From: Arthrobacter gandavensis
GTDB taxonomy: Bacteria; Actinomycetota; Actinomycetes; Actinomycetales; Micrococcaceae
Length of the DNA: 64,000 nt
NCBI RefSeq assembly: GCF_015355785.1
Contig: NZ_JADKYW010000005.1
Span: 215,864-279,863 of the forward strand
Reading direction: 5' to 3'
In this document: piece after piece, positions 1-64,000 of the stretch
Layout of the letters: each line of letters begins with the position of its first letter
How positions within the stretch are numbered: position 1 is the stretch's first letter
Translations under genes and position numbers: made by a program
Notes under the pieces: generated by a model
Database searches by the model: none
What the model was told of the DNA's origin: nothing
The model's input: the letters and a program-made list of their open reading frames with translations, nothing else

Positions 1-2752
1 AGGAGGCGGTGCCCTTGTCCGCTGCGACCACCAGGTAGCTGTCATCGCCGTCGTGCCGCACCACGTTTTCCGGCGGGTGGACCTGCTCGCCGTCTTCGGT
101 GACCACCAGGTTGTCAGTGATGTCCAGCAGCCCGCGGATGAAGGTGCGGTAGCTTTCCTTGCCCTCTTCCATCCAGGCGCCGCGGTCCTTCGACGGGTCC
201 GGCAGCTGTTTGGCATAGAAGCCGCCCTTGGCGCCGGTGGGAACAATGACGGCGTTCTTGACCGTCTGGGCCTTGACCAGGCCCAGGATTTCGGTTCGGA
301 AGTCCTCGCGCCGGTCCGACCAGCGCAGGCCGCCGCGGGCCACCTCGCCGAAGCGCAGGTGCACACCCTCTACGCGCGGGGAGTAAACCCAGATCTCATA
401 CTTGGGCCGCGGGAACGGAGCTCCGTCGATCACGGCTGTGTTGAGCTTGTGGCTGACGTAGGCCTTGTCCTGGTAGAAGTTGGTGCGCAGAGTCGCCTCG
501 ATGAGGTTGGCGAACGTCCGCAGTACGCGGTCCGCGTCCAGGGTGGGAACCTGCTCCAGCCCGGCATCCAGTTCGCTGCGCGCAGCCTCCATCTCCGCCG
601 CGCGCCCGGACTCTTCGAGGGCCGGATCGAACCGGGCCCGGAACATCCGGCCAAGCGCAGCAGTGACCCGGGGGTTGGCCAGCAGCGTGTCCGCGATGAA
701 GCCGTAGGAGTTGGTGTTGCCCATCTGGCGCATGTACTTGGCGTAGCTGCGGAACATCACCACTTCCCGCCAGCCCAGGCCCTGGCCCAGGATCAGGCGA
801 TCAAGCGCGTCCGATTCGCTGGCGCCTGAAATGCCCGCACGGAAAGCCTCCGCCAGGAGGGTACCGGTTTCCAGCGGATCCACGCCGGCTCCGTAGCGCA
901 GTCCGAGGTCGTACAGGAACAGCTCGACGCCGTCGCGCCGCCGGATCTCGAACGGACGTTCGTCGAGCACCTCAAGGCCCAGGTTGTGCAGGAAAGGAAG
1001 GATCTGGGTCAGGGACTTCGGTTCCAGCAGGTACAGCTTGAGCCGGGCATCGGCGCTGTCGGTGTTCTCGCCGCTGCGGGCCGGAAGGTACACGAAGAGC
1101 TCCGGAGCGGTCTCCGGGTTCCGGAGCCGGTCTTCAAACCGGGCGATGTCCGCAAGTGCGTCCTCAACCTCGTACCCCACGCGGTAGTCCATGGGGAACG
1201 CGTCGCCCCACTGGGCGGACAGCTCCTCGGCCTGGACCCGGTCGAACTTCCCGCGCAGCACCTCGTCGATTCCCTCGGACCAGGAGCGCGTGGCGTTGAC
1301 CAGCCGGCGTTCCAGCGCAGCTGCGTCGACGTCCGTGATTTCAACGCCCTTGGGCAGACGGATGCGGAAGAACAGGCGGGCCAGCGCGGATTCGGTCAGG
1401 CGCGCCTCGTAGTCAATGGAGTCGGCGTTGAACGTTGACCGCAGCTCGTCCTGGATCCGCAGGCGGACCGAGGTGGTATAGCGGTCGCGCGGCAGGAAGA
1501 CCAGCGCGGACATGAAGCGTCCGTAGACGTCCGGGCGCAGGAAGAGCCGGGTACGCCGCCGTTCCTGCAGGCGGAGGATGCCCTGGGACGTCTCCAGCAG
1601 GCCGTCGACGTCGATCTGGAACAGTTCGTCGCGCGGGAAGGTCTCGAGGATGGAGAGCAGGTCCTTGCCTGAATGCGAGTCCGCGGGGAATCCTGCCCGG
1701 CGGACAACTTCCTTGACCTTGTCGCGCAGGATGGGCACGTCCCGGACGGACCCGGTGTAGGCGCCGGTCGCAAACAGGCCAATGAAGCGCCGTTCACCGG
1801 TGACGTTGCCTTCGGCGTCGAACCGCTTGACCCCGATGTAGTCGAAGTAGGCCGCGCGGTGCACGGTGGAACGTGAATTCGCCTTGGTGATTACGAGGGC
1901 ACGTTTCTCCCGCGCCTTCGCCCTGCCGGCCGTTGTCAGATGCTGGACCTTGCCGGCCTCCGAACTTTTGCGCAGCAGTCCAAGGCCCGTGTTCGAAGAA
2001 GCGCGGAGCACGTCTTCGCCGTTCTCGTTGATGAGGTCGTATTCGCGGTATCCGAGGAACGTGAAGTTGCCGTCGTCGAGCCACGTGAGCAGCTCCCGTG
2101 CCTGCTGCAGGTCAGGGATTCCCGGCCCGGCTGCGGAGAGTTCAGCCGCAATCTCGTGGACCTTGGCCCGCATGCCGGACCAGTCCCTGACGGCAACGCG
2201 GACGTCGTCCAGGACCCGAAGCAATCCGTCCACCATCTCCCGGCGGCGGTCCTCATCGCTCAGGCGTGGCACTTCGACGGCAATCCAGGACTCGATGCGC
2301 GTGGTCTGGTCGCCGTTGCCCAGCAGGCCGGAGATGTCAGGGAGTGCAGCGGTGTCCCCGCTGGAGATGCCGGCCGCGTTCGGAACCCGCTTAACCTGCT
2401 GCAGGGTGTCGCTGTCCCGGTGGCGGGTCGCCAGGAAGGTCGGATGGACCATCAGGCGGATGCCGCTGTTCCGCCGGACGATCTCGGCCGTGACCGAATC
2501 GACGAGGAACGGCATGTCGTCGGTGACAATGAGGATGACGCTGGCATCCCCCTGGTCGAAGACGTCTACCGCTGCCGTGCCTTCCGCGCGGGTCCATGCC
2601 AGTGCCCGGTGCGCCTCGGCGCGTTCCCGCAAGGCCTGTGGAGGGTAGAGTGCGGCGTCTTCAGCCGCCAGATGCTCGTAGTAGTTCCCGATGAAATCCT
2701 CAAGGGAGATATCCGAGCTGGAAAGATCCGTGGTGTTGGATCCAGACGACAT
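1..2752 (-). CDS. gdh: NAD-specific glutamate dehydrogenase, large type (3' end outside window)
   Basis: This is the N-terminal ~917 codons of the ~180 kDa GdhB-type NAD-glutamate dehydrogenase, which deaminates glutamate to 2-oxoglutarate and ammonia with NAD and usually serves glutamate catabolism. The reading frame stays open to the left edge, so the C-terminal part lies outside. Translation begins MSSGSNTTDL. The long regulatory N-terminal region fills about residues 1-700. The catalytic core starts near residue 790 with PRPKYEIWVYSPRVEGVHL, then FGEVARGGLRWSDRREDF and LVKAQTVKNAVIVPTGAKGG, all diagnostic for the family. The ATG at 2752 follows GGAGG with 9 nt spacing. It ends an apparently single transcription unit; 88 nt separate it from the CpaE-like gene transcribed the same way. 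Recognition is firm. The absence of the C-terminus is due only to the window edge. Confidence 0.95.
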   Translation of the reverse strand, partial: MSSGSNTTDLSSSDISLEDFIGNYYEHLAAEDAALYPPQALRERAEAHRALAWTRAEGTAAVDVFDQGDASVILIVTDDMPFLVDSVTAEIVRRNSGIRLMVHPTFLATRHRDSDTLQQVKRVPNAAGISSGDTAALPDISGLLGNGDQTTRIESWIAVEVPRLSDEDRRREMVDGLLRVLDDVRVAVRDWSGMRAKVHEIAAELSAAGPGIPDLQQARELLTWLDDGNFTFLGYREYDLINENGEDVLRASSNTGLGLLRKSSEAGKVQHLTTAGRAKAREKRALVITKANSRSTVHRAAYFDYIGVKRFDAEGNVTGERRFIGLFATGAYTGSVRDVPILRDKVKEVVRRAGFPADSHSGKDLLSILETFPRDELFQIDVDGLLETSQGILRLQERRRTRLFLRPDVYGRFMSALVFLPRDRYTTSVRLRIQDELRSTFNADSIDYEARLTESALARLFFRIRLPKGVEITDVDAAALERRLVNATRSWSEGIDEVLRGKFDRVQAEELSAQWGDAFPMDYRVGYEVEDALADIARFEDRLRNPETAPELFVYLPARSGENTDSADARLKLYLLEPKSLTQILPFLHNLGLEVLDERPFEIRRRDGVELFLYDLGLRYGAGVDPLETGTLLAEAFRAGISGASESDALDRLILGQGLGWREVVMFRSYAKYMRQMGNTNSYGFIADTLLANPRVTAALGRMFRARFDPALEESGRAAEMEAARSELDAGLEQVPTLDADRVLRTFANLIEATLRTNFYQDKAYVSHKLNTAVIDGAPFPRPKYEIWVYSPRVEGVHLRFGEVARGGLRWSDRREDFRTEILGLVKAQTVKNAVIVPTGAKGGFYAKQLPDPSKDRGAWMEEGKESYRTFIRGLLDITDNLVVTEDGEQVHPPENVVRHDGDDSYLVVAADKGTAS

Positions 2753-2840
2753 TTAATACGCCTCCGAAATTCGCCGCTTAGTACCGGCCGCCCCTTTGCG
2801 GCCCGTTTGCTATGAGCCTATCCCGTCGGCAAAGAAAAGG

Positions 2841-4151
2841 TCACTTCGTGGCTGCCGCGCGCCTCCTTCGCCGTCTGGGGCTGCCGCCTGCGGGAACATT
2901 GGCCAGAGCGGCGATCGCCGTCCTCAGCGCCGAGCCGGGAGCCGCTTCCAGCAGCGCCGCCCCTGCCAGCAGGGATGCGTCGGCTGCTTCCCAGTCGGCC
3001 GGAAGGAAGGCACTGATCTGCCCGGGACCGAAACGATGCCACGCTTCACCAAGCTGGCGTTCCGGGGAACGCCCGGCGGCCGATCGCCGCACCTTGTTCA
3101 ACACCACCAGAGGCACCGCCGAGGGTACGGCCGTTTCAAGTTCCGCGAGCGCACGCACCAGGCGCGGAACGCCTACCGGATCGGCGGCTCCGACGGCGTA
3201 AACGGTATCAGCGGCTTCCAGGGCCGCCAGGGTTGCCGCGTTGCGCCGCGGCGCCATCGTGTCGAAGCTCAGCTCTTCATCTGCCTCGAGGCTGAAACCG
3301 CAGTCCACCACCGTAATGTCTGCGATGCTTCGGGCTTGCGCCAGCACCCGGGCCAGCGAGGTTCCCCGGATCTCAAGCCAGCGGTCCGAGCGAGTGATTC
3401 CGGTCAGGACCCGCAGCCTGCCGCTCTTCAGCTGCGCCCGCACGGCAGTTCCTTCCAGGGCCGCCGGCTCCAGCATTCCCTGTTCGGCGAGACGGCACGC
3501 CTGCGCGAGGCCTGCCGATTCATCGGTCAGCCCGAGGACGGCGGCGATGCTCGGCGCGTAGGTGTCAGCGTCCACCAGCAGTACTTCGCTGCCGGCAGCC
3601 GCGGCCTCGGCCGCGAGGTTCAATGCCAGGGTGGTGCGGCCGGGACCGCCTGCGGGGCCCCACACGGCAACCACGCTGCCGGCCCGGCGCGGGCAGGCGT
3701 CATCAGCTGTGCCTCCGGGTTCTCCGCCGAGTTCCCAGCGACGGAGACCGTCCGCCGGATCTGCCAGTGCGGACCGCTCGCCGGGCCCCGGGGCCCGGGA
3801 TTCCATGGCCAGGACAGCTGCTGAGACCAGCTCCGCCAGCGCCGTGGAGTCAAGGCTCCTTGAAGCATGTTCGACGCCGAGCCGGTCCAGCCTGGCACGG
3901 GCGTCCGGGTCATCAGCCAGGACCACAAGGGCGACCCCCGCCGCAGCGACGCGGTCCGCGAGGCTGGCAGTCAGTTCTCCGGCGTCGTCGTCGACGATAG
4001 CCGCCCGGGCCATGCCGCTCTGGCAGGCAGCGATCAGTTCCGAAAGCTCACTGCAGCGGCGAATCACGGTGACCGGCCCCTGCAGGCGTTCCAGCCCCTG
4101 CACCAGCTCTGCCGTGCCGCTGCCGGAGGTCACTACCGGAATGGCACTCAT
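2841..4151 (-). CDS. CpaE-like MinD/ParA-type ATPase with degenerate P-loop
   Basis: This 436-residue protein has a degenerate receiver-like N-terminal domain (about residues 1-115) followed by a MinD/ParA fold, the domain order of CpaE proteins that help assemble Flp/Tad pili at the cell pole. The P-loop region is VAVWGPAGGPGRTT (161-174): both lysines of the deviant Walker A (KGGxGKT) are absent, replaced by Ala and Arg. The following VLLVDADTYAPS is typical of the fold. The C-terminus is strongly basic (RRRRRR). Its start overlaps the stop of the upstream SAF-domain gene by ATGA, so the two are translationally coupled. No other pilus genes (CpaF ATPase, TadB/C, pilin) are in the window. 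Assignment to the CpaE-like family is confident. ATP hydrolysis is doubtful, and the partner system may be elsewhere or absent. Confidence 0.8.
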   Translation of the reverse strand: MSAIPVVTSGSGTAELVQGLERLQGPVTVIRRCSELSELIAACQSGMARAAIVDDDAGELTASLADRVAAAGVALVVLADDPDARARLDRLGVEHASRSLDSTALAELVSAAVLAMESRAPGPGERSALADPADGLRRWELGGEPGGTADDACPRRAGSVVAVWGPAGGPGRTTLALNLAAEAAAAGSEVLLVDADTYAPSIAAVLGLTDESAGLAQACRLAEQGMLEPAALEGTAVRAQLKSGRLRVLTGITRSDRWLEIRGTSLARVLAQARSIADITVVDCGFSLEADEELSFDTMAPRRNAATLAALEAADTVYAVGAADPVGVPRLVRALAELETAVPSAVPLVVLNKVRRSAAGRSPERQLGEAWHRFGPGQISAFLPADWEAADASLLAGAALLEAAPGSALRTAIAALANVPAGGSPRRRRRRAAATK

Positions 4152-4795
4152 CCGGCTGAAGGATTGGGGACGACGGCGATCTTCGCCTGGTTGGACAATG
4201 CACCCAGCAGGGCGGGAAGGTCTTCATCCTCGACCAGGACCAGCAGGCGGGTGGTATCAGCGCCGGCAATGACCGACTCGTTGACGGAGAGCTCGGAGAT
4301 CTCCGCCGCGGTGAGGAGGCGGAGCGGTTCACGGTACCCGTTTTGCCCGTCCGGAAGGGAAGCCCAGACGTCCACCCGGTCCCCCGCGCGGATGCCGCTG
4401 GGCAGCGGTGCCTGGACGTCGAGTCCGAGGGGTTTGCGGTCGAGGTCTTCCGCCTTGATGAGATCGGCCCGGGAAACCAGCTCGCCCCGGCGGATGATGC
4501 TTCCCGCTACGGCGTCTTCAGGAAGTGGATCGGCTGCGGACATGTAGGTGCCCGCCAGTCCGCCGAGGGACACCTGCACCACGTCGAAATCGTCCTCCCC
4601 CAGCACCGATCCGACGGGTATCTCGCGCGAGGCAGCCAGGACCTGGATAGTCTGGTCCTGGCTGGCAACCAGTGCGCTCACCCCGGCAATCGAAGCCAGG
4701 ACCAGGAGAACGCCAAGCAGCAGCCGTGGATCTTTCCACGACGGTTTTTTCAGGCGCGGCGCGGGTGCGTCCGGCGCAGCGGTCTTGAGACTCAT
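4148..4795 (-). CDS. SAF-domain membrane protein, CpaB/RcpC-like
   Basis: A 215-residue protein with a basic N-terminus (about 1-24), one transmembrane helix (about 25-45, LLLGVLLVLASIAGVSALVA) and an extracytoplasmic SAF domain (about 50-110) beginning VLAASREIPVGSVLGEDDF. CpaB/RcpC proteins with this layout sit in the secretin or periplasmic part of Tad pilus machines; monoderm actinobacteria keep the SAF protein without a secretin. The ATG at 4795 follows a GGGGGA ribosome binding site. It shares four bases with the downstream CpaE-like gene, so the pair forms one operon, and the region upstream is shared with the divergent helix-turn-helix gene. The family call rests on the SAF signature; the actual role in this organism is inferred. 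Confidence 0.75.
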   Translation of the reverse strand: MSLKTAAPDAPAPRLKKPSWKDPRLLLGVLLVLASIAGVSALVASQDQTIQVLAASREIPVGSVLGEDDFDVVQVSLGGLAGTYMSAADPLPEDAVAGSIIRRGELVSRADLIKAEDLDRKPLGLDVQAPLPSGIRAGDRVDVWASLPDGQNGYREPLRLLTAAEISELSVNESVIAGADTTRLLVLVEDEDLPALLGALSNQAKIAVVPNPSAG

Positions 4796-4889
4796 TGGTT
4801 CCCCCTCGGTTTCCTCCGCCTCCCCGCGGAGTGTTGGAGGTCATTGTGACCCTCAAACGGCAGTATGGAAACGGGTGGAGTACGTATTT

Positions 4890-4898
4890 TGTGGATAA
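4890..4898. promoter_or_regulatory. Perfect consensus DnaA box (TGTGGATAA)
   Basis: The 9-mer TGTGGATAA is the exact complement of the consensus DnaA box TTATCCACA. It lies in the divergent intergenic region between the SAF-domain gene and the helix-turn-helix gene. It is isolated, so it is not an origin; a transcriptional role for DnaA is possible but only inferred. Confidence 0.4.
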
Positions 4899-4962
4899 CG
4901 GCCGTCCAGCACCAGCAGATGGCAGACTAGGTCAGCAGCGGCACAGTGCCGGAAAGGGTTTG

Positions 4963-5205
4963 ATGGTGGGCACCATGGTGGAGAAAAGGTTCCTCACCCT
5001 CGCTGATGTCGGCGAGGTACTGAACATATCTTCCTCTCAGACGTATGCGCTGGTGCGTTCCGGCGAGCTTCCTGCCATCCAAGTGGGCGGCCGGGGCCAG
5101 TGGCGGGTTGAGAATGCCAAGCTCGAGGAGTACATAGCGGGTGCGTACCGCCGCGCGGAGGCAGCCAGGGCAACGCTCCCCCAGGACGAGGCCGCAGAAG
5201 CCTAG
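4963..5205 (+). CDS. Small helix-turn-helix DNA-binding protein, excisionase/MerR-like family
   Basis: An 80-residue protein consisting almost entirely of an excisionase-type winged helix-turn-helix: FLTLADVGEVLNISSSQTYA (roughly residues 10-29), then LVRSGELPAIQVGGRGQWRV and a short acidic C-terminal tail. In actinobacteria this type of single-domain protein acts as a transcription factor rather than a phage excisionase, and relatives such as BldC bind arrays of short direct repeats. The reading frame is open upstream to 4795, but ATG 4963 has GGAAAGG 5-8 nt before it; ATG 4975 is an alternative. It is divergent from the CpaB/CpaE-like pair, and a consensus DnaA box lies in between. The phased repeats 700 bp downstream, before the LysM gene, are a plausible but untested target. 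Confidence 0.8.
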   Translation: MVGTMVEKRFLTLADVGEVLNISSSQTYALVRSGELPAIQVGGRGQWRVENAKLEEYIAGAYRRAEAARATLPQDEAAEA

Positions 5206-5237
5206 CCCCCGGCGCAGGCTCTTTTCCCCTCGGTTTT

Positions 5238-5786
5238 CTAGCGGGCGGAGCTGACAGCAGCAATCCGGGAAAAGGGCACCGCAGGTGCAGACGTGACTTT
5301 GTCCATCCGCCGCGGGTCCCCGGGCTCAAGAACGGCAAATTCAAGGAAGTCCTTCCCCACCCGGTCGATGCTGCCGTGCAGGACCGCGGCCCGTCCCCGC
5401 AGATGCAGGTCCACCGGATGTCGGTCCCGGGCCAGTCCCCTCAGCGCGGAGGCCAGCGGCAGCTGCATCACCGGAACCGATGGGTCGGCATAGCGGTCCA
5501 TCCCTTCGATCAACTGCACCGCATCCAGTGCCGCGATATGTGAGCCCAACGCTGAGTCGAGCAGGAGCCAGTCCGCTCCCAGCCGGCTAAGCGTTCCCGT
5601 GAGCGGGCCGCCTGCCAGTCCCAGATGGACCCGCAGAATCCGGCCGTGCTGCGCCCGGAGCCTGGCCGCCAGGTCCAGTCCAGCGAGTTCGCCGCGCTGG
5701 CGGTCTGCAATCTCAGCTTCAAGTCCCGCCTGTCCGGCGGCAGCCAGCTGCGCTTCCAAGTCCGTGAACAACGCCTCCCACCTCAT
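5238..5786 (-). CDS. Conserved hypothetical protein, 182 aa
   Basis: I do not recognise a named family. The 182-residue product is soluble, Leu/Ala-rich and has no signal peptide or transmembrane helix. The N-terminus (about 1-45) is predicted helical, while the middle (VHLGLAGGPLTGTLSRLGADWLLLDSA without a break in hydrophobic pattern) and the later VDLHLRGRAAVLHGSIDRVG look like two short beta-barrel or Sm-like strand repeats. Coding is supported by actinobacterial codon bias and by a TAGCCT -10 element exactly 6 nt before ATG 5786, with no Shine-Dalgarno sequence, which suggests a leaderless mRNA. It lies between the helix-turn-helix gene, with which it converges, and the divergent LysM gene. 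Function unknown. Confidence 0.7.
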   Translation of the reverse strand: MRWEALFTDLEAQLAAAGQAGLEAEIADRQRGELAGLDLAARLRAQHGRILRVHLGLAGGPLTGTLSRLGADWLLLDSALGSHIAALDAVQLIEGMDRYADPSVPVMQLPLASALRGLARDRHPVDLHLRGRAAVLHGSIDRVGKDFLEFAVLEPGDPRRMDKVTSAPAVPFSRIAAVSSAR

Positions 5787-5792
5787 CGGGCA

Positions 5793-5798
5793 AGGCTA
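5793..5798 (-). promoter_or_regulatory. -10 element for leaderless transcription of the 182-aa gene
   Basis: TAGCCT (minus strand) ends 6 nt before ATG 5786, the spacing at which transcription would start on the start codon. No -35 consensus is visible. Confidence 0.45.
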
Positions 5799-5895
5799 GC
5801 GTCCACATTCTTCGCGCACCACTCTGGACAGGGGCACAGCCAAACGCTAGGAAGGACCCCCAAAGAGCTTCAAGTGGGCTTATCAGAGTCAATAA

Positions 5896-5932
5896 GCATC
5901 AAGCAGTATCAAACTGCATTAAATGCATTGAA
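5896..5932 (+). repeat. Four helically phased direct repeats (GYATYRA) upstream of the LysM gene
   Basis: GCATCAAG at 5896, GTATCAAA at 5906, GCATTAAA at 5916 and GCATTGAA at 5925 are spaced 10, 10 and 9 bp apart, one helical turn each. A further TTATCAG lies at 5880-5886. The stretch is an AT-rich island in a high-GC region and ends 25 bp before the LysM start codon. This is the layout expected for cooperative side-by-side binding of a small winged-helix protein. The local helix-turn-helix protein is one candidate. Confidence 0.55.
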
Positions 5933-5957
5933 GACCCAACCGGTGTGAAGGGCAGCT

Positions 5958-6806
5958 ATGACTACACATAAAGCACAACGGCGCAGGACGTTTGAGGACA
6001 TGTTCCAGGCTGCTGCAGTGGCGGCTGCCGGCACCATGTTGCTGTGCGCCGGCCTGGCGCTGGGTGGACCGGCCGGGTTTGGGGACAGCTACCGGTCGCT
6101 CACGGATCTCCAGTCCGCGGCCGGTCTCGCCGCCGCGGGCGCCGGCCTGCTGGTGCTGGGATGGTGGACAGTCGGGCTCGGAGCAGCGTTTCTCTCGGCC
6201 GCCCTGCTGCGCGGCGGCAGCTTCCGGGCGGCAGGCTTCCTCGGACGGCTGAGCCCCGGGTTCCTCAAACGGCTCGCAGCTGCCGCCCTGGGTGTGCAGC
6301 TGGCTGCGTCACCCCTGCCGGTCCTGGCCGCGCCGCCCGTACCGGCCAGCTCCGCAGCGCCCAGCGCAGGGAATCCCGTCACGGCATGGAGCCTTGACGC
6401 GGTTTCGTCGCCCCCTGCCGCCAATCCCGCCTGGCAGCTGGCGGGTGCGGGTGCACAACCATCCGCAGGACCAAACCGCAGCGTCCCGGCAGGCCCGGGT
6501 GACTCCCATCGCAGTGACTCCGCCGTGGACCCGCTCTGGAAACCGTCCCCGGGACCGGTGGAGGGCTCACTTCTTATTCCCGGCGGGACGCGGGGAACGG
6601 AGCAGCGGGAAGACGCCGTGACCGTGACTGCGGGAGACACCCTCTGGGGCCTGGCGGCAGCCCGGCTGGGACCGCTCGCAACCGATCATGAGATCGCTGA
6701 GTACTGGCCGGCGTGGCACGAAACGAACCTCAGAGTGATCGGCCCTGATCCACACCGCCTGTTGCCGGGGCAGGTCCTTGCCGTTCCGCCCCCGCCGGCC
6801 CGCTAG
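5958..6806 (+). CDS. LysM-domain membrane protein
   Basis: A 282-residue envelope protein. Hydrophobic segments lie at about residues 14-36, 54-84 and 103-125, followed by a Pro/Ala/Ser-rich linker (about 126-215) and a C-terminal LysM domain (about 220-278) that starts VTVTAGDTLWGLAAARLG and ends LLPGQVLAVPPP. LysM domains bind the glycan backbone of peptidoglycan, so the C-terminus probably faces the wall. The ATG is preceded by GAAGGG. The AT-rich repeat array at 5896-5932 lies immediately upstream and probably controls it. The Rv3235-family gene follows after 35 bp and is likely co-transcribed. The LysM call is firm; the membrane topology and partner are inferred. Confidence 0.85.
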   Translation: MTTHKAQRRRTFEDMFQAAAVAAAGTMLLCAGLALGGPAGFGDSYRSLTDLQSAAGLAAAGAGLLVLGWWTVGLGAAFLSAALLRGGSFRAAGFLGRLSPGFLKRLAAAALGVQLAASPLPVLAAPPVPASSAAPSAGNPVTAWSLDAVSSPPAANPAWQLAGAGAQPSAGPNRSVPAGPGDSHRSDSAVDPLWKPSPGPVEGSLLIPGGTRGTEQREDAVTVTAGDTLWGLAAARLGPLATDHEIAEYWPAWHETNLRVIGPDPHRLLPGQVLAVPPPPAR

Positions 6807-6841
6807 CCCGCCCGCCTCCGCGTGCCTGGAAAGGACAACCC

Positions 6842-7369
6842 ATGAGTATCCTGATAATTCTCCCGGCCCCAGGTGAAGTATCCGGGGAGCTGGCAATGGC
6901 CAGCGGAGAACCGCGGCCCTTTTTCAGCGCGGTACCCGGCAGCGCTCCGCCAGTGGTCCCCCAACGGCGCCCGGCAGTGGTCAGGGAGGAGACCATGCCG
7001 GCAGCCCAACCAGCGGCAAACTGGTCCAGTTCACCCGAGACGGACGCGCGGATAGAAGCGATCAGCCGCTCCGTCACCATGGGAGCCCTCGAGGTACTGG
7101 CAGGGGTGCGCCCGCTGCAGCAGCTGGCCCGGTGGCTGGACTTCGAGGAATTCGAGCGCCTGCAGCTTCGAACCAATCTGGTCCGGGGGCGCGGACAGGA
7201 CCGGCTGCACCGCAATGTGCGCATACTGCGTGTCCGTCTCTGCCCGGTGCGCGAGGGGGTCTACGAGGCGGCGGTGGCGGCAGCCGAAACCAACAGAGTC
7301 CGCGCCGTTGCCCTCCGGTTGGAGCAGCGGCGCGGACTCTGGAAAGTTACCGCCCTGGAAATCGGGTAG
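6842..7369 (+). CDS. Rv3235-family (DUF6459-like) protein
   Basis: A 175-residue protein with a low-complexity N-terminus (about 1-60) and a conserved C-terminal domain (about 62-175) running from ARIEAISRSVTMGALEVLAG through PLQQLARWLDFEEFERLQL to VRAVALRLEQRRGLWKVTAL. This pattern matches the actinobacterial Rv3235 family, which is usually encoded next to secA, exactly as here. The function of the family is not established to my knowledge; the C-terminal strand pattern is compatible with an NTF2-like fold. There is no signal peptide or membrane segment. GAAAGGA precedes ATG 6842. The stop codon lies two bases from the stop of convergent secA, so the two transcripts probably overlap at their 3' ends. 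Confidence 0.75.
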   Translation: MSILIILPAPGEVSGELAMASGEPRPFFSAVPGSAPPVVPQRRPAVVREETMPAAQPAANWSSSPETDARIEAISRSVTMGALEVLAGVRPLQQLARWLDFEEFERLQLRTNLVRGRGQDRLHRNVRILRVRLCPVREGVYEAAVAAAETNRVRAVALRLEQRRGLWKVTALEIG

Positions 7370-7371
7370 GA

Positions 7372-10113
7372 CTACTTCCGGCGCTTCTTCTTTCCCGCCG
7401 GACGGGCATCCTTCCGGGACGCCGGCTGCGAGGATTTGGCCGCAGCCGTGCGTTCCACCCGGGTCTCCACCTGCCCCTGGCTGTTGGGTGCGGAGAACTG
7501 CAGGCTGGCAGGGCGTTCAGGTGCTTCCAGTCCGGGCGCCTCGATGACCGGGCCGCCGCCTACTATGCCGCGGGCGTCCTTCATGCCCTTGAGGGCCTCG
7601 GGAACTTCCGGCTGCTTGACCTCGACCTCGACGTTGAAGAGGTAGCGGATGCTCTCTTCACGGATAGCCTCCATCATGGTCTGGAACATGACGAAGCCCT
7701 CGCGCTGGTATTCCACCAGCGGGTCACGCTGCGCCATGGCACGCAGGCCAATACCTTCCTTGAGGTAGTCCATCTCATACAGGTGTTCCTGCCACTTGCG
7801 GCCGATCACCGAGAGCACCACGCGCCGCTCAAGCTCACGCATCGCAGCTGAGCCGATGGAGTCTTCACGTGCCTGGTAAGCCAGGCGGGCATCGGAAAGG
7901 ATTTCGTTCAGCAGGAAATCCCGGGTCAGGTTGGACCGGCCGTCGGCCTCGTCAATGACTTCGTCGATGGTCAGGCTGATCGGGTAGACAATCTTCAGGT
8001 TCTTCCACAGGGTGTCGAGATCCCAGTCGTCACCGTGGCCTTCAGCCGTTGCCTCGTTCACCACGGCAGTGATGACATCTTCGAGGAAGAAACCGATCTT
8101 CTCCTGCAGGTCATCGCCTTCGAGAATCCGGCGGCGGTCCCCGTAGATGGCTTCGCGCTGGCGATTGAGGACGTCGTCGTACTTCAGGACGTTCTTCCGC
8201 TGCTCGGCGTTGCGTGCCTCGACCTGGCCCTGGGCGTTCTGGATCGCCTTGGACACGAGCTTCGATTCAAGGGCGACGTCGTCCGGCATGGAAGAGCTGT
8301 TCATGATGCGCTCTGCTGCACCGGAATTGAACAGGCGCATCAGGTCGTCAGTCAGGGAGAGGTAGAAGCGGGACTCACCAGGGTCGCCCTGGCGGCCGGA
8401 ACGGCCCCGGAGCTGGTTGTCGATGCGTCGGGATTCGTGCCGTTCGGTGCCGAGAACATACAGGCCTCCGAGGGCACGTACTTCGTCGTGCTCCGTAGCC
8501 ACGGCGGCCTGCGCCTTCTCCAGTGCTGCCGGCCAGGCGGCTTCGTAGGCCTCCGGGTTCTCTGCCGGATCAAGTCCGCGGCTGCTCAGTTCGGCCACCG
8601 CGTTGAACTCGGCGTTGCCGCCGAGCATGATGTCCGTGCCTCGGCCGGCCATGTTGGTCGCAACCGTCACCGCACCCTTGCGGCCGGCCTGCGCCACGAT
8701 GGCAGCTTCGCGGGCATGGTTCTTGGCATTGAGGACCTCGTGCCGGATCCCGGCCTTCGCCAGCTGCTTGGAAAGATATTCGCTCTTCTCGACGCTGGTG
8801 GTACCAACCAGCACGGGCTGCCCGGAAGCGTGCCGCTCGGCGATGTCCTTCACGACGGCGTCGAACTTGGCTACTTCGTTCTTGTAAATCAGGTCGGACT
8901 GGTCCAGCCGGGCCATCGGCTTGTTGGTGGGGATGGGCACCACGCCAAGCTTGTAGGTGCTCATGAACTCCGCGGCCTCGGTTTCGGCCGTGCCGGTCAT
9001 GCCGGAGAGCTTCTCGTAAAGGCGGAAGTAGTTCTGCAGGGTGACGGTGGCCAGGGTCTGGTTCTCGGCCTTGATCTGCACCCCCTCCTTCGCCTCGATG
9101 GCCTGGTGCATGCCTTCGTTGTAGCGCCGGCCGGCCAGGATGCGCCCGGTATGCTCGTCGACGATGAGGACTTCACCCTTGAGGATGACGTAGTCCTTGT
9201 CCCGCTTGAAGAGTTCCTTCGCCTTGATGGCGTTGTTAAGGAACCCGATCAGCGGGGTATTGGCAGCCTCATAGAGGTTGGAAATGCCCAGGTAGTCCTC
9301 GACCTTTTCGATGCCGGACTCAAGCACGCCCACTGTGCGCTTTTTCTCGTCGACCTCATAGTCGGCGTCGAGGGTGAGCCGCTGGACCACCTTGGCGAAC
9401 TCGGTGTACCAGCGGTTGACGTCGCCGCTGGCGGCGCCGGAAATGATCAGCGGAGTACGGGCCTCGTCAATGAGGATCGAGTCAACTTCGTCGACGATGG
9501 CGAAGTGGTGCCCGCGCTGGACAAGCTCATTGGCGCTCCAGGCCATGTTGTCCCGAAGGTAGTCGAACCCGAATTCGTTGTTGGTGCCGTAGGTAATGTC
9601 TGCCGCGTACTGTTCACGGCGGGTGGCCGGGTCCTGGTTGGCGAGGATGCAGCCGGTGGACATGCCCAGGAAGCGGAAGACACGGCCCATCAGGTCCGAC
9701 TGGTACTCCGCCAGGTAGTCGTTGACGGTGACCACGTGCACGCCGCGGCCCGTCAGGGCGTTGAGGAAGGCCGGAGCCGTGGCCACCAGGGTCTTTCCTT
9801 CACCGGTCTTCATTTCCGCAATGTTGCCCAGGTGCAGGGCAGCTCCGCCCATAAGCTGCACATCGAAATGGCGCATGCCAAGTGTGCGGCTGGCAGCTTC
9901 CCGGACAAGGGCAAAGGCTTCCGGAAGCAGGTCATCGAGGCTCTCGCCGTCCGCGTGGCGTTCCTTGAGGTTGTCTGTCTCGGCGCGCAGTTCGGCATCG
10001 CTCATGCCCTTGAACTCGTCCTCGAGCACGTTGATCGCATCGGCGTAGTTACGCAGTGTTTTCAGCGTCTTCTTGTCGCCGGTGCGAAGAACTCGTTCGA
10101 GAAGTGATGCCAC
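7372..10113 (-). CDS. secA: Preprotein translocase ATPase SecA
   Basis: The 913-residue motor ATPase of the Sec pathway drives unfolded secretory proteins through SecYEG. Visible landmarks are Walker A MKTGEGKT (101-108), the DEVD box (208-211, in [16 protein letters not shown]), the second nucleotide-binding fold with [12 protein letters not shown] and [13 protein letters not shown], and the helical scaffold and wing region. The C-terminal tail is Lys/Arg-rich (GKKKRRK) and lacks the zinc-binding CxC...CH motif found in SecA of many other bacteria. Length is normal for actinobacterial SecA1. Translation starts at GTG 10113 after GGGAG. The gene stands alone downstream of the YcaQ-like gene (91-bp gap) and converges on the Rv3235-family gene, an order shared with mycobacteria. 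Confidence 0.98.
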
Positions 10114-10204
10114 TGATTTGCTCCCAATCTAGTGTTGCCGAAATCTGGCGTCCCCAGTCTACGTGAGAGACGTCCGGCAGGCCGCCAAGGTTCCCGCTCG
10201 GGAA

Positions 10205-11413
10205 TCATCCTCGGTCGATTGCCAGTTTCAGGGCGGGCGCAAGGTTGCCCACAGGACTTACCATAACCTCTGCGAGGCCAAGCCACTGCGCCATTAACCG
10301 TAATTCTGCGGCCAGCTCAACCGCGGTTTCTGCGGGCGAGCCGGGTTCTGCGTGGGCGGCCTGGACCAGGAGGGCCCGTGCTGCCCGGTCAGCTTTCAGG
10401 TCTACCCGGGCCACTATCGCCTCGCGCAGCAGGAACGGCAGTACGTAGTACCCGAACCTGCGCTTCTGGGCCGGCGTGTAGATTTCGATCCGGTAATGGA
10501 TGCCGAAAACTGCCTGGAGACGGCGCCGGTCAAAGACCAGTGAATCGAACGGGCTCAGCAGGCCGCGTCCATGGCAGCGTCTGGGGATCTGCGCCTCCGG
10601 GTGGAGGAAGACGGGACCTTTCCAGCCGTTGACCGAAATTTCCTCCAGCTTCCCCTGCCCTGCGAGGCACTGCGCGGCGGCAAGCGTGTCACGCAGCGGC
10701 AGGCGGAAGTAATCTGCCAGCATAGGCGCCGTGCCCAGGCCAAGTGACCGCGCCGCATTCTCCGTCAGCCGCAGCAGCGCTTCGTTGCGGTCCGCGGGTT
10801 CAAGGGCCGCTTCGCCGTCAGGATGCACGGAGGCGGCGGGTGCGTAGAGCCGCTCGAAAGCAGTTCCCCGTCCGGCGGAGGAGATGACCCCCTGTTCGAA
10901 AAGGTCTTCCAAGACCCGCTTTGAGGCGCTCCAGTTCCACCCCCACGCTTTAGAGCCGGGCTCGGCGGCCTGGCCAAGGGCCGCCTCTACCTCCCGCGCG
11001 GAGAGGGGGTGTTTGCGCTCGAGAAGTTCAACAATGGCCTGGCTCAGTTCGCTGCGCGGCCCGTCCGGCATGGACGTGGCACGCATCCAGGTCCGGCGCT
11101 GCCACGTCCGCAGGTCAGCGAAGAGGTCCGGACGGATAAAACTGGCTTCGTGCGCCCAGTACTCAACCATCCGCCGGGGATGCCGCGCGGCCATCCGGTC
11201 CAGGACATCTCGGTCGTAGGCGCCCAACCGGGTAAACAACGGGAGGTAATGGCTCCTGGCCAGGACGTTCACCGAGTCGATCTGCAACAGCCCCAGGGCA
11301 TCAAAAACGCGGCCCGTCTGCCCGGGGGTCGGGCGGACGGGCCGCGGTTTGGCTAACTGCTGGGCGCCGAGGATGGTGCGGCGTGCCCGGTCAAGGGAGA
11401 AGGATGCTGGCAT
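10205..11413 (-). CDS. Winged-helix DNA glycosylase of the YcaQ/AlkX (HTH_42) family
   Basis: This 402-residue protein matches the HTH_42 family, whose members remove alkylated or interstrand-crosslinked bases from DNA. The start ARRTILGAQQLAKPRP leads into ALGLLQIDSVNVLARSHYLP, where Q44-I-D46 corresponds to the catalytic Gln-x-Asp of YcaQ-type enzymes; the AlkZ branch has Gln-x-Gln. Other family blocks are MVEYWAHEASFIRPDLF and FDSLVFDRRRLQAVFGIHYR. Length is typical. ATG 11413 has no Shine-Dalgarno sequence but a TAGGAT element 6 nt upstream, indicating leaderless transcription from a promoter inside the 32-bp gap after hpf. Substrate preference cannot be decided from sequence, and the repair role is inferred from the family. 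Confidence 0.85.
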   Translation of the reverse strand: MPASFSLDRARRTILGAQQLAKPRPVRPTPGQTGRVFDALGLLQIDSVNVLARSHYLPLFTRLGAYDRDVLDRMAARHPRRMVEYWAHEASFIRPDLFADLRTWQRRTWMRATSMPDGPRSELSQAIVELLERKHPLSAREVEAALGQAAEPGSKAWGWNWSASKRVLEDLFEQGVISSAGRGTAFERLYAPAASVHPDGEAALEPADRNEALLRLTENAARSLGLGTAPMLADYFRLPLRDTLAAAQCLAGQGKLEEISVNGWKGPVFLHPEAQIPRRCHGRGLLSPFDSLVFDRRRLQAVFGIHYRIEIYTPAQKRRFGYYVLPFLLREAIVARVDLKADRAARALLVQAAHAEPGSPAETAVELAAELRLMAQWLGLAEVMVSPVGNLAPALKLAIDRG

Positions 11414-11419
11414 GCACCC

Positions 11420-11425
11420 ATCCTA
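11420..11425 (-). promoter_or_regulatory. -10 element for leaderless transcription of the YcaQ-like gene
   Basis: TAGGAT on the minus strand ends 6 nt before ATG 11413. It gives the glycosylase gene its own promoter, separate from hpf. Confidence 0.5.
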
Positions 11426-11445
11426 GGACCGGGACACTTGCACCT

Positions 11446-12174
11446 CTACGACGCGGCTTCCACGTCCTGGGCAGCCGGTGTGGCGTCGCGGTAGCCGCGC
11501 ATTTCCTCACGGATTTCCTCGGTTCCCTCGGCGCACTTGGAATCGAGGGTAATGACGCCGTAGGTCCAGCCCTTGCGGCGGTAGACCACCGACGGCGCTC
11601 CGGTGGCGGCGTCTACGAACAGGTAGAAGTCGTGGCCAACCAGTTCCATGTTGTCGACTGCGTCGTCAAGGCTCATGGGGGCACCCGGGAAAACCTTGCG
11701 GCGGATCAGAACCGGGCACTCGCCGGTCTGCATGTCCTGGTCGGTGGCTTCGTTGCTTTCCGCCGGGACAGTTTCAGCTGCTGCGAACTGGGAAGACAGT
11801 GGCTCGGAAGTGCTGGCAGGCTCCAGCCCCGCAGTCGCGACCCGTACCGGAACGGGGGTGTGGCGCCCGCGGTGCACTTTGCGCCGGTCGCTGGCGCGGC
11901 GCAGGCGTTCCATGAGCTTGCCGTAGGCGAGGTCGAAGGCCGCAAACTTATCTGCAGAAGACGCCTCGGCGCGGACCACCGGTCCCCGGCCCAGGACGGT
12001 CAATTCCACGGTGAGGGAGCTGTCGGCTTCACGGACGTTTTCGTGCTTGGTGACCCGGGCATCCACCCGCTGCACCTTGTCTCCGAGGTTCTCGACCTTG
12101 CCGATTTTTTCGGCGGCGTACTGACGGAACCGATCGGATACTGCAACGTTTCGTCCGCTGATCATGAATTCCAT
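11446..12174 (-). CDS. hpf: Long-form ribosome hibernation promoting factor
   Basis: A 242-residue long HPF. The N-terminal domain (about 1-110, MEFMISGRNVAVSDRFRQY) binds the 30S decoding region, a variable linker follows (about 110-175), and the C-terminal domain (about 178-240, IRRKVFPGAPMSLDDAVDNM through GHDFYLFVDAATGAPSVVYR) dimerises ribosomes into inactive 100S particles in slow growth. The frame is open further upstream, but ATG 12174 follows a strong GGAGGG at 7 nt and starts the conserved MEFMISGRN. The mRNA leader contains a 10-bp stem-loop at 12205-12238. Position between comF and secA is the conserved actinobacterial order. Confident. Confidence 0.95.
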   Translation of the reverse strand: MEFMISGRNVAVSDRFRQYAAEKIGKVENLGDKVQRVDARVTKHENVREADSSLTVELTVLGRGPVVRAEASSADKFAAFDLAYGKLMERLRRASDRRKVHRGRHTPVPVRVATAGLEPASTSEPLSSQFAAAETVPAESNEATDQDMQTGECPVLIRRKVFPGAPMSLDDAVDNMELVGHDFYLFVDAATGAPSVVYRRKGWTYGVITLDSKCAEGTEEIREEMRGYRDATPAAQDVEAAS

Positions 12175-12204
12175 GGTGCCCTCCAATATTCTTCGGTGAC
12201 ACAA

Positions 12205-12238
12205 CAACGGCCGCTGCCAGTTTCCTTCGCGGCCGTTG
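12205..12238 (-). promoter_or_regulatory. Stem-loop in the hpf leader
   Basis: Arms CAACGGCCGC (12205-12214) and GCGGCCGTTG (12229-12238) pair perfectly over 10 bp around a 14-nt loop, about 30 nt upstream of the hpf start codon. It could shape access to the ribosome binding site or stabilise the message. There is no U-run, so it is not a standard terminator. Confidence 0.45.
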
Positions 12239-12378
12239 CCGCAGGACTGCTCCGTTTCTTGAAGCAATCCATACCCAACACGTTAGATCACCCGGAAGCT
12301 TTATTCACCTTCTGACCTTGGCCGCTGTTCGCAGGCTATGCCGCGCCAGCCGGGTTCCGGTTCCAGCTCCGGAACCGT

Positions 12379-13215
12379 TCACGGCGCACTCCCGGCCGCG
12401 GGTGCCGGAGCACGGACGGCGGCGATGACGGCTGCCCCGGCCACCTGCGCACCGGTGGCCCGCAGGGCGCGGGTTGCTTCTGCCAACGTGGCGCCGGTGG
12501 TCAGGACATCATCCGCGAGAAGGACAGTCATTCCTTGCAGGTCCCCCGGCCGTCCAGCGGTCATTGTCCCGTGGACGTTCCGGCGCCGGGCACCCGCACC
12601 AAGGCTCTTCTGCGCTCCGGAGCGCAGCGAAGACAGCTCGGCTCCGATTCGGTAGCCCAGTACTCCGCGGACCTCCATCCCTGCGGGGAGCAGGCCTCTC
12701 ATGCGCACTTTCGCCAGGATGAGCTCCAGCGGGTCATAGCCGCGGCGCGTCCGGCCGCGGAAGCTGCCCGGGACGGGAACCAATGCCACGCGTCCCGGAA
12801 ACCCGGATGACGGCGCCTGGTGCAGCGCCCGCGCCATGGCTTCGGCCAGGATGCCCAGCAGGTCGGTATGCCCATGATTCTTGCAGGCAAGCACTACGCG
12901 GGAGAGCCCACCAGCGTACCGGCCGGCGGCCGTTACCGGCAGGGGAATCGGCTCCACAAGGTCCGGGGTGCCGCGGTTCTCCGTCACTCCCCCTTCCGCT
13001 TCCGGGAGCATTCCCGCCCCGGCGGACGCGTTGAAGGGACGCAGCGTCGCATGGCGGACGGCTATGCGGCACTCCGTGCACAGGGACTCGTCCGCAGCCC
13101 CGCAGACCACGCATTCTGCAGGCAGGATTACCGCGGCCAGTTCCCGGCAGGCCGCCAGGACAGCGGCCGGTCCGGGGGCAGCCAGCCAGTCCTCCAACAC
13201 CAGGGAATGTGCCAT
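12379..13215 (-). CDS. comF: ComF-family phosphoribosyltransferase-like protein
   Basis: A 278-residue ComF protein. It has an N-terminal four-cysteine zinc-binding site (C35, C38, C46, C49 in CVVCGAADESLCTEC) and a C-terminal type I phosphoribosyltransferase fold with the PRPP loop VLLADDVLTTGAT (231-243). The middle part contains the family block VALVPVPGSFRGRTRRGYDP. ComF helps handle single-stranded DNA in transformation and fork repair in other bacteria; its chemistry is still unsettled. The gene lies between lpqB and hpf as in mycobacteria. Spacing to both neighbours (107 and 204 bp) leaves room for separate promoters. The ribosome binding site before ATG 13215 is weak. Family confident, role inferred. 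Confidence 0.9.
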   Translation of the reverse strand: MAHSLVLEDWLAAPGPAAVLAACRELAAVILPAECVVCGAADESLCTECRIAVRHATLRPFNASAGAGMLPEAEGGVTENRGTPDLVEPIPLPVTAAGRYAGGLSRVVLACKNHGHTDLLGILAEAMARALHQAPSSGFPGRVALVPVPGSFRGRTRRGYDPLELILAKVRMRGLLPAGMEVRGVLGYRIGAELSSLRSGAQKSLGAGARRRNVHGTMTAGRPGDLQGMTVLLADDVLTTGATLAEATRALRATGAQVAGAAVIAAVRAPAPAAGSAP

Positions 13216-13322
13216 GCGCCAAGGCTTCCGGCAGATCAGCTGCAGGTGGACTGCAGCGCACCCGGCTGGGGAAAGGGGAGGCGTTGCGGGCAGGGCTCCG
13301 TTCGTTGTGGAGGCCTGGACCG

Positions 13323-15035
13323 CTAGCCGGGGAAGGCCGGATCCCGGATGCCGTCAATCTCGCGGATCCAGCCGTTGCCCAGCTTCTTGTAGACAGCACC
13401 GGCCGTCTGCAGGAACAGGTCATCCGGTCCGTCTCCGCCGCTGATACTGAAGCTTCCATCCAGCCCGGCCAGTTCCTGGTTGTCTTCCGCAGGGTCGAGA
13501 ATCACCGGTTTCAGTGACTCATCCTGGCCTTTCTGGAGGGCGGCCACCTTCGTCTCGCCCACCCACACTGCGGTGGTGACAGGCTCGGCCGTCCACAATT
13601 CAAGCGGAGTGGTCAAGGTTTGCGGCGCACCGTTGGAAGAGCGCACGACGCCGGCGACCAGGACGCGGGACGCACCGTTCTGCTCGGCGACCAGCAGGGC
13701 ACGGGCGCCGTCACGCGAGATCCTCAGGTCCCGCACAACCATGTCGCCGAGCCAGGAAGGTGTCAGGCCCGTCTGGGCGGAGGCGGCAAGGTCCGGCCCC
13801 ACGGCAATGAGCCGGCTGCCCTCGCCCTGCGCGGACGCGGACCAGATCCAGCCCTCCGGGTCGATGCTGGGACCGGTCAGTGAACTCCCGGTCGCCACGG
13901 CCGCGACGTCCTTGTCCGGCCCGGTGACCAGCAGTGTTCCACGGTCCCCGGACAGGAACGCGACCGTGTCCATCTCTCCGGCAGATACTGCCGGATCCCG
14001 GGGGTCGTAGGAGGAGACATCAGGCAGGTTGCTGATCTCCTGGACTTGCCGGTCGTGGAAGAACACGATGTCCTGGCCCTGGATGCCAACCTGCGTCTTG
14101 CCTACCCCGGGATCGTCCTCGACGGGGATCAGCTCGCTGCTGGCCGGCCCCAGGTCCACCTCGCGCTGGTTCACGGTCATCTCAACGGAGTTGACGTTGT
14201 TGAGCTGGCGCAGGTTCTGCTCCAGCTGGAGTTTCATCTGCTGGCGGTTGAGGTCGGTGGAGTCTTCCAGGACGTCGGCGGCGAAGTCCACGGAAGCGAC
14301 GCCGGAAACCACGGGAACGGCTTCGCGTGCAAGCTGGGTTTCCACCGGGAAGGCACTCGTGACGGCTCCTTCCAGGTAAGGCGCCGGACCGGCCAGCATT
14401 GCATTGACCACGGACGCTGCCATGCCGGAGCGCTGGACGAACCAGCGAGTGTCCGGAACCCAGTACCGGTAGGTGCTGGAGTAGAAGTACAGATTGTGGG
14501 CACGGAAGATGATCGGGAAGGTTATGTCCGAGATCATGATGCCGTTGGGGATGCCGCTGATGCGCCACTGCCCGTCCTGCTGCACGAGCCGGACCTGGAT
14601 GGTCTCGGTGGTTCCGGGGGCCGACTCGGTCCGGATGCCCTGGGCGTTGACGGATGCGACCACTTCGAGCTGGATCTGGAATACATCGGGTTCAGGCATC
14701 GGCACAATGCTGGGGTCTGCCCCGTAGATCACCACGCGTTCATTGGGGACCCAGGAAGCCGCCGTTTCGGCCGTCAGGAATTCCCTGGCCGCAGTGTAGT
14801 CCTCGCCAGCGCCGACGCCTGCGTCGATAAAACCTCCGATGATCCCCTGTGGAGAATCGTCCTCGACGGGGCCGGGCGGGCTGTAGCTGAGCTGCTGCGT
14901 CAGCGAGCTGCCGCCCGCGCTGGCCGTCGCCGTACCCACCGGCCCGACTGTGGGTATGGACGAGCAGCCGGCCAGGAACACCAGGGCGGACAGGAAAGCG
15001 GCGGCTGACGCCTGCCGCTTGTGGGCCCTACGCAT
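13323..15035 (-). CDS. lpqB: Lipoprotein LpqB, MtrAB accessory
   Basis: A 570-residue secreted lipoprotein with signal peptide MRRAHKRQASAAAFLSALVF and lipobox LAGC (lipidated Cys 24). It carries the GerMN-type domain (about 230-330, with QLNNVNSVEMTVNQREVD near its end) and a C-terminal beta-propeller-like region. In mycobacteria and Streptomyces LpqB contacts the extracellular sensor domain of MtrB and modulates MtrA phosphorylation. The frame extends upstream, but ATG 15035 follows GGGAGGA and starts the signal peptide. It overlaps the mtrB stop codon by 8 nt, giving the conserved mtrA-mtrB-lpqB operon. No catalytic motif. Firm identification. Confidence 0.95.
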   Translation of the reverse strand: MRRAHKRQASAAAFLSALVFLAGCSSIPTVGPVGTATASAGGSSLTQQLSYSPPGPVEDDSPQGIIGGFIDAGVGAGEDYTAAREFLTAETAASWVPNERVVIYGADPSIVPMPEPDVFQIQLEVVASVNAQGIRTESAPGTTETIQVRLVQQDGQWRISGIPNGIMISDITFPIIFRAHNLYFYSSTYRYWVPDTRWFVQRSGMAASVVNAMLAGPAPYLEGAVTSAFPVETQLAREAVPVVSGVASVDFAADVLEDSTDLNRQQMKLQLEQNLRQLNNVNSVEMTVNQREVDLGPASSELIPVEDDPGVGKTQVGIQGQDIVFFHDRQVQEISNLPDVSSYDPRDPAVSAGEMDTVAFLSGDRGTLLVTGPDKDVAAVATGSSLTGPSIDPEGWIWSASAQGEGSRLIAVGPDLAASAQTGLTPSWLGDMVVRDLRISRDGARALLVAEQNGASRVLVAGVVRSSNGAPQTLTTPLELWTAEPVTTAVWVGETKVAALQKGQDESLKPVILDPAEDNQELAGLDGSFSISGGDGPDDLFLQTAGAVYKKLGNGWIREIDGIRDPAFPG

Positions 15036-16791
15036 TGTGGTCCTCCCTCTCGGCAGAATCGGGGGCGGCGAGCGCCTTGGGAGGCGACGGGAGCGGGGTG
15101 TCCTGCGGTGAGAGCGGAACCGGCGACGCAGCAAAACTTACGCCGTGCCTGCGCGGCACGGTCAGGCGGAAGCAGGCACCGTCGCCGGGGCTGCCCCACG
15201 CTTCCAGCCATCCGTCGTGCAGCCTTGCGTCTTCGGCAGCGATAGCCAGCCCGAGTCCGCTGCCTCCGGTTGTTCGTGCGCGGGCCGGGTCGGCCCGCCA
15301 GAACCTGTCGAAGACCCGGGCGGCGTCGTCCTCGCTCATTCCGATGCCGTAGTCACGAACGGCGACGCCCACGGCGTCTGCGTTCGTCGCAACCGCGATT
15401 TCAACGGGTTTGCCTTCACCGTGTTCCAGCGCGTTCACCACGAGGTTCCGCACGATCCGTTCGATCCGGCGCGGATCGGCGTCGACCACCACCCGCTCCT
15501 CCCGGCAGACGATCCGGACCTCTGAGCCGTTGTTGACTGCCAGCGGCTCGGTGGCTTCCACGACGTCCCGGACGATGCCCAGGATGTCCGCTGCCTCCAG
15601 GTCCGGTTCGGCTGCTCCGGCATCGAAGCGGCTAATCTCCAGGAGGTCCGCCAGCAGCGCCTGGAAGCGTTCAACCTGGTGGTACAGGAGCTCTGTGGAG
15701 CGTTTCGAAATGGGGTCGAAGCCTTCCCTCGCGTCGTAAAGGACCTCAGCTGCCATCCGGACGGTGGTGAGCGGAGTCCGCAGCTCGTGCGATACGTCCG
15801 AGACGAACCCCTGCTGCATTCTCGAAAGCTGCGCCAGCTGCGTGATCTGGTCCTGGAGCGTCGCGGCCATGTGGTTGAAGGAGGCTGCCAGACGGGCAAC
15901 TTCGTCCTCGCCCTTGACCTCCATTCGCTCCTGGAGTTCGCCCGCCGCGAGCTTCTCCGAGACCGACGCCGCAGCACTCACGGCACCCACGCCAGCCTTG
16001 GTCACCACCCAGGCAATGGTTCCGATGATGGCCAGGAGCAGGCCCCCGGCAATCCACAGGATGCGGTGGATGTCATCGAGGGTCTGCTGCATGGTGTTCA
16101 GGTCATAGACCAGGTACAGCGCATATTCCGAGCGGTCCGGAGGCAGCGTGACCTTGGTGCCGAAAGCAAGTCCGGGTTCACCGTGTTCCAGGGCCAGGGC
16201 GGACCAGTGCACAACGTCTTCCCCGTCAGGGTCCAGCCCCTCCACCGCATCGCTGAGCGGCGCGGGAATGCTGCCGGCAGTGATCCGGTCTCCCAGTGTT
16301 GCGACGAAGAGGTTCTCCTGGTCTGGAAGAGGGGCGAGCAGGTAGCGGCGCGGCGTCTCCGCTCCCCGTCCCTCGAGCAGCGAAAGGGTGTTGGAGACCA
16401 GGCGCTCGGTTCCCTCGCGGTCAGCAGCGGCCGTGGTCCGGAAATTCTCCTTGACGCTGCTCAGGCCGGCTGTGGCCTCCGCCTTGAACTGGGTTAGCCG
16501 CTCTTCATAGAGGGCCCCGGCGATTTGGTGGGACAGGAACGCCCCGATGCCGCCCGCGGCCACGATTACCAGGAGCAAGGTCGCCAGGACAGTCTTGAAC
16601 TGGAGCGAGCGGCGCCAGCGGACGGCGATCTTGGCGACGGTGGCGCGGTGGACCCGCTCGGCTGTGCGGCGCAGCACGGCTCCGGTTCGGAGCATCCGAG
16701 CCCTGGCCCGTGCCCTTGGAGCAACCGGTGTGCCGTTCTCCTCCCCGGGGGAGGCCACGGACCTAGTTTTGGCCGGCTTTGTAACCGACAC
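15028..16791 (-). CDS. mtrB: Sensor histidine kinase MtrB
   Basis: A 587-residue membrane kinase. Transmembrane helices lie at about 67-89 and 244-265 and flank an extracellular sensor domain (about 90-243). They are followed by a HAMP linker, the dimerisation domain with H-box FVSDVSHELRTPLTTVRMAA (phospho-His 335), and the ATPase domain with N-box VVNALEHGE (Asn 453) and GGSGLGLAIAAEDARLHDG. MtrB phosphorylates MtrA and couples growth and division to envelope metabolism. It begins inside mtrA (29-nt overlap) and its stop overlaps lpqB by 8 nt, so the three genes are translationally coupled. The start at 16791 is supported by length; a start near MLRTGAVLRR is possible. Confidence 0.95.
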   Translation of the reverse strand: MSVTKPAKTRSVASPGEENGTPVAPRARARARMLRTGAVLRRTAERVHRATVAKIAVRWRRSLQFKTVLATLLLVIVAAGGIGAFLSHQIAGALYEERLTQFKAEATAGLSSVKENFRTTAAADREGTERLVSNTLSLLEGRGAETPRRYLLAPLPDQENLFVATLGDRITAGSIPAPLSDAVEGLDPDGEDVVHWSALALEHGEPGLAFGTKVTLPPDRSEYALYLVYDLNTMQQTLDDIHRILWIAGGLLLAIIGTIAWVVTKAGVGAVSAAASVSEKLAAGELQERMEVKGEDEVARLAASFNHMAATLQDQITQLAQLSRMQQGFVSDVSHELRTPLTTVRMAAEVLYDAREGFDPISKRSTELLYHQVERFQALLADLLEISRFDAGAAEPDLEAADILGIVRDVVEATEPLAVNNGSEVRIVCREERVVVDADPRRIERIVRNLVVNALEHGEGKPVEIAVATNADAVGVAVRDYGIGMSEDDAARVFDRFWRADPARARTTGGSGLGLAIAAEDARLHDGWLEAWGSPGDGACFRLTVPRRHGVSFAASPVPLSPQDTPLPSPPKALAAPDSAEREDHNA

Positions 16792-17440
16792 CGCGGACCG
16801 TCAGGACAATTTCAGGAGCTTCGGGGTCCCGCTCAATCTTGGACCTCAAACGCTGGACGTGCACGTTCACCAGCCGCGTGTCTGCTGCGTGGCGGTAGCC
16901 CCACACCTGTTCGAGCAGCATTTCCCGGGTGAAGACCTGCCAGGGCTTCCGGGCCAGTGCTACCAGGAGGTCGAACTCAAGGGGCGTCAGCGCAATCCGC
17001 TCACTGCCGCGCGCCACGGAATGGCCGGCAACGTCGATGGAGATTTCGCCGATGTTCAGCGTCTCCGGTGCCTTCGAATCAACCGGGCGCAGCCGGGCAC
17101 GGACGCGCGCCACCAGCTCGGCGGGTTTGAACGGCTTGGGAACGTAGTCGTCTGCGCCGGATTCAAGGCCTCGAACGACGTCGGCGGTGTCGGATTTGGC
17201 GGTCAGCATCACGATTGGAACATCTGACTCGGCGCGGATCTGGCGGCACACTTCAATGCCGTCCATGCCCGGAAGCATGAGGTCCAGAAGGACAAGATCC
17301 GGCTTGGAGCCGCGGAAAACCTCCAGCGCCTGCGCCCCGTCTGCACAGAAAACGGGGTCGAACCCGTCGTTGCGAAGAACAATGCCGATCATTTCGGCCA
17401 GCGCTTCGTCATCGTCTACGACCAGTATCCGTGCCTTCAT
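16763..17440 (-). CDS. mtrA: Response regulator MtrA (OmpR family)
   Basis: A 225-residue OmpR-type regulator. The receiver domain has the acidic pocket DDD (9-11), phospho-acceptor Asp 53 (LVLLDLMLPGMDG) and the conserved Lys in MLTAKSD. The C-terminal winged helix ends VRGVGYKAGQ. MtrA is the essential regulator of cell-wall hydrolases and division in mycobacteria. Upstream codons are open, but ATG 17440 follows AGGAAAG and starts the conserved MKARILVVDDD. The 255-bp region upstream is shared with the divergent membrane-protein gene at 17696 and should hold both promoters. It is followed by mtrB and lpqB with overlaps. Firm. Confidence 0.97.
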   Translation of the reverse strand: MKARILVVDDDEALAEMIGIVLRNDGFDPVFCADGAQALEVFRGSKPDLVLLDLMLPGMDGIEVCRQIRAESDVPIVMLTAKSDTADVVRGLESGADDYVPKPFKPAELVARVRARLRPVDSKAPETLNIGEISIDVAGHSVARGSERIALTPLEFDLLVALARKPWQVFTREMLLEQVWGYRHAADTRLVNVHVQRLRSKIERDPEAPEIVLTVRGVGYKAGQN

Positions 17441-17642
17441 GCTTTCCTGTTCCCCGTTACTTCCCGCCCGCCAGGGCATTCGACGTCCTGGGCTGTTCGG
17501 CACCCACGCCATTACGTGCGCTCTCACCGGACATGCGGCAGTTACCCACGAGGCATGCCGGAATAGCCCATGGTATCCCTATCATCCCAAACGGCATATT
17601 TTTGCCGCGGCCCGCCGGGTCCCGGTCAGGGCGTCCAGAAAC

Positions 17643-17648
17643 TATAGT
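17643..17648 (+). promoter_or_regulatory. Possible -10 element for the 17696 operon
   Basis: TATAGT lies 48 bp before the start codon in an otherwise GC-rich mtrA/17696 divergent region of 255 bp. No convincing -35 is seen. A short inverted repeat CGGCA/TGCCG (17592-17607) around a T-rich loop is the only other structure noticed there. Confidence 0.4.
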
Positions 17649-17695
17649 CGGACTAGGAGAAACGGAACTGAGCGCTAAAGAGGCGGGGGACAATC

Positions 17696-19000
17696 ATGAG
17701 TCAGGACAATCACAACGAACCAGAGCCGGGGGGCGCGTCCCGTCCCGGATCCGGCTCGCAGCCGCCCCCGCCTCCCCAGGCGCCCTGGTCCCAGCAGCCG
17801 CAGTGGGGGCAGCAGCCCCAATGGGGCCAGCAGCAGCCTGGCCAGCCCCTTCCGCCCTATGGACAGGCCGCCGCCCCCGGCTGGTCCAACCCCTACGGCG
17901 CCCCGTACGGCACCGGAGCTCCCGGCGGCTATCAGCAGGGCCCGTATTCCCAGGGCCAGTACAGCGCTCCGCCAAAACCCGGCGTCATCCCCCTCCGACC
18001 CCTCGGATTGGGCGAAATCCTGGACGGAGCCTTCCAGGCGTGCCGTCGCAACCCCGCAGCAACCTTCGGCATCGCGGTACTCATCCAGGCCGTCATCGCG
18101 GTTCTCACCGTCGTCTTCGGACAGTCCCTGCTGGCGCCGATCAGCGATATCGGCCTGGAGTCTGACCTGACCGATGAACAGGCGATGTCCCTGGGCGCAA
18201 CCGCCCTCACCGGCGGGACTGCCCTGACTATCGTCTCCGCCATCGGAGTCCTGCTGATGCAGGGACTCCTGGTGATCCCGGTTGCCCGGGCCATCCTGAA
18301 CCTGAAGACCGGATTCGGCCAGACCTGGGCCCTGGCCCGAGGATCCATGCTGCGGCTGGCCGGGCTCGGTCTGCTGATGTTCGCTGCAGCCGCCGTCGGC
18401 CTGGTTGCCTTCATCTTCATTGTGGTGATGCTCATCGAGTTCCTGGGGCCACTGGGTATTTTCCTGACGGTGGCAGGCGTCCTCGGCGTCATCGCCGTCT
18501 TCGCCTGGCTGTCCGTGAAGCTGGCCCTGGCACCTGCTGCCCTCGTGGCCGAGCCGCGCGGGGTCTTTGCCTCGATCGCACGTTCCTGGACCCTCACCAG
18601 GGGCAACTGGTGGCGCACCTTCGGGATCCTGCTGCTGACCAGCGTGATCGTCTCAATCATCGTTTCGGTGATCAGCACCCCCATCACCATGCTGATCACC
18701 CTCTTCGCTTCCTTCGGGACGGCCGAAGCCGGCGCGGACGACCTGAGCGCCGTGCTGCCGGTAATTGTCCTCACCACCGCCGTCTCGGCCTTCTTCGGAG
18801 CAATCGGCTACGCCTTCCAGGCGGCAGTCACGTCCCTGCTCTACATTGACCTGCGGATGCGCCGGGAAGGATTCGACGTGACGCTGATGAAGGACCAGGA
18901 AACCGCGGCGTCCTCCGGACCGGATTTCGTACCCGGCAGGAACCTGCCGCCGGCCGGCTCCGGACAATGGCCTCAGGGCCCGTACACCGGTACTGCCTAG
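17696..19000 (+). CDS. Polytopic membrane protein (DUF7847 / GDPD membrane-domain-like)
   Basis: A 434-residue protein. Residues about 1-95 are a Pro/Gln/Gly/Tyr-rich cytoplasmic tail with repeated QPQWGQQ-type units. The membrane domain begins VIPLRPLGLGEILDGAFQAC (about 97-116), a motif typical of this actinobacterial family, followed by about six transmembrane helices. The family resembles the membrane domain of some glycerophosphodiester phosphodiesterases, but no catalytic domain is present. GGCGGGGGA precedes ATG 17696, and TATAGT 48 bp upstream is a possible -10. It is the first gene of a five-gene operon with a DUF4129 protein, a DUF4350 protein, a MoxR ATPase and a DUF58 protein. The function is not known. 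Confidence 0.8.
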   Translation: MSQDNHNEPEPGGASRPGSGSQPPPPPQAPWSQQPQWGQQPQWGQQQPGQPLPPYGQAAAPGWSNPYGAPYGTGAPGGYQQGPYSQGQYSAPPKPGVIPLRPLGLGEILDGAFQACRRNPAATFGIAVLIQAVIAVLTVVFGQSLLAPISDIGLESDLTDEQAMSLGATALTGGTALTIVSAIGVLLMQGLLVIPVARAILNLKTGFGQTWALARGSMLRLAGLGLLMFAAAAVGLVAFIFIVVMLIEFLGPLGIFLTVAGVLGVIAVFAWLSVKLALAPAALVAEPRGVFASIARSWTLTRGNWWRTFGILLLTSVIVSIIVSVISTPITMLITLFASFGTAEAGADDLSAVLPVIVLTTAVSAFFGAIGYAFQAAVTSLLYIDLRMRREGFDVTLMKDQETAASSGPDFVPGRNLPPAGSGQWPQGPYTGTA

Positions 19001-19006
19001 GGCTGC

Positions 19007-19687
19007 ATGAGGACAGTGATCTTCGCTCCCCCGCTCCGTCAGGTGCCGGTGGAGCCCGACGCGGACCAGGCCCGCCGCTGGCTGCAGGACGAGCTTTCGA
19101 GCTCCGAGTACCAGGACGCGCAGCCAAGCCTGGTGGAACGGGCAGTGGCCAGGATCCTCGAATTCCTGGACGAGCTCCTTTCGGGCATCCAGGGCGTTGG
19201 CGCTCCCGCCGGCATCCTCCTGCTTGCTCTCGGCGCCCTGGTTCTTCTTGCCCTGGCCGTCCTGGTGGTCCGCCCGCGGCTGAACGCCCGGAAGAAGCCT
19301 GCCGGCCTGTTCGACGAAACCGGCCCGGATCAGGATGCCTCCTCCCACCGTTCGCTGGCCGAGGAAGCAGCAAAGGCCGGAGACTGGGACACGGCGCTGA
19401 CCGAACGGCTGCGGGCGATCCTGCGCACCTCGGAGGAACGGGTCATCCTCGAACCCCGCCCCGGCCGCACCGCCCGCGAGGCCGGGGCAGCGCTTTCCGC
19501 CGTCTTCCCCGCGGCGTCGCAGGAGATCCTGTGGCTTAGCCGGCGCTTTGACGAGATCCGTTACGGCGGCAGCCGGGCAGCAGAGCCTGACGTCCGGCGT
19601 GCTGCCGACCTGGATGCCGGGCTGCTGCGCTCCCAGCCTGCCGACCCGGCCGCTGCTGCGCTGCCCTTCCTGGCGGTGCCGAAGTGA
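19007..19687 (+). CDS. DUF4129-domain membrane protein
   Basis: A 226-residue protein with one transmembrane helix (about 68-89, GILLLALGALVLLALAVLVV) and a C-terminal DUF4129 domain (about 110-200). The domain shows SHRSLAEEAAKAGDWDTALT, then ERLRAILRTSEERVILEPRP and GRTAREAGAALSAVFP. DUF4129 proteins are almost always encoded beside MoxR ATPases and DUF58 proteins, as here; the domain's action is not defined. It starts 6 nt after the previous stop and its own stop overlaps the next start by ATGA-type coupling (19684-19687). ATG 19007 is used; GTG 19016 is an alternative start. Family confident. Confidence 0.85.
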   Translation: MRTVIFAPPLRQVPVEPDADQARRWLQDELSSSEYQDAQPSLVERAVARILEFLDELLSGIQGVGAPAGILLLALGALVLLALAVLVVRPRLNARKKPAGLFDETGPDQDASSHRSLAEEAAKAGDWDTALTERLRAILRTSEERVILEPRPGRTAREAGAALSAVFPAASQEILWLSRRFDEIRYGGSRAAEPDVRRAADLDAGLLRSQPADPAAAALPFLAVPK

Positions 19688-20901
19688 GCTCCGCAGCTCC
19701 CCCGGCGGCACAGCTGGAAGAAACCGCCCCGACCGGCACCGGATCGGACGCCGCCTCGTCCGCCCTGCGGAGCCGGCTGCGCGCCTGGCGCCTGTGGATC
19801 ATCCTGTCGCTCGTCCTTCTTGGCGGCGTCGTACTAAGCCTGCTCACTGCGCCGGATACTGACCGGACCAGGCTTTCCGCCTCGAACGCAGCCCCTGAGG
19901 GCGCCCAGGCGGCGGTCCGTGTCCTGGAGGAACGGGGCGTGAACGTGGTGCCGGCAGAAGACTATGGCGAAGCCCTTCGCCTGCTCGGCGGGAATGGTGC
20001 TGCCCTGCTGCTGTATGACCCCAACGAGTACCTCTCCGGCCAGCAGCTCAGCGAACTGGGTAACGCTGCCCGGAAAAGCATCCTCGTGGAGCCAACGTTC
20101 GCGCAGCTGCTGGCTCTGGCCCCGGACATCTCCCAGGCCGGCCTGGTACCCCAGGACGTCATTGACGCCGGTTCCGTCGATGCCGGCTGTTCCGCACCGG
20201 CAGCTGAGGCTGCCGGGTCGGTCTCCGCGGGCGGACTCGCCTACCGCGGCCCGGTTACCTGCTTCACCGTGACCGGCAGCAGCGAACCGGCTGCCGGACT
20301 GTTCGCCGAATCCGAGGACGATTCCGCTGCCGTGCTGGGATTCACCGGCCTGCTCGCCAACGAAACCATTGCCGAGAACGGAAACGCCGCCTTGGCGCTG
20401 CGGTCCCTTGGCAGTGCTGACACGCTGGTCTGGTACCTGCCGGTGCCTGCGGATATCCCGGCCGGCGACGCACCGGCGAATCCGTTCAGCCTCCTGCCGG
20501 AGTGGGTGGATCCGCTGCTCGCCTGGACGCTGGTGGTGGCTGCCTACGCGGCCTTCTGGCGCGGCCGCAGGCTTGGACCGCTGGCAATGGAACCCATGCC
20601 CGTTGTTGTCCGCGCTGCCGAAACCGCCGAGGGGCGGGCACGGCTGTACCAGGACAGCAGGGCGCTGGACCGCGCTGCGGATAATCTGCGGGCCGGCACC
20701 ATGGTGCGCCTGGCCGCCCGCCTCAGGCTGGGACCCGGCAGCTCAGCCGCCGACGTGGTACGGGCAGCAGCGCGCAGCACGGGACGCTCCGCGGCGGACA
20801 TCAATGCACTGCTCAACGGGCACACACCTGGAAATGACAGCGACCTGGTGGCCTGGTCACAGGAACTGCTGTACCTAGAGGAAGAGATAACCGAATCATG
20901 A
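19684..20901 (+). CDS. DUF4350-domain membrane protein
   Basis: A 405-residue protein with an N-terminal transmembrane helix (about 36-58, LWIILSLVLLGGVVLSLLTA), an extracellular DUF4350 domain (about 70-170, AAVRVLEERGVNVVPAEDY then GAALLLYDPNEYLSGQQLSE) and a second helix (about 278-292), followed by a cytoplasmic helical tail. DUF4350 resembles a Rossmann-like ligand-binding domain and is typically found in MoxR/DUF58 operons. It overlaps both neighbours by 4 nt (19684-19687 and 20898-20901), so translation is coupled throughout. No catalytic residues can be named. The family call rests on these segments and the operon context. Confidence 0.8.
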   Translation: MSSAAPPAAQLEETAPTGTGSDAASSALRSRLRAWRLWIILSLVLLGGVVLSLLTAPDTDRTRLSASNAAPEGAQAAVRVLEERGVNVVPAEDYGEALRLLGGNGAALLLYDPNEYLSGQQLSELGNAARKSILVEPTFAQLLALAPDISQAGLVPQDVIDAGSVDAGCSAPAAEAAGSVSAGGLAYRGPVTCFTVTGSSEPAAGLFAESEDDSAAVLGFTGLLANETIAENGNAALALRSLGSADTLVWYLPVPADIPAGDAPANPFSLLPEWVDPLLAWTLVVAAYAAFWRGRRLGPLAMEPMPVVVRAAETAEGRARLYQDSRALDRAADNLRAGTMVRLAARLRLGPGSSAADVVRAAARSTGRSAADINALLNGHTPGNDSDLVAWSQELLYLEEEITES

Positions 20902-21920
20902 CCCAGCACTACCCATCGGTGTCCGGCTCAGCCGGAGCGGGCAGCGTCCAGGCCAATGCCGAGGATGCAGGCGAAAACGCAAGGCATGCACTGCACAGCG
21001 TCCGCCAGGAAGTGGCTAAGGCGGTGGTGGGTCAGGATGCCGCGGTGACCGGCCTGATCATTGCCCTGCTTGCACGCGGTCATGTACTGCTCGAAGGCGT
21101 TCCGGGCGTTGCGAAGACGCTGCTGGTCCGGACCCTGGCCGCAGCGCTGTCCCTGGACACCAAGAGGGTGCAGTTCACTCCGGACCTCATGCCCGGCGAC
21201 GTGACGGGTTCGCTGATCTACGACGGACGCACGTCCGATTTCAGCTTCCGCGAAGGCCCGGTTTTCACCAACATCCTGCTGGCTGATGAAATCAACCGCA
21301 CTCCCCCCAAAACACAGGCCTCGCTGCTCGAGGCCATGGAGGAACGCCAGGTTACGGTCGACGGCGTCTCCCGGCACCTCCCCGACCCGTTCCTCGTGGC
21401 CGCGACGCAAAACCCCGTTGAATACGAGGGAACCTATCCCCTGCCGGAGGCCCAGCTGGACCGTTTCCTCCTGAAAATGACCCTCGACCTTCCCTCCAGG
21501 GACGATGAAATCGAGGTGATCCGCCGGCATGGAAGCGGTTTCGATCCGCGCAACCTCACCGCCGCGGGCGTGCGTCCGGTCGCCGGAGAGCAGGACCTCC
21601 GGGCCGCCCGTGAGGCAGTGGCGAGGGTGGATGCCTCCCCGGAAGTCCTGGGCTACATCGTGGACCTGGTCCGCGCCACCCGCTCCGCGCCGTCCTTCCA
21701 GCTCGGGGTCTCCCCTCGCGGTGCAACGGCCCTGCTGAACACCGCACGGGCCTGGGCCTGGCTGTCCGGCCGGACCTTCATCACCCCTGACGACGTCAAG
21801 GCATTGACGCTGCCCGGGCTCCGGCACCGGGTGGCGCTGCGTCCCGAAGCCCAGATGGACGGCGTGCGCGTGGACGACGTGCTCGGCAGCATCCTCGCCA
21901 CCGTTCCGGTTCCCCGCTAG
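20898..21920 (+). CDS. MoxR-family AAA+ ATPase
   Basis: A 340-residue AAA+ ATPase. Walker A is GVPGVAKT (67-74), Walker B LLADEINRTPPKTQASLLEA, and the sensor region ATQNPVEYEGTYPLPEAQLD is characteristic of MoxR proteins. These chaperone-like ATPases help mature metalloenzymes or complexes, usually with von Willebrand factor A-type or DUF58 partners encoded next door. It overlaps the DUF4350 gene by ATGA at the front and is followed three bases later by the DUF58 gene. The N-terminal ~20 residues are variable. The client of this particular operon is unknown. Confidence 0.95.
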   Translation: MTQHYPSVSGSAGAGSVQANAEDAGENARHALHSVRQEVAKAVVGQDAAVTGLIIALLARGHVLLEGVPGVAKTLLVRTLAAALSLDTKRVQFTPDLMPGDVTGSLIYDGRTSDFSFREGPVFTNILLADEINRTPPKTQASLLEAMEERQVTVDGVSRHLPDPFLVAATQNPVEYEGTYPLPEAQLDRFLLKMTLDLPSRDDEIEVIRRHGSGFDPRNLTAAGVRPVAGEQDLRAAREAVARVDASPEVLGYIVDLVRATRSAPSFQLGVSPRGATALLNTARAWAWLSGRTFITPDDVKALTLPGLRHRVALRPEAQMDGVRVDDVLGSILATVPVPR

Positions 21921-21923
21921 CAG

Positions 21924-23216
21924 ATGGCCATTTCCCACCGCCTGGTGATCCTGGCCGCGCTGGGCGCCGTCGCCGTCGTGCTCTTCCCGGGCACCGGAAC
22001 AATCCTGGCCTGGCTGGCCCTGACGGCGGCAGCGGCCGGCCTGGACCTGGCCCTGGCGGCGCCGCCGCTGCAAACCCGGTTGGAACGCGAGCTGCCCGAA
22101 AGCGCACGGCTGGATGAAGACGTGCCCGCAGCCATGGTGGTCCGCAACGAATCCAACCGGACACTGCGCGCTGCCGTCCGGGATGCCTGGCAGCCGTCAG
22201 CGGGCCAGCTGCGCAGCGAACGCCGCATCACCGTTCCCGCTCATGAAGCACGCCGGGCCGCGGGCAGCCTGCGGCCCGAACGCCGGGGCAGCCTGAAGAC
22301 TGCCTCGGTCACCATTCGCTCGTTTGGGCCCCTGGGCCTGGCCGCCCGGCAGCGCACGCTCCCCTACCCGGGCACCCTGCGTGTGCTGCCGCCGTTCCGC
22401 TCCAAGCGCCACCTGCCGGCAAAGCTGCGCAAGCTGCGGGAAATCGACGGCAACGCCTCGGTGCAGCTGCGGGGTGCGGGCACCGAATTCGACTCGCTGC
22501 GCGACTACGTCCGCGGTGACGATGTCCGTTCCATCGACTGGCGGGCGACGGCGCGCCGGCGGGACACCGTGGTGCGCACCTGGCGGCCGGAACGGGACCG
22601 CAGGGTCATCGTGCTGCTGGACACGTCCCGGACAGCCGCAGCCCGCATCCTGGATGAACCCCGGCTGGACACCGGGATCGAAGCAGCCCTGCTGCTGGGC
22701 ATGCTGGCCCAGGGCGGAGGCGACCGCGTGGACTTCGCGGCGTTTGACCGCCGGATCCGGGCACGCGTGGATTCAGCGGCCAAGGCCAACCTGCTGAACC
22801 GTCTCGCCGGTGCAATGGCCCCGCTGGACGCGGAACTTATCGAAGCTGACTTTTCCCTGCTTCCCGGCCTGGTTGCCTCGATGTCCTCCCGGCGCTCACT
22901 GGTAGTGCTGATTACCGCGCTGGACGCCGGTGCGGTGGAAGAGGGGCTGCTCCCGGTGCTGCCTGCCCTGCTCGCCAAGCATGTGGTGGTAGTCGCCTCG
23001 GTGCGGGATCCGGCCCTGGATGAGCTTCGCGGGGACCGGACGTCCGCCTCGGCGGTGTTCCGCGCCGCCGCCGCAGAAAGGGCCCTGCTGGACCGTGCTG
23101 CGGTGACCGCCCAGCTCAAATCCATGGGTGCGGAAGTTGTCGATGAGCCGCCGCATGAGCTGCCGCCCAAGCTGGCGGACGTATATATCCGGCTGAAGGC
23201 TTCCGGCCGTCTCTAG
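21924..23216 (+). CDS. DUF58-domain protein, MoxR partner
   Basis: A 430-residue protein with two short N-terminal hydrophobic segments (about 5-45) and a C-terminal DUF58 domain starting near residue 185. The hallmark is LRDYVRGDDVRSIDWRATAR, followed by RRVIVLLDTSRTAA, which contains a DTS related to the metal-site DxSxS of von Willebrand A folds. It starts three bases after the moxR-like stop, completing the operon. DUF58 proteins are thought to bridge MoxR ATPases and their clients at the membrane. The last residues fall before the next, independently promoted gene. Family certain, role inferred from context. Confidence 0.9.
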   Translation: MAISHRLVILAALGAVAVVLFPGTGTILAWLALTAAAAGLDLALAAPPLQTRLERELPESARLDEDVPAAMVVRNESNRTLRAAVRDAWQPSAGQLRSERRITVPAHEARRAAGSLRPERRGSLKTASVTIRSFGPLGLAARQRTLPYPGTLRVLPPFRSKRHLPAKLRKLREIDGNASVQLRGAGTEFDSLRDYVRGDDVRSIDWRATARRRDTVVRTWRPERDRRVIVLLDTSRTAAARILDEPRLDTGIEAALLLGMLAQGGGDRVDFAAFDRRIRARVDSAAKANLLNRLAGAMAPLDAELIEADFSLLPGLVASMSSRRSLVVLITALDAGAVEEGLLPVLPALLAKHVVVVASVRDPALDELRGDRTSASAVFRAAAAERALLDRAAVTAQLKSMGAEVVDEPPHELPPKLADVYIRLKASGRL

Positions 23217-23250
23217 CCCCTGCCTCCGGGCGCGCGGGGAACAGGCGGCG

Positions 23251-23256
23251 TAGGCT
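23251..23256 (+). promoter_or_regulatory. -10 element for leaderless transcription of the DUF4166 gene
   Basis: TAGGCT ends 6 nt before ATG 23263, which has no Shine-Dalgarno sequence. The DUF4166 gene therefore probably starts its own leaderless message after the DUF58 operon. Confidence 0.5.
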
Positions 23257-23262
23257 GGGTGG

Positions 23263-23943
23263 ATGAGTGATGGCTCCGTCTACCAGCGGGCGCTCGGCGC
23301 CGCGTTTGGCCGCCTGCAGCCCCAGCTGCAGGACTATTTTTCACTGCAGCCCGGCGAGGGCCGGTATGGCTTCGGCACCGGGATTTTCGACGTCGCCGGC
23401 AGTCCGCGCCCGGCGCTGCGGCCGTTCCTCTCCGCGATTCCGGTAGCCAACGCGTTCTTCCCCGAGTTTGGCCGTCATGTGCCGTTCACCATCAGCAACT
23501 ACCCGCATCTTGATCCGTTCGGGCGCTCGTCGCTCACTGCGGTCCGAACGTTCAAGTTCGACCGCGCGGACCGGATCTTCGAGGACACAACCTCCCTCAC
23601 ATCCCCAACCGGCCTGACCGACTATGTTGGGCGACGCCGGAACCTGGCCACTGACCTGGACCTTTCGGTGTCCCGGGACGGGCGGCTGCACATGCATTCT
23701 CCGCATACCCGGCTGTTCCTGGGCCGGCTGCGGATACCGGTGCCCGTGCTGGCCGGTGCCGATGCACACGCCGAGCAGTGGTGGGATGAAACCGCCGGGC
23801 ATTTCCGGATCCGGACGATCGTCCGGCAGCGGCAGTTCGGCACGGTTTTCGTGTATGACGGCAGCTTCACCTACGAGTACCGGGAGTTCGACGGCGTTCT
23901 GCCGCCGGACGCCGAACCCGAGAAGTGGGAGCGCAGGCTCTAG
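23263..23943 (+). CDS. DUF4166-domain protein
   Basis: A 226-residue soluble protein matching DUF4166 over its length: VYQRALGAAFGRLQPQLQDY at the start, then GSFTYEYREFDGVLPP near the end. In other bacteria DUF4166 is found alone or fused to oxidoreductase domains, and its activity is not known. There is no signal peptide and no membrane helix. A TAGGCT -10 element 6 nt before the ATG suggests leaderless transcription independent of the upstream DUF58 operon, from which it is separated by 46 bp. It converges on the methionine-synthase-like gene with 9 bp between stop codons. Confidence 0.8.
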   Translation: MSDGSVYQRALGAAFGRLQPQLQDYFSLQPGEGRYGFGTGIFDVAGSPRPALRPFLSAIPVANAFFPEFGRHVPFTISNYPHLDPFGRSSLTAVRTFKFDRADRIFEDTTSLTSPTGLTDYVGRRRNLATDLDLSVSRDGRLHMHSPHTRLFLGRLRIPVPVLAGADAHAEQWWDETAGHFRIRTIVRQRQFGTVFVYDGSFTYEYREFDGVLPPDAEPEKWERRL

Positions 23944-23952
23944 CCCTGCCCG

Positions 23953-25026
23953 TTAGCTTTCGGCCGCCAGCTGGTCCAGCGCGGACGCTGTCTGGGTGAG
24001 GCGTTCAAGCACGCGCCGCGCAGCGGACGGTGCAAGGTCCGCGAGATTGCCGGCCGGCATGATGCCCAGCGCGGGCAGGTCCCGCAGCGGAAGTCCTACC
24101 CTCATCCATCCCGCCGTGATGTCCTGAACCAGCGACGTCACCTGGCGGGGATGCTCTCCGGCCGGGGGCAGCGGCAGGGCACCGAGCCAGATGTGCTTTT
24201 CGGCTTCGACTGCTTCGGCGATACCTTCCCAGTCGCTGTTGCCCAGGCCTGCCAGGGGCAGCGCGACTCCGTCCGCACCCGCGCCCAGCGCGAGGTCCAA
24301 ACCGGAGCTGGACTGGCGGTGGCGGGCAGAGGGCAGGTTCAGGACCACTTCCGCGGCCCCCGCGGCAAGCAGGGATTCCCGGAGCAGGTGCCAGGACTGG
24401 GACGCTTCCTGCGGCGGAATTGAACGCAGGGTCCGGTATCCGCTGGCTGTGGGTATGCGCCCGTCCAGGATCCGGTCCAGGAGCGGCTCGTCCAGCTGCA
24501 CCGTGAGCGCTGCGCCGCGGGCGATGGCCTGGACCCGGGATGCAAACGCTGCCGCACCGGCTGCCAGCGACTCAGTGATCTCCCGGCGGGCGCCAGCATC
24601 GGACAGGGCGCGCTCGCCGTTGTGCAGGTAAACTCCGGCGGCGAGGGACAGCGGTCCCTGCAGGGAAACCTTGAGCCTGGAGCCGGGATTCTCTTCAACG
24701 CCGATTACGTCTGCCAGTGTGTTGATGTCCCGGGAGAGCAGGGATTCCGCACGCCGGTAGTCCATTCCGGGGCGGTCCACCAGGCGCCAGCCGTGCGGCT
24801 GCAGGTCGACCGGCAGATCCACCAGCATGGCTGCGGTCCGTCCCGCTGCATCAGCTCCGACGCCGCGGGCCGGCAGTTCAACCAGGAACGGCAGGTGCGG
24901 CTCGCCCAGTTCGCCGCGGATGATTCTTGCAGCTTCCACCGGGTCGGTCCCGGGCCAGGTTCCCTGCGCCGTTGCGCTCACGCCCGCCGGCGTGGGCGCA
25001 GCAGCCTGCTCAGGCTCCTTCTGCAC
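23953..25026 (-). CDS. Methionine-synthase-like (UROD/MetE C-terminal fold) protein lacking zinc ligands
   Basis: A 357-residue protein of the family usually annotated as vitamin B12-independent methionine synthase in actinobacteria (Rv3015c-like). It is about half the length of true MetE and corresponds to the C-terminal barrel only: GTWPGTDPVEAARIIRGELG and HLPFLVELPARGVGADAAGR at the start, KVSLQGPLSLAAGVYL and TVQLDEPLLDRILDGRIP in the middle. There is not one cysteine in the protein, so the His/Cys/Glu/Cys zinc site that activates homocysteine in MetE cannot form. The methionine synthase name is therefore doubtful; it may be another methyltransferase or a non-catalytic relative. It overlaps the chorismate mutase gene by 17 nt, so the two are coupled. 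Confidence 0.75.
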   Translation of the reverse strand: MQKEPEQAAAPTPAGVSATAQGTWPGTDPVEAARIIRGELGEPHLPFLVELPARGVGADAAGRTAAMLVDLPVDLQPHGWRLVDRPGMDYRRAESLLSRDINTLADVIGVEENPGSRLKVSLQGPLSLAAGVYLHNGERALSDAGARREITESLAAGAAAFASRVQAIARGAALTVQLDEPLLDRILDGRIPTASGYRTLRSIPPQEASQSWHLLRESLLAAGAAEVVLNLPSARHRQSSSGLDLALGAGADGVALPLAGLGNSDWEGIAEAVEAEKHIWLGALPLPPAGEHPRQVTSLVQDITAGWMRVGLPLRDLPALGIMPAGNLADLAPSAARRVLERLTQTASALDQLAAES

Positions 25027-25387
25027 TGCTGCCGCCGTTGCGGGTCTCGGAAATGGCCTGGTGGTGCCGGATTACTTCGCTGATGATGAAGTTCAGGAAT
25101 TTCTCGGCGAAAGCCGGATCAAGGTTTGCGTCTTCGGCCAGCCGCCGGAGCCTGGCGATCTGCGCGACTTCACGGCCGGGATCCGCCGGCGGAAGATGGT
25201 GTTCAGCCTTGAGGTGCCCTACCCGCTGGGTCGCTTTGAAACGCTCAGCCAGGAGATAGACCAGCGTGGCGTCGATGTTGTCGATGCTGCTGCGCATGGC
25301 AAGCAGCTCGGCCATGACCTCGCCTGCCACCTTCCCGGACAGGGAACTGGCTGTGGGGTCGAAATCGTCAGCTGGTGCAGTACTCAT
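25010..25387 (-). CDS. Chorismate mutase, AroQ type
   Basis: A 125-residue all-helical AroQ-type chorismate mutase, which converts chorismate to prephenate for Phe and Tyr synthesis. The core is MRSSIDNIDATLVYLLAERF, then KATQRVGHLKAEHHLPPADP and FLNFIISEVIRHHQAISE. These supply the Arg, Lys and Glu/Gln residues expected in the active site. It has no signal peptide, so it is the cytosolic form. ATG 25387 has no Shine-Dalgarno sequence but TAAACT 6 nt upstream, indicating a leaderless message. The downstream methionine-synthase-like gene begins inside it by 17 nt. An additional N-terminal extension of about 25 residues is variable. Confident family call. Confidence 0.9.
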   Translation of the reverse strand: MSTAPADDFDPTASSLSGKVAGEVMAELLAMRSSIDNIDATLVYLLAERFKATQRVGHLKAEHHLPPADPGREVAQIARLRRLAEDANLDPAFAEKFLNFIISEVIRHHQAISETRNGGSSAEGA

Positions 25388-25393
25388 AAGTCC

Positions 25394-25399
25394 AGTTTA
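25394..25399 (-). promoter_or_regulatory. -10 element for leaderless transcription of chorismate mutase
   Basis: TAAACT on the minus strand ends 6 nt before ATG 25387. It lies in the 56-bp gap after mnmA and separates this unit from the cysteine desulfurase-mnmA unit. Confidence 0.5.
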
Positions 25400-25443
25400 G
25401 GCTCCTGCCTCCGGCACGCAGGTGCACGTTACGGCGGCCGGGA

Positions 25444-26580
25444 CTAGGAGACCGCTGCAGGGTCCCACTGCAGCGAACGTGCCGAGTCGATCGTGGCCTG
25501 GCCCAGCACCCTGGTGCCCTGGTAGATCACCACGGTCTGTCCGGGGGCCACTCCGCGCATCGGATCCTTCAGCCGGACCACCAGTTCGCTGCGGCCTTCC
25601 TCGCCGGTTTCCATCCAGGCGGTGGCCGGAACCGGATCGCCGTGCGCCCGTACCTGCGCGGTGCACTCGAACATTGCCCCGGTTTCCACCTCGTGGATCG
25701 GCAGGCCCGCCCAGGAAACCTTGATGCCGCGCATCTGGTCGATCTCAAGCAGCTTTTCAGGTCCAACGATGACCTTGTTTTCCTTCGGCCGGATCTCCAG
25801 CACGAAGCGCGGCTTGCCGTCCGCCGCCGGACGGCCGAGCTTCAGGCCCTTGCGCTGGCCGACGGTGAAGGCATTAGCGCCCGGATGCGTGCCGAGGGTT
25901 TCGCCCGTCGGGTCAACGATTTCGCCCTCGCTCATCTCGATGCGCTCTTCGAGCCATCCCCGGGTATCGCCGTCGGGAATGAAACAGATGTCGTGGCTGT
26001 CCGGCTTGTTGGCAACGGACAGTCCGCGGCGCTCTGCCTCAGCCCGGACCTCGGCCTTGGACGGGGTCTCGGCCAGCGGGAACATGGCGTGCCTGAGCTG
26101 CTCGTGGGTCAGCACGCCCAGCACGTAGGACTGGTCCTTCGCCCAGTCCGCGGCGCGGTGCAGCTCCGGGTTGCCGTCGGCGTCGGTAATCACCTTGGCG
26201 TAGTGGCCGGTGCAGACGGCGTCGAACCCCAGAGCCAGTGCCTTCTCCAGCAGCGCGGCGAACTTGATCCGCTCATTGCAGCGCATGCAGGGGTTCGGCG
26301 TGCGGCCGGCAGCGTACTCGGCAACGAAGTCATCGACCACGTCCTCCTTAAACCGCTCGGAGAAGTCCCAGACGTAGTACGGAATGCCCAGGATGTCGCA
26401 CGCCCGCCAGGCGTCACGCGAATCTTCGATGGTGCAGCAGCCCCGGCTGCCGGTGCGCAGGGTGCCGGGCATGCGGGACAGTGCCAGGTGGACCCCGACG
26501 ACGTCGTGCCCTGCCTCAACTGCCCGTGCTGCGGCTACGGCGGAATCGACTCCGCCGCTCATTGCTGCCAAAACCTTCAT
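25444..26580 (-). CDS. mnmA: tRNA-specific 2-thiouridylase MnmA
   Basis: A 378-residue enzyme that adenylates and thiolates U34 of the tRNAs for Lys, Glu and Gln. The PP-loop is [13 protein letters not shown] (6-18); the two catalytic cysteines are C98 in [12 protein letters not shown] and C199 in [11 protein letters not shown]. The C-terminal beta-barrel domains complete a normal length. The upstream gene encodes a cysteine desulfurase, whose stop overlaps this start codon as TAATG, so sulfur donor and acceptor are translated from one message. The same gene pair occurs in mycobacteria. Firm. Confidence 0.97.
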
Positions 26581-27803
26581 TAGCTAAAACCCGTTCCTGC
26601 TGTTCGTATGCTGCTCTCACTGCCCGCCATGCCGGCCTTCTTGGCCCGTTCGTACGCTTCAGGCAGGGCATCTATCAATGCATCAACGTCTTCGGCGGTG
26701 GATGTATGCCCCAGGCTGAACCGCTGGGCACCGCGTGCTTCTGTTTCGCTCAGCCCCATGGCCAGCAGGACGTGGGACGGGCGCGGCACCCCGGCGGTGC
26801 ACGCCGATCCGGTGGACGACTCTACGCCTGCCAGGTCCAGGAGGAAAAGCAGGGAATCGCCCTCGCAGCCCGGGAAGGTGAAGTGCGCGTTGCCGGGAAG
26901 CCTGCGGGTGCCCTCCTCATCGTCGCGCGGTCCGCGCAGCACGGCCTCCGGAACGGTGCGTTCGACGGCGGCAATCAGGTAGTTGCGCAGGGTCCGCAGC
27001 CGCGTGCCCTCCTCGGCAAGGTTCTCAGTGACTTCCCGGGCGGCGGCGGCAAAGGCCGCGATACCGGGCTTGTCCAGCGTGCCGGAACGGATATCCCGCT
27101 CCTGTCCGCCGCCGTGCAGCACCGGCGTGAGTTTGACGGCGCGTCCAACCACGAGCGCTCCGACGCCCACCGGGCCGCCGATCTTGTGCCCGCTGACAGC
27201 CATGGTGTCCAGGCCCGAATCGCGGAAGCTGACGGGCACGGCACCGAAAGCCTGCACTGCGTCGGAATGAACGGGGACGCCGTGGGAATGCGCCAGCTCA
27301 ACCAGCGCCGGAATGTCCTGGAGCGTGCCGACCTCATTGTTCGCCCACATCAGGGTCACGAGGGCCGTTTCACTTCCGTGTTTCTCAAGTTCGCAGCGCA
27401 CCGCGTCAAGGCTCACGACGCCGTCGGAATCCACCGGCAGCCAGGTCACTTCAGCGCCCTCGTGCTTCTGCAGCCACTCCACGGTATCCAGCACGGCATG
27501 ATGTTCCACCGGAGAGCAGAGGATGCGGTTCCGGCGCGGATCAGCGTCCCGCCGGGACCAGTACAGTCCCTTGACGGCCAGGTTGTCCGCCTCGGTTCCT
27601 CCCGAGGTGAAGATGACCTCGGACGGGTGGCAGTCCAGCGCTGCAGCCAGCGCCTCGCGGGAGTCTTCCACCACCATCCGGGCGCGCCGGCCGGAGCCGT
27701 GCAGCGAGGATGGGTTGCCGCTGCGGCTCAGTTCGGAGGTGAGTGCGGCGAGGGCCGAGGCCGAAATCGGCGTGGTCGCCGCGTGGTCGAGGTACACGGG
27801 CAC
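26580..27803 (-). CDS. Cysteine desulfurase (NifS/IscS class)
   Basis: A 407-residue PLP enzyme that releases sulfur from cysteine as a persulfide. It starts [12 protein letters not shown]; the PLP Lys is K207 in [14 protein letters not shown], and the persulfide Cys is C335 in [20 protein letters not shown]. The consensus SGSAC context and the early Cys loop place it in the IscS/NifS class rather than SufS. It is joined to mnmA by a one-base overlap, so its likely main client is tRNA thiolation, though it may also supply other sulfur pathways. It begins at GTG 27803 with TAGAAT 6 nt upstream and no Shine-Dalgarno sequence, suggesting a leaderless transcript. Confidence 0.95.
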
Positions 27804-27809
27804 CAGACA

Positions 27810-27815
27810 ATTCTA
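27810..27815 (-). promoter_or_regulatory. -10 element for leaderless transcription of the cysteine desulfurase-mnmA operon
   Basis: TAGAAT on the minus strand ends 6 nt before GTG 27803. It is the closest to the TATAAT consensus among the leaderless promoters in this window. The rest of the divergent gap (27816-28082) holds TAGAAT-like sequence near 27925 on the plus strand but no clear full promoter. Confidence 0.55.
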
Positions 27816-28082
27816 GCGCCCGGGTTCCCGCCTGTGCTCCGCGTCCGGCACGGCAAGGAGGTTTGGTGGCTTCCCGGCCCGCCGCCTGCCCCGGACCGGC
27901 GCACGGGAACGGGGATTCAAGCGGATAGAATTGGGGCTCCACCGGGAGCGAACAGGACCGTCCGCCGGCGAACCATTCCGCATCCTGCAGCGTTATATCG
28001 GTGCCTGCGCCGCCAGGCGCGACCGAGAACGTGTTGGCAACCGCTGCCGCGGAAGGCCGATGCGCTACCGAAAGGACCAGCA

Positions 28083-29048
28083 GTGACTCCCCCAGCCCAA
28101 ACGCTGTACGAGGTACTGGGACTCACGCCGTCCGCCACTGTTGACGAGATCAAATCCGCATACCGGAAGGCTGCCCGCCGCGCCCACCCGGACCAGGGCG
28201 GCAGCAGCGAGCTGTTCCACCTCATCTCCGAGGCCTATCAGGTGCTTTCGGACCCGGAACAGCGCTCCGCCTACGACCGCCGGCTGGGCCGGGCAGGTTC
28301 CGCAGGTCCCGTTTCCGGTGCGTCGCCCGTCCGTCCCGCGGGTACCGGCGGCGCCGGCGGAGGCACCGCCGGCAGACCTGCTCCCAGCCCGGATTTCGGC
28401 CGGCCGCCGGTATTCGAGCCTGACTTCACTCCCCAGCGCCCTCCTGCCATCCCGCTGGCCATGATTGGCCGCCAGGTCAACGGCGAACCCGAGAGACCGG
28501 GCCTCTTCAAGCGCCTGGGTTCCTCTGCCGGTTCACGCTTCGACGCTGAGAACCTCACCATCGGGCTGCTCGCGAACTCCCTGCTGCCGGACTACCCGGC
28601 CGGCAGGCTCGTCAACTCCCTGCGGATCCCGGACAGCGGGCCGCGCGGCGGGAACCTGGAAATCGGGCACGTCCTGCTGGGCGGCTACCGGATGGCGGTC
28701 GTCGACTCGATCATGGCGTCACCGGGTGCCTGGTACTGGGATGGGAAGCAGCTGCGCCACCGCGGCCGTCCTGTAGGTTCGCTCCGCCTTGCCGACGCGG
28801 TCCGGACCCTGCAGGAGAAGTTCCCCGACGTGCGGGTCTCGGGCTGGCTTGTCCTGCACAGCCCTAACCAAAACCCGTTCGAGCCAATCATCGACTCGCC
28901 GCCGGACCTGCCGGAGTCGGCGCCGGTCGACGTCGTGAACCCCGGAACCCTGGCAAGGGACCTCCGCCGCTTCTTCAGCACCGGCCCCCAGCCGAACACG
29001 GTCCTGCTTCCCGTGCTGGGCGCACTGCTCGAAGCGACGAAGCAGTAG
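28083..29048 (+). CDS. DnaJ-domain protein without zinc finger
   Basis: A 321-residue protein with an N-terminal J domain (about 6-69: TLYEVLGLTPSATVDEIKSA, HPD motif at 35-37, FHLISEAYQVLSDPEQRSAY). A Gly/Pro-rich linker follows (about 70-130), then a C-terminal domain (about 150-315) not related to DnaJ. There is no zinc finger and no CTD substrate-binding barrel, so it is a class C J protein that would send a specific client to DnaK. The C-terminal block LTIGLLANSLLPDYPAGRLV looks like a structured domain of unknown fold. The frame is open far upstream, but GTG 28083 has GAAAGGA at 7 nt and directly precedes the J domain. The client is unknown. Confidence 0.85.
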   Translation: MTPPAQTLYEVLGLTPSATVDEIKSAYRKAARRAHPDQGGSSELFHLISEAYQVLSDPEQRSAYDRRLGRAGSAGPVSGASPVRPAGTGGAGGGTAGRPAPSPDFGRPPVFEPDFTPQRPPAIPLAMIGRQVNGEPERPGLFKRLGSSAGSRFDAENLTIGLLANSLLPDYPAGRLVNSLRIPDSGPRGGNLEIGHVLLGGYRMAVVDSIMASPGAWYWDGKQLRHRGRPVGSLRLADAVRTLQEKFPDVRVSGWLVLHSPNQNPFEPIIDSPPDLPESAPVDVVNPGTLARDLRRFFSTGPQPNTVLLPVLGALLEATKQ

Positions 29049-29059
29049 CGGCCCGGGCA

Positions 29060-29065
29060 TAGGAT
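29060..29065 (+). promoter_or_regulatory. -10 element for leaderless transcription of the TrmL-like gene
   Basis: TAGGAT ends 6 nt before GTG 29072. Its AGGA could alternatively be read as a ribosome binding site, so either mode is possible. Confidence 0.45.
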
Positions 29066-29071
29066 AAAGAC

Positions 29072-29539
29072 GTGTTCCGCATCCTCTTCCATACTCCTGA
29101 AATTCCGGGCAACACGGGCAACGCGATCCGGCTTGCTGCGATCACCGGCGCCGAGCTGCACCTGGTGGAGCCCCTGGGCTTCGACTTCGAAGACTCCAAG
29201 CTGCGCCGGGCAGGCCTGGACTACCACGACCTCGCCGTGATGCATGTCCACCCGAACCTCGAAGCCGCCTTTGAGTCACTGCGCCCGGAGCGGGTCTATG
29301 CCTTCACCTCCGACGGCGAAACTTCCTACACGGACGTTGCGTACCAGCCCGGCGACGTGCTGCTCTTCGGCCCGGAATCCGTCGGCCTGCCCGAGGAAGT
29401 CAAACGCGATCCCCGGGTGACCGCGCGGCTGCGGCTGCCCATGCTTCCGTCCCTGCGGTCGCTGAACCTCGCGAACTCCGCCTCCATAGCCGTCTACGAA
29501 GCCTGGCGACAGCACGGCTTCGCTGGTGCCCAGCTCTAA
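29072..29539 (+). CDS. trmL: tRNA (cytidine/uridine-2'-O-)-methyltransferase, TrmL family
   Basis: A 155-residue SPOUT methyltransferase of the TrmL type, which methylates the ribose of wobble nucleotide 34 in leucine tRNAs. It starts FRILFHTPEIPGNTGNAIRL and shows LLFGPESVGLPEEV, LPMLPSLRSLNLANSASIAV and the C-terminal YEAWRQ, the three SPOUT motifs that form the deep trefoil knot. The length is typical for the minimal enzyme. It begins at GTG 29072 and is followed 15 bp later by the methyltransferase gene, with which it is probably co-transcribed. Substrate assignment follows the family and is not shown by the sequence alone. Confidence 0.9.
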   Translation: MFRILFHTPEIPGNTGNAIRLAAITGAELHLVEPLGFDFEDSKLRRAGLDYHDLAVMHVHPNLEAAFESLRPERVYAFTSDGETSYTDVAYQPGDVLLFGPESVGLPEEVKRDPRVTARLRLPMLPSLRSLNLANSASIAVYEAWRQHGFAGAQL

Positions 29540-29554
29540 GCCGAAGGACAGACC

Positions 29555-30358
29555 ATGCCCGAGCAGCAGCCCCTTGCCAGGATTTTCGACGCCGGAGCCG
29601 GCGACTTCGAACGGATGGCCCCCTCACTGTGGAATCCGATGGGCAACGCCCTGGTTGCCGCGGCGGACGTCAAGCTGGACGAAAGTGTCCTGGATGCCTG
29701 CTGCGGCGGCGGTTCAATCACTGTTCCCGCAGCCCAAAGCGCCGGTCCGGGCGCGATCGTGGATGCCGTCGACCTCTCCGCAGAGCTGCTGGAGATAGCC
29801 GCTGCCAAGGCCAGGACCCTCTCACTGGAGAACGTCGCTTTCTCCCAGACCGATGTCCTGGGGTTCCGTTCCGACACGGAGTATGACGTAGTCCTGTGCG
29901 GCTACGCCGTCTTCTTCCTGCCGGACATGGACGCCGGGGTTCGGCACCTGGTCTCCCTCCTGCGCAGCGGCGGCAGGCTGGCATTCAGCACGTGGGCGGA
30001 GGGCGCGCTGACGGAATTTACGTCCGCCCTCTTCCGGCACTGCGCCGCTGAGGGCGTGGAGCTGCCGAACACCAGCGAGTCTTCGCGGGACAACATGCTC
30101 CGCATCAACACTGCATCCAAGGCCTCGGACTGGCTGCAGGAACTTGGCCTAAAAGAGGTCAGCGCCGTACACACGTCCGTACCGGTGCTGCTAAGCCGGG
30201 ACCTCGCCTGGTCCCTGGTGATGGGCAGCCCGCTGCGGCTGCTGCTTCCGGCAGAACAGGACGCCGCGGGCCGGGTCCGCGATGCGTTCCTGGCAGAACT
30301 TGGCGAGGAATACACCCTCAATGCCGACACCCTGATGGTGACGGCCGTAAAGCCCTAG
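29555..30358 (+). CDS. Class I SAM-dependent methyltransferase, substrate unknown
   Basis: A 267-residue protein with a class I methyltransferase fold of the UbiE/Methyltransf_11 type. Motif I is VLDACCGGGSITVPAA (45-60), the acidic ribose-binding loop follows in IVDAVDLSAELLEIAAAKA, and post-motif FSQTDVLGFRSD carries the adenine-contact Asp. The C-terminal half (about 150-267) is the variable substrate domain. No signal peptide. AAGGAC precedes ATG 29555, 15 bp after the TrmL-like gene. The stop overlaps the convergent PIG-L deacetylase stop by four bases. The natural acceptor cannot be read from the sequence; a small molecule is more likely than a macromolecule. Confidence 0.8.
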   Translation: MPEQQPLARIFDAGAGDFERMAPSLWNPMGNALVAAADVKLDESVLDACCGGGSITVPAAQSAGPGAIVDAVDLSAELLEIAAAKARTLSLENVAFSQTDVLGFRSDTEYDVVLCGYAVFFLPDMDAGVRHLVSLLRSGGRLAFSTWAEGALTEFTSALFRHCAAEGVELPNTSESSRDNMLRINTASKASDWLQELGLKEVSAVHTSVPVLLSRDLAWSLVMGSPLRLLLPAEQDAAGRVRDAFLAELGEEYTLNADTLMVTAVKP

Positions 30359-31104
30359 AAACCGGCGATGGTTGCGGGAGTATTGACTCCCACCACATGG
30401 AAGACCTCGACACTGGTGCCTTCGGGCAGCCCGTGGCGTGCCGCGTTCTCCTGCAGGAACGAGCGCACGGCAGACTCCATTCCGGCCAGGTCCGGATGCT
30501 GGCTGGCGTGCACCCGGACGGCTTCCAGTTTGGTGTCAACTTGAGCCGTGATGTCCACGGCGTGGTTCTCGCGTTCACGCGGAGCGCCGTAGAAAACCAG
30601 CCACGGCACCTTCCAGGCGTGCAGTCCGCCTTCTTCCAGCTCCGGATAGGCAAAAGGATTCTCCGCCGCCGGGTACACGGCACGGGTAACGATCTCCCCA
30701 CACGCCAGGTGGTCCGGGTGGCTGGCCTGGATCCGGGACCAGTTGCGTTCCGGGTGCATCGAAAGAACGACATCGGGACGCACCCGGCGGATCAGCTCCA
30801 CTGCTTTGCCCACTACCTCGTGGTTCACCGCCAGGAACCCGTCCCGCTCGCCCAGGAAGTGGATCTCGCCTGCGCCCACAACATCTGCCGCAGCACGCTG
30901 CTCCGCGTTGCGCCGGGCAATAATGTCCTCCCTGCCGCCGGTTTCAAAGCCGCCGGCATCTCCCGACGTCATAATGCAGTAGGAGATTTCGGCCCCCTGT
31001 TCCGCCCATTTGGCCAGGGTGCCGGCAGCACCGAAGTCGATGTCGTCCGGGTGCGCCGCGAACGCCAGGACGCGTCCGGGCGCGGAGCCGGGGAAACCGC
31101 TCAC
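30355..31104 (-). CDS. PIG-L family deacetylase (LmbE-like)
   Basis: A 249-residue zinc-dependent N-deacetylase of the LmbE/PIG-L/MshB family. Zinc-binding motif AHPDDIDFGAAG gives H18 and D21, and the second site is SHPDHLACGE (H132). Relatives in actinobacteria act on glucosaminyl-inositol (mycothiol synthesis), mycothiol S-conjugates or other N-acetyl sugars; the precise substrate is not evident. The frame is open upstream to 31344, but that extension lies entirely inside etfA. GTG 31104 forms a 4-nt GTGA overlap with the etfA stop, so the gene is translationally coupled to the electron-transfer flavoprotein operon, an unusual functional pairing. Confidence 0.85.
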   Translation of the reverse strand: MSGFPGSAPGRVLAFAAHPDDIDFGAAGTLAKWAEQGAEISYCIMTSGDAGGFETGGREDIIARRNAEQRAAADVVGAGEIHFLGERDGFLAVNHEVVGKAVELIRRVRPDVVLSMHPERNWSRIQASHPDHLACGEIVTRAVYPAAENPFAYPELEEGGLHAWKVPWLVFYGAPRERENHAVDITAQVDTKLEAVRVHASQHPDLAGMESAVRSFLQENAARHGLPEGTSVEVFHVVGVNTPATIAGF

Positions 31105-32045
31105 GCGCGCCGCTTCCGGATTTCTTCGGCGGCCTGCGGCAGCACGGTGGCCAAGTCGCCCACGATGCCGAAGTCCGCGATCTCGAAGACCGGCGCGTCC
31201 GGGTCCTTGTTCACGGCCACGATCACTTTGGCGGTCTGCATGCCGGCTTTCTGCTGGATGGCACCGGAGATGCCGGCGGAGATGTAGAGCTGCGGCGAGA
31301 CGGTCTTGCCGGTCTGGCCAACCTGCGCCGAGTGCTCGATCCAACCCGCATCGGTTGCCGCGCGGGATGCCCCGACGGCTCCCCCAAGCACGTCCGCGAG
31401 TTCTTCCACCGGACCAAAGTCGCCGTCCACGCCGCGCCCGCCGGCCACGATGACCCTGGCTTCGGAGAGTTCGGGACGCCCGCTGACCCGCTTTTCGGAA
31501 CGCTCGGCCACGGCGGCGGCCGGGCCGGCTTCCGGAACGGCCACCAGGCTGCGCTCCGGAGCGGCGCCGTCGCCGGGTTCGGCGGGCTCCACGGAGTTGG
31601 CCTTGACCGTGATGATCGGGGTTCCGGTCTGCACCCGGCAGGTGGAGGTGTAGGAACCGGCGAGGACGGACTTGGTCACAGACAGGTCCGGAGCCACGGC
31701 CACGGCATCGGTAATGACTCCGGAACCGAGCTTGATGCCGACCCTGGCCGCCACTTCCCGGTCCTCGAATGAATTGCCCAGCAGCACGGCATCGGGATTC
31801 GCGGCACGGACGGCTTCGGCGAGGAAGGCAGCCTTGGCCGCGACCAGGACGTCCGGCAGTTCCTGGGCGGGTTCGTAGATGCGGGTGACGCCGCAGGCAC
31901 CCAGCGCCGCGGCGGCGTCGTCGTCCAGCGGGCGGGGAACGGCTACTTCGGCACTGCCGATCGAGGAAGCGATGGCCAGCAGTTCCCGGCCGGCACGGGG
32001 AAGGGTCAGGGAAGGAACATCGATAAATACCAGTACGGAGCCCAT
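31101..32045 (-). CDS. etfA: Electron transfer flavoprotein alpha subunit
   Basis: A 314-residue EtfA/FixB subunit. The N-terminal domain (about 1-130) pairs with EtfB; the C-terminal FAD-binding domain (about 190-310) has ARVIVAGGRGVDGDFGPVEE, VGASRAATDAGWIEHSAQVG and YISAGISGAIQQKAGMQTAK, classic for the family. The heterodimer takes electrons from acyl-CoA and other dehydrogenases and passes them to the respiratory chain. It follows etfB after 48 bp and overlaps the PIG-L gene by GTGA. Length is normal. No signs of bifurcating-type insertions were noticed. Confidence 0.95.
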   Translation of the reverse strand: MGSVLVFIDVPSLTLPRAGRELLAIASSIGSAEVAVPRPLDDDAAAALGACGVTRIYEPAQELPDVLVAAKAAFLAEAVRAANPDAVLLGNSFEDREVAARVGIKLGSGVITDAVAVAPDLSVTKSVLAGSYTSTCRVQTGTPIITVKANSVEPAEPGDGAAPERSLVAVPEAGPAAAVAERSEKRVSGRPELSEARVIVAGGRGVDGDFGPVEELADVLGGAVGASRAATDAGWIEHSAQVGQTGKTVSPQLYISAGISGAIQQKAGMQTAKVIVAVNKDPDAPVFEIADFGIVGDLATVLPQAAEEIRKRRA

Positions 32046-32093
32046 GGGGCGCTCTCCTAGATGTGCGGGCGCGGCAGCGCCGTGTGGGACGTG

Positions 32094-32933
32094 CTAGATG
32101 AGTTTCTGGGAAGCGAGGTAGTCCACCAGCTTGATGCCGGCGTTTCCGTCATCCGTGATGACGGTGCCGGCGCCGCGTGCGGGCCGCGGCGCGGAAGCCG
32201 CCACGGACGTCCAGGAGCCCTCCTTGCCCACCTGCGCCGAATCAAGGCCGACGTCCTGCAGAGAGAGGACGGTGACCGGCTTCTTCTTGGCGGCCATGAT
32301 GCCGCGGAAGTTTGGATAGCGCGGTTCGTTCGCCTGGTCGGTGACGGAGACGACTGCCGGCAGCGGAGCCTCGATGACCTCGGAATACGAATCGCCGTCG
32401 CGCCGTGCGCGCAGTACGGGGCCTGCATCGCCGGCCACGGTCTCCAGCTCCGATGCGAAAGTCACCTGGGCGAAGCCGAGACGCTCAGCGAGCTGCGCGG
32501 GAACCAGCGACGTTTCGCCGTCGGTGGAGGCCATGCCGGTAATGACCAGGTCCACCGGGCCCTGGGTTGCCTCCAGGTGCCGGACTGCGGCGGCCAGTGC
32601 CAGCGAGGTGGCAGCGGCGTCGGACCCTTCCAGCGCTTCGTCGGAGAGGTGCACGCCCTTGTAGGCACCAATCTGCAGCGACTTCTTCACGGCGTTGCCT
32701 GCGGCCAAGGGGCCCATGGTGAGGGCCGTCACGGAGTTTCCGCCCTTGTCTCCCCCGCGTTCCTCCGCCAGCTGCAGAGCGGCTTCGAGCGCGTACTCGT
32801 CAAGTTCGGAGAGGATGCTCTCGGAACGGTCCAGGGTGTGGTCCGGTCCGTCGAGACGGCGGTCAAACTGGGTGTCCGGGACGTGCTTCACCAAAACAAC
32901 AATGTTAAGCGGCCTGTTGGCTGACTCCTGCAT
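32094..32933 (-). CDS. etfB: Electron transfer flavoprotein beta subunit
   Basis: A 279-residue EtfB/FixA subunit. It starts NIVVLVKHVPDTQ and contains the signature VDLVITGMASTDGETSLVPA and the AMP-binding segment VISVTDQANEPRYPNFRGI with V in the place of the usual hydrophobic residue (VVSVTDQANEPRYPNF). The frame extends to 33017, but ATG 32933 follows AGGAAAGG and starts the conserved domain. It is first in the etfB-etfA-PIG-L operon. The region 32934-33088 between it and the terminator of the upstream htrA-like gene holds an AT-richer stretch around an AGCTTTAAGCT palindrome (33001-33011), the likely promoter area. Confidence 0.95.
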   Translation of the reverse strand: MQESANRPLNIVVLVKHVPDTQFDRRLDGPDHTLDRSESILSELDEYALEAALQLAEERGGDKGGNSVTALTMGPLAAGNAVKKSLQIGAYKGVHLSDEALEGSDAAATSLALAAAVRHLEATQGPVDLVITGMASTDGETSLVPAQLAERLGFAQVTFASELETVAGDAGPVLRARRDGDSYSEVIEAPLPAVVSVTDQANEPRYPNFRGIMAAKKKPVTVLSLQDVGLDSAQVGKEGSWTSVAASAPRPARGAGTVITDDGNAGIKLVDYLASQKLI

Positions 32934-33088
32934 TCCGGCCTTTCCTGTAGGAAGATTGCGCCGGTGTGCTTTCCGGCATCCCCCGCCCGTCGGCGGCGAC
33001 AGCTTTAAGCTAATCACACGCGGCCCCCGGCCTCGAACGTTCCGGTGCGAATTGATGCCGGCCGCATCCCCGGGCCGTCCGCGACAAC

Positions 33089-33128
33089 GGTTCCGCCCCG
33101 CCGGCCGGACGGCAGGCGGGGCGGAACC
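33089..33128 (-). terminator. Stem-loop terminator after the HtrA-like gene
   Basis: Arms GGTTCCGCCCCGCC and GGCGGGGCGGAACC pair perfectly over 14 bp (33089-33102 with 33115-33128) around a 12-nt loop, 20 nt past the protease stop. No long U-tract follows, as is common for actinobacterial terminators. Confidence 0.65.
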
Positions 33129-33147
33129 TTGGAATGCCGGTCTATGG

Positions 33148-34794
33148 CTACTGTTCTGCTGAATCTCCCAGGGTTGCGTCGGTGCTCTGGCTCTTCCCGT
33201 CCCGCACGTAGTCGATCTTTACCTTTGACCCGGCGGCCTGCATGCGGATGGCCGCGGTAAGGGACTGGGCATCCGTGATCGGGATTCCGTCCACGGACGT
33301 AACGACGTCGCCCTTCTGCAGTCCGGCACGCGCTGCCGGCGTGCCGCTGGCCGGGTTGTCCGCGACCTGCGCTCCGATGGTGAAGGATGAGGACCCGGAC
33401 CCGGTCGCCGGGGTCACCGAGACGCCGAGGAATCCGTGCGAAGCGGATCCGTCGGAAATGATCTCGTCGGCAACGCGCTGGGCGTAGCTCGCCGGAACAG
33501 CGAAGCCGACGCCGATGCTGCCGCTGTCCTCACCGCTGGATCCGGACGACGCTGACGCGATGGCCACGTTCACGCCGATGACCTCGCCGTCGGTGTTGAC
33601 CAGCGCACCGCCGGAGTTGCCGTGGTTGATCGCTGCGTCGGTCTGGATCACATTCAGGTAGATCGAGTTGGACGCCGAACTCTGGTTCTGGGAAGAACCG
33701 TCCGGCGGGGCAAACCGGAACCCAAAACCGTCATCCTCCGGCGCTGAATCGGTGTTGGAGTCAGGTGCTGCCGAGGACTGCACGCTGATGGTGCGGTTCA
33801 GTGTTGAAACAATGCCGTCGGTGACGGTTCCGGCTAGCCCAAGCGGAGCACCGATGGCAAGTACGGAGTCGCCTACGTTCAGGTTGTCCGAGTCGCCGAG
33901 GGTTGCAGGCGTGAGGTTGTTCGCGTCCACCTTGATGACGGCCAGGTCCGACAGCGGGTCGGTTCCGACGACGGTAGCCGGGAGGACCCTGCCGTCCTCG
34001 GTCTGGACCTCGATGCTTGGGTCCGCAACAGTGCCGCCGAGGGTTACCACGTGGGTGTTGGTCAGGATATGCCCCTGGTCATCCAGGATGATGCCGGATC
34101 CGCTGCCCGAGGAACCCGAACCGGCAACTTCAATGGTCACGACGCTGGGCGATGCCTTGACGGCGGCAGCGGTGATCGCGTTGACGTTGTCCTTGTCATT
34201 GACCACGACGGTGTTGGACTGGCCGGTGGTTCCCGCAGTGGGCGAGCCGTCGTCCAGGACGGCGTCCGCCGCCACTGCCACACCTCCGCCCAGCAGTCCG
34301 GCAATGAGCATGGCGGTAACGATCGTTCCCGTTCCGTAGCGTCGCCGGCCGGCGGGCTGCTGGGGTCCCGGGCTGCCGTAATGGCCCCCGTAGCCACCGT
34401 AGCCACCGTAGCCACCGCCGGTGGAACCGGCATATCCGGACGGGTGGGCAGCGGGCGGAGTCTGCGGAGCCGGACCGGCAGCGCTGTTGTAGCCGGCAGT
34501 GTTGAAAGCTCCGGAAGCCGCCGCTTCCCGGGCTGCGGACTCCGGCCGCCGGCCCTGCTGCGCCGTCCATGGCCCGCCGGCTTCCGGCGCAGTGTGCTGC
34601 CCGCTGGCTTCCGGCCCCGGGTGCTGATCGGCGGTTTCCGGCGCAGGGTGCTGGCCGCCGGCAGGGAGGCGGGTGGTATCCGCTGCGGGGCCGGCCTGGC
34701 TTTCGCCCTCCGGAGCTGATTGCGTCGGCGGGACCGGCGGGCGGGGAGGCAACGGCCGCTGCGGGCCTTCAGAGCCCCCAAGGTGCTCACTCAT
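33148..34794 (-). CDS. Membrane-anchored HtrA/DegP-type serine protease with PDZ domain
   Basis: A 548-residue protein. The N-terminal cytoplasmic region (about 1-156) is Pro/Gln/Gly-rich and ends in GGY repeats encoded by a 9-bp tandem repeat at 34391-34417. One transmembrane helix (about 157-180) is followed by a trypsin-like protease domain with catalytic H248 (ILTNTHVV), D283 (LSDLAVIKVD) and S394 (NHGNSGGALV), and a C-terminal PDZ domain (about 445-535, RAGLQKGDVVTSVDGIPITD). These proteases clear misfolded envelope proteins under stress. The frame is open 12 codons further up, but ATG 34794 follows AAGGACG. A strong stem-loop follows the stop, and the 327-bp divergent region separates it from the TPM protein gene. 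Confidence 0.93.
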   Translation of the reverse strand: MSEHLGGSEGPQRPLPPRPPVPPTQSAPEGESQAGPAADTTRLPAGGQHPAPETADQHPGPEASGQHTAPEAGGPWTAQQGRRPESAAREAAASGAFNTAGYNSAAGPAPQTPPAAHPSGYAGSTGGGYGGYGGYGGHYGSPGPQQPAGRRRYGTGTIVTAMLIAGLLGGGVAVAADAVLDDGSPTAGTTGQSNTVVVNDKDNVNAITAAAVKASPSVVTIEVAGSGSSGSGSGIILDDQGHILTNTHVVTLGGTVADPSIEVQTEDGRVLPATVVGTDPLSDLAVIKVDANNLTPATLGDSDNLNVGDSVLAIGAPLGLAGTVTDGIVSTLNRTISVQSSAAPDSNTDSAPEDDGFGFRFAPPDGSSQNQSSASNSIYLNVIQTDAAINHGNSGGALVNTDGEVIGVNVAIASASSGSSGEDSGSIGVGFAVPASYAQRVADEIISDGSASHGFLGVSVTPATGSGSSSFTIGAQVADNPASGTPAARAGLQKGDVVTSVDGIPITDAQSLTAAIRMQAAGSKVKIDYVRDGKSQSTDATLGDSAEQ

Positions 34795-35121
34795 ATGGGC
34801 CGTCCTTTCGAAAATTCGGTGTACCCACAAGTATCGACCTATCCACTATGGCAGTGGAGTCTGTGCACGAGGCGCGAGCTTTCTGAATGTCTGCTGGGAA
34901 TTTCCCGAATGCGCTTTCGTTTCCCGCCCCTCGCCGTCCGGGTCTCCGTCTGCCCTAGTCAACCGCAATAGTCCGAGAAAACGTACAGACTCATGGGATA
35001 CGGTTTCGTGGTGGACTGGCAGTGCGGGCACCCATAGAATCAAAGCCATATCCGCCCGGCAGCCAGGAAACCCTACCCACGTGCAGCGCACAGACAGCAC
35101 GGACAGACTAAGGATTCATTT
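34795..35121. other. Divergent intergenic region between the HtrA-like and TPM genes
   Basis: 327 bp with no open reading frame that looks coding. It contains the HtrA-like ribosome binding site (AAGGACG), a 6-bp dyad TCCACT/AGTGGA at 34842-34858 near the HtrA side, a recognisable promoter TGGACT-17-TAGAAT at 35011-35039 towards the TPM gene, and AAGGA before ATG 35122. The composition is less GC-rich than the flanking genes. Confidence 0.6.
35011..35039 (+). promoter_or_regulatory. Sigma70-type promoter for the TPM-domain gene
   Basis: TGGACT (35011-35016) and TAGAAT (35034-35039) are separated by 17 bp. This is among the best complete -35/-10 pairs in the window and predicts an mRNA leader of about 75 nt for the TPM gene. 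Confidence 0.6.
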
Positions 35122-37161
35122 ATGCGGTTGAGGACGAAACGGTTTGCAGCCGTACTGGCTTTGAGCGCCCTGGCGGTGTTCGCGCCGTCGGCGGCCTACG
35201 CCGATTCTCCGGTCGCCATTCCTCCGGGCCAGTACCTCGTGGACACCAACGATTCCCTGGGCAGCGGCACCGCGGAAGTCCAGCAGGCCATCAGCGATGT
35301 GCAGCAAAGCACCGGCTACACGCTTTTCGTGGTGTTCGTTGACAGCTTCACTGATCCCGCGGATCCCGCCGCCTGGGCACAGGACGTTGTCACCGCCAAG
35401 GGCATGGGCTCGCGTGAGGCCCTTCTGAGCATCGCCACTGAGGAACGCAAGATCGAGGTGGCCACCGGGGACCAGTCCGTCCTGACCGAACAACGCCGCA
35501 ACGCCATGATCGACGCCGCGACGGATCCGCTGCTTGGCAACCAGAACATCACCTCCCAGGACTGGACGGCAGCGGCAGTCAATGCTGCCAAGTCGCTGGA
35601 GGACATTGCCGGCGGCGGAAGCGGTGAAGTCTCCACCGGCAGCGGCAGCAGCCTGGTGCCGGCGTTCGTGGTCGCGGGCGTGGTGCTCGTTGGGGCCTTC
35701 GCCGTATTCCTGCTGGTCCGCAGCCGATCCGGCAAACGCCGCGCAGTGGCCAGCAGGGAACAGACCGCGCCCAAGGATCCCCTGGATGCCATGAGCGTGG
35801 CTGACCTGCGCAAGCGCGCGGGGAGCCTGCTCGTCGCCGCGGACGACGCCATCAAGTCCAGTGAGCAGGAACTGGCGTTCGCCGCCGCTCAGTATGGGGA
35901 CGACGCCGTATCCACCTTCACCGACGACCTCGCCGTTGCCCGGGCGCACATGGGCGAGTCCTTCAAGATGCAGCAGCAGCTCGATGACGAAATCCCGGAT
36001 ACCGAAGAGCAGCAGCGGACCTGGCTCAAGGACATCATCCGGCGGTGCGAGGCCGTCAACGATTCCCTGCAGGCCCATAAGGAAGACTTCGACGCACTGC
36101 GCGAACTTGAACGCAACGCACCGGCTGCCCTGGCGACCGCCCGGGACTCCGCCCGGGCCGCATCGGCCCGGCTGGACTCCGCCCGTGCGGCGCTGGACGG
36201 ACTCGAAACCCGTTACAGCGACACCGCGCTCGTGAGGGTGCGGGACAACATCGACCAGGCCCGCGAGCGGCTGGCCTTCGTGGAGAACGCAGCAGACACT
36301 GCACAGGAAAAACTCCAGGCCGGAGATACTTCGGCGGCCGTCCTGGCCGTCCGTGCCGCCGAGGAAAGCGTCCACCAGGCGAATGTCCTGCTGGACGCCA
36401 TTGACCGTACCGGAACCGGACTTGACTCGGCCGCAGCCGAACTCGACCGGGCCGTGGCCGATGCGCGCCAGGACCTGGCCCAGGCCCGGGCGTTCTCCCA
36501 GGGCGGCGCCCAGCCGGCACTCGCCGGACCCATTGCCGGCGTCGAGCAGGCGCTGGAGGCCGTTGCCGCGGCGCGCGGCGGCAAATATGACCCGGTCGAC
36601 CTGCTGGGACGGCTTGAAGCGGCCAATGCCCAGCTTGACGCTTCCCTGGAAGGCCTGCGGGACCGCCAGGAACAGGAGCGCCGCGCTCGCGACGCACTCC
36701 AGCACACCATCATGTCCGCACAGGCGCAGATCGCCGGAACGTCCGACTACATCCGCGCCCGCCGCGGAGGTGTTGGCAGCGAGGCCCGCACCCGGCTCGC
36801 GGAAGCCGAACGCAACCTGGAGCAGGCCATCGCACTGCAGTCATCTGACCCCGTGAGCGCACTTGCCTACGCCCAGCAGGCGAACGCTCTGGCCGCACAG
36901 GCCTCCCAAATGGCCCAGCAGGACGTAGACGGCTTCGGCGGCATGGGCGGCTGGGGCGGCGGCGGAGGCATGTACGGCGGCCGGGGCGGCGGAAGCGGAC
37001 TCGGCGGGGCCATCCTCGGCGGAATCCTCATCGACTCCATCCTGCGCGGCGGCTCCGGCGGCGGCGGAGGCTGGGGTGGCGGAGGCTTCGGCGGCTTCGG
37101 CGGCGGCGGAGGCTTCGGCGGCGGAGGCGGCGGGTTTGGCTCCTCGGGAGGGAACTTCTAG
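35122..37161 (+). CDS. TPM-domain coiled-coil membrane protein with glycine-rich tail
   Basis: A 679-residue envelope protein. A signal peptide (about 1-27, LALSALAVFAPSAAYA) is followed by an extracytoplasmic TPM domain (about 35-165; DVQQSTGYTLFVVFVDSFTD, then GSREALLSIATEERKIEVAT), a transmembrane helix (about 177-198), a long cytoplasmic coiled coil rich in Ala/Glu/Arg/Asp (about 225-600) and a Gly/Phe-rich tail (about 605-679, repeats such as GGFGGGGG). TPM domains are linked to membrane repair (TLP18.3/Psb32 relatives). AAGGA precedes the ATG, and a TGGACT-17-TAGAAT promoter lies upstream. The pspA gene follows after 111 bp, so the two likely respond together to envelope stress. Domain order is clear; the joint role is inferred. 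Confidence 0.88.
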   Translation: MRLRTKRFAAVLALSALAVFAPSAAYADSPVAIPPGQYLVDTNDSLGSGTAEVQQAISDVQQSTGYTLFVVFVDSFTDPADPAAWAQDVVTAKGMGSREALLSIATEERKIEVATGDQSVLTEQRRNAMIDAATDPLLGNQNITSQDWTAAAVNAAKSLEDIAGGGSGEVSTGSGSSLVPAFVVAGVVLVGAFAVFLLVRSRSGKRRAVASREQTAPKDPLDAMSVADLRKRAGSLLVAADDAIKSSEQELAFAAAQYGDDAVSTFTDDLAVARAHMGESFKMQQQLDDEIPDTEEQQRTWLKDIIRRCEAVNDSLQAHKEDFDALRELERNAPAALATARDSARAASARLDSARAALDGLETRYSDTALVRVRDNIDQARERLAFVENAADTAQEKLQAGDTSAAVLAVRAAEESVHQANVLLDAIDRTGTGLDSAAAELDRAVADARQDLAQARAFSQGGAQPALAGPIAGVEQALEAVAAARGGKYDPVDLLGRLEAANAQLDASLEGLRDRQEQERRARDALQHTIMSAQAQIAGTSDYIRARRGGVGSEARTRLAEAERNLEQAIALQSSDPVSALAYAQQANALAAQASQMAQQDVDGFGGMGGWGGGGGMYGGRGGGSGLGGAILGGILIDSILRGGSGGGGGWGGGGFGGFGGGGGFGGGGGGFGSSGGNF

Positions 37162-37272
37162 ACCCGGACCCCCGGCGGGATTTCCCGGGACGGGTTACCG
37201 CCGGACACGGAATTTGACAGGCTGGCAACAGCACAACCACGCACTGCGTGAACAATTGCGAAAGGCAGACAG

Positions 37273-38013
37273 ATGGTAAAGCAGTCCATATTCGGGCGGA
37301 TCGCCCAACTGGCCAAGGCCAACATCAACGCGCTTCTGGACCAGGCGGAAGACCCCCAGAAGATGCTTGACCAGATGGTCCGCGACTACAGCAACAACAT
37401 CGCCGAGGCCGAAAGCGCCGTCGCCCAGACCATCGGCAACCTGCGCATGCTCCAGGACGACTACAACGAGGACCTGGAGAATGCCCGCAGCTGGGGCAAC
37501 AAGGCGCTTGCGGCTTCCCGCAAGGCAGACGAATTCCGGGCCAGCGGCAATACTACTGACGCGGAGAAGTTCGACAACCTGGCCAAGGTCGCCATCCAGC
37601 GACAGATGGCTTCGGAGAACGAAGCACGCGGAGCCGAGCCGACCATCGCTTCCCAGGAAGAAATCGTCGAGCGGCTCAAGACCGGGCTGAACCAGATGAA
37701 GGACAAGCTCCAGCAGCTGCAGTCCAAGCGAAACGAGCTCATTGCCCGTTCCCGCAATGCGGCCGCGCAGAACCAGATGCACGATGCGATCAAGAGCATC
37801 GATGTCATGGATCCCACCTCCGAAGTAGGCCGCTTCGAGGAGAAGATCCGCCGCGAGGAGGCCCGGGTCCGGGGCGCCAACGAGCTGGCTGCTTCCAGCC
37901 TCGATGCGCAGTTCGAGTCCCTCGAGGACCTCGGTGAGCAGACCGAGGTGGAAGCCCGCCTTGCCGCACTGAAGGCATCTGCCGGCAACCAGTCGGCTAT
38001 CGAGCAGAACTAG
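37273..38013 (+). CDS. pspA: PspA/IM30-family membrane stress protein
   Basis: A 246-residue, almost wholly coiled-coil protein of the PspA/Vipp1/IM30 ESCRT-III-like family, which assembles on the inner face of stressed membranes. It opens with an amphipathic helix SIFGRIAQLAKANINALLDQ and continues AEDPQKMLDQMVRDYSNNIA, the family signature. Length is within the normal range. GAAAGG precedes ATG 37273. It stands 111 bp after the TPM-domain gene and ahead of a strong bidirectional terminator at 38032-38070. No pspB/C-like regulators or PspF-type activators are in the window. Identification firm. Confidence 0.95.
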   Translation: MVKQSIFGRIAQLAKANINALLDQAEDPQKMLDQMVRDYSNNIAEAESAVAQTIGNLRMLQDDYNEDLENARSWGNKALAASRKADEFRASGNTTDAEKFDNLAKVAIQRQMASENEARGAEPTIASQEEIVERLKTGLNQMKDKLQQLQSKRNELIARSRNAAAQNQMHDAIKSIDVMDPTSEVGRFEEKIRREEARVRGANELAASSLDAQFESLEDLGEQTEVEARLAALKASAGNQSAIEQN

Positions 38014-38031
38014 TCCCGCCCAGCCTTTCGG

Positions 38032-38070
38032 CCGCAGGCCGGTGTACCCGCAGCGGGCACCGGCCTGCGG
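38032..38070. terminator. Bidirectional stem-loop terminator between pspA and the DUF6328 gene
   Basis: Arms CCGCAGGCCGGTG (38032-38044) and CACCGGCCTGCGG (38058-38070) are perfectly complementary over 13 bp, with a further CCC/GGG inside the loop. It lies between two convergent stop codons, so it can serve both genes. Confidence 0.75.
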
Positions 38071-38084
38071 AGTTTCCGGTGCCC

Positions 38085-38618
38085 TCAATGCCGTTGCCGG
38101 CGCAGTGCCCGGCTTCTGCTGACACGGGGCAGCACAAGCCACAGCAGAACCAGGACCACGACCGCAACCGCGGCGGCAGCACCGGCAGCCGCCCCGCCGA
38201 GGACGACGTCGAATACCAGAGCCAGTGTGCCAATCAGGATCAGGGCCACAAGGAGGAGGGTCCAGCGGAGCACGAGGTCGCTGTTGCGTACCAGCTGATA
38301 CTTGATGCGGCGGTGGAAGAATGAACGGTGCATCACGACCGTGGACATCAGGACCGCGGTAACGAGCACGGACAACACCACCAGGGACAGGTAGATCCCC
38401 ACCTGCACCGGCGACAGCTCAGCAAACCGCTGCTGGAAGGGCAGGGTCAGCAGGAAGCCCGTCAGGATCTGGATCCCGGTCTGAAGCACGCGCAGCTCCT
38501 GCAGGAGGTCAGCCCAGTTCCGGTCCACCTTTTGCAGCGCAGTCTCACGGCGGCCCGGATCGCCCTTCGGATCAGGCCGGTAGCTGCCATGTGGCCCCGG
38601 GCGACGGCGGGCATTCAT
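38085..38618 (-). CDS. DUF6328-family membrane protein
   Basis: A 177-residue protein with a basic N-terminal tail (about 1-25), a conserved soluble helix (KVDRNWADLLQELRVLQTGI, about 30-49) and about four transmembrane helices (50-160: FLLTLPFQQRF region, VGIYLSLVVLSVLVTAVLMS, VLRWTLLLVALILIGTLALV, and the C-terminal VVLVLLWLVLP). The layout matches the actinobacterial DUF6328 family, whose function is unknown. A TAGACT -10 element 6 nt before ATG 38618 and no Shine-Dalgarno sequence suggest leaderless transcription. It converges on pspA. Not linked by operon to any neighbour. Confidence 0.75.
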   Translation of the reverse strand: MNARRRPGPHGSYRPDPKGDPGRRETALQKVDRNWADLLQELRVLQTGIQILTGFLLTLPFQQRFAELSPVQVGIYLSLVVLSVLVTAVLMSTVVMHRSFFHRRIKYQLVRNSDLVLRWTLLLVALILIGTLALVFDVVLGGAAAGAAAAVAVVVLVLLWLVLPRVSRSRALRRQRH

Positions 38619-38624
38619 ACCGAG

Positions 38625-38630
38625 AGTCTA
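38625..38630 (-). promoter_or_regulatory. -10 element for leaderless transcription of the DUF6328 gene
   Basis: TAGACT on the minus strand ends 6 nt before ATG 38618. The tRNA terminator lies just upstream, insulating this promoter. Confidence 0.5.
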
Positions 38631-38671
38631 AGAGCCGGGGGCAGGTTCGCAGATGTCCACAGACGTTCCTG

Positions 38672-38714
38672 CACAAAAAGAATCCCCATCCGGTTATCCG
38701 GATGGGGATTCTTT
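38672..38714 (-). terminator. Intrinsic terminator of the tRNA-fMet gene
   Basis: A perfect 17-bp stem (38677-38693 with 38698-38714) around a TTAT tetraloop, with arms beginning AAAGAATCCCC and ending GGGGATTCTTT. On the minus strand it is followed by TTTTTGTG, a standard U-tract, directly downstream of the tRNA 3' end. Confidence 0.85.
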
Positions 38715-38716
38715 CT

Positions 38717-38793
38717 TGGTTGCGGGGGCAAGATTTGAACTTGCGACCTCTGGGTTATGAGCCCAGCGAGCTACCGAACTGCTCCACCCCGCG
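38717..38793 (-). tRNA. Initiator tRNA-fMet (anticodon CAU)
   Basis: 77 nt including an encoded CCA. The 5' end CGCGGGG pairs with CCCCGCA with a C1-A72 mismatch, and three consecutive G-C pairs (GGG/CCC) close the anticodon stem around loop CTCATAA; both are initiator hallmarks. The T arm GCAAG-TTCAAAT-CTTGC and a D arm with GGTAGCTC are complete. A strong intrinsic terminator follows at once. The gene stands alone between the DUF6328 and UPF0182 genes, and no integration-related duplication of its 3' end was noticed. Confidence 0.95.
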
Positions 38794-38843
38794 GCGCGGT
38801 ATCCACTCTACCGTCCGCGGGGAGGAGCCGCAACTCATGCAGG

Positions 38844-41834
38844 TTACTCTCCGGAGCTGTCCCCGCCAGACTCGCTGCCGGAGTCGGCGGAGCCGTCAGC
38901 GGCACCGGCTGCAGCACCGGCAATCCGGTCCTGTGCCGCGATGGCACGCTGGATTGCCGCATTCAGCTTGTCCTGCGCCGCACCATAGGCTGCGAAGTCG
39001 CCGCTGGCCAGTGCTTCCTGACCCTCCTGGATGGCTGCGCCGGCGTCGGAAAGTGCAGTTTCCAGATCGGCCTGGGCCGTAGTCTCCGACGGCGCCGGGG
39101 TGGTGCCGTCAGCCGGGGTGTTCCCGACGTTCCCCTGGTCGCCGGTAACGGCTCCGGAGTCGCCGCCGAAGACCTGGTCGAGTGCTTCGTCCAAGGTCGG
39201 AGCGAAGCCGACCTTTTCACCGAAGTTCACCAGCACGCGCTGCAGCGTCGGGTAGGAGGAGGCTCCGGAAGACTGGACATAGACGGGCTGCACGTAAAGC
39301 ATGCCGCCTCCCACAGGCAGGCTGAGCAGGTTGCCGTTGATGACCTCGGAGGCACCCTGGCGCAGCAGGTTCAGCGCATTTGAGACCGTCGGATCCGAGT
39401 TGAACCGGTTCTGTGCCTGACCGGGGCCGGGCACCGCCGTGTCTGTCGGCAGCTCAAGCAGCCGCAGCTTCCCGTACGACTCGGCTTTCTCGCCGTCGGT
39501 ACCGGTTCCGGCGTCCGCATCAGCTGCGAGGAAGCCGTACAACACGTTCCGGGCTTCACCGTTCTGGCTGACAAAAGGTATAAACGGCGTCGTCAGCGAG
39601 AACGCCGGGCTGTCCTGCCCCGGCATCTGCAGCGAGAGGTAGTACGGCGGCTGCTTGACGTCGGAGTTTGTCCGGGTCGGGTCGGACGGAACGGACCACG
39701 CGTCGTCGTTCTTGTAGAAGGACTCGGCATCGGTGACATGGTAGCGGCCCATGAGCTCCCGCTGGACCTTGAACTGGTCCTCCGGGTAGCGCACGTGCGC
39801 CATCAGGTCCGCAGACATGTCGCTGTACGGCTTCAGGGTGGACGGGAAGACATCCTGCCACGCCTTCAGCAGCGGATCCTCGTCATCCCAGGCATAGAGG
39901 GTGACCGACCCGTCGTAGGCATCCACGGTCGCCTTCACGGCGTTGCGGATGTAGTTCACCCGGTCCGCCGGCAGCGCGGCGGAGGCGCCCCCGGTCAGGG
40001 AGTCGGTGGTTGCCGAAGCAAGCTCCTGCTGGGTGGAGTACGGGAAATAGCGGCTGGTGGTGTAGCCGTCGACGATCCACTTCACGCGGCCGTCAACAAC
40101 GGCCGGGTAGGCGTTTCCGTCCACCGTCAGGTACGGAGCTACCTTCTCGACGCGTTCGCGGGGATCACGATCGTAAAGGATCTGGGAGTCTTCGTTGACG
40201 AAGTCCGAGAGCAGCAGTTCCGTGGACTGGAACTTTATCGCGTAGACGAGCTGGTTGAAGAGGTTGCCTACGCTGGGTCCGCCGTCACCGGAGAAGGTGG
40301 TCTGGGTGTCGTCCTCCGCGTTGCCGGTCTGCGGCCGGTCGATTTCCACCGGAGCAGAGCCTTCGGGAGCACCAACTACGGAATAGTCAGGGGACGACTC
40401 GCCAAAGTACACCCTGGGCTCGTAGTCACCCAGCACACCCGTGGAGGGGATGCCGGATTCCATGAAGCTGGGCTTGCCGTCAGCCTGCACCGTAGAGCCG
40501 CGGGCCGCGACCACGCCATAGCCGTGGGTGTACAGGACGTGCTCGTTCACCCAGCCGTCCGGAACGCCGTTGATGTTCAGCTCACGAACGGCAATGACGG
40601 TGTCCTGAACATCGCCCTCCACGTCGTAGCGGTCAACGTTCAGTGTTTCGGGGAACTGGTAGTACTGGCGGAACTGCTGGAGCTGGCCGAATGCGTCCGA
40701 AACGACGTTGGGGTCCAGCAGACGGATGTTCGCAGTGGTTCCGGCGTCGGCCGCCAGAGCGCCCGCGTTGGCGTCGACCGTTGCGTCGTAGTCCATCACT
40801 TCGGTGTCGGCCAGTCCGTATGCTTCGCGGGTCATGTCGATGTTGCGCTGGATGTATTCGCGCTCAAGCGTCTGCTCAGACGGAATGACCTGGTAGCGCT
40901 GGACGATCCAGGGGTACACGCCGCCGGCAACGATGGCCGTGATGACCAGCATGGCCGTACCGATAATGGGCAGGCGCCAGCGGCCGATGATCGCGGAGAG
41001 AATGAACAGCAGCGCCACGATCACCGAGGCAACGGCGAGGATGGCTTTTGTCGGGATTACGGCGTTGACATCCGTATACAGCGCGCCCGTCCAGGAACCC
41101 GAGGTGCTCAGGAGCGTGTTGTAGCGGTCGAGCCAGAAGTTCACCGCCTGCAGCAGCAGGAAGGAAGCGGCAATGACGGCAATGTGGATGCGTGCCGGGC
41201 GGCTGACGAAGACGCCCTTCTCCTCGAGACGGATGCCGCCGTAGAGGTAATGGGTCAGGAGCCCGGCGATGCCGCTAATGACAACGACGGAAATCAGGAA
41301 GCCCACAATAAAGCCGATAAACGGCAGGGTGTTGAGATAGAAGCTGTAGTCCATGTTGAACTCGGGGTCAGTCTGCCCGAAGTCCTTGCGGTTAAAGAAC
41401 AGCAGTGCCTGTTCCCACATGGCCATTGCCGCCGTGCCGGCGAATCCGCCGACCACAACCGGAATGCCGATCATCAGGAGCTTGCGGACGGGCTCAAGCT
41501 GGGCCTGGTAGCGGTTCAGGTTGTCCTGCAGCGCGCTGTCCGGGGCGTAGATCGGCCGGGACGAGTAAGCGGCGCGAATGCTGAAGTAAACGCAGACGGA
41601 CATGACCACGAAAGCCGCCGCAAAGAGGGCGATCCGGGTCAGGTTTTCCTTGACGAACACTTCAAGGAAGCCAAGCTGGTTGTACCAGAGCACATCAGCG
41701 TAAACCTGGGAGAAGTAGACAAACCCGATCACCAGTACGGCGACGACGATCAGGGTGGCAATCAGCGGGCTGCGCCGCCGACGGGTGGTGCTGGGGCTTG
41801 GTCGGGAGAATGGGCCATTTGGTCCGGAAGTCAC
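38844..41834 (-). CDS. UPF0182-family large membrane protein
   Basis: A 996-residue protein of the UPF0182 (COG1615) family, common in actinobacteria. About seven transmembrane helices occupy residues 22-320. A large extracytoplasmic region with family blocks such as [36 protein letters not shown] and [20 protein letters not shown] follows, and the C-terminus (about 905-996) is a low-complexity Ala/Gly/Asp-rich tail. No enzymatic motif is recognised and the function is unknown. GTG 41834 follows GAGGT. It lies next to the YlbL-like protease gene and is transcribed in the same direction after a 218-bp gap, the gene order of mycobacteria. Confidence 0.93.
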
Positions 41835-42052
41835 AGTTACCTCATCGTTCGGTACGTCGGCTCACGGCACCTGCGACAGCTCGGCGAGTTCGGATCTGCT
41901 GCCTCGGTATCAAAGCAACTAACGACCCCTGTGTCCGACGGCCTGCCCGTTTCTTGCCGTGGTTCCTTATTCTGCCCTGTTAATCCCGCGCACTGCCACT
42001 TATGAGGCACCTGCGAACGAACCTTATTAGGATCGTGATTCGATACGGCGCT

Positions 42053-43198
42053 TCAGCCGGCGTCCGTGCAGCTCTCCAGCCCGCCGGCACCGTTGCCCGC
42101 GGCAAGAGTCTGCACGGCAGTGAGGGCCTGCTCGAGCGTCTCGACGCTGACTACCTCCAGCCCCTCCGGGATGTTTCCCGCGACGTCGTCGCAGTTGGCC
42201 CTGGGTGCCAGGAAGAACTCGGCACCGGAGTCTGCGGCACCCACCATTTTCTGTTCGATGCCGCCGATCGGACCCACTTGCCCGTCCGCGTCGATGGTGC
42301 CGGTGCCGGCAAAGTTCCGTCCCTGCGTCAGTTCACCCGGAGTCAGCTTGTCGATAATCCCCAGGGCAAACATCATTCCGGCGGAGGCACCGCCGACGTT
42401 TTCGAGGGCGATGGCGACGTCGAACGGGAAGGTGTAATCGATGCTCAGGTAAGCGCCCACCTGATAGGTGCCGTTCTCCCCCAGCGTCGGCGTGACCTCC
42501 AGAGTCTGTTCCGTTCCGTTCCTCCGTACCGTAATCCGGGCCGGCGAGCCTTCCGTGTCGTTCAGGGATTCGCGCAGGGACTCGACGCTGGTCACGTCGG
42601 TGCCGTCAACGGACAGGAGAATGTCCCCTGTCTCCAGGATCCCCTCCGCGGGGGAATCTTCCATGATGCCGGCAACGGAAAGCTGCTCGGTGAATGGAAC
42701 CTCCAGCTGGTCCAGTGCAGCAGCCACGGCTGACTCCTGTGAGGACGTCATGGCCGCGGCGTTTCCTTCCTGGATTTCTCCGCGGGTGGTTCCGGGAGGG
42801 TAAACGAAATCCACCGGCAGCACCGCGTCCTCGGGATTAAGCCAGGACGCGACTACCTCGCCCATGTTCACGGCACCGTTGGGGCCGCCCGAGACATAGA
42901 CGGTGGTCAGCGCAAGCTCGCCCGCCGTCGGGTAGGTCTGCTCGCCGTCAATGGTGATGAGCGGGCTGTCGCCGATTTCCCCAATGGTGTTGAAAGTGGG
43001 GCCGGGCGACTCCACGACGTAGGGAGCAGGAATAACCAGCCCGGCAGCGCCCAGGACCAGTGAGGTCCCCCCGGCGATCAGCAGCGCGCGTCTGCGCGGC
43101 GACCGCCGTGCAGACCACGCGGGCGCGGCGGCGGGCATACCGCCGGCTGCACCCTCCGGCTCGATTCCAGCGGAGGATTCATCGTTCGGGGAACGCAA
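42053..43198 (-). CDS. PDZ and Lon-like (S16) membrane protease, YlbL type
   Basis: A 381-residue protein with a basic N-terminus, one transmembrane helix (about 37-57), a PDZ domain (about 160-240; GIMEDSPAEGILETGDILLS) and a C-terminal Lon protease-like domain. The domain's catalytic dyad is visible as S272 in VGGASAGMMFALG and K317 in GGIEQKMVGAAD. YlbL-type proteases face outward and cleave envelope or cell-division regulators in Firmicutes. There is no ATPase domain. It starts at TTG 43198, which is supported by AGGAAAGGA at about 7 nt; a long GC-rich dyad lies just ahead of this site. The neighbouring UPF0182 and DUF2342 genes keep the mycobacterial order. Confidence 0.9.
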   Translation of the reverse strand: MRSPNDESSAGIEPEGAAGGMPAAAPAWSARRSPRRRALLIAGGTSLVLGAAGLVIPAPYVVESPGPTFNTIGEIGDSPLITIDGEQTYPTAGELALTTVYVSGGPNGAVNMGEVVASWLNPEDAVLPVDFVYPPGTTRGEIQEGNAAAMTSSQESAVAAALDQLEVPFTEQLSVAGIMEDSPAEGILETGDILLSVDGTDVTSVESLRESLNDTEGSPARITVRRNGTEQTLEVTPTLGENGTYQVGAYLSIDYTFPFDVAIALENVGGASAGMMFALGIIDKLTPGELTQGRNFAGTGTIDADGQVGPIGGIEQKMVGAADSGAEFFLAPRANCDDVAGNIPEGLEVVSVETLEQALTAVQTLAAGNGAGGLESCTDAG

Positions 43199-43215
43199 TC
43201 GGCTGTCCTTTCCTG

Positions 43216-43246
43216 CGGCGCCTGGCCGGGCCCCGGCCCGGCGCCG
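43216..43246. repeat. 31-bp near-perfect dyad in the leader of the YlbL-like gene
   Basis: Arms CGGCGCC-t-GGCCGGG (43216-43230) and CCCGGCC-c-GGCGCCG (43232-43246) are symmetric about one central C with a single mismatched pair. It sits directly upstream of the ribosome binding site, where it could fold in the mRNA or bind a protein. The rest of the 262-bp gap (43199-43460) shows nothing else clear. Confidence 0.5.
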
Positions 43247-43460
43247 GGTTGTGGAAGATCTTCAACGCCGTGGAACGCCCGGGTGAGCCCGGCCCTGCAC
43301 GATGTCTTTGACCATTCTTCCACGTGCTCCTTTGCCAACAGCGAACGGATCCGGCGAATGCGGGACAGTGCCCCGCCCGGCCCGGTAACGTGGGAATCCA
43401 TGCAGCCGGTGACCCACCAGCTGACGATGCACTAGAACTTCCACAGGACCGGTGGTACCC

Positions 43461-44918
43461 ATGAGCTCAAATCCCTCTGACCACGGGGACACTCCCCAGG
43501 ATCCGCTGTCCGAGATGCTCGCCCGTCTCTTTGGCGGCGGGCAGGCCGGCGGCATTGATCCTCAGGAGCTGGCGAAGGCCGCAGGTCTCCCTTCCGATCC
43601 CAATGCCATGGCCATGATCTTCCAGCAGGTCCAGGCTATGTTCAGCGCCCCCTCCGAAGGGCCGGTCAACTGGCAGCTGGCGAAGGACAACGCTCGGCGG
43701 GTCGCGGCGGCAGGCGGAGATCCGTCCGTCACGCCGGGGCAGGCAAAAGAGGTGGACGAAGCGCTCCACGTTGCCCAGATGTGGCTTGATCCGGTTACCG
43801 ACTTTCCCTCAGCCACCAGTCTGGGCAGGGCATGGTCCCGCGCCGAGTGGGTGGAGGCAACCATGGATTCCTGGCGCCGGCTCACCGAGCCCGTGGCGGT
43901 GAGCATTTCGCAGGCCCTGTCCAATGCCATCACCACCCAGATGCCCGAAGAGATGAAGTCCATGATGGGCGGTGCTTCCTCCATGCTGGCCAACATGGGC
44001 GGGGCAATGTTCGGCATCCAGCTCGGCCAGGCGGTGGGCGCACTGTCCCGTGAGGTGCTGAGCTCCACAGACATTGGCCTCCCTCTCGCGGAGGGCACCA
44101 TGGCGCTCCTCCCCTCCAATGTGACCGAGTTCGGCGAGGGCCTCGATGTCCCTGCCGCCGAGGTGCGCCTCTACCTTGCGGTCCGCGAAGCAGCCCACGC
44201 CCGGCTGTTCGCCCACGCACCGTGGCTTGCCCCGCACCTGTTCGGAATTATCGAGACCTACGCGCGCGGCATCCATATCGACATGTCCAAGATCGAAGAC
44301 GTGGCCCGGGACATCGATCCGGCCAATCCGGAGTCGATCCAGGAGGCCCTGGCCGGCGGCGTCTTCCAGCCCGAGCGCACGCCGGCCCAGGACGCAGCAC
44401 TAGAGCGGCTTGAAACCGCACTGGCCCTGGTTGAGGGGTGGGTGGACGAGGTCACCGCTGCGGCAACTTCAAACCTTCCCTCTGCGGAAGCCCTTCGGGA
44501 AATGATCCGCCGCCGCCGCGCCAGCGGCGGCCCGGCGGAGCACACCTTCGCGTCCCTGGTAGGCCTGGAACTGCGGCCGCGCCGGCTGCGTGATGCATCA
44601 GCGCTCTGGACGCTCCTGCGTGAAGAGCGCGGCATCGACGGACGTGAGGCAATCTGGCAGCACCCCGATCTCATGCCGACTTCCGAGGACCTCGATGATC
44701 CGGCTGGCTTCAGCAAGCGGCGGGAGCTGCTCGATGCATCGGATTCGGACGTCGACGCCGCCCTGCGCCGCCTGCTCGAGGGAGGCTTCAATGAATCTCC
44801 GGCGGACGGTGCCGACGGTTCAGGCGATTCGGCCGGGAGCGAACCGGAAACCGGGGAAGTCTCCGGCGACGATGAGCCCGGTGGGGAAGGCCCGGGAAAG
44901 AGCGGGCCTTCCGCCTAG
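43461..44918 (+). CDS. DUF2342 zinc-dependent metalloprotease-family protein
   Basis: A 485-residue protein of the DUF2342 family, named zinc-dependent metalloprotease and also coenzyme F420 biosynthesis-associated in databases. Family blocks are TDFPSATSLGRAWSRAEWVE, MLANMGGAMFGIQLGQAVGA, YLAVREAAHARLFAHAPWL and HIDMSKIEDVARDIDPANPE. The two His in REAAHARLFAHAPWL are probable metal ligands, but no classical HExxH is present. The C-terminal tail is acidic and low complexity. ATG 43461 has AGGAC 11 nt upstream; GTG 43452 is a less likely start. It ends in a 4-bp overlap with the convergent YgjP-type gene. True activity uncertain. Confidence 0.85.
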   Translation: MSSNPSDHGDTPQDPLSEMLARLFGGGQAGGIDPQELAKAAGLPSDPNAMAMIFQQVQAMFSAPSEGPVNWQLAKDNARRVAAAGGDPSVTPGQAKEVDEALHVAQMWLDPVTDFPSATSLGRAWSRAEWVEATMDSWRRLTEPVAVSISQALSNAITTQMPEEMKSMMGGASSMLANMGGAMFGIQLGQAVGALSREVLSSTDIGLPLAEGTMALLPSNVTEFGEGLDVPAAEVRLYLAVREAAHARLFAHAPWLAPHLFGIIETYARGIHIDMSKIEDVARDIDPANPESIQEALAGGVFQPERTPAQDAALERLETALALVEGWVDEVTAAATSNLPSAEALREMIRRRRASGGPAEHTFASLVGLELRPRRLRDASALWTLLREERGIDGREAIWQHPDLMPTSEDLDDPAGFSKRRELLDASDSDVDAALRRLLEGGFNESPADGADGSGDSAGSEPETGEVSGDDEPGGEGPGKSGPSA

Positions 44919-45487
44919 CCTTCGGACATGTCCCCCTTGAGCCCCCGGGCACTGGCGTAGGCCGCGCCTGACAGGTAGGCCTTGGCTGTCTCCGTGTGGG
45001 GGTAGGACTCGAGCAGGCGCCAGAACCGGGGCCCGTGGGAAGGCTCAAGCAGGTGTGCCAGCTCATGCAGCAGCACGTAGTCCACCACCCATCCGGGCAT
45101 GCCTATCAGCTTGTCCGACAGCCGAATAGTCCCGCGCGCGGGGGTGGCCGAGCCCCAGCGGGAGTTCTGGTTCCCCACCCAGCGCACGGATACGGGCCGC
45201 GCGGCTCCCTTGAGATAGCGCCGGGACAACTCTTCGGCGCGCTCCACCAGCCCTGAGCCAGCCTCTGCCTGATCGGCGGCCGGCGGCGCCGCGGTGCGGG
45301 TCTCCAGCCTGTCCACCATACGCTGCACCCACTCCGCTTCCTGTGTCTTCGTGAAGTGTGCGGGAATGGAGACGACCGCGACACCGTCCCGGAACACGGC
45401 GTTCACCGTCCTTTTCCGGCGTGCCGAACGCCGGACTTCAATGGGCAAGCCCGCGGGGGTGGTGGCGGGTACGGACGGAGAAGGCAT
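44915..45487 (-). CDS. YgjP-type (M48-like, DUF45) metallopeptidase
   Basis: A 190-residue gluzincin-like protein with the zinc motif HELAH (141-145) and third ligand H151 in HELAHLLEPSHGPRFW. Upstream is the family segment WGSATPARGTIRLSDKLIG. YgjP/SprT-like proteins are small intracellular metallopeptidases, in one class linked to DNA-protein crosslinks, though bacterial YgjP substrates are not established. There is no signal peptide. ATG 45487 has no Shine-Dalgarno sequence but TAATGT 6 nt upstream, so a leaderless message is likely. A consensus DnaA box lies about 40 bp upstream. It converges on the DUF2342 gene. Confidence 0.88.
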   Translation of the reverse strand: MPSPSVPATTPAGLPIEVRRSARRKRTVNAVFRDGVAVVSIPAHFTKTQEAEWVQRMVDRLETRTAAPPAADQAEAGSGLVERAEELSRRYLKGAARPVSVRWVGNQNSRWGSATPARGTIRLSDKLIGMPGWVVDYVLLHELAHLLEPSHGPRFWRLLESYPHTETAKAYLSGAAYASARGLKGDMSEG

Positions 45488-45493
45488 ACGTCC

Positions 45494-45499
45494 ACATTA
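45494..45499 (-). promoter_or_regulatory. -10 element for leaderless transcription of the YgjP-type gene
   Basis: TAATGT on the minus strand ends 6 nt before ATG 45487. A weak TTTCGA lies 17 bp further upstream. Confidence 0.45.
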
Positions 45500-45524
45500 T
45501 TCTCCCCGGCTCCCCCTCGAAACC

Positions 45525-45533
45525 TGTGGATAA
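45525..45533. promoter_or_regulatory. Perfect consensus DnaA box (TGTGGATAA)
   Basis: Second exact DnaA box in the window, again in a divergent intergenic region (YgjP-type gene and ThiF gene), just beyond the -35 position of the YgjP promoter. Isolated, so regulatory at most. Confidence 0.4.
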
Positions 45534-45607
45534 CTCCCTCGCACCTGTCCTGTGCGTGCTTACATGGTGCCCCGGTACACGCACATCCCTGACCGAAGGA
45601 GACCGGT

Positions 45608-46660
45608 ATGCGGATCAACCCGGGCATTTACGTCCTGGACCTCGGTCCTGACCGCCGGCAGTTTGGACTCGGCGAAGGCGCCCTGCTGCTCGCCGGCCTG
45701 ACCGTGGAGGACCACGCCTTTATCAACGCCCTCCGAAAGGGAGTGCCCGACGGCGAGGAAACGGCGGCCGGAGCAGCTGCCGGGCTGGACGGACAGCGGC
45801 AGGAACAACTACTCCGGGTGCTGGCTCCGGTGCTCCTGGCCCAGCCCGGCAGGCGCCGTCTCCTGCCTCCGCTGCGCGAGGAACGGCTGCGGCCAGACGT
45901 CGAACGCCTCTCCGCCGTCTATGGCCGGGATGCTTTGGATCCGCTTGCCCTGCGCGGCGCCGCCGTCGTGGAGGTGCTTGGCCTTGGCCGGTGCGGGGCG
46001 CTCACGGCAAGGATCCTGGCTGCCGCCGGAGTAGGCACTGTGTTCCTGGGCGACCCGGGCGTCGTCTCCCCCGGCGACGTCGGCCCTGCGTTTGCGCTGA
46101 CGGACATTGGCATGACGCGTTACCAGGCCGTGAAGCGGCAGCTCTACCGAATCGATCCCACGGTCCGCGTGCTGCAGGTCCCGTGGCCGGACAGCGGTAC
46201 GCGGGCTGCAGTAGATCTCACCATCCTGGCATCGGACCAGCCCGCGCCGCGGCACGCTCTGCCCGTGGACAGGCTTGAGCAGCCGCACCTGGCGGTGTCT
46301 GTCCAGCAGTACGGCTATCAGGTGGGGCCGCTGGTGGTTCCCGGAACAACGCCGTGCCTGGGCTGTCTGGACCGGCACCGGGGCGACGCGGATCCGGGCT
46401 GGTATGCGTCGGCCGCAGCACTGCCTCCGGATGCGCGGGAGCCGGTTCACGGTGCAGGTCCCGGCGGAGAGGAAACGGCATCAGCGGCGTTGGCTGCCGC
46501 TGCGGCGGCCGGGCAGGCGCTGGGTTTCATCGACGGCGTCGCCCAGCCGGTCACCTGGTCCGCGGTACTCCAGCTCCGCGCTGCCGACGGACACGTGGGA
46601 CTGGAACCCCTCGGGTTCCATCCAGGCTGCGGGTGCAGGCTGCAGTCGGCGGCGGCGTAG
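45608..46660 (+). CDS. ThiF/E1-like adenylyltransferase with cyclodehydratase-like N-terminal domain, orphan
   Basis: A 350-residue protein. The N-terminal ~90 residues (NPGIYVLDLGPDRRQFGLGE, LLAGLTVEDHAFINALRKG) resemble the winged-helix leader-recognition region of azole-cyclodehydratase ThiF proteins. The C-terminal domain has an E1-like nucleotide fold: VEVLGLGRCGALTARILAAA, GVGTVFLGDPGVV, a Lys in YQAVKRQLYRIDP and the loop TILASDQPAPRHAL. Cysteine pairs CLGC (near 256) and CGC (near 341) may hold zinc. No ubiquitin-like protein, YcaO partner or precursor peptide gene lies nearby. GAAGGAG precedes the ATG. Mycobacteria carry a gene in the same position beside uvrD2. Fold confident, substrate unknown. 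Confidence 0.8.
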   Translation: MRINPGIYVLDLGPDRRQFGLGEGALLLAGLTVEDHAFINALRKGVPDGEETAAGAAAGLDGQRQEQLLRVLAPVLLAQPGRRRLLPPLREERLRPDVERLSAVYGRDALDPLALRGAAVVEVLGLGRCGALTARILAAAGVGTVFLGDPGVVSPGDVGPAFALTDIGMTRYQAVKRQLYRIDPTVRVLQVPWPDSGTRAAVDLTILASDQPAPRHALPVDRLEQPHLAVSVQQYGYQVGPLVVPGTTPCLGCLDRHRGDADPGWYASAAALPPDAREPVHGAGPGGEETASAALAAAAAAGQALGFIDGVAQPVTWSAVLQLRAADGHVGLEPLGFHPGCGCRLQSAAA

Positions 46661-46665
46661 TAGCC

Positions 46666-46681
46666 CCTGCCGTCAGGCAGG
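46666..46681. terminator. Short stem-loop between convergent ThiF and uvrD2 genes
   Basis: CCTGCC-gtca-GGCAGG, 6 bp with a tetraloop, between the two stop codons. No U-tract, so a weak candidate. Confidence 0.35.
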
Positions 46682-46696
46682 CGCCCGCAGATCCGG

Positions 46697-48820
46697 TCAG
46701 AGCTGCGGACTCCGGGCCAGCACCTGCAGGACTGCCTCGCCGTAGCGTTCCAGCTTCGAGGGCCCCACCCCGGGGATCGTCGCCAGGCGGTTCAGCGTTG
46801 GAGGCTTATCTTCGGCTATTGCCACCAGGGTCGCATCGGTGAACACCACAAAGGCCGGCACTCCCGCCTCGGCGGCAGCTTCGCGCCGCCACTCACGCAG
46901 TTCCTCAAACGTGGCTTCGTCATAGGTCGCCGGGCAGTTCCCGCAGCGGCCCATTTTCCGTTCCGCTCCGGAAGTGAGCAGGCTTCCGCAGACCCGGCAC
47001 TTGGCCGGTCCGGTGACTTTCCTGCGGGACGGCCGGGCCTGGCGCGCCGAACCGGCATCGCGGGCTGTGTTCGGCCGCAGTCCGTCCAGGAACCGGGATG
47101 GCTTGCGGTTGGCCCTTCCGCCGGGCGTGCGTGCCGTGGACCAGGAGAGCGAGAGGTGCACCCGTGCGCGCGTGATGCCCACATACAGCAGCCGCCGTTC
47201 CTCATCAACGGCTTCAGGCGTGTCGGCAAAGGAAATCGGCATCAGGCCCTCGCTCAGGCCGACCAGGAACACGGCGTCCCATTCGAGGCCCTTGGCGGAA
47301 TGCAGGCTGGCGAGGGTCACTCCCTGGACCTTGGGTGCGTGCTGGGCCGCGGCCCGCTCCTCGAGTTCGGCGGTGAAGTCAGCCAGGGTGAAGATGCTGT
47401 CCGGGTCATGGGTCCGGTTGGCGTGGAGTTCGTCAGCGAGCGCGACGAGGGCTGCCAGCGATTCCCATTTCTCCCGGGTTGCCCCTCCGCCGGCAGGCGG
47501 GTCCGCCGTGTAGCCGAGGTTGGCCAGGATATCCCGCACAAGCTGCGGCACGGGTTCCGTACCCACTGAGCGGGCCGCAGCGCGCAGCTGGAGCATGGCA
47601 TCACGGACTTCGCGGCGGGCAAAGAAACGTTCTCCGCCCCGAAGCTGATACCCAATGCCGGCACTGGCCAGGGCCTGTTCGTACGCTTCCGACTGCCCGT
47701 TCGTGCGGAACAGGACGGCTATCTGGCTGGCTTCAACGCCGTCGTCAAGCAGCTTGCGGATGCGCCCGGCAACATACGCCGCCTCGGCTTCGTCATCCGC
47801 GCACTCGGTGAACATGGGCTCGGGGCCGGCGGGGCGCTGGGCGATCAGTTCCAGCGGTTCCGGCCATGGCGGGGCGTTCCGCGAGCGCTCGCCCTCGGCG
47901 GTCCGGGCAGCCAGGATGCGGTTCGCGAGATTCACTACCTGCGGGGTGGAGCGGTAGTCGCGCACCAGCTTGACGACGTCGGCGCCCGGGAAGCGGTGGG
48001 TGAACTCCAGCAGGTGCCGCGAGGTTGCCCCGGTGAAGGAGTAGATCGTCTGGCTCGCATCGCCCACGACGCAGAGCTCGTCGCGCTCCCCCAGCCACAG
48101 GTCAAGCAGCCGCTGCTGGAGGGGGGACACATCCTGGTACTCGTCAACCACGAAGTGCCGGTACTGGTCCCGCACAGTGGCCGCTACCCGCGCATCCTCC
48201 TGCAGGATGCCCACGATGATCAGCAGCACGTCCTCGAAGTCGATGACATTGCGGTCCACCTTGACGTCCTCGTAGGACTGGAAGATGCGTGAAACGGTAG
48301 TGAGGTCGAATCCTGCCGGTGCATCCCTCCCGGCGGCGGCACGGACATAGCTGTCAGGAGTGAGCATTGAGACCTTGGCCCACTCGATTTCGGCCGCGAC
48401 GTCACGGATAGCCGCGCGGTCAGTGGAGAGACGGAGGCGCCGTGCGGCCTCGGCGATGAGCTGGGCCTTGTGGTCCAGCAGCCCCGGCAGCGGACCGCCC
48501 ACCGTCTGCGGCCAGAAGTACTGCAGCTGCTTCAGGGCCGCCGCGTGGAAGGTCTTGGCCTGCACTCCACCGGCACCAAGGTCCCGCAGGCGGGTGCGCA
48601 TCTCCGCCGCCGCGCGGGCAGTGAAGGTAACGGCCAGCACCTGCTGGGGCTTGTAGAGGCCGGAATGGACGCCGTAGGCCATACGGTGCGTGATGGCCCG
48701 GGTCTTGCCGGTGCCGGCACCGGCTAGGACACACAGCGGTCCGGTGAGTGATGTGGCAACTTCGCGCTGCTCATCATCAAGGCCTGCAAGGATGCGGGCT
48801 TCAAGCGTGTCTGCGGTCAC
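46697..48820 (-). CDS. uvrD2: ATP-dependent DNA helicase UvrD2 with HRDC domain
   Basis: A 707-residue superfamily 1A helicase. Walker A AGAGTGKT (33-40), motif Ia and II (VVDEYQDVSPLQQRL), motif III (GDASQTIYSFTGA) and motif VI (LLYVGITRARVHL) are all visible. A four-cysteine zinc knuckle (CRVCG...CGNC) and a C-terminal HRDC domain (about 630-707, ATIPGVGPSKLERYGEAVLQ) identify the UvrD2 class of actinobacteria, essential in mycobacteria. The long open frame upstream is inside nudC; GTG 48820 overlaps the nudC stop as GTGA. It converges on the ThiF gene. Confident. Confidence 0.95.
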   Translation of the reverse strand: MTADTLEARILAGLDDEQREVATSLTGPLCVLAGAGTGKTRAITHRMAYGVHSGLYKPQQVLAVTFTARAAAEMRTRLRDLGAGGVQAKTFHAAALKQLQYFWPQTVGGPLPGLLDHKAQLIAEAARRLRLSTDRAAIRDVAAEIEWAKVSMLTPDSYVRAAAGRDAPAGFDLTTVSRIFQSYEDVKVDRNVIDFEDVLLIIVGILQEDARVAATVRDQYRHFVVDEYQDVSPLQQRLLDLWLGERDELCVVGDASQTIYSFTGATSRHLLEFTHRFPGADVVKLVRDYRSTPQVVNLANRILAARTAEGERSRNAPPWPEPLELIAQRPAGPEPMFTECADDEAEAAYVAGRIRKLLDDGVEASQIAVLFRTNGQSEAYEQALASAGIGYQLRGGERFFARREVRDAMLQLRAAARSVGTEPVPQLVRDILANLGYTADPPAGGGATREKWESLAALVALADELHANRTHDPDSIFTLADFTAELEERAAAQHAPKVQGVTLASLHSAKGLEWDAVFLVGLSEGLMPISFADTPEAVDEERRLLYVGITRARVHLSLSWSTARTPGGRANRKPSRFLDGLRPNTARDAGSARQARPSRRKVTGPAKCRVCGSLLTSGAERKMGRCGNCPATYDEATFEELREWRREAAAEAGVPAFVVFTDATLVAIAEDKPPTLNRLATIPGVGPSKLERYGEAVLQVLARSPQL

Positions 48821-49773
48821 TGCCCGGCCTCCGGCTCCGGAACGGGCCCGCCGTACCAGCGGTCGATCAGGTTCCGGGCTATCGAGATGGAGGACGGTAT
48901 GCCAATTTCCCCGGCCGCCACGGCATCGGTGAGTTCCTTCCGCGTGAACCAGCGGACGTCTGCCATTTCGATGCCGTCGGCCTGCGGTTCGGTGCCGTCG
49001 GCCTCGGCGCAGAATCCCAGCATCAGCGAACACGGGAACGGCCAGGGCTGGGAACCCAGGTACTGCGGATCCCTCGCTGTGACGGCAGACTCCTCCGCTA
49101 CCTCGCGGATGACTGCTGCCTCCAGTGACTCCCCCGGTTCGACGAAGCCTGCGAGGGTGGAATAGCGGTTGCCGGGCCAGGCCGCAGCACGGCCTAGGAG
49201 GATCCTGTCCGCGGGATCCGTTACCGCCACGATGATGGCGGGGTCCGTGCGCGGAAAGTGCTGGCTGCCGTCCTCGACGCAGCGGCGGACCCAGCCGCCC
49301 TGTTCCATCCGGGTTGCGGCGCCGCAGCGCGGGCAGTGGGTGTGGGTGGCGTGCCAGTTGGCGACGGCGCATGCCTCAACGAACAGTCCCGCATCCAGTG
49401 AGCCAAGGGTGACCGCGACGTCCCGCAGGCCTGCCCACCGGGCGCCGTCGCGTTCCATTTCGGGCACTGGTTCGGCCAGGGTCACCAGAACGATGTCCGC
49501 ACCCGCGGGAACCGAACCGTCCTCCAGGGTGCGGCCAAGGTACACCGGTTCCTCGCCAAACCCGTCCGGCCCAACGGGATCCAGCACCAGGGCCTCGCCG
49601 CGGACGAGGGCCTTGCCCCGGGAGAAGTACAGGACACGGGTGGTTTCAAGGGCCCGGACCTCGCTGAAGAGGTCCTTGGAGGTCCTGCGCTCACTGCCGC
49701 GGTCGATGGCGCCCCGGGCAAGCGGCAGCCGTCCAAGCTGCGGGGACTCTGGCGTGCGTAACGGGCTGCTCAT
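48817..49773 (-). CDS. nudC: NADH pyrophosphatase / NAD-cap decapping hydrolase NudC
   Basis: A 318-residue NudC-type Nudix hydrolase that cleaves NADH and NAD caps. It has the Nudix box GFVEPGESLEAAVIREVAEE followed by SAV, and the NudC-specific GSQPWPFPCSLM. The zinc region is incomplete: CPRC and a third Cys in VRRCVEDGSQ, but the fourth position is not Cys. The stop overlaps uvrD2 by GTGA, so nucleotide cleanup and helicase are translationally coupled. A TTG start at 49803 is possible, but ATG 49773 has TACGGT 6 nt upstream, which supports leaderless initiation there. Confidence 0.93.
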   Translation of the reverse strand: MSSPLRTPESPQLGRLPLARGAIDRGSERRTSKDLFSEVRALETTRVLYFSRGKALVRGEALVLDPVGPDGFGEEPVYLGRTLEDGSVPAGADIVLVTLAEPVPEMERDGARWAGLRDVAVTLGSLDAGLFVEACAVANWHATHTHCPRCGAATRMEQGGWVRRCVEDGSQHFPRTDPAIIVAVTDPADRILLGRAAAWPGNRYSTLAGFVEPGESLEAAVIREVAEESAVTARDPQYLGSQPWPFPCSLMLGFCAEADGTEPQADGIEMADVRWFTRKELTDAVAAGEIGIPSSISIARNLIDRWYGGPVPEPEAGQ

Positions 49774-49779
49774 ACCCCT

Positions 49780-49785
49780 ACCGTA
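49780..49785 (-). promoter_or_regulatory. -10 element for leaderless transcription of nudC-uvrD2
   Basis: TACGGT on the minus strand ends 6 nt before ATG 49773. It decides between the ATG and the upstream TTG start. Confidence 0.45.
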
Positions 49786-49911
49786 CTTACTTGGGGACCC
49801 CAATCCGAAAGCCGTCCGCCGGCGGTGGATACCGGAACCGCCCGCCTGAGTTTTTCCTCACGCTCTTCCGACTCGCCGGGTGCCTATGGGTGACTCCCAA
49901 CTCATTGCCCC

Positions 49912-49917
49912 TACGGT
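49912..49917 (+). promoter_or_regulatory. -10 element for leaderless transcription of the phosphotransferase gene
   Basis: TACGGT ends 7 nt before GTG 49925. GTGACT at 49890-49895 is a possible -35 (16-bp spacer). The same hexamer serves the divergent nudC gene. Confidence 0.45.
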
Positions 49918-49924
49918 TGAAGGT

Positions 49925-51307
49925 GTGAAACGCACACCCATGGAATTGGCAGCCCTGGCCAGCGCCGCCGTACCGGCGCTGGCGCTTACCGGCGTGGCCG
50001 GTTCGCCCGACGACGCGGCGGATTTCGATTCCGCGCTCCTGGTGGACGACGCCGGCAAGCAGTGGCGGGTGCGTTCACCCAAGCATGTGGAAGCCAGCAT
50101 GCGCCTGGAGACCGAGCTGCTTGTGCTGCGCGCCTTCGTACCTGGCGTGCGGGCCGAACTGCCCTTCGCCCTCCCCTACGTTGCGGGCACCGTCCGCCAG
50201 GGCCAGCTGTGCACTTTCGTGTATTCGCACCTGCCGGGCTCTACCCGGGACATAGACGAACTTGCCGGCGGCGGCGCCGAACTGGCTGCTGACATTGGCC
50301 GCACCATGGCTGCAATCCATGCCCTGCCGCAGTCCCTGGTGAACAACGCGGACCTGCCCAGCTACACCGCCAACGAGTTCCGGCAGCGCAAGCTCAATGA
50401 ACTGGACCAGGCGGCAACGACGGGCAAGATCCCGGCCAGCCTGCTTCGCCGCTGGGAGCATGCCCTGGAAGACGTGGCCCTGTGGCGCTTCAGCCCCACC
50501 GTGGTTCACGGAGACCTGCACGAGGACAACCTGCTGGTCTCGGGAGGACGGGTCAGCGCGGTGAACGGCTGGACCGACCTTCGGATCGGCGATCCTGCCG
50601 ATGATTTCGCATGGCTGGTCGCAGCGAACAACTCAGATTTCACGGACACCGTCCACAACGCGTACGTCGAGGCCAGGCCCGACGCCGTCGATCCGCACCT
50701 GATCCGGAGGGCTGCCCTGTCCGCGGAGTTCGCGCTGGCCCAGTGGCTGGTGCGTGGCATCGCCGCCGAGAACCAGTCCATGATCGAAGAAGCCGAGGAG
50801 ATGCTGGCCACCCTGGAGGCGGACATCCTCGACCAGGAGGCGGCTGAGGCGGAGGCTGCAGCCCTTTCCGCGGCACCTTCGGCCGCCCCGGCCCCCAGCC
50901 CGGCTGCAGGTTCAACGGCCGCCGTTCCGGGCCCGGCCGGCGTCTCAGGCCCGTCAGGCCCAGGCAGCGGTGGAAGCGGGAAAGTAAGCGTTGCTCCCAT
51001 CCCGGAGCCGGAACCGAAAGAGGCTGAAGCTCCGGCCCAGGACCCGCTCGATTCCGCGGTGTCGGCCAAGGACACCGGCAGCGCCGAAGCAGGCGACCAG
51101 AGGGATGCCGCTGGTCCGCCATCTTCCGGCACCGGCAGTGACGCTGCGGACACGGAACCGGCTACTTCGGCGATTCCGCTGGTCATCCCCGGCACACCCA
51201 CCGACGCGGAAGCGGACCGCAAGCAGGTCAGCTCAGTGACCGCAGACGCCAAGGACGCCAAGGACGCCAAGGACGCCAAGGACGCCAAGGACGCCAAGAC
51301 ACACTAG
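49925..51307 (+). CDS. Aminoglycoside/choline-kinase-like phosphotransferase, altered active site
   Basis: A 460-residue protein. The first ~300 residues form an APH-type kinase fold with Brenner motif HGDLHEDN (195-202). Where family members have an Asp in the DFG-equivalent position (IDW), this one reads VNGWTDLRIGDPADDFAW, with Gly 215 in place of the metal-binding Asp; the next Asp is 218. The C-terminal ~150 residues are Ala/Pro/Gly/Glu-rich and end in six KDA-type repeats from a 9-bp tandem repeat. The start is uncertain: the frame opens at 49880, but GTG 49925 has TACGGT 7 nt upstream. A terminator follows at 51341-51372. Substrate unknown; possibly a weak or pseudo-kinase. Confidence 0.8.
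   Translation: MKRTPMELAALASAAVPALALTGVAGSPDDAADFDSALLVDDAGKQWRVRSPKHVEASMRLETELLVLRAFVPGVRAELPFALPYVAGTVRQGQLCTFVYSHLPGSTRDIDELAGGGAELAADIGRTMAAIHALPQSLVNNADLPSYTANEFRQRKLNELDQAATTGKIPASLLRRWEHALEDVALWRFSPTVVHGDLHEDNLLVSGGRVSAVNGWTDLRIGDPADDFAWLVAANNSDFTDTVHNAYVEARPDAVDPHLIRRAALSAEFALAQWLVRGIAAENQSMIEEAEEMLATLEADILDQEAAEAEAAALSAAPSAAPAPSPAAGSTAAVPGPAGVSGPSGPGSGGSGKVSVAPIPEPEPKEAEAPAQDPLDSAVSAKDTGSAEAGDQRDAAGPPSSGTGSDAADTEPATSAIPLVIPGTPTDAEADRKQVSSVTADAKDAKDAKDAKDAKDAKTH
51245..51298 (+). repeat. Six perfect tandem 9-bp repeats (GACGCCAAG) at the end of the phosphotransferase gene
   Basis: Six exact copies in frame encode (DAK)6 just before the stop codon. Being a multiple of three, changes in copy number would lengthen or shorten the tail without shifting frame. 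Confidence 0.9.
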
Positions 51308-51340
51308 CAGCGTAGAGCGGGCTCCCGCTCCTCTCCGCGA

Positions 51341-51372
51341 AAAACCCGGCTGCCAGTGCAGGCGGGTTTTTT
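51341..51372 (+). terminator. Rho-independent terminator after the phosphotransferase gene
   Basis: Stem CCCGgCTGC/GCAGgCGGG around loop cagt, followed by TTTTTT and preceded by a run of A. A textbook intrinsic terminator 34 bp past the stop. Confidence 0.85.
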
Positions 51373-51399
51373 CATGCGCGGGAACTGACAGAGAAATGC

Positions 51400-51444
51400 T
51401 TGACCGCCCCCACGTTATGTGGTTAGTTAGTCAAGTAATGAACC
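51400..51444 (+). promoter_or_regulatory. Promoter and overlapping dyad operator of the GntR-ABC operon
   Basis: -35 TTGACC (51400-51405) with TTAGTT or TAGTTA at 51423-51429 as -10. A 24-bp dyad covers the -10: half-sites GGTTAGTTAGTC (51421-51432) and AAGTAATGAACC (51433-51444), symmetric at 16 of 24 positions (GGTT, TTA and T with their complements). Such a site fits repression by the adjacent GntR regulator, 22 bp before its start codon. Confidence 0.6.
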
Positions 51445-51465
51445 AGCGAAGGTGAGCAGGATTCA

Positions 51466-51846
51466 GTGATCGATGACAGCAAGCCGATCTTCCAGCAGAT
51501 CGCCGAACGTATCGAAGGGGACATCCTCGACGGCGTCCTACCCGAGGAGGGACAGGTGCCCTCGACCAATGAGTTCGCGGCGTTCTACCGGATCAATCCG
51601 GCGACGGCTGCCAAGGGTGTGAACCTGCTGGTTGATGAAGGACTGCTCTACAAGCGCCGCGGCATCGGAATGTTCGTAGCGCCAGGAGCCCGGGAGTCTG
51701 TCCTGGCCAAGCGGCAGGAACAGTTCTACCGCCAGTACGTCCAGCCCCTCCACCGCGAGGCCCGGAAACTCGGGATCGGCATGGAGGAGCTCACCACCCT
51801 TATCCAACGCAGTGCCGCTGAACACGAAGGGACCCCGGCACCATGA
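51466..51846 (+). CDS. GntR-family (YtrA subfamily) transcriptional regulator
   Basis: A 126-residue regulator with an N-terminal winged helix (about 5-75: KPIFQQIAERIEGDILDGVL, then GQVPSTNEFAAFYRINPATA and GIGMFVAPGA) and only a short helical C-terminus, the shape of the YtrA subfamily that controls ABC-transporter operons. GTG 51466 follows AGCAGGA. Its stop overlaps the ABC ATPase gene by four bases. A 24-bp dyad overlapping the predicted promoter is its likely operator, so it probably represses its own operon. Signal unknown; in relatives cell-wall antibiotics or metabolites trigger release. Confidence 0.9.
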   Translation: MIDDSKPIFQQIAERIEGDILDGVLPEEGQVPSTNEFAAFYRINPATAAKGVNLLVDEGLLYKRRGIGMFVAPGARESVLAKRQEQFYRQYVQPLHREARKLGIGMEELTTLIQRSAAEHEGTPAP

Positions 51847-52769
51847 ACGTCATAGAAACCCGCGGGCTAACACGCCGCTATAAGGACCAGCTGGCGCTTG
51901 ACGACGTCAATCTCGACATCGCGCCAAACCGCATTTACGGACTACTGGGCCGCAACGGGGCGGGGAAGACCACCCTGATGTCCATCCTCACCGCCCAGGG
52001 ATTCGCCAGTTCCGGGAAGGTGCGGGTGTTCGGCGGAAATCCGTTCGAGAACGAGCACATCCTCTCCCGGCTGTGCTTCGTGCGGGAGTCGCAGAAATAC
52101 CCCGACGACTTCACGATCCGCAACGCCCTCGACGCGGCCTCCCTCTTCTTCCCGAACTGGGACGCCGGCTTGGCGCAAACGCTGCTGGAAGACTTCCAGC
52201 TCCCCCAGCCGAAAAAGCACCGGATCAAGAAGCTCTCCCGCGGACAGCTGTCCGCCGTAGGCGTGATCATTGGACTGGCCTCGCGGGCCGAACTGACGTT
52301 CTTCGATGAACCGTACCTGGGACTCGACGCCGTCGCGCGGCAGCTCTTCTACGATCGTCTCCTCACCGACTTCGCGGACCATCCCCGCACGATCATCCTC
52401 TCCTCCCACCTGATCGATGAGGTGGCGAACCTCCTGGAGCACGTCATCGTCATTGACCGCGGCCGCATCGTGATGGACGACGAGGTGGACGCGATCACGG
52501 GTTCCGCCTTCGCGGTAGCCGGCAAATCGGCCACGGTCGAGGAGTTCGTTGCCGGACGTCCCGTCCTGCACCGGGAGGGACTTGGGGCACTGGCCTCGGT
52601 CACAGTTGACGCACCGCTGTCTGCCGGTGACAGGGCGAGGGCACAGTCCCTGGGACTGGAACTTGCTCCGGTCTCGCTGCAGCAGCTCATCATCCGCCGC
52701 ACGCTCAAAGCCAACGAACACTACGGCTCCCCCGCCGCGGCGGACACGAGCGTGGAGGTGGCACGATGA
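51843..52769 (+). CDS. ABC transporter ATP-binding protein of the GntR-linked operon
   Basis: A 308-residue ATPase. Walker A GRNGAGKT (36-43), a degenerate signature LSRGQLSAVG in place of LSGGQ, Walker B ELTFFDEPYLGLD and the H-loop ILSSHLIDE are visible. A C-terminal extension of about 90 residues follows, as in the YtrB/BcrA group. It overlaps both neighbours by 4 nt, which gives a coupled regulator-ATPase-permease operon. Such transporters usually confer antibiotic resistance or export lipids or peptides; the substrate is not visible here. Confidence 0.93.
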   Translation: MNVIETRGLTRRYKDQLALDDVNLDIAPNRIYGLLGRNGAGKTTLMSILTAQGFASSGKVRVFGGNPFENEHILSRLCFVRESQKYPDDFTIRNALDAASLFFPNWDAGLAQTLLEDFQLPQPKKHRIKKLSRGQLSAVGVIIGLASRAELTFFDEPYLGLDAVARQLFYDRLLTDFADHPRTIILSSHLIDEVANLLEHVIVIDRGRIVMDDEVDAITGSAFAVAGKSATVEEFVAGRPVLHREGLGALASVTVDAPLSAGDRARAQSLGLELAPVSLQQLIIRRTLKANEHYGSPAAADTSVEVAR

Positions 52770-53458
52770 ACCGCGCCTGGGCCGTTGCCCGCATGCAGAT
52801 GGTGAACAAATGGATCTATCTCGGCGTCCCGGCGATTGTGCTCGTGGCCTCCACCGGGCTGGCCCTGGCCATCCTGGCCGTCATTCCGAATGACGACGGC
52901 GCCACCCGGCTCGCTTTCTCCGGCCAGGCGCTGATGTGGTACTTTCTCGCCATCGGAGTGCAGTCGATGATGCTGGCTTTCCCGTTCTCACAGGCAATGA
53001 GCGTGAGCCGCCGTTCGTTTTACCTGGGGACGCTGGGGTTGTACTCCGCACTGTCGATGGCCGTGGGCGTCATTTACTGGCTGCTGGGCCTGGCGGAGCA
53101 GGCTACCAACGGCTGGGGTGTGGACGGGCATATCTTCGCCCTCCCCTGGATCGCTGAATCGCCCTGGTACGCGCAGATCCTGCTCTACTTCGCCCTCACA
53201 ATCCTGCTGTTCATGTTCGGGTTCTGGTTCGCTACCGTGTACCAGCGCTGGCGGGTTCTTGGCCTGGTAGCGTCCCTGACGGCCTTCGGTCTTCTCATTC
53301 TCGGCGGAGTGGCTGCGGCCACGTGGACGGATTCCTGGCCGGCCGTGGGCGCCTGGTTCGTCCAGCTCACGCCGCTCGCCCTCACCGGATGGCTGCTTCT
53401 CGCCGGGGTTGTCCTGGCAGCGGGCTCCTATGGAACACTCCGCCGGGCCACTCCCTAG
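52766..53458 (+). CDS. ABC-2-type membrane permease of the GntR-linked operon
   Basis: A 230-residue protein with about six transmembrane helices, for example IVLVASTGLALAILAVI near the start, LFMFGFWFATVY in the middle and LTGWLLLAGVVLAAGSYGTL at the end. It begins in a 4-nt overlap with the ATPase gene, and the two would form a four-subunit exporter. No extracellular domain of note. The operon ends at a 19-bp perfect inverted repeat at 53475-53519. Function inferred only from context; no substrate can be named. Confidence 0.85.
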   Translation: MNRAWAVARMQMVNKWIYLGVPAIVLVASTGLALAILAVIPNDDGATRLAFSGQALMWYFLAIGVQSMMLAFPFSQAMSVSRRSFYLGTLGLYSALSMAVGVIYWLLGLAEQATNGWGVDGHIFALPWIAESPWYAQILLYFALTILLFMFGFWFATVYQRWRVLGLVASLTAFGLLILGGVAAATWTDSWPAVGAWFVQLTPLALTGWLLLAGVVLAAGSYGTLRRATP

Positions 53459-53474
53459 GCACGTTTCCGACAAC

Positions 53475-53519
53475 ACATTTCAGTGCCGCCGTCTTTGCCG
53501 GACGGCGGCACTGAAATGT
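53475..53519. terminator. 19-bp perfect inverted repeat between the ABC permease and adnB genes
   Basis: Arms of 19 bp (53475-53493 and 53501-53519) are exactly complementary around loop TTTGCCG; the inner part CAGTGCCGCCGTC is GC-rich and the outer ACATTT AT-rich. It starts 16 nt after one stop codon and ends 1 nt before the other, so it can terminate both strands. Confidence 0.75.
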
Positions 53520-53520
53520 A

Positions 53521-56500
53521 TCAGGCTGGTCCCTGCCCGGCGGAGTCGATGATGATCTTCTCAAGCTCGGCTTCCCCCAGCAGGTTGTGGGGGCGGATGA
53601 CCTTATCCGCGGAGACGTAGTAGAACGCTGCCCGCACCTGATCCAGGGGAACGCCCTTCAGCCTGGACCAGGCCAGCCGGTAGACCGCCAGCTGCACGGA
53701 GCGGACCGCGAGCTTCTCCCGGGAAGGCGGAGCGCCGGTCTTCCAGTCGATGAGGTCCCAGCCGCCGTCCTCGTCCTGGAAGACGGCGTCGATCCGTCCC
53801 CGGACCACCACTGAATTCACCCGCGTTTCGACGGGAACTTCAATATAGGCCGGGGTCCGGGACGCCCATTCGGATGCCTCGAAGGTGGCGACCATGTCTT
53901 CGAGCTGGTATGCCTCGTCAACGTAGGCATCGGCTGTGCCCGGATACTCGTCGATGTCGAGCATGCCGCTGCGGCCGAAGTACTTCTCGATCCAGGCGTG
54001 GAACGCGGTTCCCTTCCGTGCCGCCATTCCAGGTTCACGCGGTACCGGACGTCGCAGCTGCCGTGTGACGGCTTCGGGGTCATCCTGCAGGTCCACCAGC
54101 ATCGAGGCCGATATATGGGCGGGAAGTTCAACGTCCATGACCTCTTCCGGAGCATGGTGCCGGGCCAGGACAAGCTCAACGTCCCTTCCCCAGCGCCGGG
54201 GTTCGAAGACGCTGTCAGCTTCTTCAGTTTCGGCACGAGCCCGTTCTTCGGCAGGGGCGCCATCCGGTTCGAGAGCCGTCTGCGCAGGGGCCTCAGCTGC
54301 TGCGAGGACCGCCGCGGCAGCCGCTTCCATCGCTGTCCGCCGCTGGGCCGGCAGCGGGTCCTTGGGCCAGCTTGCGCGTTCCGCAACTGCGTTCGCGGGG
54401 TTTTCATCCCCCTGGTCTTCAGGCTCGAGCCAGGAAAGCAGATGGAATCCGGGGGCGCCGGACTTGCCCAGCTCGTACAGTTCAAGCTGGTAGCGCGACG
54501 CCTCGGTGGGTTTGCTCCGCCCGCCGCCCCAGGCACTTGAGGTGCAGAAAAGAATGTCTTTCGCCCGGGTGAACGCCACGTAGGCGAGGCGCCGCTCCTC
54601 ACGCTCCGCATGGGCGCGGGCATCGTCCGCGAAGAGCTTCTCTGCGTCCAGCCACGACTTTTGGTCCGGCTGTTCCCAGTCCCACTGCGGCAGGTCCGGA
54701 CCGTCACCGCGCAGGTTCCAGGGAACAGCAGCGTTGCCGCTGCTCCAGCGTGAGTCCTTGTCATTCGGGAACTGGCCTTCCGAAAGGCCCGGCACAGCAA
54801 CCACATCCCATTCCAGGCCCTTGGAGGCATGGACGGTCAGCAGCTGTACAGCTTCGCGCGAGGTTTCCAGCGCGGTGACGGGGAGTCCGTTCTCTTCTTC
54901 GTCCGCAACTTCCAGCCAGGCCAGGAACGCCGCAAGGTCCACGCGGTCTGCCGAGGCGCTGAACGTCGCCGCGGCGTCAATGAACGCGTCGAGGTTCCGC
55001 CGGGATTCGTGAATCGTGATGCCTGGTTTGGCCGCAACCTCGATGTCCAGGAGGATGCGCCGCTCCACTTCGCCCATGAGCGTCGTAAGGTCCTCCCCCA
55101 CGTACGCGCGCAGTTCCCGCAGCTCATCGCGGAGCAGGTTCAGACGGGTGAGTCCTTCCGGAGTAAGCGTGCGGCCGGCACTGGAGGTCCAGCCGGGCTT
55201 CGGCAGGTAATCCACCGCCTCGACCAGGCTGCCGGCTTCCGCCAGGTCCGTTTCGACGACGGCGGCACCGCCTTCGTCCGGTCCGTGCACGTCGGCGATC
55301 TCCCTGACGTTCATGGCGCGTTCCCGCACCCGGACAAGATGCCTGGACCAGTCGGCCAGTGCCATGAGGTCCGCCGGGCCAATGCGCCAGCGTGCCCCGG
55401 CGAGGATGCGGAGCATCGAGTCGGAGCGTCCGGGATCGCTCAGGACGCGCAGCACGGCGAGCAGGTCAACAATCTCCGGAGTCGAGAGCAGTCCGCCCAG
55501 GCCCACAATCTGCACGGGGATTCCCAGGTCTTCCAACGCGCGGCGGATGGGATCGAACTGTTTCTTGCCGCGGCACAGTACCGCCACCGTTGGAGGCAGC
55601 GTGTTGCCGCGGTTGTCCGTCTCGTGGCTCGGGTGCCGGAACCACGAGTCACGGACGTTTGCGATCCGGGCGGCCAGCGCTTCGGCTTCCCCCACGCTCA
55701 CCGTTCCGTCCGGAAGAGTCACTGTTTTCTCGCTGAGGTACCGGCCCAGGTATACGTCGCCCAGGGGCGGTTTTGGCTTGGCCTCGAGTTCAGGGACGTC
55801 CAGGGGTGTCCTGGCTCCAGGCCAGGGTGCCGGCTTGTTCAGTGGCCCGGAAACGGCGTTGGCGGCCGCCAGGATCGACGTTGAGTTCCGCCACGCCACC
55901 GACAGGTTGGCTACCCCGGCCGGGGTCCGGCCGCCGTCGGGCAGCAGCCGCGGAAAGTGCTCCCGAAAGGTCCCCAGCTGCCCCGCCGATGCACCGCGGA
56001 AGCCGTAGATTGACTGGTGCGGATCGCCCACGGCCGTGACCGGAGTGCCGTCGCCGAACAGGGTGGAGAACAGCACCATCTGGGCGTGGGAGGTGTCCTG
56101 GAACTCGTCCAGGAGCACCACCTTGTACTTGGCGCGCTCCATTTCGGCAGCTTCGGGGATCTCTTCGGCTATCCGGGCGGCCAGTGCCACCAGGTCCCCG
56201 AAGTCCAGCTGCCGCCGCTCGGCCTTGGCCCGCTGGTAGGCCTCGACGAGTTCGGTCACTGAAATGCGCGTCTGGAGCTTGCCCACCAGGTCCCGAACGC
56301 CTTTGGCAGCCGCCTTCGTCTTGCCGGCCTGGTACGGCAGCGCCAGCACCTGCTCCAGATGGTGCTGGATCTCGGCACGCACCTGGGCAGGGGCCAGGAG
56401 GTGTTCGGCGCACTCCGAGGCCATCTGCAGCACCGAATTCACCAGCGTCGACTTCGCCGCGGTGAAGTGTTCGTAATCGCCGGTGTAGGCCTCCACCACC

Positions 56501-56994
56501 TCGTTCGCCAGCTGCCAGGACTGGGCTCCGCCCAGCATGACCGAGTCGCGTTCGACGCCGATCCGCAGGCCGTAGTCGTTCACGATTCCGTTGGCGTAGG
56601 AGTGGTAGGTGGACACGGCTGCTTCAAGCTGGGCGTCTTTGGTTTCCTCGCCCAGTTTCCGTTCCAGCAGCCGCAGCCTGCCGCGGATCCGGCTGGCGAG
56701 CTCGCCGGCGGCCTTGCGGGTAAAGGTGACGCCCAGGATCTGCTCCGGCGCCGCCAGTTTGTTGGCCACCAGCCAGACCACACGGTCTGCCATGGTCTTG
56801 GTCTTGCCGGACCCGGCTCCCGCCACCACCAGCAGCGGTTCGAGCGGGCCCTCAATGATCTTCTGCTGGGCCTCCGTGGGGTACTGGACCTCGTTCGGCG
56901 GACCATCATGGAGCATCTCCGCCAGCTGCCGTGCTGAGAACTGCGGCACGAACCCTGCCCCCGTCTCCACGCTGCTGCTCACGTCCAGCGTCAT
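53521..56994 (-). CDS. adnB: AdnB subunit of the AdnAB helicase-nuclease
   Basis: A 1157-residue subunit of the actinobacterial double-strand-break resection machine. The UvrD-type motor has Walker A AGAGSGKT (58-65) and Walker B VVLLDEFQDTSHAQM, and motif VI RLAYVAFTRAKDI. The C-terminal RecB-like nuclease domain has GRIDAVFQDEDGGWDLIDWK (DWK near 1083), the metal site. Length matches AdnB. The frame extends upstream to 57021, but ATG 56994 overlaps the adnA stop as ATGA, so the subunits are made together. In mycobacteria AdnB is the leading motor. It ends at a 19-bp inverted repeat. Confidence 0.95.
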   Translation of the reverse strand: MTLDVSSSVETGAGFVPQFSARQLAEMLHDGPPNEVQYPTEAQQKIIEGPLEPLLVVAGAGSGKTKTMADRVVWLVANKLAAPEQILGVTFTRKAAGELASRIRGRLRLLERKLGEETKDAQLEAAVSTYHSYANGIVNDYGLRIGVERDSVMLGGAQSWQLANEVVEAYTGDYEHFTAAKSTLVNSVLQMASECAEHLLAPAQVRAEIQHHLEQVLALPYQAGKTKAAAKGVRDLVGKLQTRISVTELVEAYQRAKAERRQLDFGDLVALAARIAEEIPEAAEMERAKYKVVLLDEFQDTSHAQMVLFSTLFGDGTPVTAVGDPHQSIYGFRGASAGQLGTFREHFPRLLPDGGRTPAGVANLSVAWRNSTSILAAANAVSGPLNKPAPWPGARTPLDVPELEAKPKPPLGDVYLGRYLSEKTVTLPDGTVSVGEAEALAARIANVRDSWFRHPSHETDNRGNTLPPTVAVLCRGKKQFDPIRRALEDLGIPVQIVGLGGLLSTPEIVDLLAVLRVLSDPGRSDSMLRILAGARWRIGPADLMALADWSRHLVRVRERAMNVREIADVHGPDEGGAAVVETDLAEAGSLVEAVDYLPKPGWTSSAGRTLTPEGLTRLNLLRDELRELRAYVGEDLTTLMGEVERRILLDIEVAAKPGITIHESRRNLDAFIDAAATFSASADRVDLAAFLAWLEVADEEENGLPVTALETSREAVQLLTVHASKGLEWDVVAVPGLSEGQFPNDKDSRWSSGNAAVPWNLRGDGPDLPQWDWEQPDQKSWLDAEKLFADDARAHAEREERRLAYVAFTRAKDILFCTSSAWGGGRSKPTEASRYQLELYELGKSGAPGFHLLSWLEPEDQGDENPANAVAERASWPKDPLPAQRRTAMEAAAAAVLAAAEAPAQTALEPDGAPAEERARAETEEADSVFEPRRWGRDVELVLARHHAPEEVMDVELPAHISASMLVDLQDDPEAVTRQLRRPVPREPGMAARKGTAFHAWIEKYFGRSGMLDIDEYPGTADAYVDEAYQLEDMVATFEASEWASRTPAYIEVPVETRVNSVVVRGRIDAVFQDEDGGWDLIDWKTGAPPSREKLAVRSVQLAVYRLAWSRLKGVPLDQVRAAFYYVSADKVIRPHNLLGEAELEKIIIDSAGQGPA

Positions 56995-59900
56995 TCGGTG
57001 ACCTGCTTTCCTTCGGTGCACAACGGACAGATTTCCGGCAGACGGCAGCCGTGGCCGCCATATCCGCTGCGGGCCGGATCGTGGACGGTATCGAACGTGC
57101 TGTTGGACATCAGGGCCGCGGCTTCCTCGATCATGGCCAGGGCGCTCTGATCCTCGGGACCCAGCGGGGGCTGTTCCTGGATCGAGACGCCCTTGGCTGA
57201 CGTGCCCAGCTGCACCAGCGCTGCTCCGCCGGGGACGGCGGCAACCTCTGCGAGGGCGCCTTGGCGGACTGCTTCCTGATAGGAGGCCAGCTGGGGGTGT
57301 CCTTCCAGGTCCGCTTTCCTGGGAGCAGACTTTCCGGTCTTGAGGTCCACGATGTAGGCCCTTCCGGCGGCGTCCTGTTCCAGCCGGTCGATCTGTCCGC
57401 GCAGCAGGGCCGTACGGACTTCGCCGCGGACCTCCACCGGAATCGATGCTTCGAAGTCCTTCTCGACGGCGGCCAGGCTCCGCCCGCCCCTGCGCATCTC
57501 GATGACGTACTCCGCAAGCTTGCCCACCATGGCCTCAGCCCGCTTGAGGTCCATCTTCCCTTCCCAGGAGTCCTTCATCCCCAGCGACGGCCATCGGCGC
57601 CGGAGCTCCTCCGTGTACTCCGTGCCCGTGGCTTCGGGCATCTCCTGCGCAATCGCGTGTACCAGCGTTCCCAGGGAACGGGCAAAATCGGTGGCCTGTT
57701 CCCCGCCGACCGCTGAGACGAACCAGCTCAGCGGAGACTTGCTGACGGCGTCGACCTTCGAGGGCGAGACCGGAATTGGGGCATCGGGCGGCAGCACCGG
57801 CCCGGTGCTGGAGAGCGGCAGCAGACCCCACCAGGTGCGCGGATGTGCACCCGGAACCGGAACCGGGTGCCGGAGCATGCGCCCGAGGTGCCGTGCCGCT
57901 TCGCCGGCGTCCTCCGGGTGGCTCTGCACCTGCTGGGCATGGGCCCGCAGTTCAGCTACCAGGGAGCGGAGGGTCAGCGGCCGCAGGACCTCGGTGCGGG
58001 GACGTACGGCCACGCCGTCGGGAAGCGGATCCACCAGGTCCAGGAACTGGGAAGGCTGCTCGTCCTCCGATGCCACCGCCGTGCAGACCAGCACATCCCG
58101 GGCACGGGAGAGCGCAGTGGAGAAGCTGCGCAGCTCGTCGTACCTCGTGCCCTGCATCAGCGTCTGTGGACTGCGGGTCCTGCGGTAATCGGCGTCCGGG
58201 AACTCGACGGCTGCCACCAGGTCTCCGCTGCCGAGCAGCTCGCCGCGCAGCCGGAGGTTGGGCCAGACTCCTTCCTGGATACCGGCGACGATCACCACCG
58301 GCCATTCCCGGCCGGCGGCGCTGGCCGGGGTGAGGAGTTCGACGGCGTCGCGCTGCTGCGCCCGTGCCGCCAGGGTGTCCATGGGCAGCTCTGAGCTGGT
58401 CAGGTAGTCCAGGAACTGCTCAGGCGTGGAGCCCGGCAACTGGTCAACATAGCGTTCAGCAGTCTGGAACAGCGCCATGATCGCATCCAGGTCCCTGTCG
58501 GCCCGGAGCCCTGCAGATCCTCCGGACAGCGCGGCCTCGGCCCACTTCTTGGACCAGCCGGACGTTGACCACAGGGCCCACAGCACGGTCTCAGCAGTGG
58601 CCCCCGGCTGCTCCGCAGCCTGCCCTCCGGCACGCAGCATTGCGGCCAGCCGTTTCGCCGAGCCGGCTTCCCAGCCCAGTCCGGCGAGCGCCAGCCCGGC
58701 ATCGGAGAGCGGGTCCACCAGTGCTTCCACCAGCAGGGCATCGGAGCTGCGCCCGCCCCCGGCGCGGAGCTCTTCCCGGCGCAGTGCCTGCCGCAGCCTC
58801 CGAAGATCCAGCGAGCCTGCGCCGCCAATCCGCGAGGTCAGCAGGGAGACAGCGAGCTCGGGCGTGAGGAGTTCGGGGTTGAGCACCACGGCGAAGGCGT
58901 CCAGAAGGGGCCGCACCGCGGCCTCGTCCCGGACAGCCTTTTCCGCCACCGGCACCCGTACCTCGATGCCTTGGCTGATCAGGTAGCGCTGGATCCGGGC
59001 CAGCTGCCCGCCGGTCCGGACGATCACGGCGATGTCCTCCAGGCGGCGGCCGCGCAGCAGCTGCTCTTCGAGGATCCGCTGCGCCACGTAGCGCTGTTCG
59101 TGCATGGGCGAGTCCACCACGTGGGCCGTCGCTGACGCCGTCCGGGAGGATGCGTTCCCAGCCGGTTCGTTACTGGCTCCGGCTCCCGGGGAATCTTCGC
59201 CGCTGTCCGTGCGGCCTGCCGCAGTGCGCGCCGGGCCAAGGCCGGGAACCACGGAGATACGGGAGGCGGTCCGGTGCCAGGCTGCGGCGACGGCTCCGGA
59301 CATCCGGTGCTGCGTACTGAGCACCGCAGTTTCCAGTTCCGTGCCAAGCTCCTGCCCAAGAGTGCCGAGCAGATCGGGACGGGCCCCGCGGAAGCCCTGG
59401 ACGACCGTGTCCGGGCTGGCGGTGACCACGGCGTCGCGGTCCCGGGCCAGTACGCCAAGCAGGCGGTGGATGGCTCCGTTGGCTTCCTGCAGGTCGTCAA
59501 CGAGGATCAGCTGGAGCCGGCTGTGCTCGGCGGACAGAAACTCCGGTTCGGAGAGAAGGATGTCCGTTGCGGTGGTGATGATGCCCGCCGGGTCGAAAGC
59601 TTCGGGCATGCGCAGGTCCAGGACGTCCCGGTATTCACCGAACAGTGACGCGGCGGCAGCCCAGTCCTGCCTGCCGTAGCGGCGGCCCAGTTCCTGCAGG
59701 TCCTCAGGGGCCAGCCCAAGTTCGATCACGCGGTCGAAGAGCTGGCGGATTTCCTGCCGGAAGCCGCGGGTTCCCAGCGCCAGCGAAAGGGATTCGGGCC
59801 AGGGCAGCTGCGGCACCCCGTTCTGCCCATGGCCTGCCAGCAGTTCCTTGATGATGACGTCCTGCTCGGCGCCGGAGAGCAGCTTGGGTGCGCGGGTGAC

Positions 59901-60263
59901 GTGCGGCAGCAGGCCCTCCGCCTTGGCCCGGCGGATGACGTCGAAAGCGTAGGAGGCCCAGGTGCGGGCCGGTGCGGCACTGATGGTGCGCTCAAGACGG
60001 GCAGAGAGCGCGTCGCGCAGCGCTGCCGCCGCGAGGCGGGACGGCGCCAGCAGCAGCACCCCGGCCGGATCCAGTCCGCCGCGCTCAATCCGCTGTACTG
60101 CGGTTTCGACCAGCACAGTGGACTTTCCGGTGCCGGGGGCTCCCAGGACCAGCAGCGGTCCGCCCCCGGCGGGGCGCTCGACGGCGGCGCGCTGGTCCTC
60201 GCTCAGGTGCGGTGCGGGAAGGCCGGCCGCCGCGGGCGGTACCAGCCGCAGGTTGATGCTCAT
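56991..60263 (-). CDS. adnA: AdnA subunit of the AdnAB helicase-nuclease
   Basis: A 1090-residue partner of AdnB. It has Walker A GAPGTGKS (41-48) but a Walker B reading LILVDDLQEA, with Asp where Glu is usual, consistent with a weaker motor than AdnB. The C-terminal nuclease domain contains GQIDRLEQDAAGRAYIVDLK (near 957-976) and ends with cysteines C1073, C1079 and C1082, spaced C-x5-C-x2-C, a possible iron-sulfur ligand set. The start overlaps the ATL gene stop by ATGA and its stop overlaps adnB likewise, so three genes are coupled. Assignment rests on order, length and both domains. Confidence 0.94.
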   Translation of the reverse strand: MSINLRLVPPAAAGLPAPHLSEDQRAAVERPAGGGPLLVLGAPGTGKSTVLVETAVQRIERGGLDPAGVLLLAPSRLAAAALRDALSARLERTISAAPARTWASYAFDVIRRAKAEGLLPHVTRAPKLLSGAEQDVIIKELLAGHGQNGVPQLPWPESLSLALGTRGFRQEIRQLFDRVIELGLAPEDLQELGRRYGRQDWAAAASLFGEYRDVLDLRMPEAFDPAGIITTATDILLSEPEFLSAEHSRLQLILVDDLQEANGAIHRLLGVLARDRDAVVTASPDTVVQGFRGARPDLLGTLGQELGTELETAVLSTQHRMSGAVAAAWHRTASRISVVPGLGPARTAAGRTDSGEDSPGAGASNEPAGNASSRTASATAHVVDSPMHEQRYVAQRILEEQLLRGRRLEDIAVIVRTGGQLARIQRYLISQGIEVRVPVAEKAVRDEAAVRPLLDAFAVVLNPELLTPELAVSLLTSRIGGAGSLDLRRLRQALRREELRAGGGRSSDALLVEALVDPLSDAGLALAGLGWEAGSAKRLAAMLRAGGQAAEQPGATAETVLWALWSTSGWSKKWAEAALSGGSAGLRADRDLDAIMALFQTAERYVDQLPGSTPEQFLDYLTSSELPMDTLAARAQQRDAVELLTPASAAGREWPVVIVAGIQEGVWPNLRLRGELLGSGDLVAAVEFPDADYRRTRSPQTLMQGTRYDELRSFSTALSRARDVLVCTAVASEDEQPSQFLDLVDPLPDGVAVRPRTEVLRPLTLRSLVAELRAHAQQVQSHPEDAGEAARHLGRMLRHPVPVPGAHPRTWWGLLPLSSTGPVLPPDAPIPVSPSKVDAVSKSPLSWFVSAVGGEQATDFARSLGTLVHAIAQEMPEATGTEYTEELRRRWPSLGMKDSWEGKMDLKRAEAMVGKLAEYVIEMRRGGRSLAAVEKDFEASIPVEVRGEVRTALLRGQIDRLEQDAAGRAYIVDLKTGKSAPRKADLEGHPQLASYQEAVRQGALAEVAAVPGGAALVQLGTSAKGVSIQEQPPLGPEDQSALAMIEEAAALMSNSTFDTVHDPARSGYGGHGCRLPEICPLCTEGKQVTE

Positions 60264-60679
60264 ACCTCCACTTCACCATGCCCCGGTGACATTGCCCCGC
60301 CCGGCTCCTCACCGCCGGCGCCGGCCAGCGCTTCCCGGAGCGCATCGAGAGCCTCCCAGCCGGCGTCGTCGGGCTGCCAGCGCGCCTCGCGGATGCTCAC
60401 GCGGTAGCCGGTTCCGTCCGGCTCCACTTGTCCTTTCAGCGGCGTCCCTTCCTCGCGGTAGTGCGTCCAGGCACGGTTCCCGTGGCAGGCCGGCGGCTGC
60501 CCGGATGAGCGGATGACGCGCCACCAGGGAACCGAATCTCCTGACTGTGCCAGCACGGAACCGACCTGCCGGGGGCCTCCAGCGCCAAGCAGCTCCGCGA
60601 TGTCTCCGTAGGCCAGCACCCGTCCCGGCGGAATGAGCGCTGCGACAGCCAGCACCGCCTCCGTATAGTCCTCCCGCAT
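60260..60679 (-). CDS. Alkyltransferase-like protein (ATL, MGMT family without acceptor Cys)
   Basis: A 139-residue relative of O6-alkylguanine-DNA alkyltransferase. The acceptor motif PCHRV is PWWRV (51-55): both the reactive Cys and the following His are Trp. The upstream YGDIAELLGAGGPRQVGSVL supplies the Arg finger. ATL proteins bind alkylated bases without repairing them and hand them to excision repair. Here the gene is translationally coupled to adnA (ATGA). ATG 60679 has GGAGG only 1 nt away, too close to work, but TAAGCT lies 6 nt upstream, so a leaderless message is likely. Confidence 0.88.
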   Translation of the reverse strand: MREDYTEAVLAVAALIPPGRVLAYGDIAELLGAGGPRQVGSVLAQSGDSVPWWRVIRSSGQPPACHGNRAWTHYREEGTPLKGQVEPDGTGYRVSIREARWQPDDAGWEALDALREALAGAGGEEPGGAMSPGHGEVEV

Positions 60680-60685
60680 GCCTCC

Positions 60686-60691
60686 AGCTTA
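60686..60691 (-). promoter_or_regulatory. -10 element for leaderless transcription of the ATL-adnA-adnB operon
   Basis: TAAGCT on the minus strand ends 6 nt before ATG 60679. No RecA-NDp motif accompanies it on this strand. Confidence 0.45.
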
Positions 60692-60719
60692 GCGACGCCC
60701 GGCGCGCTGATTCGGGGTT

Positions 60720-60742
60720 ATGTCAGTGCCCGCCGGTAGGTT
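60720..60742 (+). promoter_or_regulatory. RecA-NDp (PafBC-type) DNA-damage promoter of the exonuclease gene
   Basis: ATGTCAGTG (60720-60728), 8 bp, then TAGGTT (60737-60742). The known motif is tTGTCRGTG-N8-TANNNT; only the weakly conserved first base differs. Transcription would start 7 nt downstream, at ATG 60750. Confidence 0.75.
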
Positions 60743-60749
60743 TGATTAC

Positions 60750-61562
60750 ATGTTGAGCTGGCATGAACTCCCCCGGGCATCCTTCGACCTGGAAACCACG
60801 GGACGGGACCCACAGCTGGCGCGGATCGTCACCGCATCGATCATCCTGGTGGACGGCTCCGGGAACGTCCTCACACACCATGAGTGGCTGGTGGACCCCG
60901 GAGTAGAGATTCCGGCCGAGGCCGCCGCCATCCACGGCATCAGCACTGACAAGGCCCGAAGCGAAGGCCTGAGGGCTGCCGACGCGGTCCATGAGATCAG
61001 CACCGTCCTCGCGGACACGTTCGCTGCCGGGATTCCCGTTCTTGCGTTCAACGCCGCCTACGACTTCACTGTCCTGGCCCGCGAAGCGGAGCGGCACGGA
61101 CGCGCTTCCCCGGTACCCTTCCCCGTGATCGACCCCTACATCCTGGACAAGCAGGCGGACCGTTTCCGCCGCGGCAAGCGGACATTGACAGCCATGGCTG
61201 AACACTATTCCGTGGCCTTCGAAAACGCACACACGTCTGCTGCAGACGTCATGGCGACCCTGGCCGTGGGAGCGGCGGTTGCAAACTCGTATCCGCTCAT
61301 GGCCCAGGACGCCGGAACCATGCATGCTCTGCAGGTCCAGTGGGCTGCGGAACAGGCGGCCAGTTTCCAGGCCTACCTGCGCCGTCGTGATCCGGAGGCT
61401 GTCATTGACGGTTCCTGGCCGCTGAAGCCCGCACCGCTGGGTTCTCCGGCTCCGCTCGCAGTCCCGGACGCACTGCGGATCGAGGCCGTCCCTGCCGCGG
61501 CCGTGCCGGTCCTGACAGAGGAGGCCGGCGGCCAGCTGGTGCTGGAACTGGCTCCGCGCTAG
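60750..61562 (+). CDS. DEDDh 3'-5' exonuclease (DNA polymerase III epsilon-like)
   Basis: A 270-residue protein. Residues about 8-175 form a DnaQ-type exonuclease: D13 and E15 in ASFDLETTGRD, Asp in LAFNAAYDFTVLA, and the His/Asp pair in ENAHTSAADVMAT complete the DEDDh set. The C-terminal ~90 residues are a variable tail. The annotated frame could start at 60720, but that ATG lies inside a RecA-NDp promoter whose transcript begins at ATG 60750, so 60750 is the true start and the message is leaderless. It is divergent from ATL-adnAB. Probably a DNA-damage-induced proofreading or repair nuclease rather than the replicative epsilon. Confidence 0.92.
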   Translation: MLSWHELPRASFDLETTGRDPQLARIVTASIILVDGSGNVLTHHEWLVDPGVEIPAEAAAIHGISTDKARSEGLRAADAVHEISTVLADTFAAGIPVLAFNAAYDFTVLAREAERHGRASPVPFPVIDPYILDKQADRFRRGKRTLTAMAEHYSVAFENAHTSAADVMATLAVGAAVANSYPLMAQDAGTMHALQVQWAAEQAASFQAYLRRRDPEAVIDGSWPLKPAPLGSPAPLAVPDALRIEAVPAAAVPVLTEEAGGQLVLELAPR

Positions 61563-61652
61563 TACAGCCGGGTTCGCGCTGGACCGAAGACCGCGCGGAT
61601 TTCAGCCAGCGGGCATCGCCCGCGTAACATTGACCTATTCACGACAGTGTCA

Positions 61653-61688
61653 GGCGCTGATGGCGCCCGGGCGCGGTATCACGCGCCC
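61653..61688 (+). other. Two adjacent stem-loops in the metN upstream region
   Basis: GGCGC-tgatg-GCGCC (61653-61667) is followed at once by GGGCGCG-gtatca-CGCGCCC (61669-61688). They lie in the 241-bp gap before metN (61563-61803), which otherwise shows no clear promoter; TTGACC at 61630-61635 lacks a -10 partner. The second could terminate the exonuclease transcript. No SAM-riboswitch signature was found. Confidence 0.4.
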
Positions 61689-61803
61689 CGTGTCACGCGA
61701 TTGGCAGGCACTTCCCGCACAGCCGGGCCATTGGCGTCCCTTCTCCCGGACTGTTTCCTGCATGCATACAGCACCATCAACGTTGAGCAGACATTGAGGA
61801 TGA

Positions 61804-62784
61804 ATGATCACAGTTACTGACCTGCGCAAGGTCTACCGCCAGGGCTCCCGCGATGTAGTGGCCCTGGACGGCGTCAGCATGAGCGTCCCCAAGGGCTCGA
61901 TTCACGGCATCATTGGCCACTCCGGTGCCGGCAAGTCCACACTGGTCCGCTGCCTGACGCTGCTTGACCGCCCGACGTCGGGAACCGTCACCATCGACGG
62001 CCGGGAACTGACCAACGTCAAGGACTCCGAAATCCGCCTGGCACGCCGCCGCATCGGCATGGTGTTCCAGCACGCCAACCTGATGGACTCGCGCACCGCG
62101 GCGGCCAACATCGCCCATCCACTGGAGCTCGTTGGCGCCTCCAAGCGGGAAATCGAGCAGCGCGTGACCGAGCTGCTGGCACTGGTGGGACTGCAGGACT
62201 TTGCCGGCGCCTACCCGGCCCAGCTCTCCGGTGGGCAGAAGCAGCGGGTCGGCATCGCCCGCGCCCTGGCCGCCCATCCGGACGTCCTGCTCTGCGACGA
62301 GCCGACCTCGGCCCTGGATCCCCGGACGACGGATGAGATCCTGGACCTGATTTCGGAGCTGACCAACCGCCTGGAACTCACCGTCCTGATCATCACGCAC
62401 GAGATGAATGTGGTGAAGCGGATCTGTGACTCGGTGTCGCTGCTCGAAGCCGGACGGGTGGTGGAACACGGGCCGCTGCAGGAAGTCGCCTCACACCTGG
62501 GCGGACGGCTGGCCAAGGCCCTCATCCCCCTGCCTTCCACTCCCCCGGTGCCCGGTGGCCCCGTGGTGGAACTGCTGATGGTCGGAGAGCACGCAACCGA
62601 GCCGGTGCTCTCCGGACTCACCCGGCGCTTCGACACGGACGTCAATGTCCTGGCCGGCAGCGTCGAAACCCTCTCGGGGCAGCGATTCGGAAGGCTTCGC
62701 GTACAGCTTGATGAACGGATCGACATGGCTGCAGTCCGGACCTACCTGGCAGGCCAGGGCGTATCAGTGGAGGTGGCGGCATGA
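61804..62784 (+). CDS. metN: Methionine ABC transporter ATP-binding protein MetN
   Basis: A 326-residue ATPase of the D/L-methionine importer. It has Walker A GHSGAGKST (38-46), signature LSGGQKQRVGIARAL, Walker B LLCDEPTSALDP, and the C-terminal NIL/ACT-like domain (about 245-325) starting VELLMVGEHATEPVLSGLTR, which in MetN senses internal methionine and inhibits transport. GAGG precedes ATG 61804. It overlaps metI by 4 nt. The metN-metI-metQ order is the standard operon. Substrate specificity is inferred from the NIL domain and the NlpA-type binding protein downstream. Confidence 0.95.
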   Translation: MITVTDLRKVYRQGSRDVVALDGVSMSVPKGSIHGIIGHSGAGKSTLVRCLTLLDRPTSGTVTIDGRELTNVKDSEIRLARRRIGMVFQHANLMDSRTAAANIAHPLELVGASKREIEQRVTELLALVGLQDFAGAYPAQLSGGQKQRVGIARALAAHPDVLLCDEPTSALDPRTTDEILDLISELTNRLELTVLIITHEMNVVKRICDSVSLLEAGRVVEHGPLQEVASHLGGRLAKALIPLPSTPPVPGGPVVELLMVGEHATEPVLSGLTRRFDTDVNVLAGSVETLSGQRFGRLRVQLDERIDMAAVRTYLAGQGVSVEVAA

Positions 62785-63584
62785 ACCTGTTCGAAGAGCT
62801 GGCCAACAATCCCGGCATCACGAAGGCCCTGCCCGAAGCGATCACCGACACCCTGCTCATGGTGGGGGTCTCCGGTTTCTTTACCGTGCTGATCGGCCTG
62901 CCGCTGGGCATCTTCCTGCACACCTCCGCTCCCGGCGGGCTGCGGCCCATGCCGGTGACCAACCGGATCCTCTCCGACATCATCGTCAACATCACCCGGT
63001 CCATTCCGTTCGCGATCCTGATGGTGATCCTGATCCCCTTCTCCCGGATCGTCACGGGATCCTCGATTGGCCCGCTGGCTGCCTGTGTTCCGCTGAGCAT
63101 CGGCACCATACCGTTCTTTGCCCGGCTGGTTGAAACGTCACTGCGTGACGTGGCCGGCGGGAAGATCGACGCCGCCCTGGTCATGGGTTCCACCCGTATG
63201 CAGGTGATCCGCAAGGTCCTGATGCCCGAGGCGCTGCCGGGACTCGTCGCTGCCCTCACCACCACCCTGGTGACCCTGGTGGGCTACTCCGCCATGGCGG
63301 GTATTATCGGCGGCGGCGGACTGGGCCGGCTGGCGTACAACTACGGCGTACAGCGGTTCGACACGGCCGTCATGGTCGTCACGATCGTGATCATCGTGGC
63401 AATCGTCCAGATCATCCAGCTGGCCGGAGACTTCGCTGCCCGCCGCGTGGACCACCGGTCCGCAGCGGGTGCCGGCCGCCGCCGTCGTCGTTCGTCCCGC
63501 AGTGCCGTGACAGCCGCTACTGCCATGCCGGCCAGCGGTGCTGACGCCGCCCGGGGAACCGGGGACGAGCGAACCCGGGTCTAG
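62781..63584 (+). CDS. metI: Methionine ABC transporter permease MetI
   Basis: A 267-residue permease with about five transmembrane helices (for example TLLMVGVSGFFTVLIGLPLG near the start). The MetI-type EAA loop is MGSTRMQVIRKVLMPEALPG. The last ~45 residues are a basic, Ser/Ala-rich cytoplasmic tail (GRRRRRSSRS) longer than in E. coli MetI. It overlaps metN by 4 nt and is followed by a 122-bp gap, with two stem-loop structures, before metQ, which may give the binding protein a higher expression level. Confident. Confidence 0.94.
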   Translation: MNLFEELANNPGITKALPEAITDTLLMVGVSGFFTVLIGLPLGIFLHTSAPGGLRPMPVTNRILSDIIVNITRSIPFAILMVILIPFSRIVTGSSIGPLAACVPLSIGTIPFFARLVETSLRDVAGGKIDAALVMGSTRMQVIRKVLMPEALPGLVAALTTTLVTLVGYSAMAGIIGGGGLGRLAYNYGVQRFDTAVMVVTIVIIVAIVQIIQLAGDFAARRVDHRSAAGAGRRRRRSSRSAVTAATAMPASGADAARGTGDERTRV

Positions 63585-63601
63585 GCCGGCAGCTAAGTTT
63601 T

Positions 63602-63626
63602 CCGTCCGCGCTCATCGCCCGGACGG
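63602..63626 (+). other. Intercistronic stem-loop between metI and metQ
   Basis: CCGTCCG (63602-63608) pairs with CGGACGG (63620-63626) around an 11-nt loop, about 18 nt after the metI stop. It may stop some transcription or protect the 3' end of the metNI message. Confidence 0.4.
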
Positions 63627-63660
63627 GACCTGCAGCCAGTAGCCGCTAGCTGCACAACAG

Positions 63661-63683
63661 CCTGCCTGTGAGTCACTGGCAGG
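63661..63683 (+). promoter_or_regulatory. 23-bp palindrome just upstream of the metQ ribosome binding site
   Basis: Arms CCTGCCTGTGA (63661-63671) and TCACTGGCAGG (63673-63683) are symmetric at 10 of 11 positions per arm about a central base. It ends 6 nt before the AAAGGAAA ribosome binding region. It may be an operator or an mRNA hairpin controlling metQ apart from metNI. Confidence 0.55.
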
Positions 63684-63706
63684 ACTTTCGAAAGGAAACG
63701 CATCCG

Positions 63707-64000
63707 ATGCGGAAAGCATTTTCACTCGTGGCCACCGGCGTGGCCGCGGCTCTGGCGCTGACGGCTTGCGGGGGTTCCGAATCCTCCTCCAGCGCTGTTG
63801 AGAGCCTCGATCCCGCCAACCCGGTCACCCTGACTGTCGGCGCCAGCCCGCAGCCGCACGCCGTCATCCTGGAATACGTGGCGGACAACCTGGCGGCCGA
63901 TGCCGGACTGGACCTCGAAGTAGTTCCCTTTGATGACTATGTGACGCCGAACATTGCGCTGGACGACGGCTCAATCGACGCCAACTACTTCCAGCACCTT
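63707..64000 (+). CDS. metQ: Methionine-binding lipoprotein MetQ/NlpA (5' part; runs past window)
   Basis: 98 codons of an NlpA/MetQ substrate-binding lipoprotein cut by the right edge. Signal peptide MRKAFSLVATGVAAALALTA with lipobox LTAC (lipidated Cys 21), then a Ser-rich spacer, and the mature domain start TLTVGASPQPHAVILEYVAD, EVVPFDDYVTPNIAL and DDGSIDANYFQHL, which is diagnostic of the family. AAAGGAAA lies 9 nt before ATG 63707. It captures methionine outside the membrane for MetNI. The palindrome at 63661-63683 lies just upstream. Confidence 0.95.
   Translation, partial: MRKAFSLVATGVAAALALTACGGSESSSSAVESLDPANPVTLTVGASPQPHAVILEYVADNLAADAGLDLEVVPFDDYVTPNIALDDGSIDANYFQHL

Follow-up and report, generated by a model that had tools for sequence, protein, structure and literature searches.

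Which promoter and which start codon serve the gene of a stand-alone DEDDh exonuclease that lies back to back with genes for an alkyltransferase-like protein (ATL) and two AdnAB-type helicase-nucleases (Table 1)? A sequence-only reading of the locus had placed a damage promoter of the PafBC (RecA-NDp) class in front of the exonuclease gene and had chosen the downstream of two ATGs as the start. Our answer, held with considerable confidence, is that positions 60720–60742 of the window (the whole 64-kb stretch of DNA analysed) constitute a PafBC-dependent (RecA-NDp) promoter that would give a leaderless mRNA for the exonuclease from ATG 60750. Support was obtained directly from the motif and its geometry, the conservation of its exact spacing, the start codon, the presence of a PafBC gene, and an architecture like that of radA.

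Table 1. Features of the exonuclease locus and of the divergent unit, with window coordinates
Feature	Coordinates	Strand	Basis
-26 element of the predicted PafBC (RecA-NDp) promoter, ATGTCAGTG	60720..60728	+	Sequence; TGTC-N12-TANNNT in 29/29 congeners and, in leaderless geometry, 55/91 family genomes
-10 box TAGGTT, 8 bases past the -26 element	60737..60742	+	Sequence; spacing scan k = 4..25
Predicted transcription start, at the A of ATG or one base before	60749..60750	+	Inferred from -10 position
270-aa DEDDh 3'-5' exonuclease of the PRK07942 family	60750..61562	+	NF005927, Pfam RNase_T
ATL (alkyltransferase-like protein)	60260..60679	-	Pfam DNA_binding_1
TAAGCT, a -10-like box 6 bases ahead of the ATL ATG	60686..60691	-	Sequence; no TGTC at 12-base spacing
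AdnA-type helicase-nuclease	56991..60263	-	Pfam UvrD-helicase + PDDEXK_1; name AdnA from the sequence-only reading
AdnB-type helicase-nuclease	53521..57021	-	Pfam UvrD-helicase + UvrD_C + PDDEXK_1; name AdnB from the sequence-only reading

The two promoter elements read ATGTCAGTG-N8-TAGGTT and, when set against TTGTCRGTG-N8-TANNNT, differ from it at a single base. In the consensus as given in PMC5656591 (tTGTCRgtg-8 nt-TannnT), the first t and the gtg are both written in lower case; the sole mismatch falls on that weak first t, with TAGGTT at exactly the expected spacing, and the earlier claim of a match at all strongly conserved positions was therefore exact, coordinates included. Leaderless genes carry their -10 box 6–7 bases before the start codon, and 7 bases separate TAGGTT from ATG 60750. 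Compared with the RecA-NDp/PafBC promoter of the mycobacteria, exemplified by recA P1, the locus shares TGTCAGTG, the 8-base spacing, and TANNNT, and the Arthrobacter genome likewise encodes PafBC and bears the motif before recA and radA. It differs in its geometry, which appears to be leaderless, and in its target, an exonuclease absent from the target lists in the accessible parts of the cited work. On this reading, the exonuclease promoter extends a known promoter class by one member and brings a stand-alone exonuclease into the predicted LexA-independent damage regulon.

The ATG at 60720 sits inside the -26 element, as had been stated in the sequence-only reading, and is rejected as the start on the evidence of 28 congeners with ATG at the anchor position. 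Among these, mean column diversity is 0.36–0.41 over the 30 bases before 60750 and, past that point, 0.08, 0.08, and 0.25 at the three codon positions; identity of the amino acids climbs from 0.38 upstream to 0.87 downstream; an in-frame stop lies within the 30 upstream bases in 12 of the 28; and only 7 have ATG or TTG at -30. Conservation begins at 60750, and the preference for this ATG over 60720 is borne out: judged by these comparisons, it is the true start. With a 7-base spacer, the N of NTGTC yields an in-frame ATG, GTG, or TTG, which makes the element a trap for gene callers; such a false start is found in 17 of the 55 family genomes that carry the element. The start codon is thereby fixed, and the promoter itself is shown to create a false one. 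Rv1955 of M. tuberculosis offers a parallel, in that a RecA-NDp motif lies within the annotated frame and experiment moved the start downstream; as described there, however, Rv1955 belongs to an operon, is of unknown function, and is not leaderless from its promoter (PMC2897130).

By itself, the match in the window proves nothing: with up to two mismatches, the 64 kb hold 4 matches against 2.15 expected, and 15 of 100 shuffles reach 4. Significance comes from the place of the motif and from its conservation, not from the pattern in the window. LexA/SOS boxes, in turn, are TCGAACNNNNGTTCGA-like palindromes, and a LexA box was rejected as an alternative, with none of the 40 window matches at up to three mismatches falling between 60600 and 60760 and the closest one (948–963) lying inside a long reading frame. 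The 40 LexA-like matches, counted on both strands, compare with 23.4 expected and are reached in 0 of 100 shuffles, an excess that possibly stems from codon usage.

Across the whole 3.37-Mb genome, the PafBC motif occurs with at most one mismatch at 15 places, against 6 for the reversed pattern. The exonuclease is one of these, recA another (72 bases from motif to ATG), and radA provides the only perfect match, with its ATG 6 bases past the -10 box (RadA and RecA were named by NCBIfam). radA is a PafBC target elsewhere. By eye, two further places fall at small frames, one with a TlyA-like frame after it (L011) and the other preceded by a LexA-like palindrome (L015). Open frames of more than 330 aa cover 8 of the 15 places (L004, L007, L008, L010, L012, L013, L014, and L015), and many of the 15 are therefore probably chance. 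The tight geometry TGTC-N12-TANNNT-N5..7-RTG is found at 14 genome places versus 1 in the control. Behind these stand the exonuclease, radA, sbcD (L251), and polA (L259; assigned from its first 300 residues, with a score under the model's full-length cut-off), together with metK (L260), a WYL protein (L252), a transporter-like and a peptidase-like gene (both by eye), and frames of 92 and 188 aa. Three of the 14 have frames of 31 aa or less, and the recA motif is also among them, yet at a GTG other than the recA start. The presence of metK and others without a known tie to repair, and of the three shortest frames, was counted against the PafBC reading.

Upstream regions of the exonuclease orthologue were taken from 91 genomes of 31 genera (29 of the genus, 22 with loci, and 40 stretches hand-picked at one or two per genus from 158 drawn), and those of radA from 55 genomes of 30 genera (54 stretches and the genome itself). 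One genus (g30) was omitted, its match lying at a contig end, and neither g22 nor g30 has a radA row. These regions were scanned for TGTC-Nk-TANNNT with a start codon 4–9 bases on and k from 4 to 25; counts are given by genus as well, because genomes are not independent events. For the exonuclease, k = 12 occurs in 55 of the 91 genomes and 17 of the 31 genera, k = 11 and k = 16 in one genome each, and every other spacing in none. For radA, k = 12 occurs in 40 of the 55 genomes (23 genera), k = 13 in one, and other spacings in none. A slightly different scan gave 56/91 genomes and 18 genera for the exonuclease. With GTC alone, the 12-base spacing is kept in 69/91 exonuclease upstreams (21 genera) versus at most 3 at other spacings, and in 47/55 radA upstreams versus at most 4. 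The -10 box lies 6, 7, or 8 bases before the start in 33, 20, and 2, respectively, of the 55 orthologues with the element. The sequence-only reading had called for a search for the motif upstream of orthologues in other Micrococcaceae; TGTC-N12-TANNNT is present in the 55 genomes above and, within the genus, in all 29 congeners. This conservation of the exact spacing is far beyond chance.

A further set of 80 named loci (the best 80 of 171), which probably overlaps the strains of the other sets and is not independent of them, has k = 12 in 40 and, as the sole other spacing, k = 24 in 4. In L084, L086, and L090, the element precedes frames whose starts lie further upstream and which continue into the exonuclease gene (the frame was read by eye in L084). 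The agreement between the two genes is looser than a tight rule would have it: among the 55 genomes in which both were read, the strict form is found at both in 20, at radA only in 20, at the exonuclease only in 6, and at neither in 9, and the last three classes were counted against such a rule and against PafBC control.

A sceptic might hold that the match is chance, or that it reflects plain conservation of an ordinary leaderless promoter free of damage control. The motif is indeed no rarer in the window than in shuffles, and leaderless -10 boxes are common: TANNNT lies 4–9 bases before the start in 87/91 exonuclease and 53/55 radA upstreams, and 28 of 44 ATL upstreams have a leaderless-looking -10 box. 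Against this stand the exact spacing, kept over 17 genera and in other families, and the same 44 ATL upstreams (from 44 of the 80 loci), of which none has TGTC at the 12-base spacing and 2 have k = 24. Throughout the remainder of the 80 loci (846 kb), moreover, k = 12 occurs at just 5 places, 3 of them exonuclease genes with a longer N terminus and 2 adnA. An origin by chance or as an ordinary promoter is thus strongly disfavoured and has very little probability left.

The ATL counts also bear on the claim that the ATL-adnAB unit lacks the motif, so that the two repair units would be wired differently. For this locus, and for ATL in all 44 upstreams, the claim stands; it does not hold everywhere, as the adnA gene of Nesterenkonia massiliensis (L091; minus strand, no ATL found) has ATGTCAGTG-N8-TAGTCT 7 bases before a start. 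In Garicola koreensis (L112; likewise on the minus strand and with no ATL found), adnA has TTGTCGCAG in the same geometry. Of the 34 loci that have adnA but no ATL, 3 show TGTC-N12-TANNNT within 330 bases, whereas 8 show a spacing of 7; only L091, with its full motif, is therefore taken seriously as an adnA promoter. In M. tuberculosis, PafBC reportedly increases AdnAB (PMC8151990). Leaderlessness does not separate the two units, since the ATL gene also looks leaderless (Table 1). With the element absent from ATL here and present at adnA in Nesterenkonia massiliensis, the exonuclease and adnAB units seem to be wired differently in different lineages. In the ATL protein, PWWR occupies the position of the PCHR motif of repair methyltransferases.

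Not all of the motif is kept. Whereas TGTC-N12-TANNNT is found in every one of the 29 congeners, TGTCNGTG is found in 18 and TGTCRGTG in 15, leaving 14 without the full element. In the genus, radA shows a similar drift (5 of 7 full, 2 of 7 drifted to TGTCACCG), and the drift is thus not special to the exonuclease. What is constrained outside the mycobacteria can accordingly be located, as far as these comparisons indicate, in TGTC, the 12 bases, and the -10 box, rather than in the full TGTCRGTG; RGTG drifts, a further difference from the mycobacterial promoter.

Promoters of the sigma-R/SigH type have the consensus GGAAY-N18/19-GTT, and in 15 of the 29 congeners such a site overlaps the PafBC element upstream of the orthologue. 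It could be argued from these sites, which lie near the start, that an ECF sigma factor of this type, responding to thiol-oxidative stress, drives transcription here, with TGTC incidental or shared. All 15, however, also have TGTC-N12-TANNNT; TGTC stays in all 29 congeners, the sigma-R-like site in only about half of them; and no such site is found in the window, in any of 62 exonuclease upstreams outside the genus, or in any of 55 radA upstreams. A sigma-R promoter was therefore rejected for this locus and is judged highly improbable, although double control by a sigma-R-like factor and PafBC is possible in part of the genus.

The protein scores 298.3 bits against the curated cut-off of 186 for NCBIfam NF005927 (PRK07942, there called 'DNA polymerase III subunit epsilon') and has the catalytic D, E, D, H, and D residues (D13/E15 in FDLET, NAAYDF at 101, and HTSAAD at 161). 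It differs from that model in its length of 270 aa, with a variable tail past residue 227, at which the match ends. A strict expression for the catalytic site was satisfied by 67 of 80 relatives and a narrower one by 49; the other 13, read by eye over 185 residues, all have FDLETT and the D of the second motif, the third motif being cut off or incomplete within those residues in L114, L115, L116, and L118. The exonuclease is 93% identical to its Arthrobacter koreensis counterpart, the sole solved relative found is a PolC-type chain (2.9e-4), and the second PRK07942-family match in the genome is weak (26 bits). The enzyme would be expected to act in repair and is probably a hitherto unlisted part of the damage response in these bacteria; a literature search of titles and abstract openings, covering few subscription papers, found none on this exonuclease gene or on the genes that PafBC controls in Arthrobacter.

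The genome encodes PafBC as a 665-aa fusion with two WYL domains, matching the solved Arthrobacter PafBC (PDB 6sj9) at an E value of 1.7e-136. A PafBC match, weak in some, is present in 156 of 158 family genomes, and co-loss of PafBC is therefore unusable as a test. In one genome (G140:C1:2576981-2578952), the match comes in two overlapping pieces in different frames, possibly a frameshift or an assembly error. In M. smegmatis, PafBC is switched on by single-stranded DNA (ssDNA); its PafB half recognises the -26 element, and its PafC half grips domain 4 of sigma-A (PMC11804915). By analogy with the mycobacteria, DNA damage would expose the fused PafBC to activating ssDNA, and with the help of PafBC, the housekeeping RNA polymerase would rely on the TGTC element instead of a -35 box; the polymerase would then fire from the TAGGTT box to give a leaderless mRNA starting at ATG 60750. 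Control of the exonuclease by PafBC is thus very likely, with damage induction, PafBC dependence, and the transcript 5' end predicted for the host organism on the strength of its promoter sequence. It has also been reported that mycobacterial ClgR recognises the P1 promoter region, and joint action with PafBC has been discussed (PMC5656591), so that a different damage-gene regulator such as ClgR, alone or with PafBC, might read the motif here. The structure, with PafB placed on the -26 element (PMC11804915), and the in vivo PafBC binding sites, which resemble RecA-NDp (PMC8223512, PMC6789036), speak against this, and we regard it as very unlikely.

The link between exonuclease and element reaches other families of the order and the class. 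Among 24 orthologues from nine further families of the order, 16 have TGTC-N12-NANNNT in the 150 bases upstream, with a mean of 0.7 and a maximum of 4 of 24 at other spacings; the geometry is leaderless in 11. The 24 are not a random sample: they are what is left of the 30 top-scoring loci from 79 genomes once the Micrococcaceae are set aside. A strong exonuclease match is present in 11 of the 69 genomes sampled from the class, and 12 upstreams from outside the order, again taken from the 69 genomes and not random, have the element in 5, other spacings averaging 0.2 with a maximum of 2. Three large genomes (7.9–9.7 Mb) of one family outside the order each hold two PRK07942 paralogues (L291-L293, L300-L302), and in all three, the element is found at one paralogue of the pair and not at the other. 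It reads TTGTCAGTG or CTGTCAGTG and lies 64–76 bases before the match, a distance that, on the predicted promoter position, leaves room for a leader.

Could the exonuclease be a built-in off switch of the PafBC response, removing the very ssDNA signal that induced it? PafBC needs bound ssDNA to stay active, and in vitro, its transcription drops sharply when ExoI, an exonuclease that degrades ssDNA, is added (PMC11804915). The idea joins this one in vitro result to the regulatory link found here, and we consider it unlikely, if conceivable. If true, an old and conserved negative feedback loop would explain why several actinobacterial families keep the -26 element at its exact spacing before this gene, in a leaderless form in Micrococcaceae and a leader-permitting form in others.

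In Streptomyces, a RecA-NDp promoter has been reported for S. coelicolor (PMC5087735), whereas the M. smegmatis PafBC motif is described as seemingly not conserved in S. venezuelae (PMC9380542). A looser motif, with NANNNT in place of TANNNT as found in other families, could help to settle this discrepancy. In one family of the order (f9; L274, L276, L279, L282, and L290), TGTC and its 12-base distance to the -10 box are kept, but the box itself is missing the first T (GAGAGT, CAGGCT, AAGAGT); PafBC promoters may tolerate a poorer -10 box.
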